DNA of 55,179 nucleotides from Clostridia bacterium. GTDB lineage: Bacteria; Bacillota; Clostridia; Oscillospirales; CAG-272. How positions within the stretch are numbered: position 1 is the stretch's first letter; the number at the start of each line of letters is the position of its first letter. The notes under the pieces are model-generated. The model ran no database searches and had not been told where the DNA came from. It saw only the letters and a list, made by a program, of their open reading frames with translations. The stretch spans positions 1-55,179 of the forward strand of contig JAFVOQ010000070.1 in assembly GCA_017505785.1 (NCBI GenBank), read 5' to 3'. Shown piece after piece: positions 1 through 55,179 of this stretch. A program made the translations under genes and the position numbers.

Positions 1-167
1 GGAAAGCGGTTTTTAGGTAGAAATTCTTACGAATTTCAATTTTTATGTGTGTTTTTTAGGCGGTGCTCTCGGCATTCGACGTACTTTTGTACGCCTATCA
101 TGCCGAGATCACGCCTTCCGCATCTAAATGACTCAGCCCCTCTTATTTTTTCCTCTTCCCACTCAAC
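1..167. repeat. Gene-free edge with hairpin and copy 1 of a 45 bp inverted repeat
   Basis: No gene is seen. Positions 1-15 look like the last arm of a terminator of the AAAGCGGTTTTT family that recurs at 44157 and 54771. An imperfect hairpin lies at about 69-105, with TCGGCAT pairing ATGCCGA around an inner GTAC/GTAC stem. Positions 96-140 are repeated as an exact reverse complement at 55039-55083, near the other end of the window. The repeat sits just downstream of the acyl-CoA ligase stop codon, so it may also serve in 3' end formation. Confidence 0.6.
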
Positions 168-1862
168 TTACTTCACCAAATGGCGTTTGATCTTGCGAGA
201 GGTGGTTTTTTCAAATTCGGTATCGCGGAGCGCGAGCCCCTTGATCTTCTTGAACGAGGGCAGCTTTTTGTTCAGCTCGGTGATCTTGCTGTAGATCGCC
301 TCATACATAGCAGCGGCGTCGGTCCCTTCGGGGAACAGATCCTTGTTGGGGTATACCACGGCGGTCAAAAGCACGGTTTCGCCGTCGGTATCCTTTCTGC
401 CAACCACAACGCTTTCGGCAATCTCCTCAATTTTTTCAAGGTATTCCTCGATCTCCTCGGGGAAGACGTTTTTGCCGTTTTCCAGCACAATGACCGATTT
501 GAGGCGACCCGTAATATAGATATAGCCCTCAGCGTCCATATAGCCGACGTCGCCTGTGCGGTACCAGCCGTCCTCGGTAAACGCCTTGGCGTTTTCCTCG
601 GGATTGTTGTAGTAGCCGAGCATGACGTTCTCGCCCTTGATCTGGATCTCGCCCTCCTCAAAGCCCTTGTCGTTTACGTTGCCCGTTTTTGCAATGCGTG
701 ATTTGCAGCAGGGTACGGCAGGGCCAACAGAGCCCGCCTTTGGCGCATAATAGGGCGCAACCGAAATCAGCGGTGAGCATTCGGTAATACCGTAGCCCTC
801 ACAGATCTGTATGCCAAACGCCTCAAAATTCTTTACCATTTCGGGGTTTAGGGGCGCGCCGCCGCAAATGATCTTTTCAAGGCGGCCGCCAAAGGCGGCA
901 AGCACGGAGCCAAAGAGCTTGCGGCGCAGGTCAATGCCCACTTTTCGCATGCCGTTTGAAAGCTTGATCATGTTGCGCAGCAGCTTATCCTTGCCCTTTT
1001 TGCGCGCCTCATCCCAGATCCTTTTGTACATCGTATTGACAAACAGGGGCACGAGAATCAGGCCTGTTGGCTTAAACTCGGCAAAGTTGCGCATGAGATG
1101 ACGTAGCGTGTCGTTGATGCCGATCGTAATGCCGTAGCAAAAGCTGGCAAGCATAATGGCAAGCTCATAGGTGTGGTGTAGGGGCAGAACCGAAACGGTC
1201 ACGTCGTTTTCGTTAAAGTTTACGGTCGCGCAGGCGGCATTCACGCACGCGCAAATGTTTTTTTCACACAGCATTACACACTTGCTTGACCCGGTGGTGC
1301 CCGAGGTAAAGAGCATCACGGCAAGCGATTCGGGGTCGCGGTGGGGCAGCTGATAGCCCTGCTCAAGCGATTTTTTGCCCATTTCGAGGACGGCATCAAA
1401 GGGGACGACCTTTTCCGCGGTGCAGCCCTCTGCGGGGGAGATAGGCACAAAAACGTGCAGCGTCGGGTGGTTTTCCATTACGCTCATCATTTTTTGGTTA
1501 AAGGTTGCTGCGTACACGATCGCTTCTGCATCCACGCCGGCAAGCAACCCCTCGATCTCGCCAATGGCAAGCTCCTTATCCATGGGGATAATAACGCCCC
1601 CCGAGGCAGCTACCGCGAGATAGGTGGCAACCCACTCGGGAGAGGTTTCGCCGATGACGGCAATGCGCTTGCCGGCAAGTCCCATTGCGGAAAAGCCTGC
1701 GGCTAAGGCATGCGCCTTGTATGAAAATTCGGCATAGGTAAGCGCACCAAAGGTTTTGCCGGTGGGAAAGCGAAAGGCGTTTTTCTCTCCCTTTTCTGCA
1801 AGAGAGTAGATCATATCCTTAAAGGAGCGCATGGGCGTAAAAATACGCGGTGTTTTCTTCAT
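168..1862 (-). CDS. AMP-dependent acyl-CoA synthetase/ligase (long-chain fatty acid-CoA ligase type)
   Basis: Adenylate-forming enzyme of 564 residues that activates a carboxylic acid, probably a fatty acid, with ATP and CoA. Family motifs are visible: the P-loop LFTSGTTGSSK near residue 190, GYGITECSPL in the core, and YRTGDVGYMDAEGY followed by TGR in the hinge to the C-terminal lid. Only the first two thirds of the family's usual membrane-associated features can be judged, and no signal peptide is seen. The start at 1862 is preferred because AGAGG stands 6 bases before it; an in-frame start at 1907 has no such site. It has its own strong promoter at 1946-1975 and is separated from serS by repeats, so it is probably monocistronic. 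Substrate chain length cannot be read from sequence. Confidence 0.88.
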   Translation of the reverse strand: MKKTPRIFTPMRSFKDMIYSLAEKGEKNAFRFPTGKTFGALTYAEFSYKAHALAAGFSAMGLAGKRIAVIGETSPEWVATYLAVAASGGVIIPMDKELAIGEIEGLLAGVDAEAIVYAATFNQKMMSVMENHPTLHVFVPISPAEGCTAEKVVPFDAVLEMGKKSLEQGYQLPHRDPESLAVMLFTSGTTGSSKCVMLCEKNICACVNAACATVNFNENDVTVSVLPLHHTYELAIMLASFCYGITIGINDTLRHLMRNFAEFKPTGLILVPLFVNTMYKRIWDEARKKGKDKLLRNMIKLSNGMRKVGIDLRRKLFGSVLAAFGGRLEKIICGGAPLNPEMVKNFEAFGIQICEGYGITECSPLISVAPYYAPKAGSVGPAVPCCKSRIAKTGNVNDKGFEEGEIQIKGENVMLGYYNNPEENAKAFTEDGWYRTGDVGYMDAEGYIYITGRLKSVIVLENGKNVFPEEIEEYLEKIEEIAESVVVGRKDTDGETVLLTAVVYPNKDLFPEGTDAAAMYEAIYSKITELNKKLPSFKKIKGLALRDTEFEKTTSRKIKRHLVK

Positions 1863-1945
1863 GATAATCCTCTTTTCCCGTGCTTGTTTTTTCTCCGCGA
1901 GAAGCAAAGGCTCTCACCCGTGGAGAAAGCGCACGTTCATAGTTT

Positions 1946-1975
1946 ATTATACCCCAAAAATAGCAGATCTGTCAA
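1946..1975 (-). promoter_or_regulatory. Sigma-A promoter for the acyl-CoA ligase gene
   Basis: On the minus strand a perfect TTGACA (1970-1975) and a perfect TATAAT (1946-1951) are separated by 18 bases. The position fits transcription of the ligase gene, whose start lies about 85 bases downstream. Confidence 0.85.
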
Positions 1976-2105
1976 GTAATGGAAGCGTTACAACAAAAAG
2001 CGGTTTGCAATATGGTAAAAAATGGAATTACTTTTGTAAAGGGGTTTTGCATGGGACTTTGTAAGGGGTTGTTTATTTCATTTTTTGCGGATCGCGCCGC
2101 CCGTT

Positions 2106-2256
2106 TTTGCACATCGTGGATCGCGGGAGGGGTGACCCCTCCCCTACGACCATATTTTGCATCACGCCCCGTTCCTTTGCACATCGCGGATCGCGGGAGG
2201 GGACCCGCAACGGTTTGCGGAGCAAACCTTGACGCTCGGCTTAGCCGAGCACAACT
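2106..2256. repeat. Dispersed G-rich/palindromic intergenic repeat (tandem, 70 bp period)
   Basis: Two copies of a segment beginning TTTGCACATCG and containing GGATCGCGGGAGGGG start at 2106 and 2176. The first copy is followed by its complement CCCCTCCCC, giving a hairpin. A second hairpin, GCTCGGC-TTA-GCCGAGC (2234-2250), is followed by ACAACTCCC. The same blocks recur at 38634-38690 and 45838-45858, so this is a dispersed family in this genome. No gene is supported between 1976 and 2382. Confidence 0.7.
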
Positions 2257-2279
2257 CCCGTTTAGCCTTTCAAAGGCAC

Positions 2280-2346
2280 AAAAAATATCGCTCCACCGTA
2301 GCGTGTGTTCCAAACGGAGCACATGCATGGCAGGGCGATATTTTTA
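2280..2346 (-). terminator. Long-stem terminator after the serS-linked membrane gene
   Basis: Complementary arms AAAAATATCGC (2281-2291) and GCGATATTTTT (2335-2345) enclose a second small hairpin (GTGTTCC/GGAGCAC). On the minus strand the stem is followed by a T run. It lies 37 bases past the stop of the 167-residue membrane protein and would end the parA-parB-serS transcript. Confidence 0.6.
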
Positions 2347-2382
2347 TTCATTTTTGCTTAATTTAAAAGATCAACCAAGCAC

Positions 2383-2886
2383 TCAGAGCACCGCATCTAT
2401 CATGGAAAGCACAAAGGGAATCAGCTTAATGATCAGGAGTCCAAGACCAAACGAAAGAATGGCGGTGACAATGAATTGCAACGGACCGTTTCCCTTCTTT
2501 TCAAATCGGCCCTTGGCGCGGTATTTTAGCTCCTCGGGGATATAGTAGCGCGTGTCGCACCCTTCCCCCTCCACCTTTTGAACGGTTTTTTGCAGTACCG
2601 CGTTGTGGCGCAGCTCAAAGCGGAGGAGGCAATTTCCGTCGCATCCTATCTCGGCAAGCGTTTTTGCCGTGTCGGGGGAGAGAGCCGCCGCAGAAAGCAG
2701 CGCACGCACAAGGCGTCCGGGCACACTGCGCTGGTAAAGCGTGTAGAGCGAGGCGAGCACAATACCGGCGCAAATGCCGAACACAAGAAGCGTTACCATG
2801 GTGGCATCCCCCTTGTCAAAGGAAATGTGCTCGTATCCCTTTGCCTCTATGGTAAATAAGGAGGCAAGGGAGAGGGGTGTGCTCAT
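2383..2886 (-). CDS. Small membrane protein of unknown function, coupled to serS
   Basis: A 167-residue protein that I do not recognise. It has a hydrophobic segment near residues 30-50 ([18 protein letters not shown]) and a second at the C-terminus (about 138-165), with a soluble loop between that carries several Cys residues (IGCDGNC, GEGCD). Its ATG overlaps the serS TGA in an ATGA arrangement, and GAGGAG lies 5 bases upstream inside serS, so it is translated with serS. The coupling suggests constitutive expression but gives no function. Confidence 0.75.
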
Positions 2887-4169
2887 ACAAGCTCCTCTGC
2901 CTTGATCACGTCACAGCCCATGTAGGTGCGCAGTGCCTCGGGCACGGTAATGGAGCCGTCCTCGTTTTGGTAATTCTCAAGAATTGCCGCAACGGTGCGT
3001 CCAACTGCTACGCCGGAGCCGTTGAGGGTGTGGACCAGACGGGGCTTATCCTTGGGATTTTCGCGGAAACGGATGTTCGCGCGGCGTGCCTGATAGTCCT
3101 CAAAGTCAGAGCAGGAGGAAATTTCCACGTAGCGACCGTAGGAGGGCATAAAGACCTCAATATCATAGGTCATCGCGCTGGAAAATCCAAGGTCACCCGA
3201 GGAAAGGCGCACAACGCGGTAGGGGAGCCCCAAGCCCTGCAACACGCGCTCAGCATCATTTGTAAGCTTTTCGAGCTCCTGGTAGGAGGTTTCGGGAGTG
3301 GTAAATTTTACCAATTCTACCTTATTGAACTGGTGCTGACGGATAAGACCTCTTGTGTCGCGTCCGGCAGAGCCTGCCTCGGCACGGAAGCATGCCGAAT
3401 ATGCACAGAAGGAAAGGGGCAGCTTGGTGCCGTCAAGAATATCGTCGCGGTACATGTTAGTAACAGGCACCTCTGCGGTGGGGATGAGGAAGAAATCGTT
3501 GTTTGCCACGCGGAAGGCATCCTCCTCAAACTTCGGCAGCTGACCTGTGCCGCGCATCGAGTCGCGATTGACCATGTAGGGCGGGAAAATTTCAGTGTAA
3601 CCGTGATCGGTGTGGGTATCAAGGAAATAGTTGATCACGGCACGCTCAAGACGGGAGCCCATACCGCGATAAAAGTGGAAGCGAGCACCGGTTACCTTTG
3701 CGGCGGTGTCGGGATCCAAAATTCCAAGCTCCTTGCCAAGATCCCAGTGTGCCTTGGGCTCAAAGCCAAAGGCTTTGGGCTCGCCCCAGCGGCGAATTTC
3801 CACGTTGTCGGTGTCATCCTTACCAACGGGAACCTTTTCGTTTGGTGTGTTGGGGATCGAGAGCAGAATGGTGGAGATCTCGGCGTCAATGGCGGAAATC
3901 TTTTCGGTTTCTGCCTTTACGGTGTCGGAAAGCTTCTTCATTTCCGCAAAAATGGGTGCAACGTCCTTCCCTTCCTTTTTCAGGGCGGGAATTTGCTTGG
4001 AAATTCTGTTCTGCTCAGCCTTTTTTTGCTCGGTATCGGCAATCAGCGTGCGGCGCTCTACGTCAAGCGTGAGCAAGCGGTCGATCTCGGCGCTGTAATC
4101 CTTTTGGCGGCTGGCAAGACGTGCCTTTACAAGATCGGGATTTTCCTTAATAAATTTAATGTCTAACAT
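2883..4169 (-). CDS. serS: Serine--tRNA ligase
   Basis: Class II aminoacyl-tRNA synthetase that charges tRNA-Ser. The 428 residues have the expected order: the N-terminal antiparallel coiled coil (about 1-105, with [14 protein letters not shown] at the start) that grips the long variable arm of tRNA-Ser, then the catalytic core with TAEVPVTN and the motif 2 segment [15 protein letters not shown], and motif 3 near GSGVAVGRT. The length is typical. The start at 4169 is chosen for the conserved N-terminus and an AGAGGG upstream; longer in-frame extensions overlap parB. It follows parB by 17 bases, so it belongs to the parA-parB transcript. No T-box leader is seen. Confidence 0.97.
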
Positions 4170-4186
4170 AGTATGGCCCTCTTTTC

Positions 4187-5086
4187 TTATTGCTCCTCGA
4201 CAAACAGTCCGTCGCCGCAAAGTGCAGTCAACAGTGCTTCCATATCGGCGTTGTCTTCATAAAAGATCTCAATGGAGCGTTTTTTGTCGTTTTGTGTGAT
4301 TTTTACCTTTCTTCCAAGTGCTTCGCGCGTGCGGCGTTCCAGATCCTTCATCCATACGCGGTTTTGTGCGTGGCCGGTAATGTCGGGCAGCTCCTCACGA
4401 GGCTCGGTGTTTTCACGCTTTACCAGCATTTCCGTATCGCGCACCGACAGCTTTTTTGCCGCAATGCGCTGTGCCAACAGCGGAATCATTTCCTCGTTTT
4501 TCAGTCCCAGCAGCGCGCGTGCGTGTCCTGCGGTCAAAAAGCCCTCTTTTTCCTGCAGCATTTCAAGCACCTCATCGGGCAGATCAAGCAAGCGAAGGGT
4601 GTTTGCTACGGCAGAACGGGATTTTCCCGCAATTTTGGAGACCTCCTCTTGGGTCATGTGAAAGCGATCCATTAAGGCGTTATAGCCAAGTGCCTCCTCC
4701 ACAACGTTCAGATCCTCGCGCTGTACGTTCTCGATCAGAGCGATCTGCGCGGTTTTCATATCGTCGCCGTCAAGCACAACGGTGGGGATTTCGGTGAGGC
4801 CCGCCATTTTTGCGGCGCGCCAGCGGCGTTCGCCCGCAATGATCTCGTAAGAGCCCTCAAAATTAGGGTTGGGACGTACCAAAATAGGCTGAAGCACGCC
4901 GTAGGCGGCAATGCTGTCTGCAAGTGCCTCGAGCGCCTCGCGGTCAAATTGCTTACGGGGCTGATCGCTGCGCGGCTCAATTTCGGAAATGCGCAGCGTG
5001 GTGGCAGTTCCGTCCTTCATGCCCATGATGTTGTCGTCAAGTATGGAGTAAAAGTCTTTTCCAAGAGCACTTTGTCTTTTGGCCAT
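4187..5086 (-). CDS. parB: Chromosome partitioning protein ParB (Spo0J), CTP-dependent clamp
   Basis: A 299-residue DNA-binding CTPase that loads at parS sites, slides on DNA and stimulates ParA. The N-terminal CTP-binding domain shows GERRWRAAK (residues 85-93) and IENVQRED (118-125). A helix-turn-helix lies near residues 140-165 ([19 protein letters not shown]), and the C-terminal dimerisation part covers about 245-299. AAGGAGAGA precedes the ATG. Four parS sites lie 1.2 kb upstream, just behind parA. The short basic N-terminus probably contacts ParA. Confidence 0.95.
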
Positions 5087-5163
5087 GTTGTTTCTCTCCT
5101 TTTCTTTTTATAGTCTTGTCAAATCTTCTTGTAGTGTTGACAAAAGGCTGCCGTACACCGCGT

Positions 5164-5925
5164 TTACGCGCGCTCGTGCAGCTCCTTTGCAAATTGCAGG
5201 TAATCTTGTGCGCCTTTTGCGCGTTTGTCGTGATAAATAATGGGTTTTCCAAAGCTCGGAGCCTCACAAAGACGCACGTTTCTGCCAATGGCGGTGGTAA
5301 AAACGCGGTCGCCGTAGTGCTTTTTCAGCTCTTGTTTTACCTGTACGGAAAGCGCAAGGCGCGGATTGTGCATGGTTAGCAGGATCCCTGTCATCGAAAG
5401 GCGCGGATTATAGCGTTTTTTGATGTGCCCCAGCGTGGTGGAGAGCTGTGTTAGCCCCTCGAGCGCATAGTATTCACACTGCATGGGTATCACCACACCG
5501 TCGCTTGCGGCAAGCGCGTTGATCGTAAGCATGCCAAGCGAGGGCGGACAGTCAATAATAATATAATCGTAACGGTAGCGAATGTCGGCAAGCGCGTTTT
5601 TGAGGTGCGCCTCGTCACCCTCACCGTCAAGCAGATCAAATTCAGCGCCGGCAAGTGAAATGTTGGAAGGAATGAGATCCAGCTTGCGAAATCCCGTAGG
5701 CATAACCGCATCCTCGGCGCGGCATCCGCCCACCAAAAGGTCGCGCACGGTAAAGCGCAGGCCCTTTTTACGCACGCCAACGCCGCTTGTGGCACTTCCC
5801 TGTGGGTCAAGATCGATCAAAAGGGTGTCAAAGCCCAGAAAGCCAAGGCATGCGGCAGTGTTTACGGCGGATGTTGTTTTACCAACGCCGCCCTTTTGGT
5901 TGGCAAATGCGATAATTCTGCCCAT
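5164..5925 (-). CDS. parA: Chromosome partitioning ATPase ParA (Soj)
   Basis: A 253-residue MinD/ParA-family ATPase that forms DNA-bound dimers and segregates origins together with ParB-parS. The deviant Walker A motif KGGVGKTT begins at Lys11 (signature lysine) with Lys16 in the P-loop. DLDPQGSAT and IIIDCPPSLG supply the remaining nucleotide-binding motifs. Length matches Soj. AAAGGAG lies about 12 bases before the ATG. It is first in the transcript from the promoter at 6025-6053, followed by parB and serS. Confidence 0.96.
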   Translation of the reverse strand: MGRIIAFANQKGGVGKTTSAVNTAACLGFLGFDTLLIDLDPQGSATSGVGVRKKGLRFTVRDLLVGGCRAEDAVMPTGFRKLDLIPSNISLAGAEFDLLDGEGDEAHLKNALADIRYRYDYIIIDCPPSLGMLTINALAASDGVVIPMQCEYYALEGLTQLSTTLGHIKKRYNPRLSMTGILLTMHNPRLALSVQVKQELKKHYGDRVFTTAIGRNVRLCEAPSFGKPIIYHDKRAKGAQDYLQFAKELHERA

Positions 5926-6024
5926 GGTTTTTGGCGCTCCTTTCTGCGACCGCGTTTTTGCTGTGGGTTTTGCGGGGCGGCAAGCGTTGTTCGTTGCGCG
6001 CCGCTTTCTGTGGTGTTGTGTATC

Positions 6025-6053
6025 ATTATATCATTAAAACCGCATTTTTGCAA
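6025..6053 (-). promoter_or_regulatory. Promoter of the parA-parB-serS operon
   Basis: Minus-strand TTGCAA (6048-6053) and TATAAT (6025-6030) are 17 bases apart, about 100 bases before the parA start. Confidence 0.8.
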
Positions 6054-6156
6054 CAGTATTTTACTTGTTTTTTTGATTTTTTTGCGCGCGCGAGAGAAAT
6101 AAGGAGAAAAAACGCGCCGCGCAGCACAAGGAAAAGAAAAGCCTCCTCAAAGCAGA

Positions 6157-6221
6157 ACGCAAACCGTGCAAAACAAAAACGCAAACCGTGCAAAGCAAAA
6201 CGCAAACCTCTGCCAAGAAAA
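6157..6221. repeat. 22 bp tandem repeat next to the parS array
   Basis: The unit ACGCAAACCGTGCAAAACAA plus AA occurs at 6157-6178 and again at 6179-6200 with one change, followed by a partial third copy (CGCAAACC). It lies 28 bases before the first parS site. It may be an iteron-like protein-binding array or a slippage product. Confidence 0.6.
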
Positions 6222-6248
6222 ATGCGAAAAGCGGCACGAGGGTGCGAA

Positions 6249-6264
6249 TGTTTCACGTGAAACA
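6249..6264. other. parS site 1
   Basis: Perfect 16 bp palindrome TGTTTCACGTGAAACA, differing by one base from the common B. subtilis parS TGTTCCACGTGAAACA. This is the ParB (and possibly Noc-like) loading site. Confidence 0.95.
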
Positions 6265-6284
6265 AAAAAGTGTTTGGGAAAAAG

Positions 6285-6300
6285 TGTTTCACGTGAAACA
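6285..6300. other. parS site 2
   Basis: Identical 16 bp parS palindrome. It begins a 38 bp unit that is repeated in tandem. Confidence 0.95.
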
Positions 6301-6322
6301 ATACAAATCGGCGAGCAATAAG

Positions 6323-6338
6323 TGTTTCACGTGAAACA
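6323..6338. other. parS site 3
   Basis: Identical parS palindrome exactly 38 bases after site 2. The 22 bases between sites 2 and 3 and between sites 3 and 4 differ at one position, so the pair arose by tandem duplication. Confidence 0.95.
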
Positions 6339-6360
6339 ATACAAATCAGCGAGCAATAAG

Positions 6361-6376
6361 TGTTTCACGTGAAACA
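6361..6376. other. parS site 4
   Basis: Fourth identical parS palindrome, exactly 38 bases after site 3. It ends 2 bases before the stop codon of the Noc-like gene, so the array sits directly behind that gene and in front of the parA promoter. Confidence 0.95.
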
Positions 6377-6378
6377 AA

Positions 6379-7464
6379 TCACCCCTTTTTGGGGATCCGA
6401 ATGAGGATGTTTGCGAAATCCTCGTCTTCCTCTTTGTGATATTCGGCACTAACCCCGGTCTTTTCAAAAATGCCTAAGGTGCGCTCAATGGAATTGTATA
6501 ACGGCTTAAGATCGCGCAGTGCAAACTTTCGCGGTGTGACGCCTGACCCTTGCGTGCTTCGGATTGGTTTCTTTGGCAACAACGGTTCGTTTCTCTGCGC
6601 CTGCATTTGACCTGTATGGGCTTGGCTTGCAATGCTCGCCGGGTCGCTGTCATGCGGCAGCTGCTTGTCCTCAAAAGCCTCATTTGTGGCGGATTTTGCC
6701 TGTATTGGCGCAAAAAACGCCTGTTTTTCTTCGATAATGGCAGATTTTTGGGGGAAACTATCGCCCTCCGCGTTGGCTTTTGCCGCGGCGTTGCCGCCCA
6801 AATATTGATTCACCAGGGCTTCTGTGCTTGCCACATTGCGGCTTTCCTTTTGCGCTTTGGCAATCACCTCAAGGCGCATAACGGGGTCTGAAATGCGTAA
6901 AAAAGCGCGCGCATGACGCTCGGAGAGTCCACCTGCCACAATAATGCGGCGCTCCTCGGGTGTGAGCTTTAGCAAGCGCAGCTTGTTGGCAATGGCGGAT
7001 TGCGAGAGCCCCATTCTTCTGGCAATCTCATCTTGCGTCATGTGATATTCCTCTATAAGGCGCAAAAACGCCTCTGAAAGGGCAAAAAAGTGCAGATTTT
7101 CGCTTCTGAGCTGTAAAATTGCCGCCATTTGCAGACATTTTGGGTCACTTGGCGGCAATACAAGACAGGGGAGCTTGTCCACACCTGCGAGGGCTGCTGC
7201 GCGAAAGCGCCGTTCCCCGTCTATCAGCTCATATACGGGGTAACCGTCCTTTTGTGTGGATAATTTCACTAAGATCGGCTCTAAAATGCCGTATTTTCTG
7301 ATCGAAGCGGCAAGTCTGATGATCGTGTTTTGCTCGTTTTTGGGATGTTGTGGTGCGCTTTGGACAAGAATTTGTTCGGCGGCGAGAAGAATTGGCGTTT
7401 CAACCGCAGATCCTCTGCCAAAATGGAATGCTGTTGTGGGTGTGTTGCTGTATAAACTCTTCAT
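6379..7464 (-). CDS. noc: ParB-family nucleoid occlusion protein (Noc-like)
   Basis: A 361-residue ParB paralogue. The CTP-binding box GERRFRAA lies at residues 83-90; the usual ENxQRE segment is replaced by QLRSENLHF (118-126), a form common in clostridial Noc-like proteins. A helix-turn-helix follows at about 142-165 (MTQDEIARRMGLSQSAIAN). Residues 230-310 form a Gln/Pro/Ala-rich low-complexity linker before a short acidic/basic C-terminus. By analogy with Noc it would link DNA to the membrane and prevent septation over the nucleoid, but the N-terminus (MKSLYSNTPTTAFHF) is only weakly amphipathic. GGTGGAGG precedes the ATG. It could also be a second partition ParB. Confidence 0.8.
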   Translation of the reverse strand: MKSLYSNTPTTAFHFGRGSAVETPILLAAEQILVQSAPQHPKNEQNTIIRLAASIRKYGILEPILVKLSTQKDGYPVYELIDGERRFRAAALAGVDKLPCLVLPPSDPKCLQMAAILQLRSENLHFFALSEAFLRLIEEYHMTQDEIARRMGLSQSAIANKLRLLKLTPEERRIIVAGGLSERHARAFLRISDPVMRLEVIAKAQKESRNVASTEALVNQYLGGNAAAKANAEGDSFPQKSAIIEEKQAFFAPIQAKSATNEAFEDKQLPHDSDPASIASQAHTGQMQAQRNEPLLPKKPIRSTQGSGVTPRKFALRDLKPLYNSIERTLGIFEKTGVSAEYHKEEDEDFANILIRIPKKG

Positions 7465-7647
7465 TTTTAACCTCCACCTTGAATTTTAGGGTCAAATGTA
7501 TGATATCACAGGTGCATAGGCGAAAAATGTCACAATATAATGGAAAAATATGGAAATTATAAACAAAAAGCAGAGCGCAAGGGGAAATACCCGATATTGT
7601 GACAAGTAGATTGTGAAGATGAAGAAAAAGAGCTTCTTACTAAAACC
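7465..7647 (-). promoter_or_regulatory. AT-rich leader upstream of the Noc-like gene
   Basis: This stretch is AT-rich and carries no gene. A TATAAT on the minus strand (7551-7556 region) and a TTGTGACA further downstream are possible promoter elements, but no pair has consensus spacing. A promoter for noc is expected here and not clearly resolved. Confidence 0.35.
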
Positions 7648-7694
7648 AAAGGGGCTATCTCAAATGCCTTGGCGTTTGAGATAGCCCCTTTTTG
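7648..7694. terminator. Bidirectional-looking terminator after rsmG
   Basis: A 21 bp near-perfect stem (AAAGGGGCTATCTCAAA paired with TTTGAGATAGCCCCTTT) with a 2-base loop, flanked by T runs. It lies 42 bases beyond the rsmG stop. A related hairpin with the same AAGGGGCT and CAAATG/GGCGTTT blocks occurs at 24820-24868. Confidence 0.8.
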
Positions 7695-7735
7695 TTCTTT
7701 TAGAGCGGATTACTTGTCTAAAGCTTGCAAAAGGC

Positions 7736-8467
7736 TTAAAGCGGTTTTTTGAGAATACGCGCATAGGGGCGCGGAAGATCGGCGGGGGTGGGCTTTACCT
7801 TTTTGATCTCGATCAGCAAGCGTTCATCGCCCTCCCCTTCCCCAACAAGCGTGATGCTCTTGGTGTGAACAACACTGCCGCCAAGACGGGTAATGGCACG
7901 CTCGGCTGCGGCAAGCTCCTCGTTGCCCCGCTTTGCCTTCATGGCAACAAAGCTGCCGCCAAGACAAACAAACGGCAAGCAGAGCTCGGCAAGCACGGGC
8001 AATGCCGCTACGGCGCGTGCGGTTACAATATCATACTGCGCTCGGTGGGCAGGATCGTGCCCCAGCTCCTCGGCACGTGCCGCAATGGCGGTAAAACGGG
8101 GGAGTGCGAGGTGATTGGCGGTGCTTTGCACGTAATGGATGCGTTTTTCCGTGCTATCCAGTGCTGTAACGGCAAGATCGGGGCGAAAAATGCCCACGGG
8201 CAGGCAAGGGAAGCCTGCACCGCACCCAACGTCAAGCATTTTGGCGTTTTGCGGCAAAAAAGGCTCCACGGTAAGGCTATCAAGGAAATGGCGGACAATG
8301 ATTGCCCGTTCCTCCTTAATGGCGGTCAAATTCATGCTTTTGCCAACCTCGAGCATATGCTGCATGAGGAAATAGAGCTTCCTTGACTTCTCGGTATCGG
8401 CAAGGTGTGAAAACCCGTTATCTGCCATAACGGTATTTAAAAAGTCGTTAAATTCAGTAAAATCCAT
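7736..8467 (-). CDS. rsmG: 16S rRNA (guanine(527)-N(7))-methyltransferase
   Basis: A 243-residue SAM-dependent methyltransferase that modifies G527 of 16S rRNA, formerly GidB. The SAM-binding motif MLDVGCGAGFP is at residues 77-87, followed by VTALDSTEKRIHYVQ, and the family segment KSMNLTAI at 43-50. Length is typical. AAGGAG lies 12 bases before the ATG. The order mnmG-rsmG-noc-parA-parB is the conserved origin-side order of Bacillota. Confidence 0.95.
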   Translation of the reverse strand: MDFTEFNDFLNTVMADNGFSHLADTEKSRKLYFLMQHMLEVGKSMNLTAIKEERAIIVRHFLDSLTVEPFLPQNAKMLDVGCGAGFPCLPVGIFRPDLAVTALDSTEKRIHYVQSTANHLALPRFTAIAARAEELGHDPAHRAQYDIVTARAVAALPVLAELCLPFVCLGGSFVAMKAKRGNEELAAAERAITRLGGSVVHTKSITLVGEGEGDERLLIEIKKVKPTPADLPRPYARILKKPL

Positions 8468-8692
8468 TTGAGTAAAAAGCTCCTTGAACGTTCGGTATTT
8501 TACAGTTCTGATTTTGTGTCGGAGAAAAGGTGCAGTGGGTGCGATTCGGGGGAATAGTGCCCTTAAACCCTTACATGACGTGCAAATTGACGCTTGTCCG
8601 CGTGTTTTTTTGTGCCAAGCGGCTTGAAAAAACGGGAAAACACCGTTTTAACGCATGTTTAACGGCGGCAAGGGTGCACAAATGTACGCTGA

Positions 8693-8734
8693 TGCACGCT
8701 TCTTAGTGCACGTTTCTTAGTGCGCGTTTCTTAT
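8693..8734. repeat. 14 bp tandem repeat overlapping the mnmG stop
   Basis: Three copies of TGCACGYTTCTTAG (8693, 8707, 8721; the last is TGCGCGTTTCTTAT). The third copy contains the mnmG stop codon (8731-8733). The rest of the 8468-8730 gap shows no gene and no clear terminator. Confidence 0.7.
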
Positions 8735-10596
8735 CGTACACCGAGGTAAATGAGAAGTACCGAAATGTCCGCAGGGCTGACACCGCTGATGCGTGAGGCC
8801 TGTCCTACGGTTGCGGGGCGCATGGCGGAAAGCTTTTGCGCCGCTTCGAGTCTGAGTCCTGTGATCTTTTGGTAGTCAAGGGTGCTCGGCAACATTCTTG
8901 ACTCTAACTTTTCATGTCGCGAAACCTCTGCTATTTGGCGGTTGATGTACCCTTCGTACTTGATTTGAACTTCTGCTGAAAGTGCGGCTTTTTTTGTAAG
9001 AGCCGGGCGCGTGGGGTCAAGGGGGGCTAAGGCGTCGTAGGTAATGCCGGGACGGCGCAAAAGATCGGCAAGTGAAATACCTGTGGAAACGGGGGGCTGC
9101 CCCAATTCACTAAGAAACGGGTTTACCTGCGCGGGGGAGAGATGCGTGGTGCTAAGACGGGCGATCTCCTGCGCAATGGCGGCTTGCTTTTGCTCAAACG
9201 CGGCAAAGCGAGCATCATCGATCAGCCCCACTCTGTGGGCAATGGGGGTAAGGCGCGCATCGGCGTTATCCTGGCGCAAAAGCAGGCGGTATTCCGAGCG
9301 AGAGGTCATCATGCGATAGGGCTCGTTGGTGCCCTTGATGATAAGATCGTCAACCAAGGTGCCAAGATAGGAGCTGGAACGGGGTAAGATAACGGGCTCC
9401 TGACCCTTCACCTTCAGGGCTGCATTCATGCCGGCAAGCAGGCCTTGCGCCGCCGCCTCCTCGTAGCCCGAGGTGCCGTTGAACTGTCCCGCGCCAAACA
9501 AGCCGCCGATCTTTCTGAATTCCAGGGTTGCGGTAAGGTCGGTCGGATCGCAGCAATCATATTCTATTGCGTAGGCGTAGCGCATCATCTCGGCTTGCTC
9601 AAAGCCGGGGAGCGTGTGTAGCATTTCTGCCTGTACGTCGGTGGGCAGGGAGGTGGAAAAGCCCTGTAAATAGAGCTCGTCGGTGTCGGCACCGATCGGC
9701 TCAAGGAAAAGCTGGTGGCGTTCTTTATCGGCAAAACGGACCACTTTATCCTCAATTGACGGGCAATATCGGGGACCCGTGCCGTGAATATGGCCACCGT
9801 ACATCGCGGAACGCGATAGGTTTTCACGGATAACGCGATGCGTTTCTTGGTTGGTATAAACAATGTGACAGGGGAGCTGCTTCACGCCTGCCATATAGTC
9901 CTCGGGGGTATCGGCGGCATAGGGTAGGGGATCTGCTTCGCCCGGCTGCTCCTCTAAGCGGTCAAGTGCCACGGAACGGCGATTGATGCGCGCAGGCGTA
10001 CCTGTTTTAAAGCGACGCACCGTTACACCAAGGGCGGCAAGCGAAGCGGAAAGTCCACGCGAGGGCAAAAATCCGTCAGGACCGCTTTCGTAATTGACGT
10101 CGCCCACAAAAATGCGACTTTCGAGATACGTGCCTGCGGCAACAATGACACATTCACAAGCCCAAAGCTCGCCAAGATGCGTCATTACCCCACAAACGTG
10201 ATTGTTTTCGTCTGCTTTGACCGAAACGATCTCGGCTTGCACGAGCCGCAGGTTTTCGGTGCGCTCCAGCACCGATTTCATATATGCCTGATAGTGCTTG
10301 CGGTCTGCCTGCACGCGCTTGGAATGTACAGCGGCACCCTTGCCGAGATTGAGCGTGCGTGATTGGAGCGTTACGGCATCTGCCGCGCGGCCCATTTCAC
10401 CGCCGAGCGCATCGATCTCATAGACCAAATGTCCTTTTGCCGTGCCTCCGATCGAGGGGTTACAGGGCATATTGGCGATCGCCTCAAGCGAAATGGTAAA
10501 CAAAACGGTGTCAACGCCCATGCGCGCGCTTGCCAGTGCCGCCTCGATGCCGGCGTGCCCGGCACCGATCACGGCCACCTTGGTAGAAAGTTTCAT
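8731..10596 (-). CDS. mnmG: tRNA uridine-5-carboxymethylaminomethyl(34) synthesis enzyme MnmG
   Basis: A 621-residue FAD enzyme (GidA) that, with MnmE, installs the cmnm5 group on U34 of tRNAs. The FAD-binding GAGHAGIEAALA starts at residue 11; the family signatures SIEDKVVRF, GLFGAGQFNGTSGYEEAAAQG and SRSEYRLLLRQDNAD are present, and it ends with the typical SPADISVLLIYL. The start at 10596 is supported by AAAGGAGATC just upstream. MnmE is not in this window, although it is usually adjacent in Bacillota. A GCCGAAAGC/GCTTTCGG hairpin lies in the leader at about 10634-10674. Confidence 0.96.
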   Translation of the reverse strand: MKLSTKVAVIGAGHAGIEAALASARMGVDTVLFTISLEAIANMPCNPSIGGTAKGHLVYEIDALGGEMGRAADAVTLQSRTLNLGKGAAVHSKRVQADRKHYQAYMKSVLERTENLRLVQAEIVSVKADENNHVCGVMTHLGELWACECVIVAAGTYLESRIFVGDVNYESGPDGFLPSRGLSASLAALGVTVRRFKTGTPARINRRSVALDRLEEQPGEADPLPYAADTPEDYMAGVKQLPCHIVYTNQETHRVIRENLSRSAMYGGHIHGTGPRYCPSIEDKVVRFADKERHQLFLEPIGADTDELYLQGFSTSLPTDVQAEMLHTLPGFEQAEMMRYAYAIEYDCCDPTDLTATLEFRKIGGLFGAGQFNGTSGYEEAAAQGLLAGMNAALKVKGQEPVILPRSSSYLGTLVDDLIIKGTNEPYRMMTSRSEYRLLLRQDNADARLTPIAHRVGLIDDARFAAFEQKQAAIAQEIARLSTTHLSPAQVNPFLSELGQPPVSTGISLADLLRRPGITYDALAPLDPTRPALTKKAALSAEVQIKYEGYINRQIAEVSRHEKLESRMLPSTLDYQKITGLRLEAAQKLSAMRPATVGQASRISGVSPADISVLLIYLGVR

Positions 10597-10704
10597 AAGA
10601 TCTCCTTTGATTGAACTTGATGCGAGCGACAAGTGCCGAAAGCGCGAAAAAACGGGGCTTTCGGGCGACTTCGGCGATCCTGCTTATCTAAGTTCAGATT
10701 GGAA

Positions 10705-11265
10705 TTATCGAGTTGGTTTAGACAAAACAGTGCCGGACGGGTTGTAAAAACGGCACACAGACAGCATTTTTGCGGTCGCTTCAAAATAAAAGATCGCGCG
10801 GCGTTTTTCTCCACCTTTGCCGGTGTGTAATTCAAAGAGCATAATATAGATATCGGGTGCAGACATACAGGAAACACCCATAAATTCCCGTTCGGGGGTG
10901 TATGCGGTGGCGCGTGCGACCTCGTTTTGATCCGCAAGCGGCGCGATACGCACGGCATCCTTTAGCTTCATCTCAAAGATCTTGCGACGGGAACGGTTTC
11001 CGTATATCTTGGTAAAGGTGAGCGTGCCTGAGGTAACGGAGTATTCGTAATCCACCGAAACGTAACGCCACGTGATGAATATGATCAGTCCAAGCGAGAT
11101 CGGAATAAAGGCAAGCAGGGGTGCGGCAAAGCTGTATTTCATGCCAAGCAGTAAAATTGCCACGGGATACAGGCAATAAAACGCAATAAGGCCGATGCGT
11201 GCGGCAAGCCACTTACCCTGTGTTTTTTGAGAAACAACAAATTCGTATGTCAAAAACTCATTCAT
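10705..11265 (-). CDS. Two-helix membrane protein, DUF6106-like
   Basis: A 186-residue protein with two adjacent transmembrane helices (about residues 22-43 and 48-68) followed by a cytoplasmic beta-rich domain containing VDYEYSVTSGTLTFTKIYG and NRSRRKIFEMKL. This layout and the YEY-x-G-x-L-x-KI-R-R-K pattern resemble clostridial DUF6106 proteins; function is unknown. The start at 11265 is supported by AGGGGG and by the promoter at 11297-11325, which excludes the longer reading frame. It is divergent from the ACT gene. Confidence 0.7.
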   Translation of the reverse strand: MNEFLTYEFVVSQKTQGKWLAARIGLIAFYCLYPVAILLLGMKYSFAAPLLAFIPISLGLIIFITWRYVSVDYEYSVTSGTLTFTKIYGNRSRRKIFEMKLKDAVRIAPLADQNEVARATAYTPEREFMGVSCMSAPDIYIMLFELHTGKGGEKRRAIFYFEATAKMLSVCRFYNPSGTVLSKPTR

Positions 11266-11296
11266 ATAGGAACCCCCTACAATAGCTTCGCCTTTC

Positions 11297-11325
11297 AGTA
11301 TACCATAAAAAAATACATATTTCAA
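11297..11325 (-). promoter_or_regulatory. Promoter for the DUF6106-like gene
   Basis: Minus-strand TTGAAA (11320-11325) and TATACT (11297-11302), spacer 17. Confidence 0.75.
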
Positions 11326-11354
11326 TGTTTTTGTAAAGTATCCTCCAAAAGCCC

Positions 11355-11383
11355 TTGCTATTTTTTTTATAAAGAGGTATAAT
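11355..11383 (+). promoter_or_regulatory. Promoter for the ACT-UPF0210 operon
   Basis: TTGCTA (11355-11360) and a perfect TATAAT (11378-11383), spacer 17. It is back-to-back with the minus-strand promoter at 11297-11325. Confidence 0.75.
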
Positions 11384-11426
11384 GGTAGCATTAAAGGATC
11401 GGCAGTGCCGAGAAGGAGAATGAAAA

Positions 11427-11696
11427 ATGAAAGCAGTCATTACCGTTACAGGCAAGGATAGCGTTGGCATTATCGCCGCTGTGAGCACGTTTTGTGCGAA
11501 GCACGGCGCAAACATTACCGAGATCACGCAGAGCGTCCTCTCCGAGTATTTCGCGATGATCATGATCGCGGAGATCGACAAGCTCTCGGTGCCCTTTGCG
11601 GATTTTGCCGACAAGCTCGCAGCAATGGGCAAGGAAAGAGGGCTCGATACCCGTGCGATGCATGAAGATATTTTTAATACCATGCATCATATTTAA
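11427..11696 (+). CDS. ACT domain protein, UPF0237 family
   Basis: A single 89-residue ACT domain, beginning with VITVTGKDSVGIIAAVS and the conserved GANITEI turn. ACT domains bind small ligands such as amino acids and regulate enzymes or transcription; the ligand here is unknown. AAGGAG precedes the ATG. It is followed after 12 bases by the UPF0210 gene, the usual pairing in Bacillota, suggesting that the two proteins act together. Confidence 0.92.
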   Translation: MKAVITVTGKDSVGIIAAVSTFCAKHGANITEITQSVLSEYFAMIMIAEIDKLSVPFADFADKLAAMGKERGLDTRAMHEDIFNTMHHI

Positions 11697-11708
11697 GGAG
11701 AGTGCAGC

Positions 11709-13067
11709 ATGCTAAACGTAGCCGATATACTGGAAACGATCGGGATGATCCGAGAGGAAAATCTCGATATCAGAACCATAACCATGGGCATCTCGCTCCT
11801 TGACTGTGTCAGTGAGGATGCCAACCGCCTTTGTGACAAGGTGTACGATAAGATCACAAAAACCGCAGAAAAGCTGGTAGATACCGGCGTTTCGATCGAG
11901 CGTGAATACGGGATCCCGATCGTGAATAAGCGCGTATCGGTCACGCCTGTGTCGCTTATTGGCGGCGCGATCTCACCCGAAGGGTACTTAAAGCTCGCAC
12001 ATACCCTGCAACGTGCCGCGAAAACGCTGGGTATCAACTTTATTGGCGGATACTCTGCGCTGGTGCACAAGGGCATGACTGTGGGGGATAGAAATCTTAT
12101 TTCCGTGATCCCCGAGGCACTTGCCGAAACCGAGAACGTATGCTCCTCGGTGAACGTGGCAAGCACAAAGGCGGGTATTAACATGGATGCCATTCGCCTT
12201 ATGGGCAGCACGATCAAGCGTGCGGCGTACCTTACGCGCGACAACAACTCGATCGGCTGTGCCAAGCTGGTCGTTTTCGCAAACGTCCCCGAGGATAATC
12301 CCTTTATGGCAGGTGCATTCCACGGCGTGGGCGAGCCCGACAGCGTCATCAACGTGGGTGTTTCGGGCCCCGGCGTGGTGGCGGCGGCAATTCGCCGCGC
12401 AGGGGAGTGCGATCTTTCCAAGCTTGCCGACGTGATCAAGACCACTGCTTTCAAGATCACGCGCGTTGGCCAGCTTGTTGCAAGCGAGGCGGCAAAGCGC
12501 CTTGGCGCGCCCTTCGGCATCATCGATCTTTCCCTTGCCCCCACGCCCGCCATTGGCGACTCGGTTGCCCGTATCCTTGAGGAAATGGGTCTTGAGGTCT
12601 GCGGTGCGCACGGCACCACTGCGGCACTTGCGATGCTCAACGATGCCGTAAAGAAGGGCGGCGTTATGGCTTCCTCGCACGTCGGCGGACTTTCCGGCGC
12701 ATTCATTCCCGTTTCGGAGGATGAGGGCATGATCGCCGCGGTAAATGCCGGTGCGCTTTCCATTGAAAAGCTCGAGGCAATGACGGCTGTTTGCTCGGTC
12801 GGCCTTGACATGATCGCCGTGCCCGGCGATACCACCGAGGAGGTCATTTGCGGCATCATTGCCGACGAGATCTCTATTGGCGTGGCGAATACAAAGACCA
12901 CGGCGGTGCGCCTCATTCCTGCCTACGGCAAGACTGTTGGCGACAGCGTCAGCTTTGGCGGCCTTTTGGGCACTGCACCCATTATGCCCCTTCGCACCTA
13001 TTCTCCCGCTAAATTTATTTCGCGCGGCGGCAGAATCCCCGCGCCCATTCACAGCCTGAAAAATTAA
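11709..13067 (+). CDS. UPF0210 (DUF711/PFL-like) family protein
   Basis: A 452-residue protein matching the UPF0210 family over its full length, with [22 protein letters not shown] at the N-terminus, Gly-rich [22 protein letters not shown] and AHGTTAALA segments. The family is related in fold to pyruvate-formate-lyase-like proteins, but no reaction is established. AAGGAGAGTG precedes the start. It is the second gene of a two-gene operon with the ACT protein and ends before the repeat island. Confidence 0.93.
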
Positions 13068-13136
13068 AAGCAAAAGCGCACGCCGCGACAAGGGATGCTC
13101 TCTGTTAGCGTGTTATCCTTAACGGAGAACACGCAA

Positions 13137-13311
13137 TGAATTGCAACCCTACGGCTTGCGTGAATTGAAAGCTCTCGCTTTCGTGAATTGCCTGCGGCAT
13201 GAATTGCGCCTTACGGCGCGTTGGTTGCAATTCAATTCATGGAGCGAAGCGAGAAATCATGGCGAAGCCAATTCATGATGCCTCATTTGCGGAGCAAATA
13301 GCATCAATTCA
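13137..13311. repeat. Hairpin array delimited by four TGAATTG and four CAATTCA words
   Basis: TGAATTG occurs at 13137, 13161, 13184 and 13200; its complement CAATTCA occurs at 13228, 13233, 13269 and 13305. Most of the segments between the words are themselves short hairpins, for example AAAGCTCTCGCTTT, GCGCCTTACGGCGC, TGGCGAAGCCA and ATTTGCGGAGCAAAT. The whole therefore reads as an inverted array of mini-hairpins between two genes. No gene is seen. Confidence 0.8.
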
Positions 13312-13326
13312 TTCATAAAAACGATC

Positions 13327-13370
13327 AGAGCAAGAATAGAAGGATTTTTCTCCTTTTATTCTTGCTCTTT
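13327..13370 (+). terminator. Terminator of the ACT-UPF0210 operon
   Basis: AGAGCAAGAATA pairs with TATTCTTGCTCT; the inner stem AAGGA/TCCTT closes a small T loop, followed by TTTCTGCTT. It lies beyond the hairpin array, so the array would be transcribed with the operon. Confidence 0.75.
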
Positions 13371-13994
13371 CTGCTTGTAATAAGGGTTTGGGCTTAGCCC
13401 ATAGAGCATTTGACCGGTCAAATGCGATGCTCGCACTTTTGTCAAAGTGTAAATTCTCCGATAAGGATATCACCGGTTTGCGGTGTGCGTTTTTTTGCGC
13501 TGCCATATACCGCCAAGCGCAAAGCAAAAGCGCAGCAAGGCCGCAAAAAACAAGGCGTGGCAAGGCTTTGAGGGTCGTGCGCCGAAAAAACAGGGGAAAA
13601 CCGCAAAAAGGAAAAATATGGTTTTTTGTCGCAGTGGGAAGAAAAATGCCCGAAAAGGGAAAAATGAGAAGCGAGGTGGGAAGGAAAGTTCCCCAAAAAC
13701 GCAAAATTTCCAAAAACGGAAACAGCGCGGTTTTTCCACCAAGGCACAGGTCCAGCCTGTGGAAAACCCTGTGGAAACTGTGTAAAACTCCTTTTGTAGC
13801 AGGGAGTTCAGGATGTTTTTGCCTGTAAAATACCTGTGCAAAAGTGGGGGTGTCAAGCACAAAAAACAGGAATTTTGTCGTTGCAAAAAAGGAAAGGCTT
13901 TTCCAAAGTGCGAAAAGTTTTTTGGGGGCATCAAAACGCGGAGCTCACCGTTTTTTTGGGTACGGCTCTCGCGCGAAATTTTGTGCTTCGCCCC
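13371..13994. other. Long purine-rich intergenic region with 20 bp palindrome and DnaA-box-like cluster
   Basis: No gene is supported; the open frames here are Lys/Arg-rich and have no ribosome-binding sites. A perfect 20 bp palindrome, GCATTTGACCGGTCAAATGC, lies at 13406-13425. TGTGGAAAA (13758-13766), TGTGGAAAC (13770-13778), TGTGTAAAA (13779-13787) and an opposing TTTTTCCACC (13731-13740) are one to two bases from the DnaA box TGTGGATAA. The plus strand is rich in A and G over several hundred bases. This could be an origin-like or regulatory region, or simply drift. Confidence 0.45.
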
Positions 13995-14023
13995 TTGACA
14001 TGAATGCAGTTAAAGTTTATAAT
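13995..14023 (+). promoter_or_regulatory. Consensus promoter for the split transketolase genes
   Basis: Perfect TTGACA (13995-14000) and perfect TATAAT (14018-14023) with a 17-base spacer, followed by a run of TAAT repeats. Confidence 0.9.
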
Positions 14024-14076
14024 TATAATAATATATTACGACATTGCCCGACATGCGGGCGTACAGGAGGGAAACC

Positions 14077-14910
14077 ATGGAAAGGGCAAAAAAACAACAG
14101 CTTGCCGAAATCGCCGCTAAAATGAGGCTTGATATCCTTGATCAGGTTCATGCCGCAGGATGCGGTCACCCGGGCGGTTCACTTTCGATCGCCGATATTA
14201 TGGCATATCTTTATTTTTCCGAGATGAAGGTAGATCCTGCTGATCCTACCATGGAATCGCGCGACCGCTTTGTGCTTTCAAAGGGACACACTGCCCCCGC
14301 GCTCTATGCTGCGCTTGCCGAAAAGGGATATTTTCCGCGCGAGGAGCTTTTGGGGCTGCGTAAGATCCATTCCTTCTTGCAGGGTCACCCCGATATGAAG
14401 AGCACGCCCGGTGTGGATATGAGCACAGGCTCGCTTGGCCTTGGTGTTTCAGCCGCTTGCGGCATGGCACTTGCCGCTAAGATCGACGGGCGCGACTATC
14501 GCACCTACACCATGCTTGGCGACGGTGAGAGCGAGGAGGGACAGGTTTGGGAGGCCATGATGTTTGCCGCCCATTATAAGCTGGACAACCTCGTTGTGAT
14601 GATCGACTGGAACGGCTTGCAGATCGACGGACCTGTGACCGAGATCATGAACCCGACGCCCCACGATAAAAAGCTTGAGGCATTCGGCTTCCACGTGATC
14701 GTTGCCGACGGGCACGATTTTGACGAGATCGAAAAGGCCTTTGAGGAGGCAAAAACCGTCAAGGGCAAGCCCACTGCCATTATCTTTAAGACCGTGAAGG
14801 GTAAGGGTGTTTCCTTTATGGAGAACCAGGTGAACTGGCACGGTGTGGCACCCAACGACGAGCAATACGAGATCGCCGTGGCAGAGATCAAGGCGAAGGC
14901 AAAGGTATAA
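14077..14910 (+). CDS. Transketolase, N-terminal subunit
   Basis: A 277-residue thiamine-diphosphate-binding half of transketolase, which moves two-carbon units between sugar phosphates in the non-oxidative pentose phosphate pathway. HPGGSLS (31-37), SKGHTAPALYA (68-78), TGSLGLG (117-123) and the ThDP/Mg motif GDGES...W (148-158) are visible. The start at 14077 is chosen for AGGAGG 7 bases upstream. The C-terminal half is encoded by the next gene after 13 bases; such split transketolases are common in anaerobic Clostridia. Confidence 0.95.
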   Translation: MERAKKQQLAEIAAKMRLDILDQVHAAGCGHPGGSLSIADIMAYLYFSEMKVDPADPTMESRDRFVLSKGHTAPALYAALAEKGYFPREELLGLRKIHSFLQGHPDMKSTPGVDMSTGSLGLGVSAACGMALAAKIDGRDYRTYTMLGDGESEEGQVWEAMMFAAHYKLDNLVVMIDWNGLQIDGPVTEIMNPTPHDKKLEAFGFHVIVADGHDFDEIEKAFEEAKTVKGKPTAIIFKTVKGKGVSFMENQVNWHGVAPNDEQYEIAVAEIKAKAKV

Positions 14911-14923
14911 GGGGGACGCAGAA

Positions 14924-15865
14924 ATGGCAGAAAAGATTGCAACAAGACAAGCCTACGGCGAGATGCTTGCCGAGCTTGGCGAAAAATATGATTTTGTGGT
15001 GCTTGACGCAGACCTTGCGGCAGCTACCAAAACAGGGATTTTCAAGAAAAAATTTCCCGATCGCCATTTTGATTGCGGCATTGCCGAGGGCAATATGATG
15101 TCGGTGGCGGCAGGTCTTGCGGCAGCCGGCAAGATCCCGTTTGTTTCCTCCTTTGCCATGTTTGCATCGGGGCGTGCCTTTGAGCAGATCCGCAACTCCG
15201 TTGGGTATCCTCATTTGAACGTAAAGATCGGTGCTACGCACGCAGGTATTACCGTGGGCGAGGACGGTGCCACGCACCAGTGCAACGAGGATATTGCCCT
15301 GATGCGCGCCATTCCCGGTATGACGGTGATCAACCCCGCCGATGCGGTAGAGGCGCGTGCGGCAGTGGAGGCGGCACTTCATTTTAAGGGCCCTGTGTAT
15401 CTCCGCTTTGGCAGATATGCCGTGCCTGTGTTCAACGACAAGGCAACCTACAAGTTTGAGCTTGGTAAGGGCGTGCAGCTGCGCGAGGGTACTGACGTTA
15501 CGATCATTGCCACGGGTATTATGGTCGATATGGCAAACACCGCAGCAGATATGCTGAAGGCAGAGGGTGTTTCTGCCCGTGTGATCAACATTCACACCAT
15601 TAAGCCCCTTGACCGTGAGATCGTGCTGAAGGCGGCGAAGGAAACGGGCGCGATCGTTACCGCAGAGGAGCACAGCATTATCGGCGGTCTTGGTGCAGCC
15701 GTTGCCGAAACGGTTTGCGAGGGCTACCCCGTTCCCGTTGTGCGCGTTGGCGTAAACGACACCTTCGGTCGCTCGGGATCGGTGCCGGATCTGCTTGAGG
15801 CATTCGGACTTACCCCTGCCAATATTGTGAAAAAAGCAAAAGAGGCAATTGCGCTCAAAAAATAA
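14924..15865 (+). CDS. Transketolase, C-terminal subunit
   Basis: A 313-residue partner of the preceding subunit, carrying the pyrimidine-binding domain of ThDP enzymes (residues 1-165; with GIAEGNMMSVAAGLA and FASGRAFEQIRN) and the C-terminal transketolase domain (about 190-313; IHTIKPLDREIV, GRSGSVPDLLEAFGL). GGGGGACGCAG precedes the ATG. The two halves together approximate the length of a full transketolase. A strong terminator follows. Confidence 0.95.
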   Translation: MAEKIATRQAYGEMLAELGEKYDFVVLDADLAAATKTGIFKKKFPDRHFDCGIAEGNMMSVAAGLAAAGKIPFVSSFAMFASGRAFEQIRNSVGYPHLNVKIGATHAGITVGEDGATHQCNEDIALMRAIPGMTVINPADAVEARAAVEAALHFKGPVYLRFGRYAVPVFNDKATYKFELGKGVQLREGTDVTIIATGIMVDMANTAADMLKAEGVSARVINIHTIKPLDREIVLKAAKETGAIVTAEEHSIIGGLGAAVAETVCEGYPVPVVRVGVNDTFGRSGSVPDLLEAFGLTPANIVKKAKEAIALKK

Positions 15866-15874
15866 AAAACGCAC

Positions 15875-15901
15875 AAAAACGCCGCACCATGCGGCGTTTT
15901 T
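15875..15901 (+). terminator. Terminator of the transketolase operon
   Basis: AAAAACGCCGC-ACCAT-GCGGCGTTTTT, a perfect 11 bp stem followed by T. It ends only 9 bases before the next start codon. Confidence 0.9.
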
Positions 15902-15910
15902 CAACGAAAT

Positions 15911-16246
15911 ATGGAAACGAAAAGATTTTTAAAAAACGATAACGGCTTTGTTTGCACGCACTGCGGCAAGGAGGTGCAGCCGCTGGGCTTTAGCTCGCGT
16001 AACCACTGCCCCTTTTGTCTGTGGAGCCTGCACGTGGATATCAATCCGGGGGACCGCGCCAACACGTGCGGTGGCGAAATGGAGCCCGTGAGTGCAGTGC
16101 CCGATGCCAAAAAGGGATTTGTGATCCTGCACCGTTGCGTGCGCTGCGGTGAGATCCACCGCAACCGTGCCGCACATGAGGCGACGGTACAGCCCGACAA
16201 CAAAAAGCTGCTCATTGCCTTAACGGCAAAACCGATCATAAAATAG
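15911..16246 (+). CDS. RNHCP domain zinc-ribbon-like protein
   Basis: A 111-residue protein with the diagnostic RNHCPFCLWSLHVD motif (about residues 30-43) and two further Cys pairs (CTHC, CVRC), likely zinc ligands. Function of the RNHCP family is unknown. The first ATG lies directly after the transketolase terminator and has no Shine-Dalgarno sequence in front of it; translation may depend on an unmapped leaderless or short-leader transcript. The lipoprotein gene follows after 17 bases. Confidence 0.85.
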   Translation: METKRFLKNDNGFVCTHCGKEVQPLGFSSRNHCPFCLWSLHVDINPGDRANTCGGEMEPVSAVPDAKKGFVILHRCVRCGEIHRNRAAHEATVQPDNKKLLIALTAKPIIK

Positions 16247-16263
16247 AAAGGTAGGGAAACGGT

Positions 16264-17298
16264 ATGAGAAAATTGCGCTGTATTACGCTAATACTGCTAT
16301 TTTCTCTCGTGCTTGTCGCCTGTGGCGGCGAGGGGGATACCTATCTGTATGATACGGGCGCGCACACGCACGTCTACGGGAACCGCTATGACGTAACGCC
16401 CGAAACCTGTATCTGTGAGGGCACGCAGATCCGCTATTGCAAGATCTGTCACCAAGCGGTGACAGATACCGTTGCCGTGCCAGAGGATATCGCTGCCAGA
16501 AAGCACGCGTTTTCCGATACCGTAGTGGCACCTACCGAGGCGGAGGAGGGCTACACCAAACGGAGCTGTACGCTGTGTGAATACGTGATTGAGCGTACCG
16601 ACGTGATTCCCGCGCGTTACGCGCTATTAACCGATGCCGCAACCAAGACCGAAGCACCCAATGGGGTCAGTGGCATTTTGATGTCGGATACAGCCACGCA
16701 TAAGCTTTCGTACAGCGTGGGTGGCGAGGGTGCTGTGTCGCCCGTGATCGCGCGCCGCTTGGCGGTGGCTTTGGCGATCACTGAGGAGCTTGAACGGCAG
16801 GGCACCGCACTCACACCGGAAACGCTCATTACGCTTGTCAGCGGCATGGGTGAGGGAAACAGCTACACGGTGCGCGAATTACTGTATGAATGGGTCGCAA
16901 GCGGTGACATTGATGTAGCGCGCGGCTTTGCTATGGCACTTGACGGGAGCGAGGCGGCGTTTGCCGCACGTGTTGCGGCACGGCTTGAAAAGTTGGGTGT
17001 GTTGGCACAGGTAACGGTTGATCCCTTTGCCCCCGAAGCACAAGGGGCGGCAACCCTTCACGCCACAGGCGTGATGCTTGCGCGTGCCCTTGATGTGCCG
17101 CTTCTTTGCGAGGCGTTTTCCAATGCCGTGCCGGGGCTTGTGCGGATTGCCGGGAAAAAGCCGGCACTTTATCTGTCGGTCGGTGGGCTTCGCATCTCGG
17201 CAATGAAAACCGATGCGGGCGTGTATCACTTTTTGCTGCTCAGCGGCGAAAATGCGCCCTCCAATCTTGAAAACACGCTGTTTTTGGCTGTTTTATAA
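16264..17298 (+). CDS. Lipoprotein with Cys-rich repeats and a degenerate S11 (D-Ala-D-Ala carboxypeptidase-like) domain
   Basis: A 344-residue lipoprotein with signal peptide and lipobox LVAC (Cys20). Residues 33-115 contain two Cys/His modules (YCKIC, SCTLC) of the type also present in the protease at 25042. Residues 135-320 follow the layout of serine carboxypeptidases of family S11 (ILMSDTATHKL, YTVRELLYEWVASGD, EKLGV), but all three catalytic motifs are altered: SxxK is S159-P-V-I162, SxN is S213-G-D215 and KTG is K315-T-D317. It is probably an inactive, peptidoglycan-facing binding protein. It lies between the RNHCP gene and mscS. The S11 relation is read from motif order, not from a search. 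Confidence 0.72.
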   Translation: MRKLRCITLILLFSLVLVACGGEGDTYLYDTGAHTHVYGNRYDVTPETCICEGTQIRYCKICHQAVTDTVAVPEDIAARKHAFSDTVVAPTEAEEGYTKRSCTLCEYVIERTDVIPARYALLTDAATKTEAPNGVSGILMSDTATHKLSYSVGGEGAVSPVIARRLAVALAITEELERQGTALTPETLITLVSGMGEGNSYTVRELLYEWVASGDIDVARGFAMALDGSEAAFAARVAARLEKLGVLAQVTVDPFAPEAQGAATLHATGVMLARALDVPLLCEAFSNAVPGLVRIAGKKPALYLSVGGLRISAMKTDAGVYHFLLLSGENAPSNLENTLFLAVL

Positions 17299-17323
17299 AA
17301 TTACCCGAAAGGAAAGAAAAGTT

Positions 17324-18139
17324 ATGAAAGAGTTTTTCACAAACCTCTTAAACACAGTGGTTGGCACTGTGACAAGCAATTGGAACAGGATCCTGACATT
17401 TTTGATCGTTCTCATCGTCGGATACATCGTAGTGAAGGTCGTGGGACGCATTTTTTCGCGTGCTATGGATCGCTCGAAGCTGAAGGGTGCAACGGGCAAC
17501 TTCCTCAAGTCGCTTGTAAAGGTCGCGTTGCTCGCACTTTACGTCATTATTTTACTGTCCATGCTCGGTGTGGATACGACCTCGCTGGTGGCGATCTTCA
17601 GTGTACTCACGCTCGCAATCTCGCTTGCTGTGCAGGGCATCGTTTCCAATCTCGCCTCCGGCATTACGCTGGTGATGACCAAGCCCTTTGAGGAGGGGGA
17701 TTTCGTAGATATCGGCGGCACGTCGGGCACAGTGGAAACGATCTCTATTTTTTCAACGAAGCTGAAAACGGGCGACAATAAGGTGATCATTATCCCCAAC
17801 GGCAACGTAACGACCGCCAATATCACCAATTACTCCACCAAGGGCACACGCAGACTTGACCTCACGGTTTCGGCAGCATACGGTACGGAAGTGGCAAAGG
17901 TAAAGCGTGTTGTACTTGACGTTATTTCCCGCCACGAGGAGATCTTTAAGGATCCCGCACCCATGGTACGTATGACCGAGCACGGTGCCAGCTCCATTGA
18001 TTTTGCGGTACGTGTGTGGCTCAACGGCAGCGATTACTGGAACACAAACTTTGACCTCAAGGAAGAAATTTATGATGCCTTTAGCGAAAATGGCATCGAG
18101 ATCCCCTTCCCGCAAATGGATGTGCACGTGAAGCAATAA
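17324..18139 (+). CDS. mscS: MscS-family small-conductance mechanosensitive channel
   Basis: A 271-residue channel that opens under membrane tension and protects from hypo-osmotic shock. Three helices are visible (about 18-42, 63-82, 88-120); the third has the pore-lining pattern ending in GIVSNLASGITLVMTKPF, followed by the beta domain with GDFVDIGG and IPNGNV and the C-terminal vestibule. The start at 17324 is supported by AAAGGAAAG. It is 25 bases behind the lipoprotein gene and followed by a terminator. Confidence 0.94.
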   Translation: MKEFFTNLLNTVVGTVTSNWNRILTFLIVLIVGYIVVKVVGRIFSRAMDRSKLKGATGNFLKSLVKVALLALYVIILLSMLGVDTTSLVAIFSVLTLAISLAVQGIVSNLASGITLVMTKPFEEGDFVDIGGTSGTVETISIFSTKLKTGDNKVIIIPNGNVTTANITNYSTKGTRRLDLTVSAAYGTEVAKVKRVVLDVISRHEEIFKDPAPMVRMTEHGASSIDFAVRVWLNGSDYWNTNFDLKEEIYDAFSENGIEIPFPQMDVHVKQ

Positions 18140-18186
18140 ATTTTTGAGAATACAAAAAGAGAATACGAAAAAGGCTTTTTTGCAAA

Positions 18187-18236
18187 AAACAGCACCCTGA
18201 CAAGGACAAGATCTGTCGGGGTGCTGTTTGATTTTA
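18187..18236 (+). terminator. Terminator of the RNHCP-lipoprotein-mscS transcript
   Basis: AAACAGCACCC pairs with GGGTGCTGTTT, extended by GACA/TGTC, followed by GATTTTATT. Confidence 0.85.
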
Positions 18237-18258
18237 TTGTTTGAATTTGCCGGAGTGA

Positions 18259-18693
18259 TTATTGGTATTTCCAACAATCGGGGCATTTGACCTTTCCTTC
18301 TCCCGCACAGGTTTCACAGTCCCGTTTTCCGTTTCTACATCCGCAGGAGCTGGAAGGGGGGCAGTCCTTGGATATAGTCCCGTTTTCACATAAGGAGCAA
18401 TCGCGTTTGGCTATGCCGGATTGAAGATTGACTTCATACATATAACCAAAACCGTTACAACGATCACATATTAAGGCTATTTCCCCTTTGCCGTCGCACC
18501 GAGAACAAGGAACAATACCGTCGCCATCGCATTTTGTGCACGGCACCCTTCCTTTACCGTCGCAATCCTCGCAATCTATTTTTTTATCATCCTTACAAGT
18601 GGGACAATCGTACGCACAGGTTGTGAGCAAAACTGCCGAAATTGCAAGCACGATGATAAAAAATACAAGAAGAAGCTTTTTTACCATATGCAT
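18259..18693 (-). CDS. Membrane-anchored Cys-rich protein with DnaJ-type CxxCxGxG repeats
   Basis: A 144-residue protein: an N-terminal hydrophobic signal or anchor (residues 5-25, ending LLTTC, a weak lipobox), then at least seven CxxC pairs, several in the form CxxCxGxG (CEDCDGKG, CTKCDGDG, CSRCDGKG, CETCAGEG). This is the zinc-binding repeat of DnaJ cysteine-rich domains, but no J-domain is present. Exported zinc-finger repeats could bind metals, unfolded protein or a partner; function is unknown. AAAGGTG lies 7 bases before the ATG. It sits between mscS and aspS, facing mscS. Confidence 0.78.
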   Translation of the reverse strand: MHMVKKLLLVFFIIVLAISAVLLTTCAYDCPTCKDDKKIDCEDCDGKGRVPCTKCDGDGIVPCSRCDGKGEIALICDRCNGFGYMYEVNLQSGIAKRDCSLCENGTISKDCPPSSSCGCRNGKRDCETCAGEGKVKCPDCWKYQ

Positions 18694-18762
18694 CTAAAAA
18701 CACCTTTCTCGCGGCTCCCCTGTGGGGAGCGATCGCAAAAAGAGCAATGACACCTTTCTTGT

Positions 18763-20559
18763 TTATTTTTCGCTTTCCTCAATAACCGCTATGCTAAGGT
18801 CGGCAAGTGCCTTGGGATCGGCGGGTGCGGGGCAGCCCGACATCAGCTCGCTTGCGTTTTGCACCTTGGGGAAGGCAATGACGTCGCGCAGGGAATCTGC
18901 GCCTGCCATAACCATGGCAAGGCGGTCAAGACCCATGCCTGAGCCGCCGTGGGGCGGTGCGCCGTACTTGTAGGCATCCACAAGGAAGCCAAACTTCTTT
19001 TCAATATCCTCGGCGGTAAGCCCTAAGGCGTTAAACATCTTTTCCTGTAGCTGCCAGTCGGTAATGCGGATCGAGCCCGAAAGGAGCTCGGTGCCGTTCA
19101 GGACCATATCATACGCCTTGGCACGCACCTTGCCGGGGTCGGATTCAAGATAGGGCAGGCACTCCTCCATAGGCATGGTAAAGGGGTGATGCATGGCATC
19201 CCATGCACCCGTTTCCTCGTTCCACTCAAAGAAGGGGAATTCGGTGATCCAAAGGAAGTTGTAAGCGCCCTCGGGGATCAGGCCAAGCTTTTTGCCAAGG
19301 AGGTTGCGCAGTGCGCCGAGCGTGGGGAGCACCACACGGTTTTTGTCGGCAACGATAAGAGCCACGTCGCCCTTTTCCATACCAAGTGCCGCAATCACGG
19401 CGTTTTGCTCGTCGGGGGTGAGGAACTTTGCAAAGGACATGTTGGGTGCTTCGTCAACCCAACGGATATAGGCAAGTCCCTTGGCACCAATGCCCTTGGC
19501 GTGGTCGGTCAGCTTGTCGATCTCCTTGCGCGAGAGCGTGCTTGCCGCACACTTGGCAACAATGCCGCGCACGCTGCCGCCGGCAGCGATAGCGCCGCTA
19601 AACACGGAAAAGCCGCAATCCTTCACCGCCGGAGAGATATCTATGATCTCCATGCCAAAGCGCGTGTCGGGCTTGTCGCTGCCAAAGCGTTCCATTGCCT
19701 CGGCAAAGGTCATGCGCTCAAACGGGGTCTTCAGCGTGACGCCCAAAAGCTCACGGAAGGCGCGCACAATAAAGCCCTCGTTCATTTCCATAATATCCGC
19801 TGCGGTGGCAAAGGACATCTCAAGGTCGATCTGTGTAAATTCGGGCTGACGGTCGGCACGCAGATCCTCGTCGCGGAAGCAGCGTGCAAGCTGGATATAG
19901 CGGTCAAACCCTGAAAGCATCAAAAGCTGCTTGTAGATCTGGGGGGATTGAGGCAGGGCGTAAAAGCTGCCCTTGTGTACGCGGGAGGGCACAAGATAAT
20001 CACGCGCGCCCTCGGGGGTCGCCTTGATCATCATGGGCGTTTCGATCTCCATGAAGCCGTTCTCAAAGTAATATTCGCGTGCAATGCGCGCAAGCTCGTG
20101 GCGCATACGAATGTTTTTTTGCAGCTCGGGGCGTCTTAAGTCGAGGTAACGGTACTTGAGTGCCGTTTCGTCCTTTACACGTTTGCTGTCCGAAACCTCA
20201 AAGGGAGGCGTTTGCGCGGCAGAAAGGATCTTCATATCGGTGACGTAGACCTCAACCTTGCCTGTGGGAAGGTTGGGATTTACCGCACCCTCGCCGCGGG
20301 CACGCACTGTGCCGTGTACGGCAATGACGTACTCGGCGCGGCAGGAAAATGCCTTTTCAAATACCGTTTTGGGGGTTGTGTCGTCAAAGGCAAGCTGTAA
20401 AAGACCCGTGCGGTCGCGCAGATCGATGAAAATGAGTGCGCCAAGATCGCGCTGACGCTGCACCCAACCCATAACCGATACCGTTTTGCCGATATCCTGC
20501 TCCGTGAGGGTGCCGCAGTAATGTGTTCTTTTGTCCTGTGCGGTTAGAAATTCAGCCAT
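18763..20559 (-). CDS. aspS: Aspartate--tRNA ligase (bacterial type)
   Basis: A 598-residue class II synthetase. The N-terminal OB-fold anticodon domain (about 1-105) is followed by motif 2 (FRDEDLRADRQPEFTQ), a bacterial GAD insertion (about 280-410), and motif 3 (GSGMGLDRLAMVMAG). The length is typical of the bacterial rather than archaeal form. The start at 20559 follows AAGGAG by 7 bases; that ribosome-binding site lies just past the stop of the phosphoribosyltransferase gene, so the two are co-transcribed. Whether it also charges tRNA-Asn cannot be decided here. Confidence 0.96.
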   Translation of the reverse strand: MAEFLTAQDKRTHYCGTLTEQDIGKTVSVMGWVQRQRDLGALIFIDLRDRTGLLQLAFDDTTPKTVFEKAFSCRAEYVIAVHGTVRARGEGAVNPNLPTGKVEVYVTDMKILSAAQTPPFEVSDSKRVKDETALKYRYLDLRRPELQKNIRMRHELARIAREYYFENGFMEIETPMMIKATPEGARDYLVPSRVHKGSFYALPQSPQIYKQLLMLSGFDRYIQLARCFRDEDLRADRQPEFTQIDLEMSFATAADIMEMNEGFIVRAFRELLGVTLKTPFERMTFAEAMERFGSDKPDTRFGMEIIDISPAVKDCGFSVFSGAIAAGGSVRGIVAKCAASTLSRKEIDKLTDHAKGIGAKGLAYIRWVDEAPNMSFAKFLTPDEQNAVIAALGMEKGDVALIVADKNRVVLPTLGALRNLLGKKLGLIPEGAYNFLWITEFPFFEWNEETGAWDAMHHPFTMPMEECLPYLESDPGKVRAKAYDMVLNGTELLSGSIRITDWQLQEKMFNALGLTAEDIEKKFGFLVDAYKYGAPPHGGSGMGLDRLAMVMAGADSLRDVIAFPKVQNASELMSGCPAPADPKALADLSIAVIEESEK

Positions 20560-20573
20560 TTTAAAACTCCTTT

Positions 20574-21131
20574 TCACTCGATCACTTCACCGTTTGCGGT
20601 GAAAAGCGGTAATTTTTCAAGATATATAATGTCCTCGCGGTTTTGTGCATCTCCCTCGGCAAGCACTGCCATACGGCCGCAGACAATACCGCCTGCCGCC
20701 TTTACCAGCTCCTCTGTGGCGTGGAGTGAGGCACCTGTTGAGATCACGTCGTCCACGATCAAAATACGCTTGCCGCGCATCAGATCGGCATCGGCTTGGT
20801 CAAGGTAAAGCTTTTGCTCCTTGGCGGTGGTGATCGAGCGCACCGTTACCTCCATAACGCCCGTCATGTAAAGCTTGGGCGTTTTGCGTACCAGCATGTA
20901 TTTTTGGTTGCCTGCAAGGCGCGCCATTTCATGCACAAGCGGAATGCCCTTGGCTTCTGTGGAGATCAGATAATCGTAGTCGGGTGCGCGGTCAAGCAGT
21001 GCTTTTGCGCAAGCGGTGGTGAGCTCGGGGTCGCCGAAAATGACAAAGGCGCCGATCGAGAGCTCCTCGTTGAGAGGGCAAAGCGGCAGTGTGCGGTCAA
21101 GCCCCGCGATGTTCATTTTATAGGCCTTCAT
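20574..21131 (-). CDS. Purine-type phosphoribosyltransferase family protein
   Basis: A 185-residue type I phosphoribosyltransferase with the PRPP-binding motif RILIVDDVISTGAS (about 120-133) and a basic/aromatic hood. It resembles adenine or xanthine phosphoribosyltransferases in layout, but the base specificity is not clear from sequence. AAGGAG precedes the ATG. It is the first gene in a transcript with aspS, driven by the promoter at 21164-21191, and lies between two nucleic-acid metabolism genes (holA, guaA). Confidence 0.8.
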   Translation of the reverse strand: MKAYKMNIAGLDRTLPLCPLNEELSIGAFVIFGDPELTTACAKALLDRAPDYDYLISTEAKGIPLVHEMARLAGNQKYMLVRKTPKLYMTGVMEVTVRSITTAKEQKLYLDQADADLMRGKRILIVDDVISTGASLHATEELVKAAGGIVCGRMAVLAEGDAQNREDIIYLEKLPLFTANGEVIE

Positions 21132-21163
21132 GGTATCTCCTTATAATATAAGTTATCATTTAC

Positions 21164-21191
21164 ATTATACACGTGTTTTTAAAAATGTCAA
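21164..21191 (-). promoter_or_regulatory. Promoter for the phosphoribosyltransferase-aspS operon
   Basis: Minus-strand perfect TTGACA (21186-21191) and TATAAT (21164-21169), spacer 16. The -35 box lies directly behind the holA stop codon. Confidence 0.88.
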
Positions 21192-21192
21192 C

Positions 21193-22227
21193 TCAAAGCG
21201 TGCAAATCAATTGCTCGATCGGGGAATAGTCGGCATAGGAGCTTTTTAGCGCAAGATCGGTCTTGGCGACAAGAGCAATGACGCGTGCAAGCCGTTGCGG
21301 ACCCGTGCGCGCAAGAGATTTGGCAAGAAGCCCCACCTTGTATTCGTGCATTTTCAGCGTTGCAGAGATCTCCTTGTTGCTTTTTCCGGCTTCTAAAAGC
21401 ACGTGCACGCCCTGTAATTCCGCAAAGATGCGTGAGATCTCTCCTAATATAACAGTGGGCTCAACACGCTCAAACTTCAGCACCGCAAGTGCATTCAGCG
21501 CGGCGCGACCGTCACCCGCGAGGATCGCGTTTGAAAGCGCAAAGGCATCGGGCAGTAAGGCGGGCACGGCAACCGTTTGGATATCCGATACGGTAACCTC
21601 GGTGCGCTCATGCGCCTTTACATAACAGGCAAGCTTTTCTATCTCGTTTGCCAGCACAAACATGGTCTTGCCCGCGTGGGCGATCAGTGCCGTGCAGACA
21701 TCGGGCGCGGCAGCAACGCCGTAATGGGCAAAATGCTTGGCAGCCCAACGCGCAAGGCGCGCATCCGTGGGCGCGACAAACTCTACGGGCGTTGTCACCT
21801 CTGCAAGCTTTTTGAATACCGTTGAGGGCTTTTTCGGTAAGTATCCCTCATCGATCATCCCTGCCGCCACAAGTAGAATGATGCAGTTAAAATCATATTC
21901 CTCAAGCTGCGAAAGCACCGCAATGAGCGCATCGAGCTCTCCCCCCTTCATGGCGTGAAAATCAAAGCCCCGTAGCACAATAAGACGGGCGTCGGTCATC
22001 ATGGGAGGTGCCGCCATGGCGTCAAGGAGCCTGTCGGGCGTGTAATCGGTGAAATCTACGGTAACGTCATTGAAAAACGCCATAGCGGGATCTGGGCACA
22101 GAGCCGCGCGCGTTTCGCGCACCGCGGCGGCCTTGAGGTAGTCCTCCTCGCCGAAAAACAGGAACGCGCGCCCTGCCGCGTGGGCGATATTCTTGCGGTA
22201 TTCTTCATCCCTGATGATCGCGTTCAC
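21193..22227 (-). CDS. holA: DNA polymerase III subunit delta
   Basis: A 344-residue clamp-loader subunit that opens the beta clamp. The layout is the usual one: degenerate AAA+ module (FLFFGEEDYLKAAAV; no Walker A), central domain, and a C-terminal collar domain ending SSYADYSPIEQLICTL. The start codon is GTG at 22227, supported by GGGAGGG 8 bases upstream. Its stop abuts the next promoter, so it appears to be transcribed alone or with genes lying to its right that are not on this strand. Confidence 0.9.
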   Translation of the reverse strand: MNAIIRDEEYRKNIAHAAGRAFLFFGEEDYLKAAAVRETRAALCPDPAMAFFNDVTVDFTDYTPDRLLDAMAAPPMMTDARLIVLRGFDFHAMKGGELDALIAVLSQLEEYDFNCIILLVAAGMIDEGYLPKKPSTVFKKLAEVTTPVEFVAPTDARLARWAAKHFAHYGVAAAPDVCTALIAHAGKTMFVLANEIEKLACYVKAHERTEVTVSDIQTVAVPALLPDAFALSNAILAGDGRAALNALAVLKFERVEPTVILGEISRIFAELQGVHVLLEAGKSNKEISATLKMHEYKVGLLAKSLARTGPQRLARVIALVAKTDLALKSSYADYSPIEQLICTL

Positions 22228-22340
22228 GGCAAAGCCCTCCCTTTACAAAATACACCTTTATTATACTCTTTTTCATAGGCTTTTGTCAATCGTGTGCGAC
22301 TTTTTATGAAAGAAAAAATCAAAAAACTTGCAAAAAACAC

Positions 22341-22369
22341 TTGCGCGCACGCGCCCTGAGTGTTATAAT
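22341..22369 (+). promoter_or_regulatory. Promoter of guaA
   Basis: TTGCGC (22341-22346) and perfect TATAAT (22364-22369), spacer 17. Confidence 0.75.
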
Positions 22370-22390
22370 AAAAAATATTAAAAGGCAAAG

Positions 22391-22410
22391 TGCCGCAACA
22401 GCTTGCGGCA
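22391..22410 (+). promoter_or_regulatory. Leader hairpin before guaA
   Basis: TGCCGCAA-CAGC-TTGCGGCA, a perfect 8 bp stem in the short guaA leader, ending 10 bases before AGGAGG. It could affect translation or mRNA stability. It is not a recognisable purine riboswitch. Confidence 0.5.
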
Positions 22411-22433
22411 AAATATACAAGGAGGAAAAAACA

Positions 22434-23441
22434 ATGGCATTTGATCCCAACAAAAGACCCGAAGATATGGCTCGTATTACCACAAAGGAGCTGGCAGATC
22501 GCTTTATCGAGGAGCAGGTAAACGCGGTACGGGCACAGGTAGGCAACAAAAAGGTGCTTCTCGCCTTGTCGGGTGGCGTGGATTCCTCCGTGGTGGCGGC
22601 ATTGCTCATCAAGGCGATCGGCCGTCAGCTTGTGTGTGTACACGTTAATCACGGTCTGATGCGTAAGGGCGAAAGCGAGCAGGTGATCGATGTATTTGGC
22701 AAGGCACTGGATGCCAACCTCATCTATATCGATGCAACCGACCGCTTCCTTGATCTTCTTGCAGGCGTCAGCGACCCTGAGAGCAAGAGAAAGATCATCG
22801 GTAAGGAGTTTATCGAGGTTTTTGCCGATGAGGCAAGAAAGCTCGAGGGGGTAGAGTTCCTCGCACAAGGCACGATTTATCCCGATATTCTCGAGAGCGT
22901 CAAGCAGGCAGAGGGCAAAAAGGCAGTGAAATCTCACCACAACGTGGGGGGCCTGCCCGAGGATCTCAAATTTGAGCTCGTTGAGCCCGTAAAGCTTTTG
23001 TTTAAGGACGAGGTAAGAGTTGTTGGTGAGGCACTGGGCCTGCCCCATGCCATGGTGTACCGTCAGCCCTTCCCCGGCCCCGGTCTTGGTGTAAGATGCC
23101 TTGGCGCGATCACGCGCGATCGCTTGGCGGCACTGCGTGAGGCAGATGCCATTTTGCGCGAGGAATTTGATAACTTTGGCCTTGCCGGCAAGGTGTGGCA
23201 GTATTTTGTGGTCGTGCCCGACATCAAGAGCGTTGGTGTGAAGGACGATAGCCGCTACGAGGGCTGGCCCGCGATCATTCGCGCCGTCAATACCAAGGAT
23301 GCCATGACCGCAACAGTCGAGGAGATCCCCTACGAGGTGCTCCACAAGGTGACCGCGAGGATCACCGCCGAGGTCGAGGGCATCAACCGCGTGCTTTACG
23401 ATATCACTCCCAAGCCCACGGGAACGATCGAGTGGGAATAA
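22434..23441 (+). CDS. guaA: GMP synthase ATP-pyrophosphatase subunit (no glutaminase domain)
   Basis: A 335-residue protein that aminates XMP to GMP. It holds the ATP pyrophosphatase P-loop LSGGVDSSV (44-52) and the C-terminal dimerisation domain with the typical end KPTGTIEWE. Bacterial GuaA is usually about 510-525 residues with an N-terminal class I glutamine amidotransferase; that domain is absent here and the gene starts cleanly at 22434 with AAGGAGG, so it is the two-subunit (GuaAb-like) form. A separate amidotransferase subunit is not in the window. The last 13 bases, CGAGTGGGAATAA, are the attachment core of the adjacent island. Confidence 0.92.
   Translation: MAFDPNKRPEDMARITTKELADRFIEEQVNAVRAQVGNKKVLLALSGGVDSSVVAALLIKAIGRQLVCVHVNHGLMRKGESEQVIDVFGKALDANLIYIDATDRFLDLLAGVSDPESKRKIIGKEFIEVFADEARKLEGVEFLAQGTIYPDILESVKQAEGKKAVKSHHNVGGLPEDLKFELVEPVKLLFKDEVRVVGEALGLPHAMVYRQPFPGPGLGVRCLGAITRDRLAALREADAILREEFDNFGLAGKVWQYFVVVPDIKSVGVKDDSRYEGWPAIIRAVNTKDAMTATVEEIPYEVLHKVTARITAEVEGINRVLYDITPKPTGTIEWE
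23429..23441 (+). repeat. attL: guaA-terminal attachment core
   Basis: CGAGTGGGAATAA, including the guaA stop codon TAA. Identical to 24732-24744. Confidence 0.85.
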
Positions 23442-23500
23442 TTTCAGAGGTCGAAAAAAGCCTGTAATATCAAGGGTTTTCAAGCTTTTGTCGCCGCTTG

Positions 23501-23519
23501 TGGCAACAAAATGGCAACA
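23501..23519 (+). repeat. Left pair of TGGCAACA repeats (possible integrase arm sites)
   Basis: TGGCAACA at 23501 and 23512, an 11-base (one helical turn) spacing, 60 bases inside attL. The same pair with the same spacing occurs at 24614/24625 near attR, which fits arm-type binding sites of a tyrosine recombinase. Confidence 0.6.
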
Positions 23520-23562
23520 TTTTTAAAAGAATAATTGCAACCGGATTGTAGGTTGTTTACAG

Positions 23563-23597
23563 AAATGCCCGCAGTAAAACCTACTGTGGGCATTTTT
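23563..23597. terminator. Hairpin terminator at the left end of the island
   Basis: AATGCCCGCAGTA-AAAC-(C)TACTGTGGGCATT followed by TTTG: a 13 bp stem with one G-T pair. It would now terminate guaA transcription before the island gene. Confidence 0.8.
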
Positions 23598-23711
23598 GCA
23601 GCTTATGGATTAATCCATTTATATCTATGTATGCTTTGTGTGTAGTGAAAGCTGTTGATTCAACAAGTACTTATTACTTTAAATATGCACGGTGAAAAGG
23701 TGAAGATTCTT

Positions 23712-24599
23712 ATGAGAGAAAAAAAGAAAGTATTGCAATTTATATTACAATCAAAAGTTGAACAGTTTGTATTTGACTATCTTAATAATGCCAAAGCCTT
23801 ATATTTTGATGACGATGGAAACTTGATTCATCCAGGTGAATTCGGTATGTATCGAGAGAAAATATGCATTGACTTGTTGAAAAACGTTGTTCCTATGCGT
23901 TTGGATTTTGGTACAGGATTTATAATTGATTCAACAGGAAATGTTAGCCACCAGTGTGATATAATAATATTTGATGCTAACAATACTCCGCTAATTGAAA
24001 ACAATGAAAAACAGCGTTTTTTCCCAATTGAATGTGTTGTTGCTGTTGGTGAAGTGAAATCTGACCTATCAAAAACCAAATTAAAAGAAGCTCTTCAAAA
24101 ATTATCGAATGTCAAAGCGATGCGGCTAAATATCGAAAAAAATAGATCTATAATATACGAGTGTGTAAACAATACTCGCCGAGATTTTCTTCCGCTTGTC
24201 AATCCCCGCGACCAATTAGTTACTTTTTTAATTTGTGATTCCTTGGAATTCAAGACCGATAATTTGGTTAATGAATTAGATGGTCTATACGGAGAAATAG
24301 ACAAAAAATTTAGACACAATATGATTTTAAGCGTCAGAGATGGGGCTTTTATGTATGTTGATGAGAAGAAGAAAGCTATTTATTATCCATCTATAGGGAA
24401 CACATTGTTGAAACATTGCGAAATTAAGCCATACGAAGATGTAGATGGAGATACAGCTACATTTAGATATGCCCATATCTATAGCTTTTTGAATTATATG
24501 TATCAAGGTATTGCGGCGGGAACAATTATGTATCCAGAATTATCGTATTACATTTCTGAAGGTCTGCATAAAAATATTGTTGTAGAAAATGACAACTAA
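23712..24599 (+). CDS. DUF6602-like PD-(D/E)xK nuclease-fold protein
   Basis: A 295-residue protein, AT-rich in codon use and unlike its neighbours. Residues 40-125 hold a pattern typical of restriction-like nucleases: GEFGMYREK (conserved Glu), HQCDIIIFD (catalytic Asp) and FPIECVVAVGEVKS, an E-V-K tripod. This matches the DUF6602 type, often seen near defence genes; a specific function is not known. The remaining 170 residues are alpha/beta and unassigned. The start at 23712 is favoured by AAGGTG upstream; an ATG at 23655 is also in frame. It is the only gene of the guaA island and would be a single-gene cargo, possibly anti-phage. Confidence 0.7.
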   Translation: MREKKKVLQFILQSKVEQFVFDYLNNAKALYFDDDGNLIHPGEFGMYREKICIDLLKNVVPMRLDFGTGFIIDSTGNVSHQCDIIIFDANNTPLIENNEKQRFFPIECVVAVGEVKSDLSKTKLKEALQKLSNVKAMRLNIEKNRSIIYECVNNTRRDFLPLVNPRDQLVTFLICDSLEFKTDNLVNELDGLYGEIDKKFRHNMILSVRDGAFMYVDEKKKAIYYPSIGNTLLKHCEIKPYEDVDGDTATFRYAHIYSFLNYMYQGIAAGTIMYPELSYYISEGLHKNIVVENDN

Positions 24600-24613
24600 A
24601 TATATGCCTTCCG

Positions 24614-24632
24614 TGGCAACAGTATGGCAACA
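24614..24632 (+). repeat. Right pair of TGGCAACA repeats
   Basis: TGGCAACA at 24614 and 24625, with the same orientation and 11-base spacing as the left pair, 100 bases inside attR. Confidence 0.6.
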
Positions 24633-24731
24633 AAAAATCAGATAGCCTCTGCTGTCTGAATAATGGAAATAATCCTAAGACCTTGAGCTAAATCCCATAA
24701 GCAAATCTGTTTAAGATTTATTTTTCAGGAG

Positions 24732-24744
24732 CGAGTGGGAATAA
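24732..24744 (+). repeat. attR: duplicate of the guaA 3' end core
   Basis: CGAGTGGGAATAA outside any gene. The flanking bases differ from those of guaA, so only the core is duplicated. Confidence 0.85.
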
Positions 24745-25041
24745 GTCTTTCGCGTAGCAAAGCAAATTATCCGGAATAAAGCTATACCGTTGTGGCGTTT
24801 TTGCTCCGCGGTAAAAATAAAAGGGGCTGCCGCAAATGTCAAGGCGTTTAGTGGACAAGCCCCTTTTTGCTGTTTTAAGTTGAAATTTATGATATCATTT
24901 ATTGCAGAGCAAAAAAATTTTTAAAATCTATTGACTTTCACCCCACGTAAAAGTGTACTATGTTAGCATACCGAACAAGAAATTGTATTTCGGGCATTCA
25001 CTCTTGATTAAGTACAGTCAAATTATTATGGAGGTAACAAC
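24745..25041. other. Gene-free stretch between attR and the protease gene
   Basis: It holds the presumed original guaA terminator (24820-24868). TTGACT at 24931-24936 followed after 19 bases by TACTAT (24956-24961) is a possible but non-ideal promoter for the protease gene. Nothing else is recognised. Confidence 0.4.
24820..24868 (+). terminator. Probable ancestral guaA terminator
   Basis: AAAGGGGCT pairs with AGCCCCTTT and is followed by TTGC. The loop contains CAAATG and GGCGTTT blocks as in the hairpin at 7648-7694, so the two belong to one terminator family. Confidence 0.75.
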
Positions 25042-26709
25042 ATGCGTATGAAAGGGATCTTATCCGTTATGGCGATCCTGCTGTTGGCGATCGTGCTCTG
25101 CGTATGCTTTACAGCGTGTGAGGAGGAACACGTCCATTCGTTTTCCGAATGGAGCACAACGAGATTGCCCACTTGCACGGTCGAGGGTAGGCAAGCAAGA
25201 AGCTGCAGCTTGTGCGGCGAGTGGGAATACATGCCGATCGCAGCATTGGGACATACAGAGGTGGCGGATGCCGCCGTTGCCGCAACCTGCCTCAACGACG
25301 GCAAGACGGCGGGGAGTCATTGCGGCGTTTGCAACAGCACACTGACGCCCCAAACCATAATTGCCGCAACAGGACATACGGCTGTAACAGACGCTGCGGT
25401 TTCTCCAACCTGTACCGCAAACGGTAAGACAGAGGGGTCGCACTGCGGTGCTTGTGGGGCAACGCTTGTTGAGCAGACGGTAGTAAATGCCTTGGGGCAT
25501 CAATACGACGGGGGAACCGTTTTAACCGCCGCGACCTGTGTGACGCAAGGCACAAAGAGATACACCTGCACCGTTGTCGCTTGCCGACATATGTATAACG
25601 AGCCCTATTCGCTGGCAACGCTTACCGCGACAGAGATCTATGACCGAGCTGTCGAGTACGTTGCAGAGATCACTATTTACGATAAAAACGGTGAAAAAAC
25701 AGGCTTTGGATCGGGATTTGTATATAGCAGTGACGGAAAGATCATGACGAATTATCATGTTATTGAACAGGCGTATTCTGCGACCGTTACCGTAAACCAA
25801 AGAACCTATCCCGTAAAATCGGTTCTTGCATTTGATCAAGACATCGATCTGGCAGTTCTGAAAATAGATGCAATCGGGTTGGCGGTTGCCAATGTGTGCA
25901 AGAAGCCCGTCAAAGCGGGGCAGACGGTTTTTGCGATCGGTTCTCCGCAGGGGCAGACCAACACCCTCTCGCAGGGCATTATCACGTATGCAAAAAGAGA
26001 ATTGCAGGGCGTGTCCTGCGTTCAGCACGATGCCGCGGTCTCGCACGGCAATTCGGGTGGGCCGCTGATCAATGTGTACGGAGAAGTGATTGGTATAAAC
26101 ACATTTTGTGTTGCCGATTCGCAAAATCTCAATTTCGCTGTTTTTGCCGATGAAATTGACCACTTGATTTTTGGCACGCCCATATCCTTGGCTGATCTAT
26201 ATGAAATGAATCATACCCCGAACGGCGTTTTGCTGAACTGGCTGTATGCAAACTATACCGAGTATTCGGGCGGTCAGGTGTATTACAGCGAGGAAATAGA
26301 GGGTGCTTTATTTATCATAGGATACGATACCGAATACGGGCATCTTTACGTAGATGCGATTTGGGAATTGGAAGAGGGGGCCGTGCTTTACGTGATGCTG
26401 GATCTTTTCTATGATCCCTCGCAATACATGTATTATGCATCGTTATCCTACGGCCAAAATACAAACGTTAGCATTGGTTGCATCAACGCCGCCACCTTTA
26501 CCGAAAATACCGCTTTGACCTGGCTATCCTACGAGGGAGAGTATTGGGACGAGGCGCTGCTCATGGACCTATACCGTGTCGGCGTTGTGGATTTGCTTTG
26601 CTGGCTTGATTGCCTAACCGTGAAATACGATATCGGCGTGACGTTGGAGGATATGGGCTTTGCTGTATTTGAGATCTCGCACGGTGAGGCAACGGCAGAT
26701 ACATTCTGA
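25042..26709 (+). CDS. Secreted HtrA-like (S1C) serine protease lipoprotein with Cys-rich repeats
   Basis: A 555-residue lipoprotein with lipobox FTAC (Cys26). Residues 30-185 are four Cys-rich modules of about 40 residues, each built around a CxxC pair and closing with LGH or TGH (CSLCGE, CGVCNS, CGACGA). Residues 195-375 form a trypsin-like domain with the triad His239 (TNYHV), Asp269 (DIDLAVLK) and Ser338 (HGNSGGPL). No PDZ domain follows; residues 380-555 are an unassigned acidic, aromatic-rich domain. GGAGG lies 8 bases before the ATG. It is likely a surface protease for protein quality control or substrate capture, and is monocistronic. Confidence 0.85.
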   Translation: MRMKGILSVMAILLLAIVLCVCFTACEEEHVHSFSEWSTTRLPTCTVEGRQARSCSLCGEWEYMPIAALGHTEVADAAVAATCLNDGKTAGSHCGVCNSTLTPQTIIAATGHTAVTDAAVSPTCTANGKTEGSHCGACGATLVEQTVVNALGHQYDGGTVLTAATCVTQGTKRYTCTVVACRHMYNEPYSLATLTATEIYDRAVEYVAEITIYDKNGEKTGFGSGFVYSSDGKIMTNYHVIEQAYSATVTVNQRTYPVKSVLAFDQDIDLAVLKIDAIGLAVANVCKKPVKAGQTVFAIGSPQGQTNTLSQGIITYAKRELQGVSCVQHDAAVSHGNSGGPLINVYGEVIGINTFCVADSQNLNFAVFADEIDHLIFGTPISLADLYEMNHTPNGVLLNWLYANYTEYSGGQVYYSEEIEGALFIIGYDTEYGHLYVDAIWELEEGAVLYVMLDLFYDPSQYMYYASLSYGQNTNVSIGCINAATFTENTALTWLSYEGEYWDEALLMDLYRVGVVDLLCWLDCLTVKYDIGVTLEDMGFAVFEISHGEATADTF

Positions 26710-26751
26710 TCGCATATAGTATCTAAATAGCTGCACCCAAACAAAATAATG

Positions 26752-26794
26752 AAGATCCCGCCGCGAGTGCCGATGTGCTCGCGGCGGGATCTTT
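26752..26794 (+). terminator. Terminator of the protease gene
   Basis: AAGATCCCGCCGCGAG pairs perfectly with CTCGCGGCGGGATCTT around a 10-base loop, followed by TAT. Confidence 0.88.
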
Positions 26795-26810
26795 ATCGTA
26801 CAACCGCGGA

Positions 26811-26839
26811 TTGAAAAGCAGCGCAGTTTGTGGTATAAT
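26811..26839 (+). promoter_or_regulatory. Promoter of the response regulator gene
   Basis: TTGAAA (26811-26816) and perfect TATAAT (26834-26839), spacer 17. Confidence 0.82.
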
Positions 26840-26886
26840 GAGATCGTAAGCTTCGATTAAAAAAAGGTAAAACGCAAGGAGCAACC

Positions 26887-27543
26887 ATGAAAACGATACT
26901 GATCATCGACGACGATATGCACATTGGCAATATGCTACAGGAGCTCCTCGAAAGAGAGGGCTACGGAGTGCTTCGCGCGTATTCGGGCACGGAAGCGTTA
27001 TTGCTGCTTTCACAGAAAACGCCCGATCTTGTGCTGCTTGACCTGATGCTCCCCGGGCTTTCGGGCGAGGAGGTCTTGCCCAAAATTAAGAACATTCCCG
27101 TCATTGTGGTAAGTGCCAAAATAGACGTGCAGGACAAGGTGGATCTTTTGCTTGGCGGGGCGGCGGATTACGTCACAAAGCCCTTTGATACCAAGGAATT
27201 GCTGGCAAGAATAGCAGTGGCATTACGAAGCACCACGGCACAAGCCACGCTTCTTTGTTATGATGTGATCACCTTGAACACCGCAAATTATACAGTGGCG
27301 GTGGGTGAGATCGAGGTGAAGCTGACGCGCACGGAGTACGCCATTTTGAAGTGCTTGATGCAAAACGCAAACAGGGCTGTTTCCAAGTCCGCGTTGCTCG
27401 AGCACATTGCGCTTGACACCCCCGATTGCACCGAAGGGTCGCTCAAGATCCACGTCAGCAACCTGCGCGGAAAGCTGCGCGACGTATCGGGCAAGGATCA
27501 TATTGAGGCGGTCTGGGGTATTGGCTTCAAACTAAAAAAATAA
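26887..27543 (+). CDS. OmpR/PhoB-family response regulator
   Basis: A 218-residue two-component regulator: receiver domain (1-115) with acidic pocket DDD at 8-10, phospho-acceptor Asp52 (VLLDLMLPG) and KPFD near 100, then a winged-helix DNA-binding domain (about 125-216). CAAGGAG precedes the ATG. Its terminator separates it from the ABC operon, whose promoter carries four phased CTTWAC repeats that are a likely target. The cognate kinase is probably the one encoded at 30301. Confidence 0.93.
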   Translation: MKTILIIDDDMHIGNMLQELLEREGYGVLRAYSGTEALLLLSQKTPDLVLLDLMLPGLSGEEVLPKIKNIPVIVVSAKIDVQDKVDLLLGGAADYVTKPFDTKELLARIAVALRSTTAQATLLCYDVITLNTANYTVAVGEIEVKLTRTEYAILKCLMQNANRAVSKSALLEHIALDTPDCTEGSLKIHVSNLRGKLRDVSGKDHIEAVWGIGFKLKK

Positions 27544-27552
27544 CAAAAAAAC

Positions 27553-27585
27553 GGGGTTAAAAAGCATATTTTATCCCCATTTTTG
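27553..27585 (+). terminator. Terminator of the response regulator gene
   Basis: GGGGTTAAAA pairs with TTTTATCCCC (one G-T), followed by ATTTTTGC. Confidence 0.75.
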
Positions 27586-27589
27586 CAAT

Positions 27590-27646
27590 CTTTACGAAAT
27601 CTTAACCCTTTTCTTTACCGCCGCCTTAACACCCCTTTGCTACAAT
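27590..27646 (+). promoter_or_regulatory. ABC operon promoter with four phased CTTWAC direct repeats
   Basis: CTTTAC (27590), CTTAAC (27601), CTTTAC (27613) and CTTAAC (27625) are spaced 11-12 bases apart, one helical turn, and run up to the -35 position of a TACAAT -10 box (27641-27646). The expected -35 (27618-27623) is non-consensus. This is the usual arrangement for activation by an OmpR/PhoB-type regulator. Confidence 0.7.
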
Positions 27647-27676
27647 GGTGGCAACATCTAAAAGGAGGAGTTCAAG

Positions 27677-28591
27677 ATGGAATACGTATTAACAACACAA
27701 AACCTATCCAAATCCTACCGCAAGTTTCAGGCACTCGATCATTGCACGATGCACGTGCCGAAGGGCGCGATCTATGGCTTTGTCGGCAAGAACGGCGCGG
27801 GTAAGACCACGCTCATTCGCCTTGTTTGCGGTCTGCAAGCGCCAACGGCAGGCTCTTACAGCATCTACGGTATCGATTATAAGGAGAAAAGCATCTCAAA
27901 GGCGCGCCGACGTATGGGCGCGGTGGTGGAAACGCCCGCGATCTATATGGATATGACCGCGCGCGACAACCTAAAGCAGCAGTATCTTCTGTTGGGGCTC
28001 CCGTCCTATGAGGGGATCGACGACCTGCTCGCACTTGTAGGTCTTGCGAACACGGGTAAGAAAAAGGCGCGCAACTTCTCACTTGGTATGAAGCAACGCC
28101 TTGGCATCGCCATCGCGCTTGCGGGCGATCCCGATTTTCTGGTGCTGGACGAGCCCGTGAACGGCCTTGATCCGCAGGGCATCATCGAGATCCGCGAGCT
28201 GATTCTGAAGCTCAACCGCGAGCGACAGATCACCGTGCTGATCTCCAGCCACATTTTAGACGAGCTTTCCCGTCTTGCCACGCATTACGGCTTTATTGAT
28301 AAGGGTAGAATGGTCAAGGAGATGAGTGCCGCCGAGCTGGAGGCGGCTTGCCGCAAATGTATGCGTGTGGAGGTCAGTAACGCCGCCGCACTGTCGCGCG
28401 TGCTGGACGGTATGGGTGTGGAATACAAGATCCTTTCCGACACTACCGCCGACATTTACGCGAGGCTCAATATTTCCGAGCTGACACATGCGCTGGATAA
28501 GGCAAATTGCGAATTGCGTTCTCTCGCCGAGCAGGATGAAAGCTTGGAAAGCTACTTTATGGGGCTTGTGGGAGGTGGCGAGCGTGAGTAA
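27677..28591 (+). CDS. ABC transporter ATP-binding protein (BcrA-like exporter)
   Basis: A 304-residue ATPase of the bacitracin/lantibiotic-export type. Walker A is GKNGAGKTTL (about 40-49), the signature is FSLGMKQRLG and Walker B is FLVLDEPVNGLD. A roughly 80-residue C-terminal extension after the core is typical of this family. AAAGGAGG precedes the ATG. The first permease start overlaps its end by 8 bases. With two permeases and a kinase in one operon it resembles antimicrobial-peptide detoxification or sensing modules. Confidence 0.92.
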   Translation: MEYVLTTQNLSKSYRKFQALDHCTMHVPKGAIYGFVGKNGAGKTTLIRLVCGLQAPTAGSYSIYGIDYKEKSISKARRRMGAVVETPAIYMDMTARDNLKQQYLLLGLPSYEGIDDLLALVGLANTGKKKARNFSLGMKQRLGIAIALAGDPDFLVLDEPVNGLDPQGIIEIRELILKLNRERQITVLISSHILDELSRLATHYGFIDKGRMVKEMSAAELEAACRKCMRVEVSNAAALSRVLDGMGVEYKILSDTTADIYARLNISELTHALDKANCELRSLAEQDESLESYFMGLVGGGERE

Positions 28592-29420
28592 TTTGTTGCG
28601 CGCGGGGCTCGCCCGTTATCTCAAAAACCCGCTGACCGCATTGGTTGCCGTTGCCTCGCTTGTGATAGGGCTGCTTGGCGGTCGCAATGCGGTCTATACC
28701 ATTGACGACGTGTACTTGATCGCGCTTTTCATCGCGTTTGCCGCATTCATCTCGCTGTTCGTCGGGCGTGAGCACGGCGAGGGTGGCTTTCGCAATAAGG
28801 CGATCAAGGGCTATACAAAGGGGCAGATCTTTTTCTCGGAATGGCTGCTGCACACGGCGTTTTGCCTTGCGATACTGCTGCTCTTCCTTGCCGGCTTTGC
28901 GCCACTGGCGCACGAGGTGCTTTCTCCCGTGCCGGGCAGTATGCTTCTTTTGATCGCGTTTTGCCTTGTGATGATGACGGTAGCTGTCGTTACATTGCTT
29001 TGCGTGCTTTCCATGCTTGTTAGTTCCCGTGCCGTGTCGGCGATCCTTTCCGTGCTATTGGTGATCGGGTTGTTGTTTGCTTCTTATGCGATAGACGCGG
29101 CACTTACACGTCCGCAGTACTATCTTGTAGAGCATTATAATGAGGCAGGGGAGTTCGTTTCTTTGCAGAAAATAGAGGATCCTCGCTATGTCGATGGTGC
29201 GGCGCGCACATTGCTTACGCATTTGAGCTATACGCTTCCCTTGGGTCAGAGCGAACCGTTGCTTGAAAGTATTGCGATATGGAATTACAGTAACGCGGAG
29301 GCAGATCATGACTTTTCTTGGTTGAAGAGCATTAAATTTCTCCCGCTGTACTCTTTGGGTCTAACGGCAATTTTCGGTGCGATCGGTTACACGGTCTTCC
29401 GCCGCCGTGACCTCAAATAA
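28584..29420 (+). CDS. ABC-2 type permease, subunit 1
   Basis: A 278-residue membrane protein with about six helices (first near 20-40, last near 250-270) and an extracytoplasmic segment around 165-225, as in ABC-2 permeases of peptide exporters. The start is taken as GTG at 28584, where GGAGG lies 8 bases upstream inside the ATPase gene, giving translational coupling; an upstream ATG would extend it deep into the ATPase gene. It forms the membrane channel with the next gene product. Confidence 0.82.
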   Translation: MSNLLRAGLARYLKNPLTALVAVASLVIGLLGGRNAVYTIDDVYLIALFIAFAAFISLFVGREHGEGGFRNKAIKGYTKGQIFFSEWLLHTAFCLAILLLFLAGFAPLAHEVLSPVPGSMLLLIAFCLVMMTVAVVTLLCVLSMLVSSRAVSAILSVLLVIGLLFASYAIDAALTRPQYYLVEHYNEAGEFVSLQKIEDPRYVDGAARTLLTHLSYTLPLGQSEPLLESIAIWNYSNAEADHDFSWLKSIKFLPLYSLGLTAIFGAIGYTVFRRRDLK

Positions 29421-29433
29421 GGGGGTGGACGGT

Positions 29434-30279
29434 ATGAAAAATCTGCTTTCTGCCACCTTTGCACGACTCTTTAAAGGGAAGCTGTTTTGGATCGGTATGC
29501 TTGCCATGGGCGGTCTTGGCGCCGTTGCAACGATTGCACGGGCACGTGACGCCTATGTTTTGCAGGATATGGGCTATGACACTCCCGACGGGCTTTTGTT
29601 TATCGGTCTCACTTATTTTCTCATCACCGTGGCGGCGTTCGACGGTCTGTTCATCGGTGCCGAGCACGCGGACGGCACGTGGCGCAACAAGCTGATCGTG
29701 GGACAAGGGAAGGTGCAGATCTATCTCACCTACCTGATCGTCACAACTGCAGCCACGATGTTGATGCACCTTGTCTATATCGGCGTGGTATTGGGGCTTT
29801 CCGCACCGCTGCTGAATCCCTTTTTGACACCGATAAAGGTGAACGTGGTCTTCTTTTTCTGCTCGCTTGCCACCGTGGTGGCAATGAATGCCCTGATGGT
29901 CACGCTTTGCATGCTGATTCAAAACAGGGCGGTAGTGGCGGTTGGCGCGATGCTGCTTGCCATTGGCTTGATGATGGGAGGCATGGCGATCTATCAAATG
30001 CTTTCCGCCCCTGAATTCTTAAGCGGTCCGGCAACGGTCGTAAACGGCGTATTGATGCCCTCCCCCGAGCCCGTGCCCAACCCCAAATATCTGACGGGCA
30101 CAAAGCGCGCATTCTTCCAATTTTTGCACGAGTTTCTGCCCGGCGGTCAGGCTATAACCATTGGTATGACAGGCGAGTTGCCTGCAAACGTGTGGCGGTT
30201 GCCCGTATTTTCTGCGTTGCTCACCCTGCTATCCACCCTTGGCGGCGCGTGGGGCTTTTGCCGCCGCGATTTAAAATAA
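29434..30279 (+). CDS. ABC-2 type permease, subunit 2
   Basis: A 281-residue paralogue of the preceding permease with the same layout (about six helices, extracytoplasmic segment around 195-240) and the same ending, FCRRDLK versus FRRRDLK. GGGGGTGG precedes the ATG. The two presumably form a heterodimer with the ATPase encoded at 27677. Substrate unknown; an antimicrobial peptide or cell-wall-active compound is likely from context. Confidence 0.82.
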   Translation: MKNLLSATFARLFKGKLFWIGMLAMGGLGAVATIARARDAYVLQDMGYDTPDGLLFIGLTYFLITVAAFDGLFIGAEHADGTWRNKLIVGQGKVQIYLTYLIVTTAATMLMHLVYIGVVLGLSAPLLNPFLTPIKVNVVFFFCSLATVVAMNALMVTLCMLIQNRAVVAVGAMLLAIGLMMGGMAIYQMLSAPEFLSGPATVVNGVLMPSPEPVPNPKYLTGTKRAFFQFLHEFLPGGQAITIGMTGELPANVWRLPVFSALLTLLSTLGGAWGFCRRDLK

Positions 30280-30300
30280 TATCAAAAAGGAGGTGTGCGT

Positions 30301-31197
30301 ATGGTCGCGTTATGGATCGCGGTGGGGGTGCTGTCCCTTACCGTACTCTTGCTTGTGTGCAAGGTTCTTTCCATGCAAAAGGCAACAAGAGAGATCGCGG
30401 CAGGGTTTGCTGAGCATCTGCAAAGCGATACCAATACGCTGATCTGTGTATCCACCAGAGATCGGCACGTGCGCACACTTGCCGCTTCGATCAACCGCGA
30501 GCTGCGCACGTTGCGTGAGATGCGGCACCGCTACCAAAACGGCGACAAGGAATTAAAAAGCGCCGTTACCAATATCTCGCACGATCTGCGCACACCGCTC
30601 ACCGCCATTTGCGGGTATCTTGATCTTTTAGAAGCGGAGGAAAAATCCGAGCAGACCGCCCGTTATGTGGCGCAAATTGCAAACCGTATTGAGGTTTTGA
30701 AGTCGCTGACGGAGGAGCTGTTCCGTTTTTCCGTGATTTCCTCCGAGCCCGCGCTGAAGCTTGAGAGGGTGAACGTTTGCCACGTGCTGGAGGATGCGCT
30801 GGTTTCCTTTTACGGCGCATTTGAAGGGCAAAAGATCACGCCGCGGATCACAATGCCGAAGCAGCCTGTGTGGCGCGAGCTGGACGTTTCTGCGCTTTCC
30901 CGTATTTTTGGCAATGTGATCAGCAACGCGGTGAAATATTCCGACGGAGACTTCGCTGTTTGTATGAATGAGGACGGCAGTATTGTGTTTTCAAATACCG
31001 CAAGGTCACTTTCCGCGGTAGACGTGGGAAAGCTGTTTGACCGCTTTTACACCGTGAACTCCGCGAGGAGATCCACAGGTCTTGGGCTATCGATCGCAAA
31101 GATTCTGGTAGAACGCATGGGCGGCACGATCCACGCGCAATATGGCGACAGTAAGCTTTATATAACAGTAGCATTTTCGCACCTTGTAATTGAGTAA
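30301..31197 (+). CDS. Sensor histidine kinase without extracellular domain
   Basis: A 298-residue kinase with one N-terminal helix (residues 2-22) and no periplasmic sensor loop. The DHp domain has the phospho-acceptor His94 (SHDLRTPLTAI); the ATPase domain shows the N box (NVISNAVKYSDG) and G box (TGLGLSIAKIL). AAAGGAGG lies 7 bases before the ATG. Kinases with minimal sensors next to ABC exporters often sense through the transporter, as in BceS-BceAB. Here it is the last gene of the exporter operon, while the regulator is upstream in its own unit. Confidence 0.9.
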   Translation: MVALWIAVGVLSLTVLLLVCKVLSMQKATREIAAGFAEHLQSDTNTLICVSTRDRHVRTLAASINRELRTLREMRHRYQNGDKELKSAVTNISHDLRTPLTAICGYLDLLEAEEKSEQTARYVAQIANRIEVLKSLTEELFRFSVISSEPALKLERVNVCHVLEDALVSFYGAFEGQKITPRITMPKQPVWRELDVSALSRIFGNVISNAVKYSDGDFAVCMNEDGSIVFSNTARSLSAVDVGKLFDRFYTVNSARRSTGLGLSIAKILVERMGGTIHAQYGDSKLYITVAFSHLVIE

Positions 31198-31230
31198 GAA
31201 AGGCTTTACCTAAACTATGGCAGGTGCTGC

Positions 31231-31259
31231 TTGACAGTGGTGAAGCGATCCGATATAAT
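31231..31259 (+). promoter_or_regulatory. Distal promoter of the second ABC operon
   Basis: Perfect TTGACA (31231-31236) and perfect TATAAT (31254-31259), spacer 17. Confidence 0.88.
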
Positions 31260-31326
31260 AAAAGTAGAGCTCTTGGCGAAATAACCCTATAACGGGTGTG
31301 TTTTTTGGAACTCCACCAACGGTGTG

Positions 31327-31355
31327 TTGACTTTTTTTGATGCGCCGCATATACT
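31327..31355 (+). promoter_or_regulatory. Proximal promoter of the second ABC operon
   Basis: TTGACT (31327-31332) and TATACT (31350-31355), spacer 17. It is followed by a GCCGCC-TTGG-GGCGGC hairpin (31371-31386) directly before the AGGAG site. The two promoters lie 96 bases apart. Confidence 0.78.
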
Positions 31356-31400
31356 TAATGTAAATAAAACGCCGCCTTGGGGCGGCTAAAAGGAGCAGCT

Positions 31401-32111
31401 ATGTTAAAAATCGAGCACTTAACAAAATGCTACGGCGAGAAAAAGGCGGTTGACGATCTCTCGTTGCACATTCAAAAAGGGGAGATCTGTGCCTTTATCG
31501 GCCATAACGGTGCGGGAAAAACCACCGCGATCAAGTCGGTGTGCGGTATTTTGCGCTTTGATGCGGGCGAGATCTATATTGACGGCATCTCGGTTAAAGA
31601 AGACCCGCTTGCCGCCAAGCGGCTTCTTGCGTATATCCCAGACAATCCCGATCTTTACGATTTTATGACGGGTATTGGTTACCTCAACTTTGTAGCGGAT
31701 ATTTTTGGCGTGGATGCCGCCCTGCGTGACGAGCGTATTCACCGCTTTACAGATATGCTGGAGTTAACAGCCGATCTCGCACAGCCGATCGCTGCCTACT
31801 CCCACGGCATGAAGCAAAAGCTTGCCATTATCTCGGCACTGCTCCATGAGCCGCGCTTGCTCGTAATGGATGAGCCCTTTGTCGGGCTTGACCCCAAGGC
31901 GGCGCATCTCTTAAAAGAATTGATGCGCGAAATGTGCCGCGAGGGCACAGCGATCTTCTTCTCCACGCACGTGCTTGAGGTGGCGGAAAAGCTTTGTGAC
32001 AAGGTTGCGATCATCAAGGGCGGTAAGCTCATTCGTGCAGGCAAAATGGAAGAGGTAAAGGGTGACACCTCGCTTGAAGCCGTCTTCCTTGAGCTGGAGG
32101 GCAAGCAATGA
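31401..32111 (+). CDS. ABC transporter ATP-binding protein
   Basis: A 236-residue ATPase with Walker A GHNGAGKTTA (about 35-44), signature YSHGMKQKLA and Walker B LLVMDEPFVGLD. AAAGGAGCAG precedes the ATG. It overlaps the downstream permease by 4 bases (ATGA). It has no C-terminal extension and forms a two-gene exporter, distinct from the peptide-exporter operon before it. Confidence 0.92.
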   Translation: MLKIEHLTKCYGEKKAVDDLSLHIQKGEICAFIGHNGAGKTTAIKSVCGILRFDAGEIYIDGISVKEDPLAAKRLLAYIPDNPDLYDFMTGIGYLNFVADIFGVDAALRDERIHRFTDMLELTADLAQPIAAYSHGMKQKLAIISALLHEPRLLVMDEPFVGLDPKAAHLLKELMREMCREGTAIFFSTHVLEVAEKLCDKVAIIKGGKLIRAGKMEEVKGDTSLEAVFLELEGKQ

Positions 32112-33709
32112 TCAAGGCTCTTTTCAAAAAGCAGATGATCGAGGTCTTTTCTTATCTTTTTATGGCAAATAAGAAAAAGACCCGTCGCACGGGTAAGGCA
32201 CTCGTTTGCGCTTTGGCACTTTACGGCGTGCTGTTTGCCTACCTTTGCGTGATGCTCTTTTTTATGGCAAAATTCCTTTGCGAAACGCTGGTGCCGCTGG
32301 GGCTCACGTGGTTCTATTTTGCGATCATGGCGTTGATGTCCCTTGTTATGGGTATCATCGGTAGTGTGTTTAACACCTATGCGACGCTGTATCTTGCCAA
32401 GGATAACGATACGCTGCTTGCCATGCCCATTCCGCCCCGTTATATTCTTTTTGCACGCCTTGCGGGCGTGTATGTCTCGGGGCTCTTTTTTGAGCTGTTG
32501 GTGATGCTCCCTGCTACCGTCGCGTGGTTTATGTACGGCGAGCCGACTGTGCTTGGCGCGATCTTTGCCGTGCTTCTCCCCTTTGTGCTTTCCTTTTTCG
32601 TGCTATCGCTTTCCTGCCTTTTGGGGTTGTTGGTAGCGGCTGTTGCAACCCGTATCCGCCACAAATCGCTTGTCATTACGCTCCTTTCGCTCGGCTTTCT
32701 CGGGCTTTATTTCTGGGGTTACAGCAAGCTGATGTCCTCCCTTGGCGACTTGCTTACCGTGGCAGGCGATATTGCCGAAAAGGTCAAGGGCCCCTTGTTC
32801 CTTTTCTACCATATGGGGCGTGCCGCTGAGGGGAACGGGCTTTCGATGCTGATCTTTACTTCGATCGTGCTCGGTATCTTCCTTGCGATCCTGTTTCCTT
32901 TGTCGCGCAGCTTTCTTACCCTTGCCACCACCAACAGGGGGGCGGCAAGAAAGGCGTACCGTCGCGCGCGTACCGCGCAAAGAAGCGCCCTTAAGGCGTT
33001 GCTTGTAAGAGAGCTGAAGCATTTTCTTGCCAGCCATGTTTATATGATAAACTGTGGGCTTGGCGTGCTGATGCTGCCCATTATGGGTATTATGCTGCTG
33101 ATATTTAAGGACGACGTGCAAACAATGCTTCCACTTTTAGAAGCATTGTGCAAAAATGCGGATACGGTATATCTGCTTTTTGCCGCCATGGCGTGTATGA
33201 TGATGTCGATGATCTATATCACCGCCCCCTCCGTGTCGCTTGAGGGCAAGCATATTTGGATCGTGCAGTCGTTACCGATTGAGCCGCGCAAGGTGCTGTA
33301 TGCAAAGCTCCTGATGCATTTGGTCATTGCCGTACCTGCGGCACTGGTTGCGGCGGTATGCCTTTTGATCGTCATTTCCCCCTCGCTGCCGTTTCTCTTG
33401 CTCATTCCGCTTGCCATGCTGCTGTTTTTGCTGCTTGAGGCACTTTTTGGATTGTTTATGAACCTCAAATTTCCAAACCTCAACTGGACAAACGAGGCGG
33501 TGCCCGTAAAGCAATCCATGAGCGTGCTTGTTTCGCTTTTCGGGGGCTGGGCAATGACCGTGGCACTGGGCGCGCTTTACGTACCTCTGCACGGGCATGT
33601 GTCACCCGCCCTTTATCTCGTGCTTGTGTGCGCGGTGCTTCTTGGGCTTTGCGCTGCACTTTTCCAATGGATCAGAAGCAAAGGCGCGGAGATTTTCGCA
33701 ACGTTATAA
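32108..33709 (+). CDS. Large ABC exporter permease
   Basis: A 533-residue polytopic membrane protein with roughly 12 hydrophobic segments in two groups of six, separated by a basic cytoplasmic loop (about 278-300, RGAARKAYRRARTAQR). The arrangement fits the long single-chain putative ABC exporter permeases of Bacillota. It is translationally coupled to the ATPase. Substrate unknown. Confidence 0.8.
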   Translation: MIKALFKKQMIEVFSYLFMANKKKTRRTGKALVCALALYGVLFAYLCVMLFFMAKFLCETLVPLGLTWFYFAIMALMSLVMGIIGSVFNTYATLYLAKDNDTLLAMPIPPRYILFARLAGVYVSGLFFELLVMLPATVAWFMYGEPTVLGAIFAVLLPFVLSFFVLSLSCLLGLLVAAVATRIRHKSLVITLLSLGFLGLYFWGYSKLMSSLGDLLTVAGDIAEKVKGPLFLFYHMGRAAEGNGLSMLIFTSIVLGIFLAILFPLSRSFLTLATTNRGAARKAYRRARTAQRSALKALLVRELKHFLASHVYMINCGLGVLMLPIMGIMLLIFKDDVQTMLPLLEALCKNADTVYLLFAAMACMMMSMIYITAPSVSLEGKHIWIVQSLPIEPRKVLYAKLLMHLVIAVPAALVAAVCLLIVISPSLPFLLLIPLAMLLFLLLEALFGLFMNLKFPNLNWTNEAVPVKQSMSVLVSLFGGWAMTVALGALYVPLHGHVSPALYLVLVCAVLLGLCAALFQWIRSKGAEIFATL

Positions 33710-33717
33710 GTTATAAT

Positions 33718-33756
33718 AAAAACACCCCAAAACGCATCACGTTTTGGGGTGTTTTC
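33718..33756. terminator. Bidirectional terminator between convergent genes
   Basis: AAAACACCCCAAAACG-CATCA-CGTTTTGGGGTGTTTT, a perfect 16 bp stem with A and T runs. It serves both the ABC permease (plus) and the YhhN-like gene (minus, stop at 33760). Confidence 0.9.
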
Positions 33757-33759
33757 TTG

Positions 33760-34461
33760 CTATTTGCGCCGGTAAGCGGGCAAGAGGGAAAGCGAGAGAA
33801 GCGTTTGTGAGGGTACGTAAAACACCCAAGCGAGGTTAAAGCCCGGGTGCGCCAAGCGGTAGATGAAGCTACCCTTGGTGAGGGGAAGATATCCCTCGAT
33901 GAGGGAAAGCCCCACAAAAACGTCACAGCAGGCAAAGAGCAAAAGCCCCACGGCAAAGAGGGGTGGCTTATCTCCCGCGAGAAAGGCAAAAACGATGTTT
34001 AACAGGAGGTTGGCAAAATAGAACATCGAAACAAGCGCCACCGCATCTGGGTTTTTGCCGAGCACCAAAAGTGTGAAAGCCAGCGTGAGAAGTGGCACCA
34101 AAGCGCGCAAAATCGCGTGCACGGTGCGCCGCTTTTTGCTTTTATCGGCAAAATAGATGCGCCCGAAATAGCAGAGCTGGGTGAGCGAGAAAAAGAGCAT
34201 GGCAATAAGCTTTTCTTCAGCACCCCGCACCACCAAAAAATAATCGGCACACACGGTAGTCAGCAGTGCTGCTTGCGTGAAATAGTAGGTGTGCGTGCGC
34301 GAAAAAAGCAAAGCCGCAAACAGGCAGGCAAGCACAACGGCTGCATAGGAGCACCAAACGACGGCCCTGCCCGAAAGCACTTGGAGCAGAATGCCGAGCG
34401 CGAGCTCCGCTATGAGAAACGCGCCGCATGTGAGCTTGCGCATAAGATCTTTTTTCAGCAT
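33760..34461 (-). CDS. YhhN-like multi-helix membrane protein
   Basis: A 233-residue protein with about eight hydrophobic helices and very short loops. The spacing and conserved segments such as CADYFLVV and LLLFACCDVFVGLSL suggest the YhhN/lysoplasmalogenase group, although I regard this as tentative. The start at 34461 follows GGAGGG by 6 bases. It has its own promoter (34490-34517) back-to-back with that of the metallo-hydrolase. Confidence 0.55.
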   Translation of the reverse strand: MLKKDLMRKLTCGAFLIAELALGILLQVLSGRAVVWCSYAAVVLACLFAALLFSRTHTYYFTQAALLTTVCADYFLVVRGAEEKLIAMLFFSLTQLCYFGRIYFADKSKKRRTVHAILRALVPLLTLAFTLLVLGKNPDAVALVSMFYFANLLLNIVFAFLAGDKPPLFAVGLLLFACCDVFVGLSLIEGYLPLTKGSFIYRLAHPGFNLAWVFYVPSQTLLSLSLLPAYRRK

Positions 34462-34489
34462 GTTCCGCCCTCCTTTTCGGTCTATTTTC

Positions 34490-34517
34490 ATTATACAGCT
34501 TCCTGCGGAAAAGTCAA
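34490..34517 (-). promoter_or_regulatory. Promoter of the YhhN-like gene
   Basis: Minus-strand TTGACT (34512-34517) and TATAAT (34490-34495), spacer 16. Confidence 0.82.
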
Positions 34518-34527
34518 CCTGTTTTTA

Positions 34528-34556
34528 TTGACAGGGGGGGCGAAATTCGATATAAT
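34528..34556 (+). promoter_or_regulatory. Promoter of the metallo-hydrolase gene
   Basis: Perfect TTGACA (34528-34533) and TATAAT (34551-34556), spacer 17. The -35 box begins 11 bases from the opposing -35. Confidence 0.88.
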
Positions 34557-34583
34557 AAAGAAAAAGGCAACAAGGAGCACATT

Positions 34584-35399
34584 ATGAAGTTTACGTATCT
34601 TGGCACCTCGTCCGTTGAGGGCTTTCCTGCAGTTTTTTGTAACTGCAAAAATTGTGCTGCGGCGCGCAGGCTCGGCGGCGTGAATGTTCGCACGCGCACG
34701 CAGGCACTTGTCAACGAGGATCTTTTGATCGATCTGCCTGCCGATACCCTCCACCACTTTTTGCAGTTTGGTGTGGAGGCGCACAAGATCAAGTACCTGT
34801 TCGTGACGCATTCGCACAAGGACCATTGCTACCCTCAGGAGCTGGGTTGCCACCGGCACCCGTGCGCCAAGGAAATGGAACAGCCGGTTTTGCGCGTATT
34901 CGGCAGTCACGGCGCATACGGGCTTATGGCTCCCTTTGCCTCGGACAATGTCGTTGTGTCGGAGCTGAAGCCCTTTGACGTGGTGGAGCTTGCGGAATAT
35001 CGCGTGACCGCCCTGCCCGCGCGCCATATGGAGAAAGACGGTGCACTCATTTACCTCATTGACGACGGCGAGAAAAATGTGCTTTACGCCCATGATACGG
35101 GCTACTTCCTTGATGAAGTATTTGACTATTTAAGGGACAACGGCATCGTGCTTGATATGGTCAGCTACGACTGTGCTTACGGCGATAAGTTCGTTGCCGA
35201 CACGGGCGGACACATGGGCATAGAAAATATCGTACGCGTGCGCGCACGCCTTTTGGAGCTTGGCGTGGTGAATGAAGAAACGATTCATGTGCTCAATCAT
35301 TTTTCGCACGGCATCAATCCCTTACAAAGCCGCCTGGAAAAGCTGGTGAGAGGCCAGGGCTTTTGCGTGGCATACGACGGTCGCGTCATGGAGATCTAA
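34584..35399 (+). CDS. Metallo-beta-lactamase-fold hydrolase (PhnP-like)
   Basis: A 271-residue hydrolase with the metal motif H76-S-H78-K-D80-H81 and further His and Asp ligands (ARHMEKDG; AHDTGYF). An N-terminal FCNCKNC (Cys19, 21, 24) resembles the extra zinc site of PhnP-type phosphodiesterases, placing it nearer to that group than to RNase Z. AAGGAG lies 7 bases before the ATG. Substrate unknown; a cyclic nucleotide or phosphodiester is plausible. Monocistronic. Confidence 0.82.
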   Translation: MKFTYLGTSSVEGFPAVFCNCKNCAAARRLGGVNVRTRTQALVNEDLLIDLPADTLHHFLQFGVEAHKIKYLFVTHSHKDHCYPQELGCHRHPCAKEMEQPVLRVFGSHGAYGLMAPFASDNVVVSELKPFDVVELAEYRVTALPARHMEKDGALIYLIDDGEKNVLYAHDTGYFLDEVFDYLRDNGIVLDMVSYDCAYGDKFVADTGGHMGIENIVRVRARLLELGVVNEETIHVLNHFSHGINPLQSRLEKLVRGQGFCVAYDGRVMEI

Positions 35400-35413
35400 A
35401 GAATAAATATAAA

Positions 35414-35463
35414 AAAGGGCTTGTGCAGCTGCAAGGTGCGGCTGCTTACAAGCCCTTATTTTT
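35414..35463. terminator. Shared terminator containing the stop codon of the SLOG gene
   Basis: AAGGGCTTGTGCAGC pairs with GCTGC..ACAAGCCCTT and is followed by ATTTTT on the plus strand. The minus-strand SLOG gene ends inside the stem (stop at 35456-35458). Confidence 0.8.
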
Positions 35464-35929
35464 GCGCTTTTGCAAGATTTAAGACAGGCACCCCACGCTT
35501 CTCGGCGTAGGAGCAGGTGTAAAACGTGCCGCCCGTGCGCCTTGTGACATAAGCAATACACAGGTCGCTTCCGTCTACCAAGGCGCGGTTGCGTGCATAC
35601 ATGCAGCCCGATCGATAGGTGTCAAAGAGGAATTGCACACTGTCGGCACGGTCAATGATATCCTGCCAGAGTATTTGCTCGCCCTCGCGCCAGTTCTTTG
35701 CCTGATCGCGGCAGGGTAAAATGAGGTGTAGCTTGATCTCGGGGTGTTTTTCTCTTGCGTGGAGCACGCGAAGTGCCGCAAGCATATCAAAGCCAAGTGC
35801 ACCGCCTGCACGAAATGCGGTAAAGCCCTCGGCAATGAGATTTTCAACGGTTTCATCAAGGCGCGCCACCAGTGCAAGGCGTGAGGCGGTGGGAAGGGTG
35901 CGGTGCCCTGTAAAGCAACAGGTTTTCAT
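35456..35929 (-). CDS. SLOG-fold protein (DUF1273/YpsA-like)
   Basis: A 157-residue Rossmann-like protein. It begins MKTCCFTGHRTLP, the hallmark of DUF1273, and has FRAGGALGFDMLAA and a TYRSGCMYARNRALVDGSD segment typical of SLOG nucleotide-binding proteins. YpsA-like proteins have been linked to cell division and ADP-ribose or nucleotide binding; function here is not known. The ATG at 35929 is preferred to one at 35935 because AGGAGG is 7 bases from it. A TG-extended -10 (35959-35967) precedes the gene. Confidence 0.85.
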   Translation of the reverse strand: MKTCCFTGHRTLPTASRLALVARLDETVENLIAEGFTAFRAGGALGFDMLAALRVLHAREKHPEIKLHLILPCRDQAKNWREGEQILWQDIIDRADSVQFLFDTYRSGCMYARNRALVDGSDLCIAYVTRRTGGTFYTCSYAEKRGVPVLNLAKAQK

Positions 35930-35958
35930 TGCCATTCCTCCTTTCTTTTTTTTCTTTC

Positions 35959-35967
35959 AGTATAGCA
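35959..35967 (-). promoter_or_regulatory. Extended -10 promoter of the SLOG gene
   Basis: Minus-strand TGCTATACT, a TG-N extended -10 element, without a clear -35 box. Confidence 0.55.
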
Positions 35968-36045
35968 TAAAACGGGGTGCGAGGAAAGCGGTTTTCTAAA
36001 AATATTCCTCAAAAAGCAAAGTTTCGTTCGCAAATTTTACGCTTT

Positions 36046-36152
36046 TTCGACAGCTTGCCTAAGCCCCCGTGCCTTTTCGGCTCCATTGGGCAAAAAGCAA
36101 TGGCTTTCGTCGGCGCGTGCCGACCGATTTTGCCACGGCCGAGGACTACAAT
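36046..36152 (+). promoter_or_regulatory. Putative Spo0A-dependent promoter of spoIIE
   Basis: A 0A-box TGTCGAA is present in inverted orientation at 36046-36052. A GTCGGC-GCGT-GCCGAC palindrome (36109-36124) overlaps the expected -35 of a TACAAT -10 (36147-36152), and no consensus -35 is present. Weak -35 boxes with a distant 0A box fit Spo0A-activated sigma-A promoters such as that of spoIIE in Bacillus. Confidence 0.45.
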
Positions 36153-36174
36153 AAAAGCAAAAACGGAGGTTGTT

Positions 36175-38520
36175 ATGCAAAACGAAAAAACAAAGGAGAA
36201 GGGTCGCCCACAAGGTGGGACAGAGTATGCAACGGTTGAAAAGCTTTGTCGCCACCTTATTTTTGCCGCACTTGGCGCATTGCTCTCGGCGGCTGAGCTT
36301 GTGTTTGGCGTGCACCCGTTCGGCATCGCGCTTGCAGCGGCTGCCGGCGAATATTTTTATGCTACGGCACTGGGCGTTGCCGTGTTTGCATTGGTGGTGG
36401 GGGACTATACCTCACTTGTTGCGCTTGGCGTGCTGACGCTTTTGCGGCTTGCGGTAGCCTTGATCACACAGGACAAGCTGAGTGCCAAAGCTTTTTTTCA
36501 CGAGCGTGCGCTGTTTCGCATCACCGCCTCGGCGGTGGCGGTGCTTGGTGTTGGCATTTCCGGGGTGATCAGTGGAGGGTTCCGCTTTTACGATCTCTTT
36601 GCGATGCTCCTTGCCGTTGCCGCCGCCCCCCTTGCCACGCTCCTTTATCTTGGCGTTTTTGAACGGGATCACGGACTTGTGGCGTATCATTTTGAGGTTG
36701 GCACGTCGGCAGTGGTACTCACTGCCGTATTTGCCATGCGTACGATCAGTCTTTTCGGCATTTACCCCGCGGCTGCCATTGCCGCAGGCATAGCCTTTTT
36801 GCTTGTTTCACACCGCGGTGTTTTGTGGGGCGCGGTTGGCGGCGCACTGGCAGGAATTTGCTTTGATTGGCGCATGGCACCCGCCTTTTTGCTATGTGGG
36901 CTTTGCTTTGGATTGCTTGAGAAAAGCAGCAGGGGCGGCGGTGTGCTGGCAGGGAGTGCTGCGGCAGGCGCGTATGCCTTTTTGCTTGAGCAAGCGGCAG
37001 GGCTTGCGGCAATACTGCCCTCCTTGCTGGTGGCAGGTGCGCTGTTTCTTGCGTTTGACAGCGCAGGGCTTGTTGAGGGCGCACCCGTGCGTCATTTGAT
37101 GCTTGCACGCCGCCGTGCGGCGGCGCAGTCGGCAAGGGCAGAGGCGCAGGCGGTAAATGCATTGCAGTTAAAGGAAATGTCGGGGGCACTGCTTGATCTC
37201 TCGGGTACGTTTTATGAGATCAGCAGTCGCATGCGCCGCCCAAGCCTTAGTGCACTCAAGCATCTTTGCGATAAGGCGTTTGACAGCGTTTGCCCGGGCT
37301 GCCGCAACCGTGATGTCTGTTGGGGGAGCGCGTATCAGGAAACAACAGCCACGGTTGAGGGCGTGTGTCGGCGTTTGTATAAGAACGGCATGGTGAACAG
37401 GGGCCACGTGGAGGGTGCACTTGCCACGCGCTGTACCGAGCTTGCGCGGATTTTAAACGTGATCAATAACGGTGCCACCGCGCTTGCGGAGGAGGCACTG
37501 CATGGCGACAAAACCTCGGTCGTGGCAATGGATTACGCGGCAATGGGGCGCGTGATCAAGGAAACCGTGGAGCAAAGCAGTGAGGACTTTGTGTGCGATA
37601 ACAGCGTGGGGGAGCGTATTTTTGGGCGACTTTTGCGCCTTGGCTACGGTCTTGAATCGGTGGCGGTGTGTGGCAAAACACGCAGACGTGTGATTTTGCG
37701 CGGCGTGCGCGCCACGGGCCGCAGTATCCGCATGCGCGAAATTCGCGGCGTGATCGAAAAGCACTGTCATTTCACACTCGGCTCGCCCGAGGTAAGAGAG
37801 CACGAGGGGCTTAGTGATATCGTATTTCCCGAGCACTGTAAGCTTACCGCTTCCTCGGTCAAGCTCACACGCCCCAAGGGTAGGGGTGAAGGGAAGCACT
37901 GCGGTGACAGCGTGGCGGCGTTTGCAGGGGAGCACGGGCTTGAGTATGCCTTTATTTGTGACGGTATGGGCAGTGGCACCGATGCGGCACTGACCTCTGC
38001 GCTTGCTTCTGTGTTTTTGTCAAGACTCCTGCAGGCAGGCGGACGTGCGGATAGCTCGCTTCGTATGCTCAATGGCTTTCTCGCGGCACGCAGCCAGGGC
38101 GAAAGCGAGAACAGCACCACCGTGGATCTCTTGGAAATTGATTGTATCAAGGGGGAAGCCGCGCTCTTTAAATGCGGTGCAGCCCCCACGTATCTCTTGC
38201 GCCAAGGTGAGGTGACGCGCTTTTTCTCGCGCACCGCGCCGGTTGGTATTTTGGAGGCACTGGATGCCGAGCGCATCACCTTTACCGTGGAGCCGGGTGA
38301 CGTTGTGGTGCAGGTCAGTGACGGATTTACGGGGGGTGAGGAGGATTGCCCCTGGCTTGCTGAAATTATTGCCACGCGGTATGACGGGGATAGCGAGGCG
38401 TTTGCCCGCATGGCACTCAACCGCGCTTCGGGAGAGGGCAATGACGACCTTTCGATTATTGTCACGGAGATAGGGTCGGCACCTCTGCCGTGGGAAACCG
38501 AGAAACGCGCAAGCGCATGA
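36175..38520 (+). CDS. spoIIE: Stage II sporulation protein E (PP2C phosphatase)
   Basis: A 781-residue membrane phosphatase that dephosphorylates SpoIIAA and so activates sigma-F in the forespore. The N-terminal third is polytopic (about 10 helices, residues 20-310), followed by a cytoplasmic regulatory region with Cys-rich CPGCRNRDVCW and a C-terminal PP2C domain (about 560-770) with FICDGMGSG, VSDGFTGGEED and GNDDLSIIV metal-binding segments. Length is near that of Bacillus SpoIIE. The start at 36175 follows GGAGG by 5 bases. It shows that the organism can, or recently could, form endospores. Confidence 0.96.
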   Translation: MQNEKTKEKGRPQGGTEYATVEKLCRHLIFAALGALLSAAELVFGVHPFGIALAAAAGEYFYATALGVAVFALVVGDYTSLVALGVLTLLRLAVALITQDKLSAKAFFHERALFRITASAVAVLGVGISGVISGGFRFYDLFAMLLAVAAAPLATLLYLGVFERDHGLVAYHFEVGTSAVVLTAVFAMRTISLFGIYPAAAIAAGIAFLLVSHRGVLWGAVGGALAGICFDWRMAPAFLLCGLCFGLLEKSSRGGGVLAGSAAAGAYAFLLEQAAGLAAILPSLLVAGALFLAFDSAGLVEGAPVRHLMLARRRAAAQSARAEAQAVNALQLKEMSGALLDLSGTFYEISSRMRRPSLSALKHLCDKAFDSVCPGCRNRDVCWGSAYQETTATVEGVCRRLYKNGMVNRGHVEGALATRCTELARILNVINNGATALAEEALHGDKTSVVAMDYAAMGRVIKETVEQSSEDFVCDNSVGERIFGRLLRLGYGLESVAVCGKTRRRVILRGVRATGRSIRMREIRGVIEKHCHFTLGSPEVREHEGLSDIVFPEHCKLTASSVKLTRPKGRGEGKHCGDSVAAFAGEHGLEYAFICDGMGSGTDAALTSALASVFLSRLLQAGGRADSSLRMLNGFLAARSQGESENSTTVDLLEIDCIKGEAALFKCGAAPTYLLRQGEVTRFFSRTAPVGILEALDAERITFTVEPGDVVVQVSDGFTGGEEDCPWLAEIIATRYDGDSEAFARMALNRASGEGNDDLSIIVTEIGSAPLPWETEKRASA

Positions 38521-38558
38521 GCGCAAACAAAGCGCGTGATGTAAAATGCGGTTTGTGT

Positions 38559-38585
38559 GAAGAATCGCGTGGCGATTCTTCGTTT
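38559..38585. terminator. Hairpin after spoIIE
   Basis: GAAGAATCGC-GTG-GCGATTCTTC, a perfect 10 bp stem followed by GTTTC. T run is short, so it may be a weak terminator. Confidence 0.55.
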
Positions 38586-38633
38586 CACAGAATCGCCCGT
38601 AATCCGCGACGCCTCAAAACGGGAGGGGAAACC

Positions 38634-38822
38634 CCGCGGCCACCGCAGGTGTGTCGACGTGCTCGGCTAAGCCGAGCACAGCTCCCCTACGAATCGACAC
38701 ACCTACGGTGGTCGCGGCGCCTCGACGCCCCGCACTCCACGATGTGCAAAAATGATGCACAATGTAAAAATATAGTCGTAGGAGCATCTACAAATCGCAA
38801 GCGGTTTGTAAATGCTCCTACG
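38634..38822. repeat. Nested palindromic intergenic repeats
   Basis: An outer inverted repeat (38634-38657 with 38694-38717, 22 of 24 positions paired) encloses the hairpin GTGCTCGGC-TAA-GCCGAGCAC (38659-38679), which is shared with 2234-2250. A second structure at 38777-38822 pairs CGTAGGAGCAT with ATGCTCCTACG around an inner TACAAATCGC/GCGGTTTGTA stem. The interval 38521-38825 contains no gene. Confidence 0.75.
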
Positions 38823-38825
38823 GTT

Positions 38826-39092
38826 CTACACGTGAAAAAACGTGGGGGAGAACATATCCGCAGGAGTCACACCAAAGCTTTCCTGTATTGTAAAAAGGAT
38901 CTCTGCGCTCAGCATCGGAGGCATTGTGCCCGCTTCAAGCGTTTTAAGGCTTTTTACCGAAATATGAAGCTCGCTTGCCATGCGGACAAGAGAAAGCCCT
39001 TCCTTTTTGCGTAAATCTGCGATATTCTCGCAAAATATTTTGCTATCGTTTTTCCTTTTGCGTTGTGACATAGTCGTCTTACGCGGCATCAT
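38826..39092 (-). CDS. Small XRE-family HTH regulator (minus)
   Basis: An 88-residue protein with a Cro/C1-type helix-turn-helix (FCENIADLRKKEGLS, LVRMASELHISVKSLKTLEAG) and little else. The start at 39092 (or the ATG at 39071) is chosen because the promoter at 39121-39149 excludes the longer frame. It is divergent from another 88-residue HTH protein at 39208. Such pairs control switches in mobile elements, although no other mobile gene is nearby. Confidence 0.78.
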   Translation of the reverse strand: MMPRKTTMSQRKRKNDSKIFCENIADLRKKEGLSLVRMASELHISVKSLKTLEAGTMPPMLSAEILFTIQESFGVTPADMFSPTFFHV

Positions 39093-39120
39093 CGTTTTAG
39101 AACCTTTGGGGCCTATTACA

Positions 39121-39149
39121 ATAATAGCACTTTTAAGATCTATTGTCAA
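39121..39149 (-). promoter_or_regulatory. Promoter of the minus-strand HTH gene, with operator-like repeat
   Basis: Minus-strand perfect TTGACA (39144-39149) and TATTAT (39121-39126), spacer 17. Plus-strand TTTTAAGATCTA, within the spacer (about 39131-39142), recurs as TTTTAAGGTCTA at about 39180-39191 in front of the opposite HTH gene, suggesting a shared operator. Confidence 0.75.
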
Positions 39150-39207
39150 CCCTTGGATTTAAAAATCATATACAATAATTTTAAGGTCTAAAGTGGGGGA
39201 TGCGGAA

Positions 39208-39474
39208 ATGAACAGATTAAGGGATGTTAGAGAGGATTTCGATTTTACTCAAAAAGAAATTGCGGAAAAGCTACATATTCAACAAACACACTATTCACGG
39301 TACGAGCTTGGAAAGCAAATGATGGGAATCGACAAGTACATGGCACTTTCGCTTTTTTACAATATCTCCATTGATTACCTTTGCGGAATGATTGATACAC
39401 CGCGCACGTTGACGGGGATAAGCTACAACGAGAATTTACAGATGAAAAAGAAAAAACAAAGGGACAGCGAATGA
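39208..39474 (+). CDS. Small XRE-family HTH regulator (plus)
   Basis: An 88-residue protein with an HTH_3 domain (residues 2-58: DFTQKEIAEKLHIQQTHYSRYE) and a basic C-terminal tail (KKKKQRD). The family includes clostridial transcription factors with the form YYxISxDYLxG. The ATG at 39208 follows GGGGGA; a GTG at 39193 is an alternative. Transcribed away from the other HTH gene. Function unknown, probably autoregulatory. Confidence 0.82.
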   Translation: MNRLRDVREDFDFTQKEIAEKLHIQQTHYSRYELGKQMMGIDKYMALSLFYNISIDYLCGMIDTPRTLTGISYNENLQMKKKKQRDSE

Positions 39475-39527
39475 CCTGTCCCTCAAGCAGTATATTTTAT
39501 TCTTTTAAAGGTTTTGGGAGAGGGAGC

Positions 39528-39571
39528 AAGAGGGAGAGGACTTTTGCAAAAGTCCTCTCCCTCTTCTTTTT
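39528..39571. terminator. 38 bp perfect palindrome terminator
   Basis: AAGAGGGAGAGGACTTTTG and its exact complement run without a loop gap (39528-39565), followed by CTTTTTTTC. It lies between the convergent HTH gene and tcdA. A smaller hairpin AGGGACAG/CTGTCCCT (39460-39483) overlaps the HTH stop codon. Confidence 0.85.
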
Positions 39572-39578
39572 TTCTTCT

Positions 39579-40280
39579 TCATTTTATCCCACAAAGATCC
39601 TTGATCACCGCGCCTGCGAGCACGAGGCCTGCGGCGGCGGGCACAAAGGAGATGCTGGCGGGGGCGTGTCTGCCCTCTTCGGCAAAGGTAGTGCCGCGGG
39701 GCGGCTCGGGTGACCAGACTGCCTTTAGGTGCTTGATGCCCTCCTTACGGCAAAGTCTGCGCACGGTGCGCGCGAGGGGGCAGCCCTCGGTTTTATAGAT
39801 ATCGGTCACGCGAAACGCGGTAGGGTCGAGCTTGTTGCCCGTGCCCATTGCCGAGATTATGGGTGTGCCGGCGGCATTTGCGCGGCGCACAAGCTCCATT
39901 TTGGCAGTGACGGTATCGATAGCGTCTATGACGTAATCGTACTGCGAAAAATCAAACAAATCAGCGTTTTCGGGCAGGAAAAAGGTGTTGTGCACGGTGA
40001 TGCTCACGTCGGGATTGATATCGCGAGCGCGGCTTGCCGCCACCTCTGTTTTATACTGTCCCACGGTGCTATAGAGGGCAATGATCTGGCGGTTTAAATT
40101 GCTTTCACTGACGGTATCGCTGTCGATAAGGTCAAGTGCGCCCACACCTGCGCGCACCAGTGCCTCAACGGCATAGCCGCCGACACCCCCGATACCAAAC
40201 ACCGCAACACGTGCGCTTTGCAGGCGCGTGATCGCCGCCTCACCCAAAAGCCCCTCGGTTCTGATGAACTGTTCCTTCAT
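39579..40280 (-). CDS. tcdA: tRNA threonylcarbamoyladenosine dehydratase (TcdA, ThiF/E1 family)
   Basis: A 233-residue E1-like enzyme that cyclises t6A37 to ct6A in tRNA using ATP. The nucleotide-binding GIGGVGGYAVEALVRAG (about 30-46) and the ESNLNRQI signature identify the family, and the C-terminal part is of usual length. The ATG lies 3 bases past the stop of the DUF4234 gene and has only a weak ribosome-binding site, so it is probably translated by coupling. Confidence 0.9.
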   Translation of the reverse strand: MKEQFIRTEGLLGEAAITRLQSARVAVFGIGGVGGYAVEALVRAGVGALDLIDSDTVSESNLNRQIIALYSTVGQYKTEVAASRARDINPDVSITVHNTFFLPENADLFDFSQYDYVIDAIDTVTAKMELVRRANAAGTPIISAMGTGNKLDPTAFRVTDIYKTEGCPLARTVRRLCRKEGIKHLKAVWSPEPPRGTTFAEEGRHAPASISFVPAAAGLVLAGAVIKDLCGIK

Positions 40281-40283
40281 AGA

Positions 40284-40664
40284 TCAAAGGTTTGTTGCGT
40301 CAAAGCCCATGCGAGCATGCTCTGCCGTATCGATCATTTGATTGATCTCGTTTTGCACGAGTGCTACGGTCACGATCGGAATGAAAATGCCAAAGATCAG
40401 CCAAAGAACCTTGTTTTCGCTTTTGGGCATGCCGTGCATTTCCTTGATCGCGTTTATGTTGTCGTCGGCATCAAGAGCAAGCAGCGCGCCGCCGATGCTT
40501 GAATAAAATAGCATCATGAGCGTGGTAAGAATGACGGGAATGGAAGTTTTCTTGCCTTGCTGCTGGAGCGCCTGACACGTGACATAGGTCCAGTAAATCA
40601 TATAAATGCCACAGGTGAGGAGTGAAAATATCACAACCGTGGTAACACTGCGTTTTTCGAGCAT
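40284..40664 (-). CDS. DUF4234-type membrane protein
   Basis: A 126-residue protein with three helices (about 7-27, 41-62, 85-103). The opening RSVTTVVIFSLLTCGIYMIYW is typical of DUF4234. Function unknown. GGGAGG precedes the ATG; a promoter lies at 40695-40723. Operon with tcdA. Confidence 0.8.
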   Translation of the reverse strand: MLEKRSVTTVVIFSLLTCGIYMIYWTYVTCQALQQQGKKTSIPVILTTLMMLFYSSIGGALLALDADDNINAIKEMHGMPKSENKVLWLIFGIFIPIVTVALVQNEINQMIDTAEHARMGFDATNL

Positions 40665-40694
40665 AATACATACCTCCCAAAATACTCTAAAAAC

Positions 40695-40731
40695 AGTATA
40701 ACGCGGCGGCTGACATTTGTCAACCGCCGCG
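40695..40731 (-). promoter_or_regulatory. Promoter of the DUF4234-tcdA operon, inside a GC-rich hairpin
   Basis: Minus-strand perfect TTGACA (40718-40723) and TATACT (40695-40700), spacer 17. The -35 box and spacer are part of a hairpin (CGCGGCGG/CCGCCGCG, 40702-40731) followed on the minus strand by a T run. The same DNA can therefore act as terminator of the upstream P-type ATPase transcript. Confidence 0.7.
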
Positions 40732-40742
40732 CAGGATTTTCA

Positions 40743-43406
40743 TTAAGCTGCTTTTTTCTTGTCGATCAGTCTGTGCACAAGCTTTACGATCTCCACCAAG
40801 GGAATGATCGAGAAGCCAAGGCCCATGGCAACAAAGTATTCCTTCGCGCCGATCGCGGTCATGCTGAACGCCTGTGCAATGGGGTCGATAAGCACAACAA
40901 GCGAGGTCAGCAGGAGCGAGAGCAGACCTGCGCCCCACAGCCACTTGTTTTGACCCTTAAGGGTAAAGATAGAGCCGCGCAGAGAGCGCATGTTAAAGGA
41001 GTGGAACACCTCACACATAGCAAGCGTGAGGAACGCCATTGTGGTGCCATGCACGCTTTCGAGATGCACGTCAAAGTTGCCGGTTTCAAGGTAGTGACCT
41101 ACAAAGTAAGAGATCAGGGTGATAACGGTAACGAGAAGACCTTGATATACGACCGCAAGACCAAGACCGCCGGCAAAAATGCCTTCTCTTGAGTCGCGCG
41201 GTGCGCGATCCATTACGTCAGCCTCGGGCTTTTCCATGCCAAGGGCAAGGGCGGGGAAGCAGTCGGTAATGAGGTTGATCCAAAGGAGCTGTACGGGCTG
41301 GAAGATCGTAAAGCCGATGAGCGTAGCAAAGAAGATCGAGAGCACCTCGGAAAGGTTGGAGGCGAGCAGGAACTGAATTGCCTTGCGAATGTTATCGTAA
41401 ATGCGGCGACCCTCGCCTGCGGCGGAAACGATCGTAGCAAAGTTATCGTCGGCAAGGATCATATCGGCAACGTTTTTCGTTACGTCAGTACCCGTAATAC
41501 CCATGCCTACGCCGATATCGGCGTTTTTAATGGAGGGCGCGTCGTTTACGCCGTCACCTGTCATAGCGGTAACGCGGCCCTTCTTACGCCAAGCGTTGAC
41601 GATTCTGGTCTTGTGCTCGGGCTGCACGCGTGCATACACCGAATATTTTTCAACCTCGGTTTCAAAATCCTCATCGGAGATCTTATCAAGGTCAGCACCC
41701 GTAATGGCCTCCTCGGCGCTCTCGATGATGCCGAGCTGGAGTGCGATCGCCACGGCGGTATCCTTGTGGTCACCCGTGATCATAATGGCACGGATGCCTG
41801 CGGAACGGCACTGGTCAATAGCGGGCTTTACCTCGGGGCGAACGGGGTCGATCATGCCGACAAGACCCACGTAGCAAAGATCGCATTCCACAGCCTCGGG
41901 CTCGTATGCCGCAGGCTCAGCGTCAAGATCTTTTTTAGCGGCGGCAAGCACGCGCAGTGCCTTGTCAGCCATTTTCTTGTTTTCGGCAAGGATATTGTTG
42001 CGGATCTCATCGCTCATCTTGACGACCTCACCGCCAACAAGTGCGGTGGTGCAGCGCTTGAGGATCTCGTCGGGCGCGCCCTTGGTAAACTGCAGGAGCT
42101 TGCCCTCCTCGGTCTTGTGCACCGTGGTCATCATCTTACGCATCGAGTCGAAGGGAACCTCGCCCACGCGTACAAAGCGCAGCTTTTGGTCGTTTTTGTC
42201 AAGCCCAAGCTTTTCTGCGTAGTTGACAAGCGCACACTCGGTGGGCTCGCCTACGGCGGTCATGGCATCGCGGTCAAACTCTGCATCGGAGCAAAGCGAC
42301 ATAGCGTTTGCAAGCAGCTGCTCGTCATCGCCCACGTGCTCAACAACGGTCATCTTGTTTTGGGTAAGGGTGCCGGTTTTGTCGGAGCAGATGATCTGCG
42401 TGCAGCCAAGGGTTTCCACTGCCGTCAGCTTGCGGATAATGGCATTGCGCTTAGACATGTTCGTCACGCCGATCGAGAGCACGATCGTTACAACCGTGGC
42501 AAGACCCTCGGGAATAGCGGCAACCGCCAGGGAGATCGCCAGCATAAAGGAGGAAAGAATACTGTCAAAGCCTACGCCGTGACGGATCAGCTGTACGCCA
42601 AAGATCACAACGCAAATGCCGATGACAAGATAGGTTAAGATCTTAGAAAGGCCTGCAAGCTTGATCTGCAAGGGGGTCTTACCCTCCTGTGCGTTTGCAA
42701 GTGCATCGGCGATCTTGCCCATTTCGGTATCCATGCCCGTGGCAACTACAACAGCCTTGCCGCGGCCGTAAACCACGGTGGAGCCCATAAATACCATGTT
42801 CTTGCGGTCACCGAGTGCAACGTCACCGTTCTCGCCTGCCTTAAGGGCAGCATCCTGCTTGGTAACGGGTACCGATTCACCCGTGAGTGCCGCTTCCTCG
42901 ATCTTCATGGAAGCACATTCAATGATACGTGCATCAGCGGGTACGGCATCGCCTGCTTCAAGCACGATGATGTCACCCACAACGAGATCCTCGCTGTGAA
43001 CGGTGATCTGCTTGCCGTCACGAATGACCTTACAGGTGGCGGCGGCAATTTCTTGCAACGCCTCTATCGCCTTTTCGGCCTTGCTTTCCTGGAACACGCC
43101 GAGAATGGCGTTGATCAGTACCACTGCCATGATGATAACAACGTCGGCAGGGAACTCAAAGCCGTGCTGCAGACCCTCATAGATCTCAACGCCCGCGGAA
43201 ATGATTGCGGCAACAATGAGAATAATGGTCATGGGCTCTGCCAGCTGCTTCAAAAAGCGGGCGAGGAGGCTTTCCTTCTTGCCCTCGGCAAGCTTGTTTT
43301 TGCCGTTTTCCGCAAGGCGCTTAGCAGCTTCGGCCTCAGAAAGGCCCTGCTCGTTCGTGCCTACTTCATTGAGAACGGCGGTGGTTTGTTCGAGATAATG
43401 CTTCAT
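40743..43406 (-). CDS. P-type cation-transporting ATPase (likely Mn2+/Ca2+ exporter)
   Basis: An 887-residue P2-type ATPase of the SERCA/PMCA-like group. The actuator motif is TGES (175-178), the phosphorylation site SDKTGTLT has Asp342, the hinge is MTGDGVNDAP, and TM4 carries AAIPEGL. About ten helices are present, the last six C-terminal. Similar pumps are annotated as Ca2+ exporters, but the gene is preceded by a yybP-ykoY manganese riboswitch (43484-43573), and pumps under that switch are known to expel Mn2+. AAAGGAG lies 5 bases before the ATG. Ion specificity remains inferred. Confidence 0.9.
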   Translation of the reverse strand: MKHYLEQTTAVLNEVGTNEQGLSEAEAAKRLAENGKNKLAEGKKESLLARFLKQLAEPMTIILIVAAIISAGVEIYEGLQHGFEFPADVVIIMAVVLINAILGVFQESKAEKAIEALQEIAAATCKVIRDGKQITVHSEDLVVGDIIVLEAGDAVPADARIIECASMKIEEAALTGESVPVTKQDAALKAGENGDVALGDRKNMVFMGSTVVYGRGKAVVVATGMDTEMGKIADALANAQEGKTPLQIKLAGLSKILTYLVIGICVVIFGVQLIRHGVGFDSILSSFMLAISLAVAAIPEGLATVVTIVLSIGVTNMSKRNAIIRKLTAVETLGCTQIICSDKTGTLTQNKMTVVEHVGDDEQLLANAMSLCSDAEFDRDAMTAVGEPTECALVNYAEKLGLDKNDQKLRFVRVGEVPFDSMRKMMTTVHKTEEGKLLQFTKGAPDEILKRCTTALVGGEVVKMSDEIRNNILAENKKMADKALRVLAAAKKDLDAEPAAYEPEAVECDLCYVGLVGMIDPVRPEVKPAIDQCRSAGIRAIMITGDHKDTAVAIALQLGIIESAEEAITGADLDKISDEDFETEVEKYSVYARVQPEHKTRIVNAWRKKGRVTAMTGDGVNDAPSIKNADIGVGMGITGTDVTKNVADMILADDNFATIVSAAGEGRRIYDNIRKAIQFLLASNLSEVLSIFFATLIGFTIFQPVQLLWINLITDCFPALALGMEKPEADVMDRAPRDSREGIFAGGLGLAVVYQGLLVTVITLISYFVGHYLETGNFDVHLESVHGTTMAFLTLAMCEVFHSFNMRSLRGSIFTLKGQNKWLWGAGLLSLLLTSLVVLIDPIAQAFSMTAIGAKEYFVAMGLGFSIIPLVEIVKLVHRLIDKKKAA

Positions 43407-43449
43407 ATTGCTCCTTTCTTGCCCCACAGGGGCAGTGCCGTAAGATAGT

Positions 43450-43573
43450 AAAAAGACCCACGGGGCGGCTTAGCTTGGCTGCCCCGTGAGTCTTGTCGAT
43501 CAAGATAAGCCAAGCCATGCGGCTCGTGTTGTTGACTTATCACACAGCTTCTGTGTCAACTACTCCCTCACGG
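43450..43573 (-). promoter_or_regulatory. yybP-ykoY (Mn2+) riboswitch with terminator
   Basis: Read on the minus strand, the aptamer opens with CCGTGAGGGAGTAG, holding the conserved GGGAGTAG loop (plus 43560-43567), and closes with ACAAGACTCACGG. CCGTGAG (43567-43573) pairs with CTCACGG (43484-43490) as P1. The same CTCACGG also begins the stem of a terminator (GACTCACGGGGC with GCCCCGTGGGTC, 43450-43494) followed by TTTTTAC. The two pairings exclude each other, so Mn2+ binding would stabilise P1 and allow read-through: an ON switch. Confidence 0.85.
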
Positions 43574-43585
43574 AAATACGAGGGG

Positions 43586-43614
43586 ATTATAGCACATATT
43601 TTTCTGTTTGTCAA
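43586..43614 (-). promoter_or_regulatory. Promoter of the riboswitch-ATPase transcript
   Basis: Minus-strand perfect TTGACA (43609-43614) and TATAAT (43586-43591), spacer 17. It lies 13 bases before the riboswitch. Confidence 0.9.
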
Positions 43615-43638
43615 GGGCTTTTATAAAATATCTTTCAC

Positions 43639-43667
43639 TTGACTTTCCTACATATAAATGTTAGACT
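43639..43667 (+). promoter_or_regulatory. Promoter of the acetyltransferase gene
   Basis: TTGACT (43639-43644) and TAGACT (43662-43667), spacer 17, divergent from the riboswitch promoter. Confidence 0.65.
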
Positions 43668-43693
43668 AAAAGAAACACAAAAGGAGTGAGAAT

Positions 43694-44149
43694 ATGATCT
43701 TTCGCAAAATACAGGAACAAGATGTTGCCGCTTATATGGAAATGGCAACCGATTTTTACAGCTCGCCCGCAGTCCTTCACAGTATTCCCCAAAAATATAT
43801 GCAAAATACAGTAAAGGCAGTACTTGGCGGCACGCCCTTTGCCGATATTTATATGTTTGAACAAAACGGTGACACGGTGGGCTACGGCTTGCTTGCCCAC
43901 ACCTACTCGCAGGAGGCGGGCGGTGCGGTCTGTTGGCTTGAGGAGATCTACGTGCGCCCCACGGCGCGGGGTGCTGGCGTTGGTGCCGCTTTTATTGAAT
44001 TTATCAAAGGGACCGTGCCTGCCGCACGCTTTCGCCTTGAGGTGGAGCCCGACAACACGCGCGTAAAGGCACTTTACCGCCGCCACGGCTTTTCTCCGCT
44101 TCCCTATGAGAGCTACGTTTTGGAGCGCGAGGATAGAGTAAAGGTGTGA
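43694..44149 (+). CDS. GNAT-family N-acetyltransferase
   Basis: A 151-residue acetyltransferase with motif A (YVRPTARGAGVGAAF, about 97-111), where RGAGVG binds acetyl-CoA, and motif B (LEVEPDNTRVKALYRRHGF). The acceptor is unknown. AAAGGAGTG lies 7 bases before the ATG. It is monocistronic, between the Mn-riboswitch gene and rnmV. Confidence 0.88.
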   Translation: MIFRKIQEQDVAAYMEMATDFYSSPAVLHSIPQKYMQNTVKAVLGGTPFADIYMFEQNGDTVGYGLLAHTYSQEAGGAVCWLEEIYVRPTARGAGVGAAFIEFIKGTVPAARFRLEVEPDNTRVKALYRRHGFSPLPYESYVLEREDRVKV

Positions 44150-44156
44150 GAAATTT

Positions 44157-44200
44157 AAAAACCGCTTTTCTGCTGCTTTGGCAAAAAAGCGGTTTTTTAT
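44157..44200. terminator. Terminator of the acetyltransferase gene (AAACCGCTTTT family)
   Basis: AAAACCGCTTTT pairs with AAAAAGCGGTTTT around TGCTGCTTTGGC, followed by TTATT. Nearly the same sequence forms the putP terminator at 54771, and its right arm also appears at 1-15. Confidence 0.85.
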
Positions 44201-44272
44201 TAGAGTGAATAATCCGAACTTGCCCTTAAGCCTTGCTTTTCCGCACTTTCGGAGCTTGTCACTTTTACCAAG

Positions 44273-44860
44273 TTAAACGCAAAGCGAGTGAATTGCCGCT
44301 TTGTATTCCTCGTAAGTGGCAATGACGTTCAGGGCGGCAAGGAGCGCGTTGGGGGTCATGTCGGTGGGGAGTGCAAAGTGCTGTGCCAGTGCCGCGCGCC
44401 GCGCGGCGGCATTCTCACACCCCGTGAGGCGATCCTCAAAGAAATCGACCTTGGATAAGGGGCGCGACTCGCCGCGCGGCGCATCCTTGGCAAGCGGCTG
44501 TAAAAGCTCGTATAAAAGCAGGGTGTCCTGTCCCTCCACGCCGAGCAGCCCCTGTGCGGAGGGCGCTTGCTTGCGCTTTTCCGTGCCCTTGATCTGCGGT
44601 ACGTATAGGGGGATAATGCGCTCCTTGGGTATGGCTGTGCCGATGTGGGCGCGAATGAGTGTGCCTGCGCCGTCCGGGTCTGTCAGCACCACAATGGGGG
44701 TCTTGGCAGCAAGTGCGCGCAGCAGTGCCAGCTTTTCCTTTTTTTTGAAAATACCAAACCCCTCGGTCGTAAGGATCTGCCCCTCCATAACGGAAAGGAG
44801 CCGCAAGCGGTCATATTTTCCTTCTACCACCACGGGGTAGGGGATCTTTAGCTTTTCCAT
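44273..44860 (-). CDS. rnmV: Ribonuclease M5
   Basis: A 195-residue TOPRIM nuclease that matures 5S rRNA precursors. The TOPRIM Glu13 (VVVEGKYD) and Asp61/Asp63 (LTDPDGAG) are present, and the C-terminal half has the family helix-rich part. The usual partner is ribosomal protein L18. It follows uppP by 15 bases and ends the transcript. Confidence 0.92.
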   Translation of the reverse strand: MEKLKIPYPVVVEGKYDRLRLLSVMEGQILTTEGFGIFKKKEKLALLRALAAKTPIVVLTDPDGAGTLIRAHIGTAIPKERIIPLYVPQIKGTEKRKQAPSAQGLLGVEGQDTLLLYELLQPLAKDAPRGESRPLSKVDFFEDRLTGCENAAARRAALAQHFALPTDMTPNALLAALNVIATYEEYKAAIHSLCV

Positions 44861-44875
44861 TGTTTTGTATCCTTT

Positions 44876-45694
44876 TTAAAGAATGAAAGTAAGAAGCACG
44901 GCAGCACCGAGGAGAATGCGGTAAATGCCGAAGGATGAAAAGGTGTGGCGGCGCACGAAATCGGTAAGAAACCGAAGGGCAAAGAGCGAGAGCAAAAACG
45001 CGGTGAGCGTGCCAACGGCAAGGATCAACCATTCGGTGCGCGAGAGATGTGCGCCGGAAAAGAGAAACTTTGCCACCTTCAGTGTCCCTGCCCCCGCCAT
45101 GGTCGGCAAGCCCAGGAAAAAGGAAAAAAGTGCTGAAACGGGGCGAGAAATGCCAAGCAAAAGGCCACCCAGGATCGTTGCGCCCGAGCGCGAGGTGCCG
45201 GGAATGAGAGATAGCACCTGAAAGGCACCGATCCTTAGCGCATCGGTATAGGTGATATCTTCAACACGGTGTATGCGCGGCAGGGCACGGCGACGCTCGA
45301 TCACCAAGAACAAAACACCGTAAGCAATGAGGGAAACGGCTACCGTTAAGGGGTTAAACAGCACCCTGTCGATAAGATCGTCAAAGAGGAGCCCAAAGAA
45401 GGCGGCAGGCAGTGTGGCAACAAGGATCTTGCCCCACAGAGCCCACGTGGCGCGGCGTTTTGTCGCGTCCTTGTTTTTTGAAAATGGCCAGAGGGTGTGA
45501 AAAAACAGCACACCTACGGCGCACATCGCGCCAAGCTGTATGACGACCTCAAACAGCTCAAAAAAGTCATCGTCAAGTGTGAGGGGCAAGAAATGCCGCA
45601 GTAAAATGATGTGCCCCGTTGAGGATACGGGCAGCCACTCGGTAACGCCCTCCAATATGCCAAAGCAAAGGGCAAGCAATATCGCGTAAAGCAC
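44876..45694 (-). CDS. uppP: Undecaprenyl-diphosphatase (UppP/BacA)
   Basis: A 272-residue integral membrane enzyme that recycles the undecaprenyl-pyrophosphate carrier of cell-wall synthesis. Both signatures are clear: LEGVTEWLPVSSTGH (about 14-28) and PGTSRSGATILGG. The start is GTG at 45694, with AAAGGAG 9 bases before it; a GTG at 45715 overlaps that site and is not favoured. Family members give low-level bacitracin resistance. Operon with rnmV. Confidence 0.93.
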   Translation of the reverse strand: MLYAILLALCFGILEGVTEWLPVSSTGHIILLRHFLPLTLDDDFFELFEVVIQLGAMCAVGVLFFHTLWPFSKNKDATKRRATWALWGKILVATLPAAFFGLLFDDLIDRVLFNPLTVAVSLIAYGVLFLVIERRRALPRIHRVEDITYTDALRIGAFQVLSLIPGTSRSGATILGGLLLGISRPVSALFSFFLGLPTMAGAGTLKVAKFLFSGAHLSRTEWLILAVGTLTAFLLSLFALRFLTDFVRRHTFSSFGIYRILLGAAVLLTFIL

Positions 45695-45888
45695 AGACGT
45701 ATACTCCTTTCGCACCGATATTTAAGAAAAATTTGGTGAAGTGCCGCGGAAAATATGTCTTTTAAAACCTTATGTGTTCGACTCCCGTGCGGCTATATAA
45801 GGTGAAACGTCTGTTGTTTTATTCCCAATGTGTGAAGCGGGAGGGGAAACCCCTCCCCTACGTTAAGATTGATGGCGAGAAATCGCCA
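45695..45888. repeat. Intergenic repeat block
   Basis: GGGAGGGG-AAA-CCCCTCCC (45838-45858) followed by CTACG is the same block as at 2125-2147 and 38621-38640. Nothing resembling a consensus promoter of uppP was found. A tRNA-like T-loop (GTTCGACTCCCGTGCGGC, near 45777) has no matching stem. Confidence 0.55.
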
Positions 45889-45897
45889 TCAATCCTT
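45867..45897. terminator. Terminator overlapping the end of rarA
   Basis: GATTGATGGCGA-GAAA-TCGCCATCAATC, a perfect 12 bp stem. The rarA stop codon (45889-45891) is inside the stem; on the minus strand it is followed by a weak T-rich stretch. Confidence 0.6.
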
Positions 45898-47157
45898 CTT
45901 TTTTCCTCCCTCGCGCCGTACCGTTGCGGCATATGCCGCGGCGGCTTGCTCGGTTTTGTTATCTCCGTACACATAGTACTTTTTGCCCTTCAGGTCATCG
46001 GGCAGGTACTGCTGCTTTACGTAGTGATAGGTGTAATCGTGTGGATAGCGGTAGCCCTTGAACAGCGGCGATTGCAGGTGCGTGGGGGCGGTGGTGCCAA
46101 GCCCACGCTCCACATCCTCACGTGCTGCGGCAACTGCCAAATACGCCGAATTGGATTTGGGCGCGGTGGCAAGCAAAAGTGCCGCGTTTGCAAGTGGGAT
46201 CTGTGCCTCGGGCAGGCCCAGCTCCTTGGCACTTTCACAGCAGGCGCGCACAATGGCGGCGGCCTGCGGATAGGCAAGCCCCACGTCCTCGCTGGCAATG
46301 ACCTGCAGGCGGCGGCAAAGAGAAATAAGGTCGCCCGTTGCCACAAGCTTTGCTACGTAAAAGGCAGTGGCATCGGGGTCGGAGCCGCGAATGGATTTTT
46401 GCAGGCAGGATAAAAGATCGTAGTGCGTATCGTCGTTGGCGTTTCCGATCTTGACGTGAAAACTCTCAACGTGATCGCGTAAAATGGCGCACGGGTCGGT
46501 GTTTTTCTCGCCTTTCTCGGTTGCACTCGCCGCAAAATAGGCGTTTTCAAGAAGCCCGATGCCGCGCCGCACGTCACCGCCCACTGCCGTTGCCACAAAG
46601 GTCAGCGTTTCCCCGTCAGCTGTAACTTGCGTGCCGTTGTCGGCATTAAGCTTTGAAAGCGCACGGGAAAGGGCGGGCACCATTTCGGTGGGGGAAACGG
46701 GCTTAAATTCAAACAGAGAGGAGCGCGAGATGATCGCGTTGTAGATGTAAAAATGCGGATTTTCCGTGGTGGAGGCAATGAGCGTAACGCGCCCGTCCTC
46801 CATGTATTCGAGCAGTGCTTGCTGCTGCTTTCTGTTGAAATACTGGATCTCGTCAAGGTAGAGCAGCACGCCGCCTGCGCCAAACACGTTGTTGGTTTCG
46901 CTCAGGACCTCCTTGACCTCGGCAAGCGTTGCCGAGGTGCAGTTGAAGCGGCGAAAGAGCATCCCTGACTTGGCGGCAATAATGGCGGCGGCGGTGGTTT
47001 TGCCCGTGCCGGGAGGGCCGAAGAAGATCATATTCGTCACTCTCCCGCTTTCCACCATGCGGCGCACCACGCCGCGAGGGCCAAAGAGATGCGTTTGCCC
47101 CACAATAGTATCAAAGCTGGCGGGGCGCAGAAGATCTGCTAACTGTTCGTTTCTCAT
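45889..47157 (-). CDS. rarA: Replication-associated recombination protein A (RarA/MgsA AAA+ ATPase)
   Basis: A 422-residue AAA+ ATPase related to clamp loaders and RuvB that acts at stalled replication forks. Walker A is GPPGTGKTT (47-55), Walker B is LLYLDEIQYF near 100-109, sensor 1 is STTENP; the C-terminal tetramerisation domain includes YKYPHDY-like RYPHDYTYHY. Length is typical. Its ATG overlaps the stop of the U32 gene by 4 bases, so the two are coupled. Confidence 0.94.
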   Translation of the reverse strand: MRNEQLADLLRPASFDTIVGQTHLFGPRGVVRRMVESGRVTNMIFFGPPGTGKTTAAAIIAAKSGMLFRRFNCTSATLAEVKEVLSETNNVFGAGGVLLYLDEIQYFNRKQQQALLEYMEDGRVTLIASTTENPHFYIYNAIISRSSLFEFKPVSPTEMVPALSRALSKLNADNGTQVTADGETLTFVATAVGGDVRRGIGLLENAYFAASATEKGEKNTDPCAILRDHVESFHVKIGNANDDTHYDLLSCLQKSIRGSDPDATAFYVAKLVATGDLISLCRRLQVIASEDVGLAYPQAAAIVRACCESAKELGLPEAQIPLANAALLLATAPKSNSAYLAVAAAREDVERGLGTTAPTHLQSPLFKGYRYPHDYTYHYVKQQYLPDDLKGKKYYVYGDNKTEQAAAAYAATVRREGGKKKD

Positions 47158-48425
47158 AGGAGCCCCTCCCCCTTGTCATCACCCGCACGCAGAATGTCGC
47201 CCTCGGTGGCGGCAAAGGGCAGGCGAGCATAAAAGATCATCAACGGGTGCGGTGCGCTTTCAATGGGCGTGCCCGTCTCATCGTAAAGCTCGGTGATCTT
47301 GCAGGGAAGCCCCACCTTGCCGGGCGTGAGGAGCTCGGCACTGTCGCCAAGTGAGAGCTTGTTGCGCTGACGGAAGCGACAAAGAACACCTGCGGCATTC
47401 TCCTTTTCAAGCCCCGTGGGTGGGTCTGTTTGCTCGATCGCCGCGGCAAAATATGCCTTTTCGCGGATATAGCCGGGATCCTTACAAAGCTGAGGTGTTT
47501 CGCGCACATCGTCAAACCAATAGCCCGTGCAGTATTCGCGGTGCGAAACGCTTTCCACCTCGCGGTAGAGTGCCTCGTCAAAGGTGTAGCCCTGTGGGTC
47601 CTTTTGATAGGCGTTGATCGCCATGCGGTAGGCGTTTGTGATAACAGCCGTATAGTAGGCACTCTTCATGCGCCCCTCGATCTTAAAGGAGGAAACGCCT
47701 GCCTCGATGAGCTCGGGGACGTGGCGCAGCATGCACATATCCTTTGAGGACATCACAAACGTGCCGTTTTCGTTCTCAATGACGGGCAGGTGCTCGTCAG
47801 GTCGTTTTTCCTCTACGATCGTATAATTCCAGCGGCAGGGCTGCGTGCACGCGCCGCGATTGGCATCACGTCCTGTAAATTGGTTTGAGAGCATACAGCG
47901 TCCGCTGTAGGATACACACATCGAGCCGTGCACAAATGCCTCAAGCTCCACCGAGGGGTCAAGTGCCTGCCGTATGGCGTGCACCTCGCGGAGCGTGAGC
48001 TCTCTTGCGAGGACCAAACGCTTTGCGCCCAGTGCCGCCCACGCCTTTGCCGCCGCAGGGCTCACGATGCTCGATTGCGTGGAGATATGCAGCTCCATAT
48101 CGGGCAAAAGCTCGCGAACGGTGGAAAAAACACCGAGGTCGGTGACGATCATGGCATCGATCCCAACGCCCGCGAGCCCCGAAAGGTAGGCGCGCAGACG
48201 CGGATATTCACCGCCGTGCGGCATGGTATTGACGGTAAGGTAGAGCTTTTTGCCGCGCTCGTGCACGTATTGCGCCGCGAGTGCGAGCTCCTCATCGGTA
48301 AAGTTGTCGGCAGCGGAGCGCATGCCAAACCCCTTGCCCGCAAGATAGACCGCATCCGCACCGAAGCGGAGCGCCGCGCGCAGCTTTTCCATATTTCCCG
48401 CAGGGGAGAGCAGTTCCACAGCCAT
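47154..48425 (-). CDS. U32 peptidase-family protein (tRNA/rRNA hydroxylation type)
   Basis: A 423-residue protein with ELLSPAGNMEKLRAALRFGADAVY at the start and the U32 cluster HGSMCVSYSGRC...ANRGACTQPCRW holding four Cys that bind an iron-sulfur cluster in characterised relatives (TrhP, RlhA). Those proteins hydroxylate U34 of tRNA or C2501 of 23S rRNA with prephenate; peptidase activity is doubtful. The C-terminal beta domain (about 330-423) is present. The start at 48425 follows AAAGGTG by 8 bases. Confidence 0.88.
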   Translation of the reverse strand: MAVELLSPAGNMEKLRAALRFGADAVYLAGKGFGMRSAADNFTDEELALAAQYVHERGKKLYLTVNTMPHGGEYPRLRAYLSGLAGVGIDAMIVTDLGVFSTVRELLPDMELHISTQSSIVSPAAAKAWAALGAKRLVLARELTLREVHAIRQALDPSVELEAFVHGSMCVSYSGRCMLSNQFTGRDANRGACTQPCRWNYTIVEEKRPDEHLPVIENENGTFVMSSKDMCMLRHVPELIEAGVSSFKIEGRMKSAYYTAVITNAYRMAINAYQKDPQGYTFDEALYREVESVSHREYCTGYWFDDVRETPQLCKDPGYIREKAYFAAAIEQTDPPTGLEKENAAGVLCRFRQRNKLSLGDSAELLTPGKVGLPCKITELYDETGTPIESAPHPLMIFYARLPFAATEGDILRAGDDKGEGLL

Positions 48426-48466
48426 AAGGTTCACCTTTCTCAAAAATCGATTTTATTGCTTCCTTA

Positions 48467-48495
48467 ATTATAGTCGATTTTTTATTCCCTGTCAA
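48467..48495 (-). promoter_or_regulatory. Promoter of the U32-rarA operon
   Basis: Minus-strand perfect TTGACA (48490-48495) and TATAAT (48467-48472), spacer 17. Confidence 0.9.
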
Positions 48496-48529
48496 GAAAG
48501 ACTGTAAGGACAGGCAAAATTTTGCTTTC

Positions 48530-48559
48530 TTGACTTTATTCCTTGTGCTGTGCTATAAT
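48530..48559 (+). promoter_or_regulatory. Promoter of the glycosyltransferase-SDR genes
   Basis: TTGACT (48530-48535) and TATAAT (48554-48559), spacer 18. Confidence 0.82.
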
Positions 48560-48628
48560 CAGAACATAAAATTGCCTGTTTTGTCAGATACTTACCGTAA
48601 GGCTTGTATAGGGAAAGGGTATGAGGGC

Positions 48629-49894
48629 ATGGAACAAAAATCCCCAAACAGGGCGAATTTTAGGGCAAAAATGATGCGCGTTTGCGCAACGCTTCGGGCG
48701 GTGGCGGTACGCCTTTTGGTGGAGCGTCCCCCTGCCGTGTGGCTTTTGGTATTACTCGCCTTTGGCGTTGCGAGTTTTTTCTTTTGTGTGCAAACGGGTG
48801 GCGAAAACGCCTTTCTTGGCTTGTTTCATGGGCACGCGGGCACCTTGTTTTCCGATTTTTTTCGCTCGGTGCGCGATGCTGCCGTGGGCAGTGCCGTGTA
48901 TAGCGAGCACCGCGTGATCTACCCACCCCTTGCCAACGCGCTCTTTTGGCTGATCTCGCGCGTGATGCCCACCGCGTATCTTGATGCACCTGCGGCTCTT
49001 TGGCATACTTGGCATTTATATCCTTCGGCGGTGCTTGGCATTACGGTTTTTTGGGGGCTCGCGCTGGTGCTCCTTGCGCTGGTGCTGGTGCGTGAGCCCT
49101 ATCCCCGTCCCCTTCGCGTATGGCTTGCTTTTTTTCTTGTTTCCTCCTTTCCCGTGCTTTTTTTGATCGAGCGCGGCAATCTTGTCATACTCTGCCTTGT
49201 GGCGCTTCTGCTGTTCTCGCAAAATTATGACAGCGACAGTGCCGTGGCGCGTGAGGTGGGGCTGCTCTCGCTCGCCGTTGCCACGGCATTGAAGATCTAC
49301 CCTCTTTTGTTTGGCTTGCCACTCCTAAGAGAGCGCCGCTGGCGTGACGTGGCACATGCCGCCACCTACGCGTTTTTGCTTTTTCTTATTCCCTCGTTTT
49401 TCTTCGGTGGGCCGCTGTTTTGCGCAAAATGGCTTGTCAAAAACACCGTTTACTACTCAAATTATGCAGGGCGTGGCGCGATATCGCAGCTTGCCGCATG
49501 GGGCATTTCCGCTACGCTTGCTCGCGCGGTGATATACGCACTGTATGCCCTTTTGCTGCTTTTTCTTATCCTTTCGGCACTGCTGCCGCGCAAGCCCTGG
49601 AAAACATGGGTGCTTTGTGCGGTGATCCCGTTATCCGTGCCCTCGATCTTTTCTGCCTATAACTGGGTGCTCGTGCTCCCTGCGCTTCTTGCCTTTCTTC
49701 GCACCGAGCGACTTTTTGGGCGAAATCTGCTCTGGTTTTTTGCCATGGCAACGCCGTTTTTCACGTTTCTGCCAAAGGCATACCAGGATAACGGCCTCAT
49801 TGCGCTCATCGGTGTGATCGTTGCGCTATCACTTTTGGAGGTCATCGTGCTTTTGCGGCAACGGGGCAGGGAAAAACACACGCAAACGGGGTGA
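48629..49894 (+). CDS. Glycosyltransferase family 87-like (DUF2029) membrane protein
   Basis: A 421-residue polytopic membrane protein with about ten helices. After the first helix (36-57) comes an extracytoplasmic loop with DFFRSVRDA and HRVIYPPLA, the acidic/aromatic pattern of GT-C fold polyprenyl-phosphate sugar transferases, and later LIERGNLVI and TALKIYPLLFGLPLL, hallmark segments of DUF2029. It would transfer a mannose- or arabinose-like sugar outside the cytoplasm. AAAGGG precedes the start at 48629; an earlier in-frame ATG lies inside the promoter. Confidence 0.75.
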   Translation: MEQKSPNRANFRAKMMRVCATLRAVAVRLLVERPPAVWLLVLLAFGVASFFFCVQTGGENAFLGLFHGHAGTLFSDFFRSVRDAAVGSAVYSEHRVIYPPLANALFWLISRVMPTAYLDAPAALWHTWHLYPSAVLGITVFWGLALVLLALVLVREPYPRPLRVWLAFFLVSSFPVLFLIERGNLVILCLVALLLFSQNYDSDSAVAREVGLLSLAVATALKIYPLLFGLPLLRERRWRDVAHAATYAFLLFLIPSFFFGGPLFCAKWLVKNTVYYSNYAGRGAISQLAAWGISATLARAVIYALYALLLLFLILSALLPRKPWKTWVLCAVIPLSVPSIFSAYNWVLVLPALLAFLRTERLFGRNLLWFFAMATPFFTFLPKAYQDNGLIALIGVIVALSLLEVIVLLRQRGREKHTQTG

Positions 49895-49962
49895 AAAAGC
49901 ACCCGTTTGGCTTTACTATACACTATGATATCGCATGTGTGACTATGCGAGAAGGGGGCAAT

Positions 49963-50874
49963 ATGCGCTACGAAAAATGGTATCAAAAAAACACCGCCTC
50001 GCTTGGCGGAAAGGTGGCGGTGGTGACGGGCGGAAACAGCGGCATCGGCTTTTGTGCCGCACGCGGATTTTTATATCTCGGTGCACGGGTGGTGCTTGCC
50101 TGTCGCAATGAGGCGCGTGCCGCCGCGGCACGGGAGCAGCTCCTTGGGGAGTTCCCACAAGGGGTGGTGGAAACGGCAAGCCTTGATCTTGCCGACAACG
50201 CTTCTATCGATGCGTTTTCCCTGGAAATGGGCGAACGGTATGGGAAAATCGATATATTTTTGCACTGCGCGGGCGTGTATTATCCGCGCGAGGCAAAAAC
50301 CAAGGACGGCTTGCCCATGACCGAGGGCGTAAACACCTGGGGCACGCTGCGCCTCGCCAAGGCAATGCTCCCCTTTATGGATGATAGCTGCCGCATGATC
50401 TTTACCACGAGCTTGGTTGATCGGTTTGGCAAGGAGCAATGCCCTGTGGGTGAGGGGTATGCCGCCTATGCAAGAAGCAAATATCTGCTTTCGGCTTTTG
50501 TGCTGCGAAGCGCGCGAGCGCGCGCCGCGGGTGAGCCCCTGTTTATCGCTACGCACCCCGGCATCACGGCAACCTCGCTTCTCTCACCCGAAAAAACCAC
50601 ACACAAGCCCCTGTTTTCCCGCCTCGGGCACGCCTTTCTTTACCTCTTTACGCATGCGCCCGAAAAGGCGGCACTCACCGCCGTTTTGGCGGCGGCAGGC
50701 AAAGTTCCAAACGGTGCTTGCATTGGGCCGCGCGGCATATTCGGCATCAGCGGATATCCGCATCATACCGCGTTTTGCAAAAACGTTTGCCGCCGCGCGG
50801 CGAAAAAAGTTGCACTTTCCAACGATGAAAATGAAAAAAACACTTGTGCCGACGCACCGAGTGTGTTATACTGA
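49963..50874 (+). CDS. Short-chain dehydrogenase/reductase
   Basis: A 303-residue NAD(P)-dependent oxidoreductase with TGGNSGIG (22-29), HCAGVY at 101-106, Ser150 and the catalytic pair Y169-xxx-K173. The C-terminal region and length resemble the retinol-dehydrogenase / protochlorophyllide-reductase-like group. Substrate unknown. GAAGGGGGC lies 3-5 bases before the ATG. It follows the glycosyltransferase by 68 bases without a terminator, so it is probably co-transcribed. Confidence 0.87.
   Translation: MRYEKWYQKNTASLGGKVAVVTGGNSGIGFCAARGFLYLGARVVLACRNEARAAAAREQLLGEFPQGVVETASLDLADNASIDAFSLEMGERYGKIDIFLHCAGVYYPREAKTKDGLPMTEGVNTWGTLRLAKAMLPFMDDSCRMIFTTSLVDRFGKEQCPVGEGYAAYARSKYLLSAFVLRSARARAAGEPLFIATHPGITATSLLSPEKTTHKPLFSRLGHAFLYLFTHAPEKAALTAVLAAAGKVPNGACIGPRGIFGISGYPHHTAFCKNVCRRAAKKVALSNDENEKNTCADAPSVLY
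50844..50872 (+). promoter_or_regulatory. Promoter of the DUF1846-tetR genes, inside the SDR gene
   Basis: TTGTGC (50844-50849) and TATACT (50867-50872), spacer 17, within the last codons of the SDR gene. A CCAAACC-TAT-GGTTTGG leader hairpin (50890-50906) follows. Confidence 0.65.
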
Positions 50875-50909
50875 TTGTATATGAAAATTCCAAACCTATG
50901 GTTTGGAAC

Positions 50910-50931
50910 GAGGAGGATACGAGGAGGATAC
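50910..50931 (+). promoter_or_regulatory. Duplicated ribosome-binding site
   Basis: GAGGAGGATAC is repeated twice in tandem (50910-50920, 50921-50931); the ATG of the DUF1846 gene follows at 50933. Both copies carry a strong Shine-Dalgarno sequence, and the distal one lies too far upstream to act directly. Confidence 0.85.
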
Positions 50932-50932
50932 C

Positions 50933-52417
50933 ATGTTTCGCATCGGTTTTGACAATAAGGAATATATCCGCCGCCAGTCGGCGCATATCCGTGAGCGTAT
51001 CGCACAGTTTGGCGGCAAGCTCTATCTTGAGTTTGGCGGCAAGCTTTTTGACGACCACCACGCCTCTCGCGTGCTGCCGGGCTTTGAGCCTGACAGCAAG
51101 ATCCGTATGCTGGTAGAGCTGGCAGCGGAGGCGGAGATCGTGATCGTGCTCAGTGCCGCGGATATCGAAAAAAACAAGGTGCGCGGCGATCTTGGTATCA
51201 CCTATGACCAGGATACATTGCGTTTGATCGATGCGTTTCGCGATTTCGGGCTTTACGTTGGCAGCGTGGTGCTCACGCGCTATACGGGGCAGCCTGCGGC
51301 AAGCGCATTTGCCAAACGCCTTGAGGCACTTGGGCTTCGCGTGTATCAGCATTATTCGATCCCCGGTTACCCCTCCGATGTGGAAAAGATCGTCAGTGAC
51401 GAGGGCTACGGCATCAACCAGTATATTGAAACCTCGCGCTCGCTTGTGGTGGTCACCGCCCCCGGACCCGGCTCGGGGAAAATGGCAACCTGCCTCTCGC
51501 AGCTCTATCACGACAACAAGCGCGGTATTCGCTCGGGCTATGCGAAATTTGAAACCTTCCCCGTGTGGAATTTGGGGTTAAAGCACCCTGTCAATCTTGC
51601 ATACGAGGCGGCAACGGCGGATCTCAATGACGTGAATATGATCGACCCCTTCCATTTGGAGGCGTATGGCGAAACCGCCGTCAATTACAATCGCGACGTG
51701 GAGATCTTCCCCGTGGTAAAGGCGATGTTTGAGCATATTTACGGCAGCTGCCCCTATAAGTCGCCCACCGATATGGGTGTCAACATGGCGGGGTATTGCA
51801 TTGTGGATAACGATGCGGTCAGCGAGGGCGCACGTGACGAGATCCTGCGCCGCTATTACCGCGCACTTTGCAGCCAGCGCAAGGGAGAGAGTGACGGAAC
51901 GGACGTTGCCAAGATCAAGATGCTGATGCGCTCGATCGGGCTTGACGAAACGGCGCGTCCCGTGATCGGTGCGGCACTTGCACGTGCTGAGGAAACGGGA
52001 GCTCCTGCCGTGGCACTGCAGCTGCGCGACGGACGTGTGGTAACGGGTAAGACCTCTCAGCTGCTCGGCGCAGTTTCGGCAGTGGTGCTCAATGCTCTTA
52101 AAACGCTTGCCGGGATCCCGAAGGAGGTTGACCTCATTTCCCCCGATATTCTCGCCCCCGTATCGGCACTGAAGCTCGAACGCCTTGGCAACCAGAATCC
52201 GCGCCTGCACCTTGATGAGGTGCTGATCGCGCTTTCTATTTGTGCTGTGCGCGAGGAGCCTGCGCGCCGCGCGCTCGATTGCCTGGATGGGCTTTGCCGT
52301 TGCGATGCACATTCTACCGTTATCCTGTCGCAAGCCGACGAGAGTATGCTCAAAAAGCTTGGCGTGGAAATGACCTGTGAGCCTGCTTATCAAACCAAAA
52401 AGCTCTATCACCGTTAA
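50933..52417 (+). CDS. DUF1846 (UPF0371) family protein
   Basis: A 494-residue protein matching the DUF1846 family throughout: IGFDNKEYIRRQSAHIRERI at the start, LYLEFGGKLFDDHHASRVLPGF, and the P-loop-like TAPGPGSGKMATCLSQLYHD. Structures exist for the family, but its reaction is not settled; nucleotide binding is likely. The duplicated AGGAGG upstream predicts efficient translation. The TetR gene follows after 4 bases. Confidence 0.92.
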   Translation: MFRIGFDNKEYIRRQSAHIRERIAQFGGKLYLEFGGKLFDDHHASRVLPGFEPDSKIRMLVELAAEAEIVIVLSAADIEKNKVRGDLGITYDQDTLRLIDAFRDFGLYVGSVVLTRYTGQPAASAFAKRLEALGLRVYQHYSIPGYPSDVEKIVSDEGYGINQYIETSRSLVVVTAPGPGSGKMATCLSQLYHDNKRGIRSGYAKFETFPVWNLGLKHPVNLAYEAATADLNDVNMIDPFHLEAYGETAVNYNRDVEIFPVVKAMFEHIYGSCPYKSPTDMGVNMAGYCIVDNDAVSEGARDEILRRYYRALCSQRKGESDGTDVAKIKMLMRSIGLDETARPVIGAALARAEETGAPAVALQLRDGRVVTGKTSQLLGAVSAVVLNALKTLAGIPKEVDLISPDILAPVSALKLERLGNQNPRLHLDEVLIALSICAVREEPARRALDCLDGLCRCDAHSTVILSQADESMLKKLGVEMTCEPAYQTKKLYHR

Positions 52418-52421
52418 CGCT

Positions 52422-53006
52422 ATGGCAAAAAAGGGTATACGTAATACGAAAAGCCGCATCGTAGATGCTGCATGGAAGCTTTTTTATGAGCAGGGTTATG
52501 AGAGCACTACGGTAGAGGAGATCATTGCCGTGTCGGGTACCTCAAAGGGTTCGTTTTATCATTATTTTGGCAGCAAGGATGATCTGCTCGGCTCGCTTGC
52601 TTATTTGTTTGACGAAAAGTATGAGGAGCTTGCCGCGGGCGACGCATTGGAAAAAAACGCGATAGATGCGCTGCTTTACCTGAATCGCGAGCTGTTTGCC
52701 ATGATCGAAAATCGCATCGACCTCTCTTTGCTATCCCGCCTTTTATCCACACAGCTCACGGTGCAGGGCGGCAAGCAGCTGCTTGACCGCAATCGCGTGT
52801 ATTTTAAGCTGCTTCGCCGTATTGTTTCTGAGGGGCAGGCGCGTGGAGAGATCACCGAGGAAATGACAGTGGGGGAGATCGTGCGTCTTTATGCGATGAC
52901 CGAGCGCGGTCTTCTTTATGATTGGTGCTTGCGCGGCGGCGATTACTCACTTTCGGCGTATGCCCAGATGACACTGCCCCTGTTTTTACAGGCTCTAAAA
53001 AAATAA
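52422..53006 (+). CDS. TetR/AcrR-family transcriptional regulator
   Basis: A 194-residue regulator with an N-terminal helix-turn-helix (TKSRIVDAAWKLFYEQGYESTT; SGTSKGSFYHYFGSKDDL) and a helical ligand-binding domain (about 75-194). No convincing Shine-Dalgarno precedes the ATG, 4 bases after the DUF1846 stop, so translation is probably by termination-reinitiation. It may control its own operon or the neighbouring putP. Confidence 0.9.
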   Translation: MAKKGIRNTKSRIVDAAWKLFYEQGYESTTVEEIIAVSGTSKGSFYHYFGSKDDLLGSLAYLFDEKYEELAAGDALEKNAIDALLYLNRELFAMIENRIDLSLLSRLLSTQLTVQGGKQLLDRNRVYFKLLRRIVSEGQARGEITEEMTVGEIVRLYAMTERGLLYDWCLRGGDYSLSAYAQMTLPLFLQALKK

Positions 53007-53089
53007 AAGTTTTATTTTTGTATAAAATTTGGTTTTTAAAATCGTCTATATAAAAAATCGTTATTTTTAAACCATTAGGGAGCATTATA

Positions 53090-53130
53090 AGAGAACGGCG
53101 TACAGAATTTGGTCTGTACGCCGTTCTCTA
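53090..53130 (+). terminator. Terminator of the DUF1846-tetR genes
   Basis: AGAGAACGGCGTACAGA pairs perfectly with TCTGTACGCCGTTCTCT around ATTTGG. The preceding AT-rich stretch 53007-53089 holds no gene. Confidence 0.88.
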
Positions 53131-53159
53131 TTGCATTTCTAAAAAAGTTGTGTTACAAT
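53131..53159 (+). promoter_or_regulatory. Promoter of putP
   Basis: TTGCAT (53131-53136) and TACAAT (53154-53159), spacer 17, directly after the terminator. Confidence 0.7.
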
Positions 53160-53192
53160 AGGAAAGTATTATAAATATGAAAGGACTTTGTT

Positions 53193-54746
53193 ATGGCACA
53201 ATTTTCAGCATTTATTCTTTACTTTGCGCTGATGCTTGGCATTGGCATTTACTTCTTCCTGCGCGATCGCAGCAAGAGCGACGCAGATTACTTCCTTGGC
53301 GGCCGTCAGATGGGGCCTTGGGTTACTGCAATGAGCGCGCAGGCATCGGACATGTCCGGTTGGCTCTTGATGGGCTTCCCCGGCAGCATTCTTGCCTTTG
53401 GTATGGGCAAGGTATGGATCGGTATCGGCCTTGCGCTCGGCACTGCCGCAAACTGGTTGATCGTGGCAAAGCGCTTGCGTAATTTTTCCAAGGCGGCAAA
53501 CGACTCTATCACCCTGCCGCAGTACCTCACCAATCGCTTTGCAACTGCTAACCCTGTGTTGAAGGTGACTTGTGCGATCATCTTTCTCATCAGCTTTACC
53601 GTTTACGTGGCATCTGCATTCAATGCGGGCACAAAGGTGTTTGTAGCGGTGCTCCCGAAGCTCTTTTCTGGCAGGGAAATGCTTGCTATGGCGATCTTTG
53701 CGCTGATCGTGCTGGCATATACCTTCTTTGGTGGCTTTAAGGCGGTTTGCTGGACTGACTTTTTTCAAGGGATCTTGATGCTTGTGGCGTTGCTTCTGGT
53801 GCCGATCGTTATGGCGGCAGGCACGCATGACACAGGCTTCCAGCAGGCATTTCTGCCCGGCGTTTCTGCCTTCAATCCCAATCCTTTTGCTGCCTCGTGG
53901 CAGGATATCGTATCGGGTCTTGGCTGGGGACTTGGATATTTCGGCATGCCCCATATTCTGGTACGTTTCATGTCGATCAAAAAAGCTTCCATGATCAAAA
54001 AGTCTGCTACGGTAGCGATTTCTTGGCTGGTCGTTACCCTCGCCGCAGCAATTTTTATTGCCTTCCTTGGCAGAACCTATATCTTTGCTGACGGCTCGTC
54101 GCTTGCGGCAATGCTGCTGCCTGCGGGTAACCAGCAAAACATTTTCATTGAGATTGTGCAAAAACTGTTCCCCGGCTTTATTGCGGGTGTTTTGCTTGCC
54201 GCTATTATCGCGGCATCGATGTCCACAGCAGACAGCCAGCTTCTCGTTGCCTCCTCCTCCTTCGCATCCGACCTCTATAAGCCCCTCATTCGCCGCGGTA
54301 AAGCGAGCGACAGTGAGGTGACCTGGGCAAGCCGCCTGGTGGTGCTTGCGGTTGCTGTAGTGGCATTTGTAATCGCCGCCTCGGGTCTTGGCGATAACAG
54401 CGCTTGGGCAAGCAACATCATGGCAATGGTTGAAAATGCGTGGGGCCTGTTTGGCTCGGCGTTTGGCCCTGTTGTGATCCTTTCTCTGTTCTGGCGACGC
54501 CTGAATTATAAGGGCGCGGTTGCGGGCATCATCGGCGGTGCAGTGGTGGATATTCTTTGGCTGGTTCTCTTTACCAACACGATCATCAAAAATCCTGTTG
54601 CGGTTACCGGCGTTTATGAGATCGTTCCCGGCTTTATTGCGGGCGCAATCATCACCGTTGGCGTGTCGCTTCTCACCAAGGCACCCGACAAGGCGGTTAC
54701 CGATATATTTGATGCTGCACTTGCTCCCCAGGCAGACGAGGCATAA
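53193..54746 (+). CDS. putP: Sodium/proline symporter (solute:sodium symporter family)
   Basis: A 517-residue SSS-family transporter with about 13 helices. Family segments are clear: DYFLGGRQMGPWVTAMSAQASDMSGWLLMGFPG (N-terminal Na+ and substrate site), and FFGGFKAVCWTDFFQG, AASMSTADSQLLVASSS further on. The combination is typical of PutP, which takes up proline with Na+ for nutrition or osmoprotection. GAAAGGAC lies 8 bases before the ATG. Monocistronic, with its own terminator. Confidence 0.9.
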   Translation: MAQFSAFILYFALMLGIGIYFFLRDRSKSDADYFLGGRQMGPWVTAMSAQASDMSGWLLMGFPGSILAFGMGKVWIGIGLALGTAANWLIVAKRLRNFSKAANDSITLPQYLTNRFATANPVLKVTCAIIFLISFTVYVASAFNAGTKVFVAVLPKLFSGREMLAMAIFALIVLAYTFFGGFKAVCWTDFFQGILMLVALLLVPIVMAAGTHDTGFQQAFLPGVSAFNPNPFAASWQDIVSGLGWGLGYFGMPHILVRFMSIKKASMIKKSATVAISWLVVTLAAAIFIAFLGRTYIFADGSSLAAMLLPAGNQQNIFIEIVQKLFPGFIAGVLLAAIIAASMSTADSQLLVASSSFASDLYKPLIRRGKASDSEVTWASRLVVLAVAVVAFVIAASGLGDNSAWASNIMAMVENAWGLFGSAFGPVVILSLFWRRLNYKGAVAGIIGGAVVDILWLVLFTNTIIKNPVAVTGVYEIVPGFIAGAIITVGVSLLTKAPDKAVTDIFDAALAPQADEA

Positions 54747-54770
54747 TCCTTAAAAAACAACCAATAAAAT

Positions 54771-54817
54771 AAACCGCTTTTCCTACTGCTTTGGCAATAG
54801 AGAAAGCGGTTTTTTTG
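54771..54817 (+). terminator. Terminator of putP (AAACCGCTTTT family)
   Basis: AAACCGCTTTTC pairs with GAAAGCGGTTT around CTACTGCTTTGGCAATA, followed by TTTTGC. Close relative of the terminator at 44157. Confidence 0.85.
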
Positions 54818-55179
54818 CTGACGCCCCTAAAGGTATGTGCGAACACACCGCCAAAAACGCTATTTGCGTTTTTGGAGATCCTCGCGGTGGGCTTTGCAGT
54901 CCACCTCAGGATGACAATATAAAGGATGTGCGAACAGGGTGCACGATGTAAAATGTGCTTGTAGATGCCCTGTAAAATTCCCCTTTCCAAAAGTTTTGGG
55001 GAGAGGGAGTGAATGTTTTTTGCCGTGGGGCAAAAAACGGGGCTGAGTCATTTAGATGCGGAAGGCGTGATCTCGGCATGATATGGTGTTTGAGGCGCGT
55101 ATTGTGATTGCTTATCCAAAGATATGCGGCGCCTCATGAAATACCCTTTGCGGTTTAAACAACCGCATTTTGCAAGCAA
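54818..55179. repeat. Gene-free edge with hairpins and copy 2 of the 45 bp inverted repeat
   Basis: No gene is supported. CCAAAAACGC-TATT-TGCGTTTTTGG (about 54851-54875) and an imperfect ATCCTCGCGGTGG...CCACCTCAGGAT hairpin follow each other. The phrase TTTTGGGGAGAGGGAG at about 54995 is shared with 39513-39526. Positions 55039-55083 are the exact reverse complement of 96-140. Confidence 0.6.

Follow-up and report, generated by a model that had tools for sequence, protein, structure and literature searches.

Gut-1 RNA was described in 2010 as a likely noncoding RNA that was found only in the human gut and was unaffiliated with mRNAs (PMC2864571). The intervening sequence (IVS) of Coxiella has tandem heptamers just before the open reading frame for S23p and is excised by RNase III (PMC4990558). 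The IVP/S23 proteins (PF05635) are a four-helix family with a solved relative (2rld). Gut-1 and the IVP proteins are two long-standing orphans whose function is not known. Among open-access papers, which were the scope of our literature search, we found none that links them.

In the window analyzed here (the whole stretch of 55,179 nucleotides), an array of short words and hairpins belongs to a family of elements that physically ties Gut-1 to IVP genes. The element is real and widespread, and the family is large and apparently undescribed. Such features are common and unannotated in the genomes of gut Clostridia, and they now form a defined family. Our results also place IVP elements within RNase P RNA, next to tmRNA, downstream of tRNA genes, and at the 3' ends of genes.

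The array in the window and its carrier

A sequence-only reading of the window had described four TGAATTG words followed by four CAATTCA words at 13137-13311, with small hairpins in most of the gaps, and we found all of these where it had placed them. Exact matches to TGAATTG start at 13137, 13161, 13184, and 13200, and exact matches to CAATTCA start at 13228, 13233, 13269, and 13305. TGAATTG is not enriched across the window (12 found versus 11 expected); the signal is the clustering, with 8 of the 12 matches lying within 175 bp. Two details needed correction. The words at 13228 and 13233 share two bases, so there is no hairpin between them, and a degenerate word (AAATCATGG) divides the segment 13240-13268 into two hairpins. 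The feature also exceeds the span first described: the array is the cassette of a MITE-like carrier of about 370 bp, which runs from a hairpin at 13108 to 13474 and lies within the loop of the terminator of the UPF0210 gene. The sequence-only reading had noted neither the carrier nor the terminator, nor the links to Gut-1 and IVP. The features of the locus are:

11709-13067, + strand: UPF0210 gene (named by the sequence-only reading; from the list of open reading frames), with an orthologue in 19 other genomes of the genus; the element is in its 3' terminator
13076-13086, + strand: left arm of the host intrinsic terminator (GCGCACGCCGC), split by the element; from the sequence and from the short-looped terminators at L245 and L247, which have no element
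13108-13134, + strand: left-end hairpin of the carrier (GCGTGTTATCC-TTAAC-GGAGAACACGC; inverted repeat I6), common to the left ends of sister carriers
13137-13220, + strand: left arm of the array, four TGAATTG words with a hairpin after each (CAACC/GGCTTG, AAAGC/GCTTTC, GCC/GGC, GCGCC/GGCGC); from the words and from homologous segments
13137-13148, + strand: first word plus CAACC, which can pair with 13223-13234 (inverted repeat I4; covariation across arrays)
13223-13241, + strand: centre, GGTTG-CAATTCA-ATTCATG, in which the reverse word is doubled; the family search key
13228-13311, + strand: right arm, in which reverse words (linker ATTCA) alternate with the hairpins GGAGCGAAGCGAGA, TGGC/GCCA, and a nested ATGC..ATTTGC/GCAAAT..GCAT; from the words and from pairing within segments
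13327-13368, + strand: long hairpin of the carrier body (AGAGCAAGAATAGAAGG / CCTTTTATTCTTGCTCT; inverted repeat I3), whose position is kept in sister carriers
13406-13425, + strand: palindrome of the carrier body (GCATTTGACC/GGTCAAATGC; inverted repeat I7), kept in sister carriers
13451-13474, + strand: right end of the carrier (AAATTCTCCGATAAGGATATCACC), an imperfect inverted repeat of 13110-13129 (I2, 90% over 20 bp)
13480-13496, + strand: right arm of the host terminator (stem half 13480-13489) and T-tract (GCGGTGTGCGTTTTTTT); from the sequence and comparison with relatives

Folding with a secondary-structure program had been proposed as a check. As a single strand, the array did fold better than shuffled sequences, but only moderately so (z = -2.2), and no single fold was chosen among local hairpins (-44.7 kcal/mol), pairing between first word and centre (-57.7 kcal/mol), and a ladder (-51.5 to -60.0 kcal/mol); the MFE was -64.0 kcal/mol. 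The strong evidence for the predicted structure is comparative, rather than from single-sequence folding.

The array had also been read as a possible RNA scaffold in the 3' UTR of the ACT-UPF0210 mRNA. It does lie downstream of that gene, in the loop of its terminator, but it is not a feature of the gene: two relatives (L245 and L247) have an ordinary short-loop terminator and no element after the same UPF0210 gene, and copies of the element lie behind many unrelated genes. At another locus (L253), a different carrier with a different word lies behind the same UPF0210 gene, and at C72, C6, and L041, it is other terminators that are occupied. We rejected the idea that the array is the intrinsic terminator of the UPF0210 gene, as the element sits within the terminator and is not the terminator itself.

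The carrier has terminal inverted repeats and multiple copies without a transposase gene, as MITEs do. No clear target-site duplication was seen at the flanks that we inspected. The pattern of the carrier's right end (AATTCTCCGNTAAG..TCAC) is present in 13 of 21 genomes of the genus (control, 0), and these genomes contain many carriers with the same body and differing cassettes. The words of the cassettes are TGAATT, GCGATAT, GTGAAGTT, GTTATGA, GTGATATT, GTGATGT, and TCGATAT (a GTGATGT cassette is also present in the window's own genome, at C52), and the reverse complement of the word is always in arm two. Between classes, every word of an element changes together. It is this covariation of words that hints most strongly at pairing between the two arms, or at one factor that might read both orientations.

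Three other loci (L277, L275, and L282) have the same carrier right end with other cargo. By eye, the cargo includes a Y1-like transposase gene with GTAG repeats (L277), a NUDIX-like open reading frame (L275), and other repeats. A Gut-1-like array (36.4 bits; L003:1951-2037, in G000:C6) lies about 200 bp downstream of the carrier at C6.

A family of two-armed arrays that includes Gut-1

The sequence-only reading had suggested a new type of modular intergenic element, and it had named a lack of other copies, and of conservation of the word-hairpin pattern, as what would speak against its finding. Other copies and conservation were both clearly found. In the window's own genome (1.7 Mb), a triple-word pattern has 13 matches while the reversed control pattern has 0, and there are five arrays (at C1, where the contig end cuts the array, C6, C28, C67, which is the window, and C72). 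The same pattern is present in 10 of the 21 genomes of the genus, including all six of the good ones (control, 0). To look further, we used the centre, TGAATTG..CAATTCAATTCATG (an overlapping doublet), as a search key across 84,980 species genomes. This gave at least 118 stretches, and among the matches listed, nearly all were from metagenome-assembled genomes (MAGs) of gut Clostridia/Oscillospiraceae. With many copies, variable modules, and insertion in a terminator, the suggestion of a modular element is supported. Matches to the key in a planctomycete contig (L137), a myxococcal contig (L140), and a Bacteroidales contig (L082) are chance, with no array there. A phage-borne element was rejected, with just 4 matches among 2.9 million viral contigs.

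We collected 178 distinct arrays from gut Clostridia, and their plan is constant. There are usually three to four direct words with a different hairpin after each, then a short segment, the doubled reverse word, and hairpins separated by reverse words. At least four nested pairs are present in 90% of the left-arm segments (n = 403; 19% if shuffled) and in 65% of the right-arm segments (13% if shuffled), and 51% of the right-arm segments have at least six pairs (1.4% if shuffled). There are 177 different left segments among the arrays, so the pairing is kept while the sequence changes. Furthermore, the five bases after the first word covary with the five bases before the centre: on average, 3.19 of the 5 can pair, with 57 distinct combinations, as compared to a mean of 1.74 and a maximum of 2.32 in 2000 permutations. 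This covariation implies that the 5' half of hairpin 1 could pair either with the 3' half of the same hairpin or with the centre, and we infer an arrangement that looks like a switch. Coding sequence and a simple tandem repeat were both rejected, as the hairpins covary and there is no conserved frame. There is a moderate bias in orientation: the upstream gene reads toward the left arm in 91 cases versus 43 (n = 134).

Among known Rfam families, only Gut-1 (RF01706) came near, and it was below threshold. The arm in the window scores 21.6 bits (E = 0.27), short of the gathering cut-off of 50 bits, and the best arm of the TGAATTG class (L012) scores 29.5 bits. Like Gut-1, the array in the window has short hairpins one after another, with a single constant linker between them. 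Searching with Gut-1 itself, we found matches in 41 of 59 related genomes and as many as 50 in a single genome. These loci, among them sister loci whose Gut-1 arms are complete, are likewise two-armed, with TGAAAT as the linker, and there is a TGATAT class as well. Rfam's Gut-1 is one arm of one word class (TGAAAT) of the array family.

Linkage to IVP genes and sites of insertion

A complete unit of the family consists of a host-flank hairpin, the left arm, the right arm, a promoter-like stretch, and an IVP gene (PF05635), in that order. At G000:C28, for example, the array is followed by an open reading frame of PF05635, the 23S rRNA intervening-sequence protein (E = 3e-26). Across the genus, an automatic detector identified a two-armed array at most 480 bp upstream of 16 of the 26 IVP genes that could be placed. 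The detector misses three TGAATTG arrays that are visible by eye, and with these added, the count is 19 of 26, so we give both counts. No two-armed array was found near any of the 16 Y1_Tnp loci in the genus. In a sample from across the order, an array directly precedes 7 of 29 IVP genes, versus 2 of 79 control windows and 0 of 870 shuffles. In one genus, arrays of the Gut-1 type in front of IVP genes represent about nine word classes, and Gut-1 scores above the cut-off directly upstream of the IVP genes at L342 and L366. The copy in the window has no IVP gene, and no IVP of the TGAATT class was found in several genomes that have TGAATTG arrays (these are incomplete MAGs).

The word also follows the tree of IVP proteins. 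On that tree, the word requires 12 changes (the minimum is 9), as compared to a mean of 28.9 if shuffled, and none of 200 shuffles was as low. Word and gene are within about 600 bp of each other, so their co-segregation follows from linkage; it shows that the unit travels together, and it does not prove binding. A clade of 22 IVPs, which is well supported, lacks arrays; its loci have short repeats instead, and these are often in inverted orientation on either side of the gene. A locus that seems intermediate (L305) has hairpin-bearing arms on both sides of the IVP gene.

IVP loci of the simple kind, with short inverted repeat arms, are present inside 23S rRNA (L194, L198, and L203) and beside tmRNA (L206 and L214). 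Another IVP locus (L200) is inside RNase P RNA, where the 367-position model spans 775 bases. At three loci (L162, L100, and L077), the left arm or its start is repeated after the IVP gene, which puts the unit between direct repeats of about 22 to 110 bp.

Of 31 units with both an array and an IVP gene, 14 lie behind an rlmD-like C-terminus and 10 behind a tRNA gene. At the rlmD sites, the gene is long and in frame to HVESVV, and the tail comes from the element. Just before the first word, 67% of the arrays have a perfect hairpin with arms of at least 8 bp (1.3% if shuffled), and there are 49 different arms. The left arm of this flank hairpin is often host sequence (the ends of the rlmD or rpsI coding sequences, or terminators), and where the host gene differs synonymously between species, the right arm differs with it. 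Thus, the right arm either arose as a copy of the flank during insertion or has been kept by selection or gene conversion. This flank-copying arm is the oddest feature of the family, and if it is true that the inverted copy arises at insertion, then the mechanism would be new.

At eight loci (L006, which is G000:C28, and L062, L068, L075, L098, L100, L121, and L147), the end of the rlmD coding sequence forms a perfect hairpin with the sequence just before the array, the right arm tracks the synonymous changes in the gene, and the element provides the last residues of the protein and the stop codon. Extra short rlmD-like C-termini (..PFGVLTHVESVVCL..) are present outside of full rlmD genes at L006, L106, L131, L349, L352, L359, and L367, as though part of the target travelled with the element. 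At L044, L045, L067, L070, L079, and L093, the array lies behind a gene that we read as rpsI, and an inverted copy of the last 16-25 bp of the gene follows its own terminator, directly before the array.

Possible mode of spread and comparison with known systems

The array in the window is probably non-autonomous and part of a family of structured selfish elements that is linked to IVP and whose members would work like the IVSs of 23S rRNA and sit at the 3' ends of genes. Mobility would explain the copy number, the empty sites, and the exchange of cassettes, from which we infer it. The element would be a selfish, transcribed, structured sequence, and its hairpins, together with long-range pairs between the first word and the centre, would fold the strand into a branched structure in which the direct word of one arm could pair with its complement in the other arm. 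The sequence-only reading had also proposed that the array may be a target for structure-recognizing enzymes. The likely partner to which the data point is the IVP four-helix protein from complete units, which might bind the folded strand and enable its spread, acting in cis and perhaps in trans. Because copies are preferentially behind genes (91 versus 43), the acting form is more likely RNA than single-stranded DNA. Spread would be to hairpin-bounded sites where insertion does little harm, such as terminator loops, the terminators of tRNA genes, and the 3' end of rlmD, much as the IVSs of 23S rRNA persist in the loops of rRNA helices. The small four-helix protein gene in some of the elements is a first clue to the function of the family, and the tie between array and IVP makes a direct test possible, of whether IVP binds the array and moves it.

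A further reading, which we offer tentatively, is that the IVP and the two-armed array would be the whole machinery of a new class of mobile element. The cognate IVP would recognize the branched fold, insertion would make an inverted copy of the host flank and so the perfect hairpin just before the first word (at rlmD, its right arm follows synonymous differences in the gene), word and complement would change together as classes diverge, and non-autonomous arrays (Gut-1 and the array in the window) would spread in trans.

Several observations weigh against an IVP-linked selfish element. Movement was not observed, the support is all comparative and from MAGs, the folding is moderately above shuffles, and the bias in orientation is moderate. 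The co-segregation of IVP and word is what linkage would give, and several (incomplete) genomes with TGAATTG arrays lack a detected IVP of that class. Also, the imperfect inverted repeats of the carrier would fit an ordinary MITE, with a transposase acting in trans to move the carrier into terminator loops, the array as filler or a passenger, and the IVP unrelated to movement. Such a MITE would account for the 20-bp imperfect inverted ends, the uniform body of the carrier, the seat in terminator loops, and the carriers with other contents (such as the Y1-like transposase gene at L277 and the NUDIX-like frame at L275, both read by eye). However, many arrays are outside of any carrier (at the rlmD, tRNA, and rpsI sites), no transposase was identified for the carrier ends, and the association of array and IVP would be left unexplained. 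We consider an ordinary MITE rather unlikely as an account of the array; it could hold for the last jump of the copy in the window, with the array still an independent element.

It is less probable still that the host keeps the array for its own benefit, as a structured noncoding RNA or 3'-UTR element that would, for example, protect mRNA 3' ends or serve as a scaffold for protein binding, and that the array is not selfish. The extensive covariation, the seat behind genes (91 of 134 upstream genes read toward the left arm), and the publication of Gut-1 as a likely noncoding RNA (PMC2864571) are what a functional RNA would predict, but the orthologous sites of congeners are empty, the neighboring genes are unrelated, a genome may have up to 50 copies, cassettes are exchanged within one carrier, and IVP genes are associated. 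Hairpins with a conserved foot, spread in both orientations by a Y1 (RAYT) transposase, would match the word-plus-hairpin units in direct and inverted order, which resemble BIMEs, and Y1_Tnp genes are present in 10 of the 21 genomes of the genus. But the absence of arrays from all 16 Y1_Tnp loci, versus their presence at 16-19 of 26 IVP loci, disfavors REP/RAYT, and the repeats around the RAYT at L277 start with GTAG, which is another sequence. We view this origin as very improbable.

Compared with described systems, the arrays share with REP/BIME elements a conserved foot on the hairpins, direct as well as inverted order, intergenic location, and many copies; they differ in that they are not associated with a Y1 transposase and their words vary by class. 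Pneumococcal BOX elements are modular. Like MITEs and the pneumococcal BOX and RUP elements, the arrays are small, multi-copy, modular, and intergenic, with inverted ends on the carrier, but they differ in having exchangeable cassettes, a linker word that changes everywhere at once, and a seat in terminator loops. The likeness to Gut-1 is in the short hairpins, which a constant linker connects (UGAAAU in Gut-1, TGAATT in the window), and in the complete Gut-1 loci, which are two-armed with a doubled central reverse word, whereas the Rfam model has no second arm, no pairing between first word and centre, no other words, no carrier, and no IVP gene.

Strictly, the copy in the window belongs neither to Gut-1 (it is below the cut-off) nor to the IVP elements (it has no IVP gene). 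Complete array units carry the same protein family as the IVSs of 23S rRNA (PF05635), and the elements are in hairpin loops; in the window, the insert splits a terminator hairpin and lies in its loop, which is empty in L245 and L247, and it is presumably transcribed. In contrast to those IVSs, the copy in the window lacks the IVP gene and is in the terminator of an mRNA, the arms of the arrays are decorated with hairpins and usually are both upstream of the IVP gene instead of flanking it, and the IVPs that are linked to arrays group apart from the array-less clade of 22. By analogy, the IVS of 23S rRNA may serve as the nearest working model.
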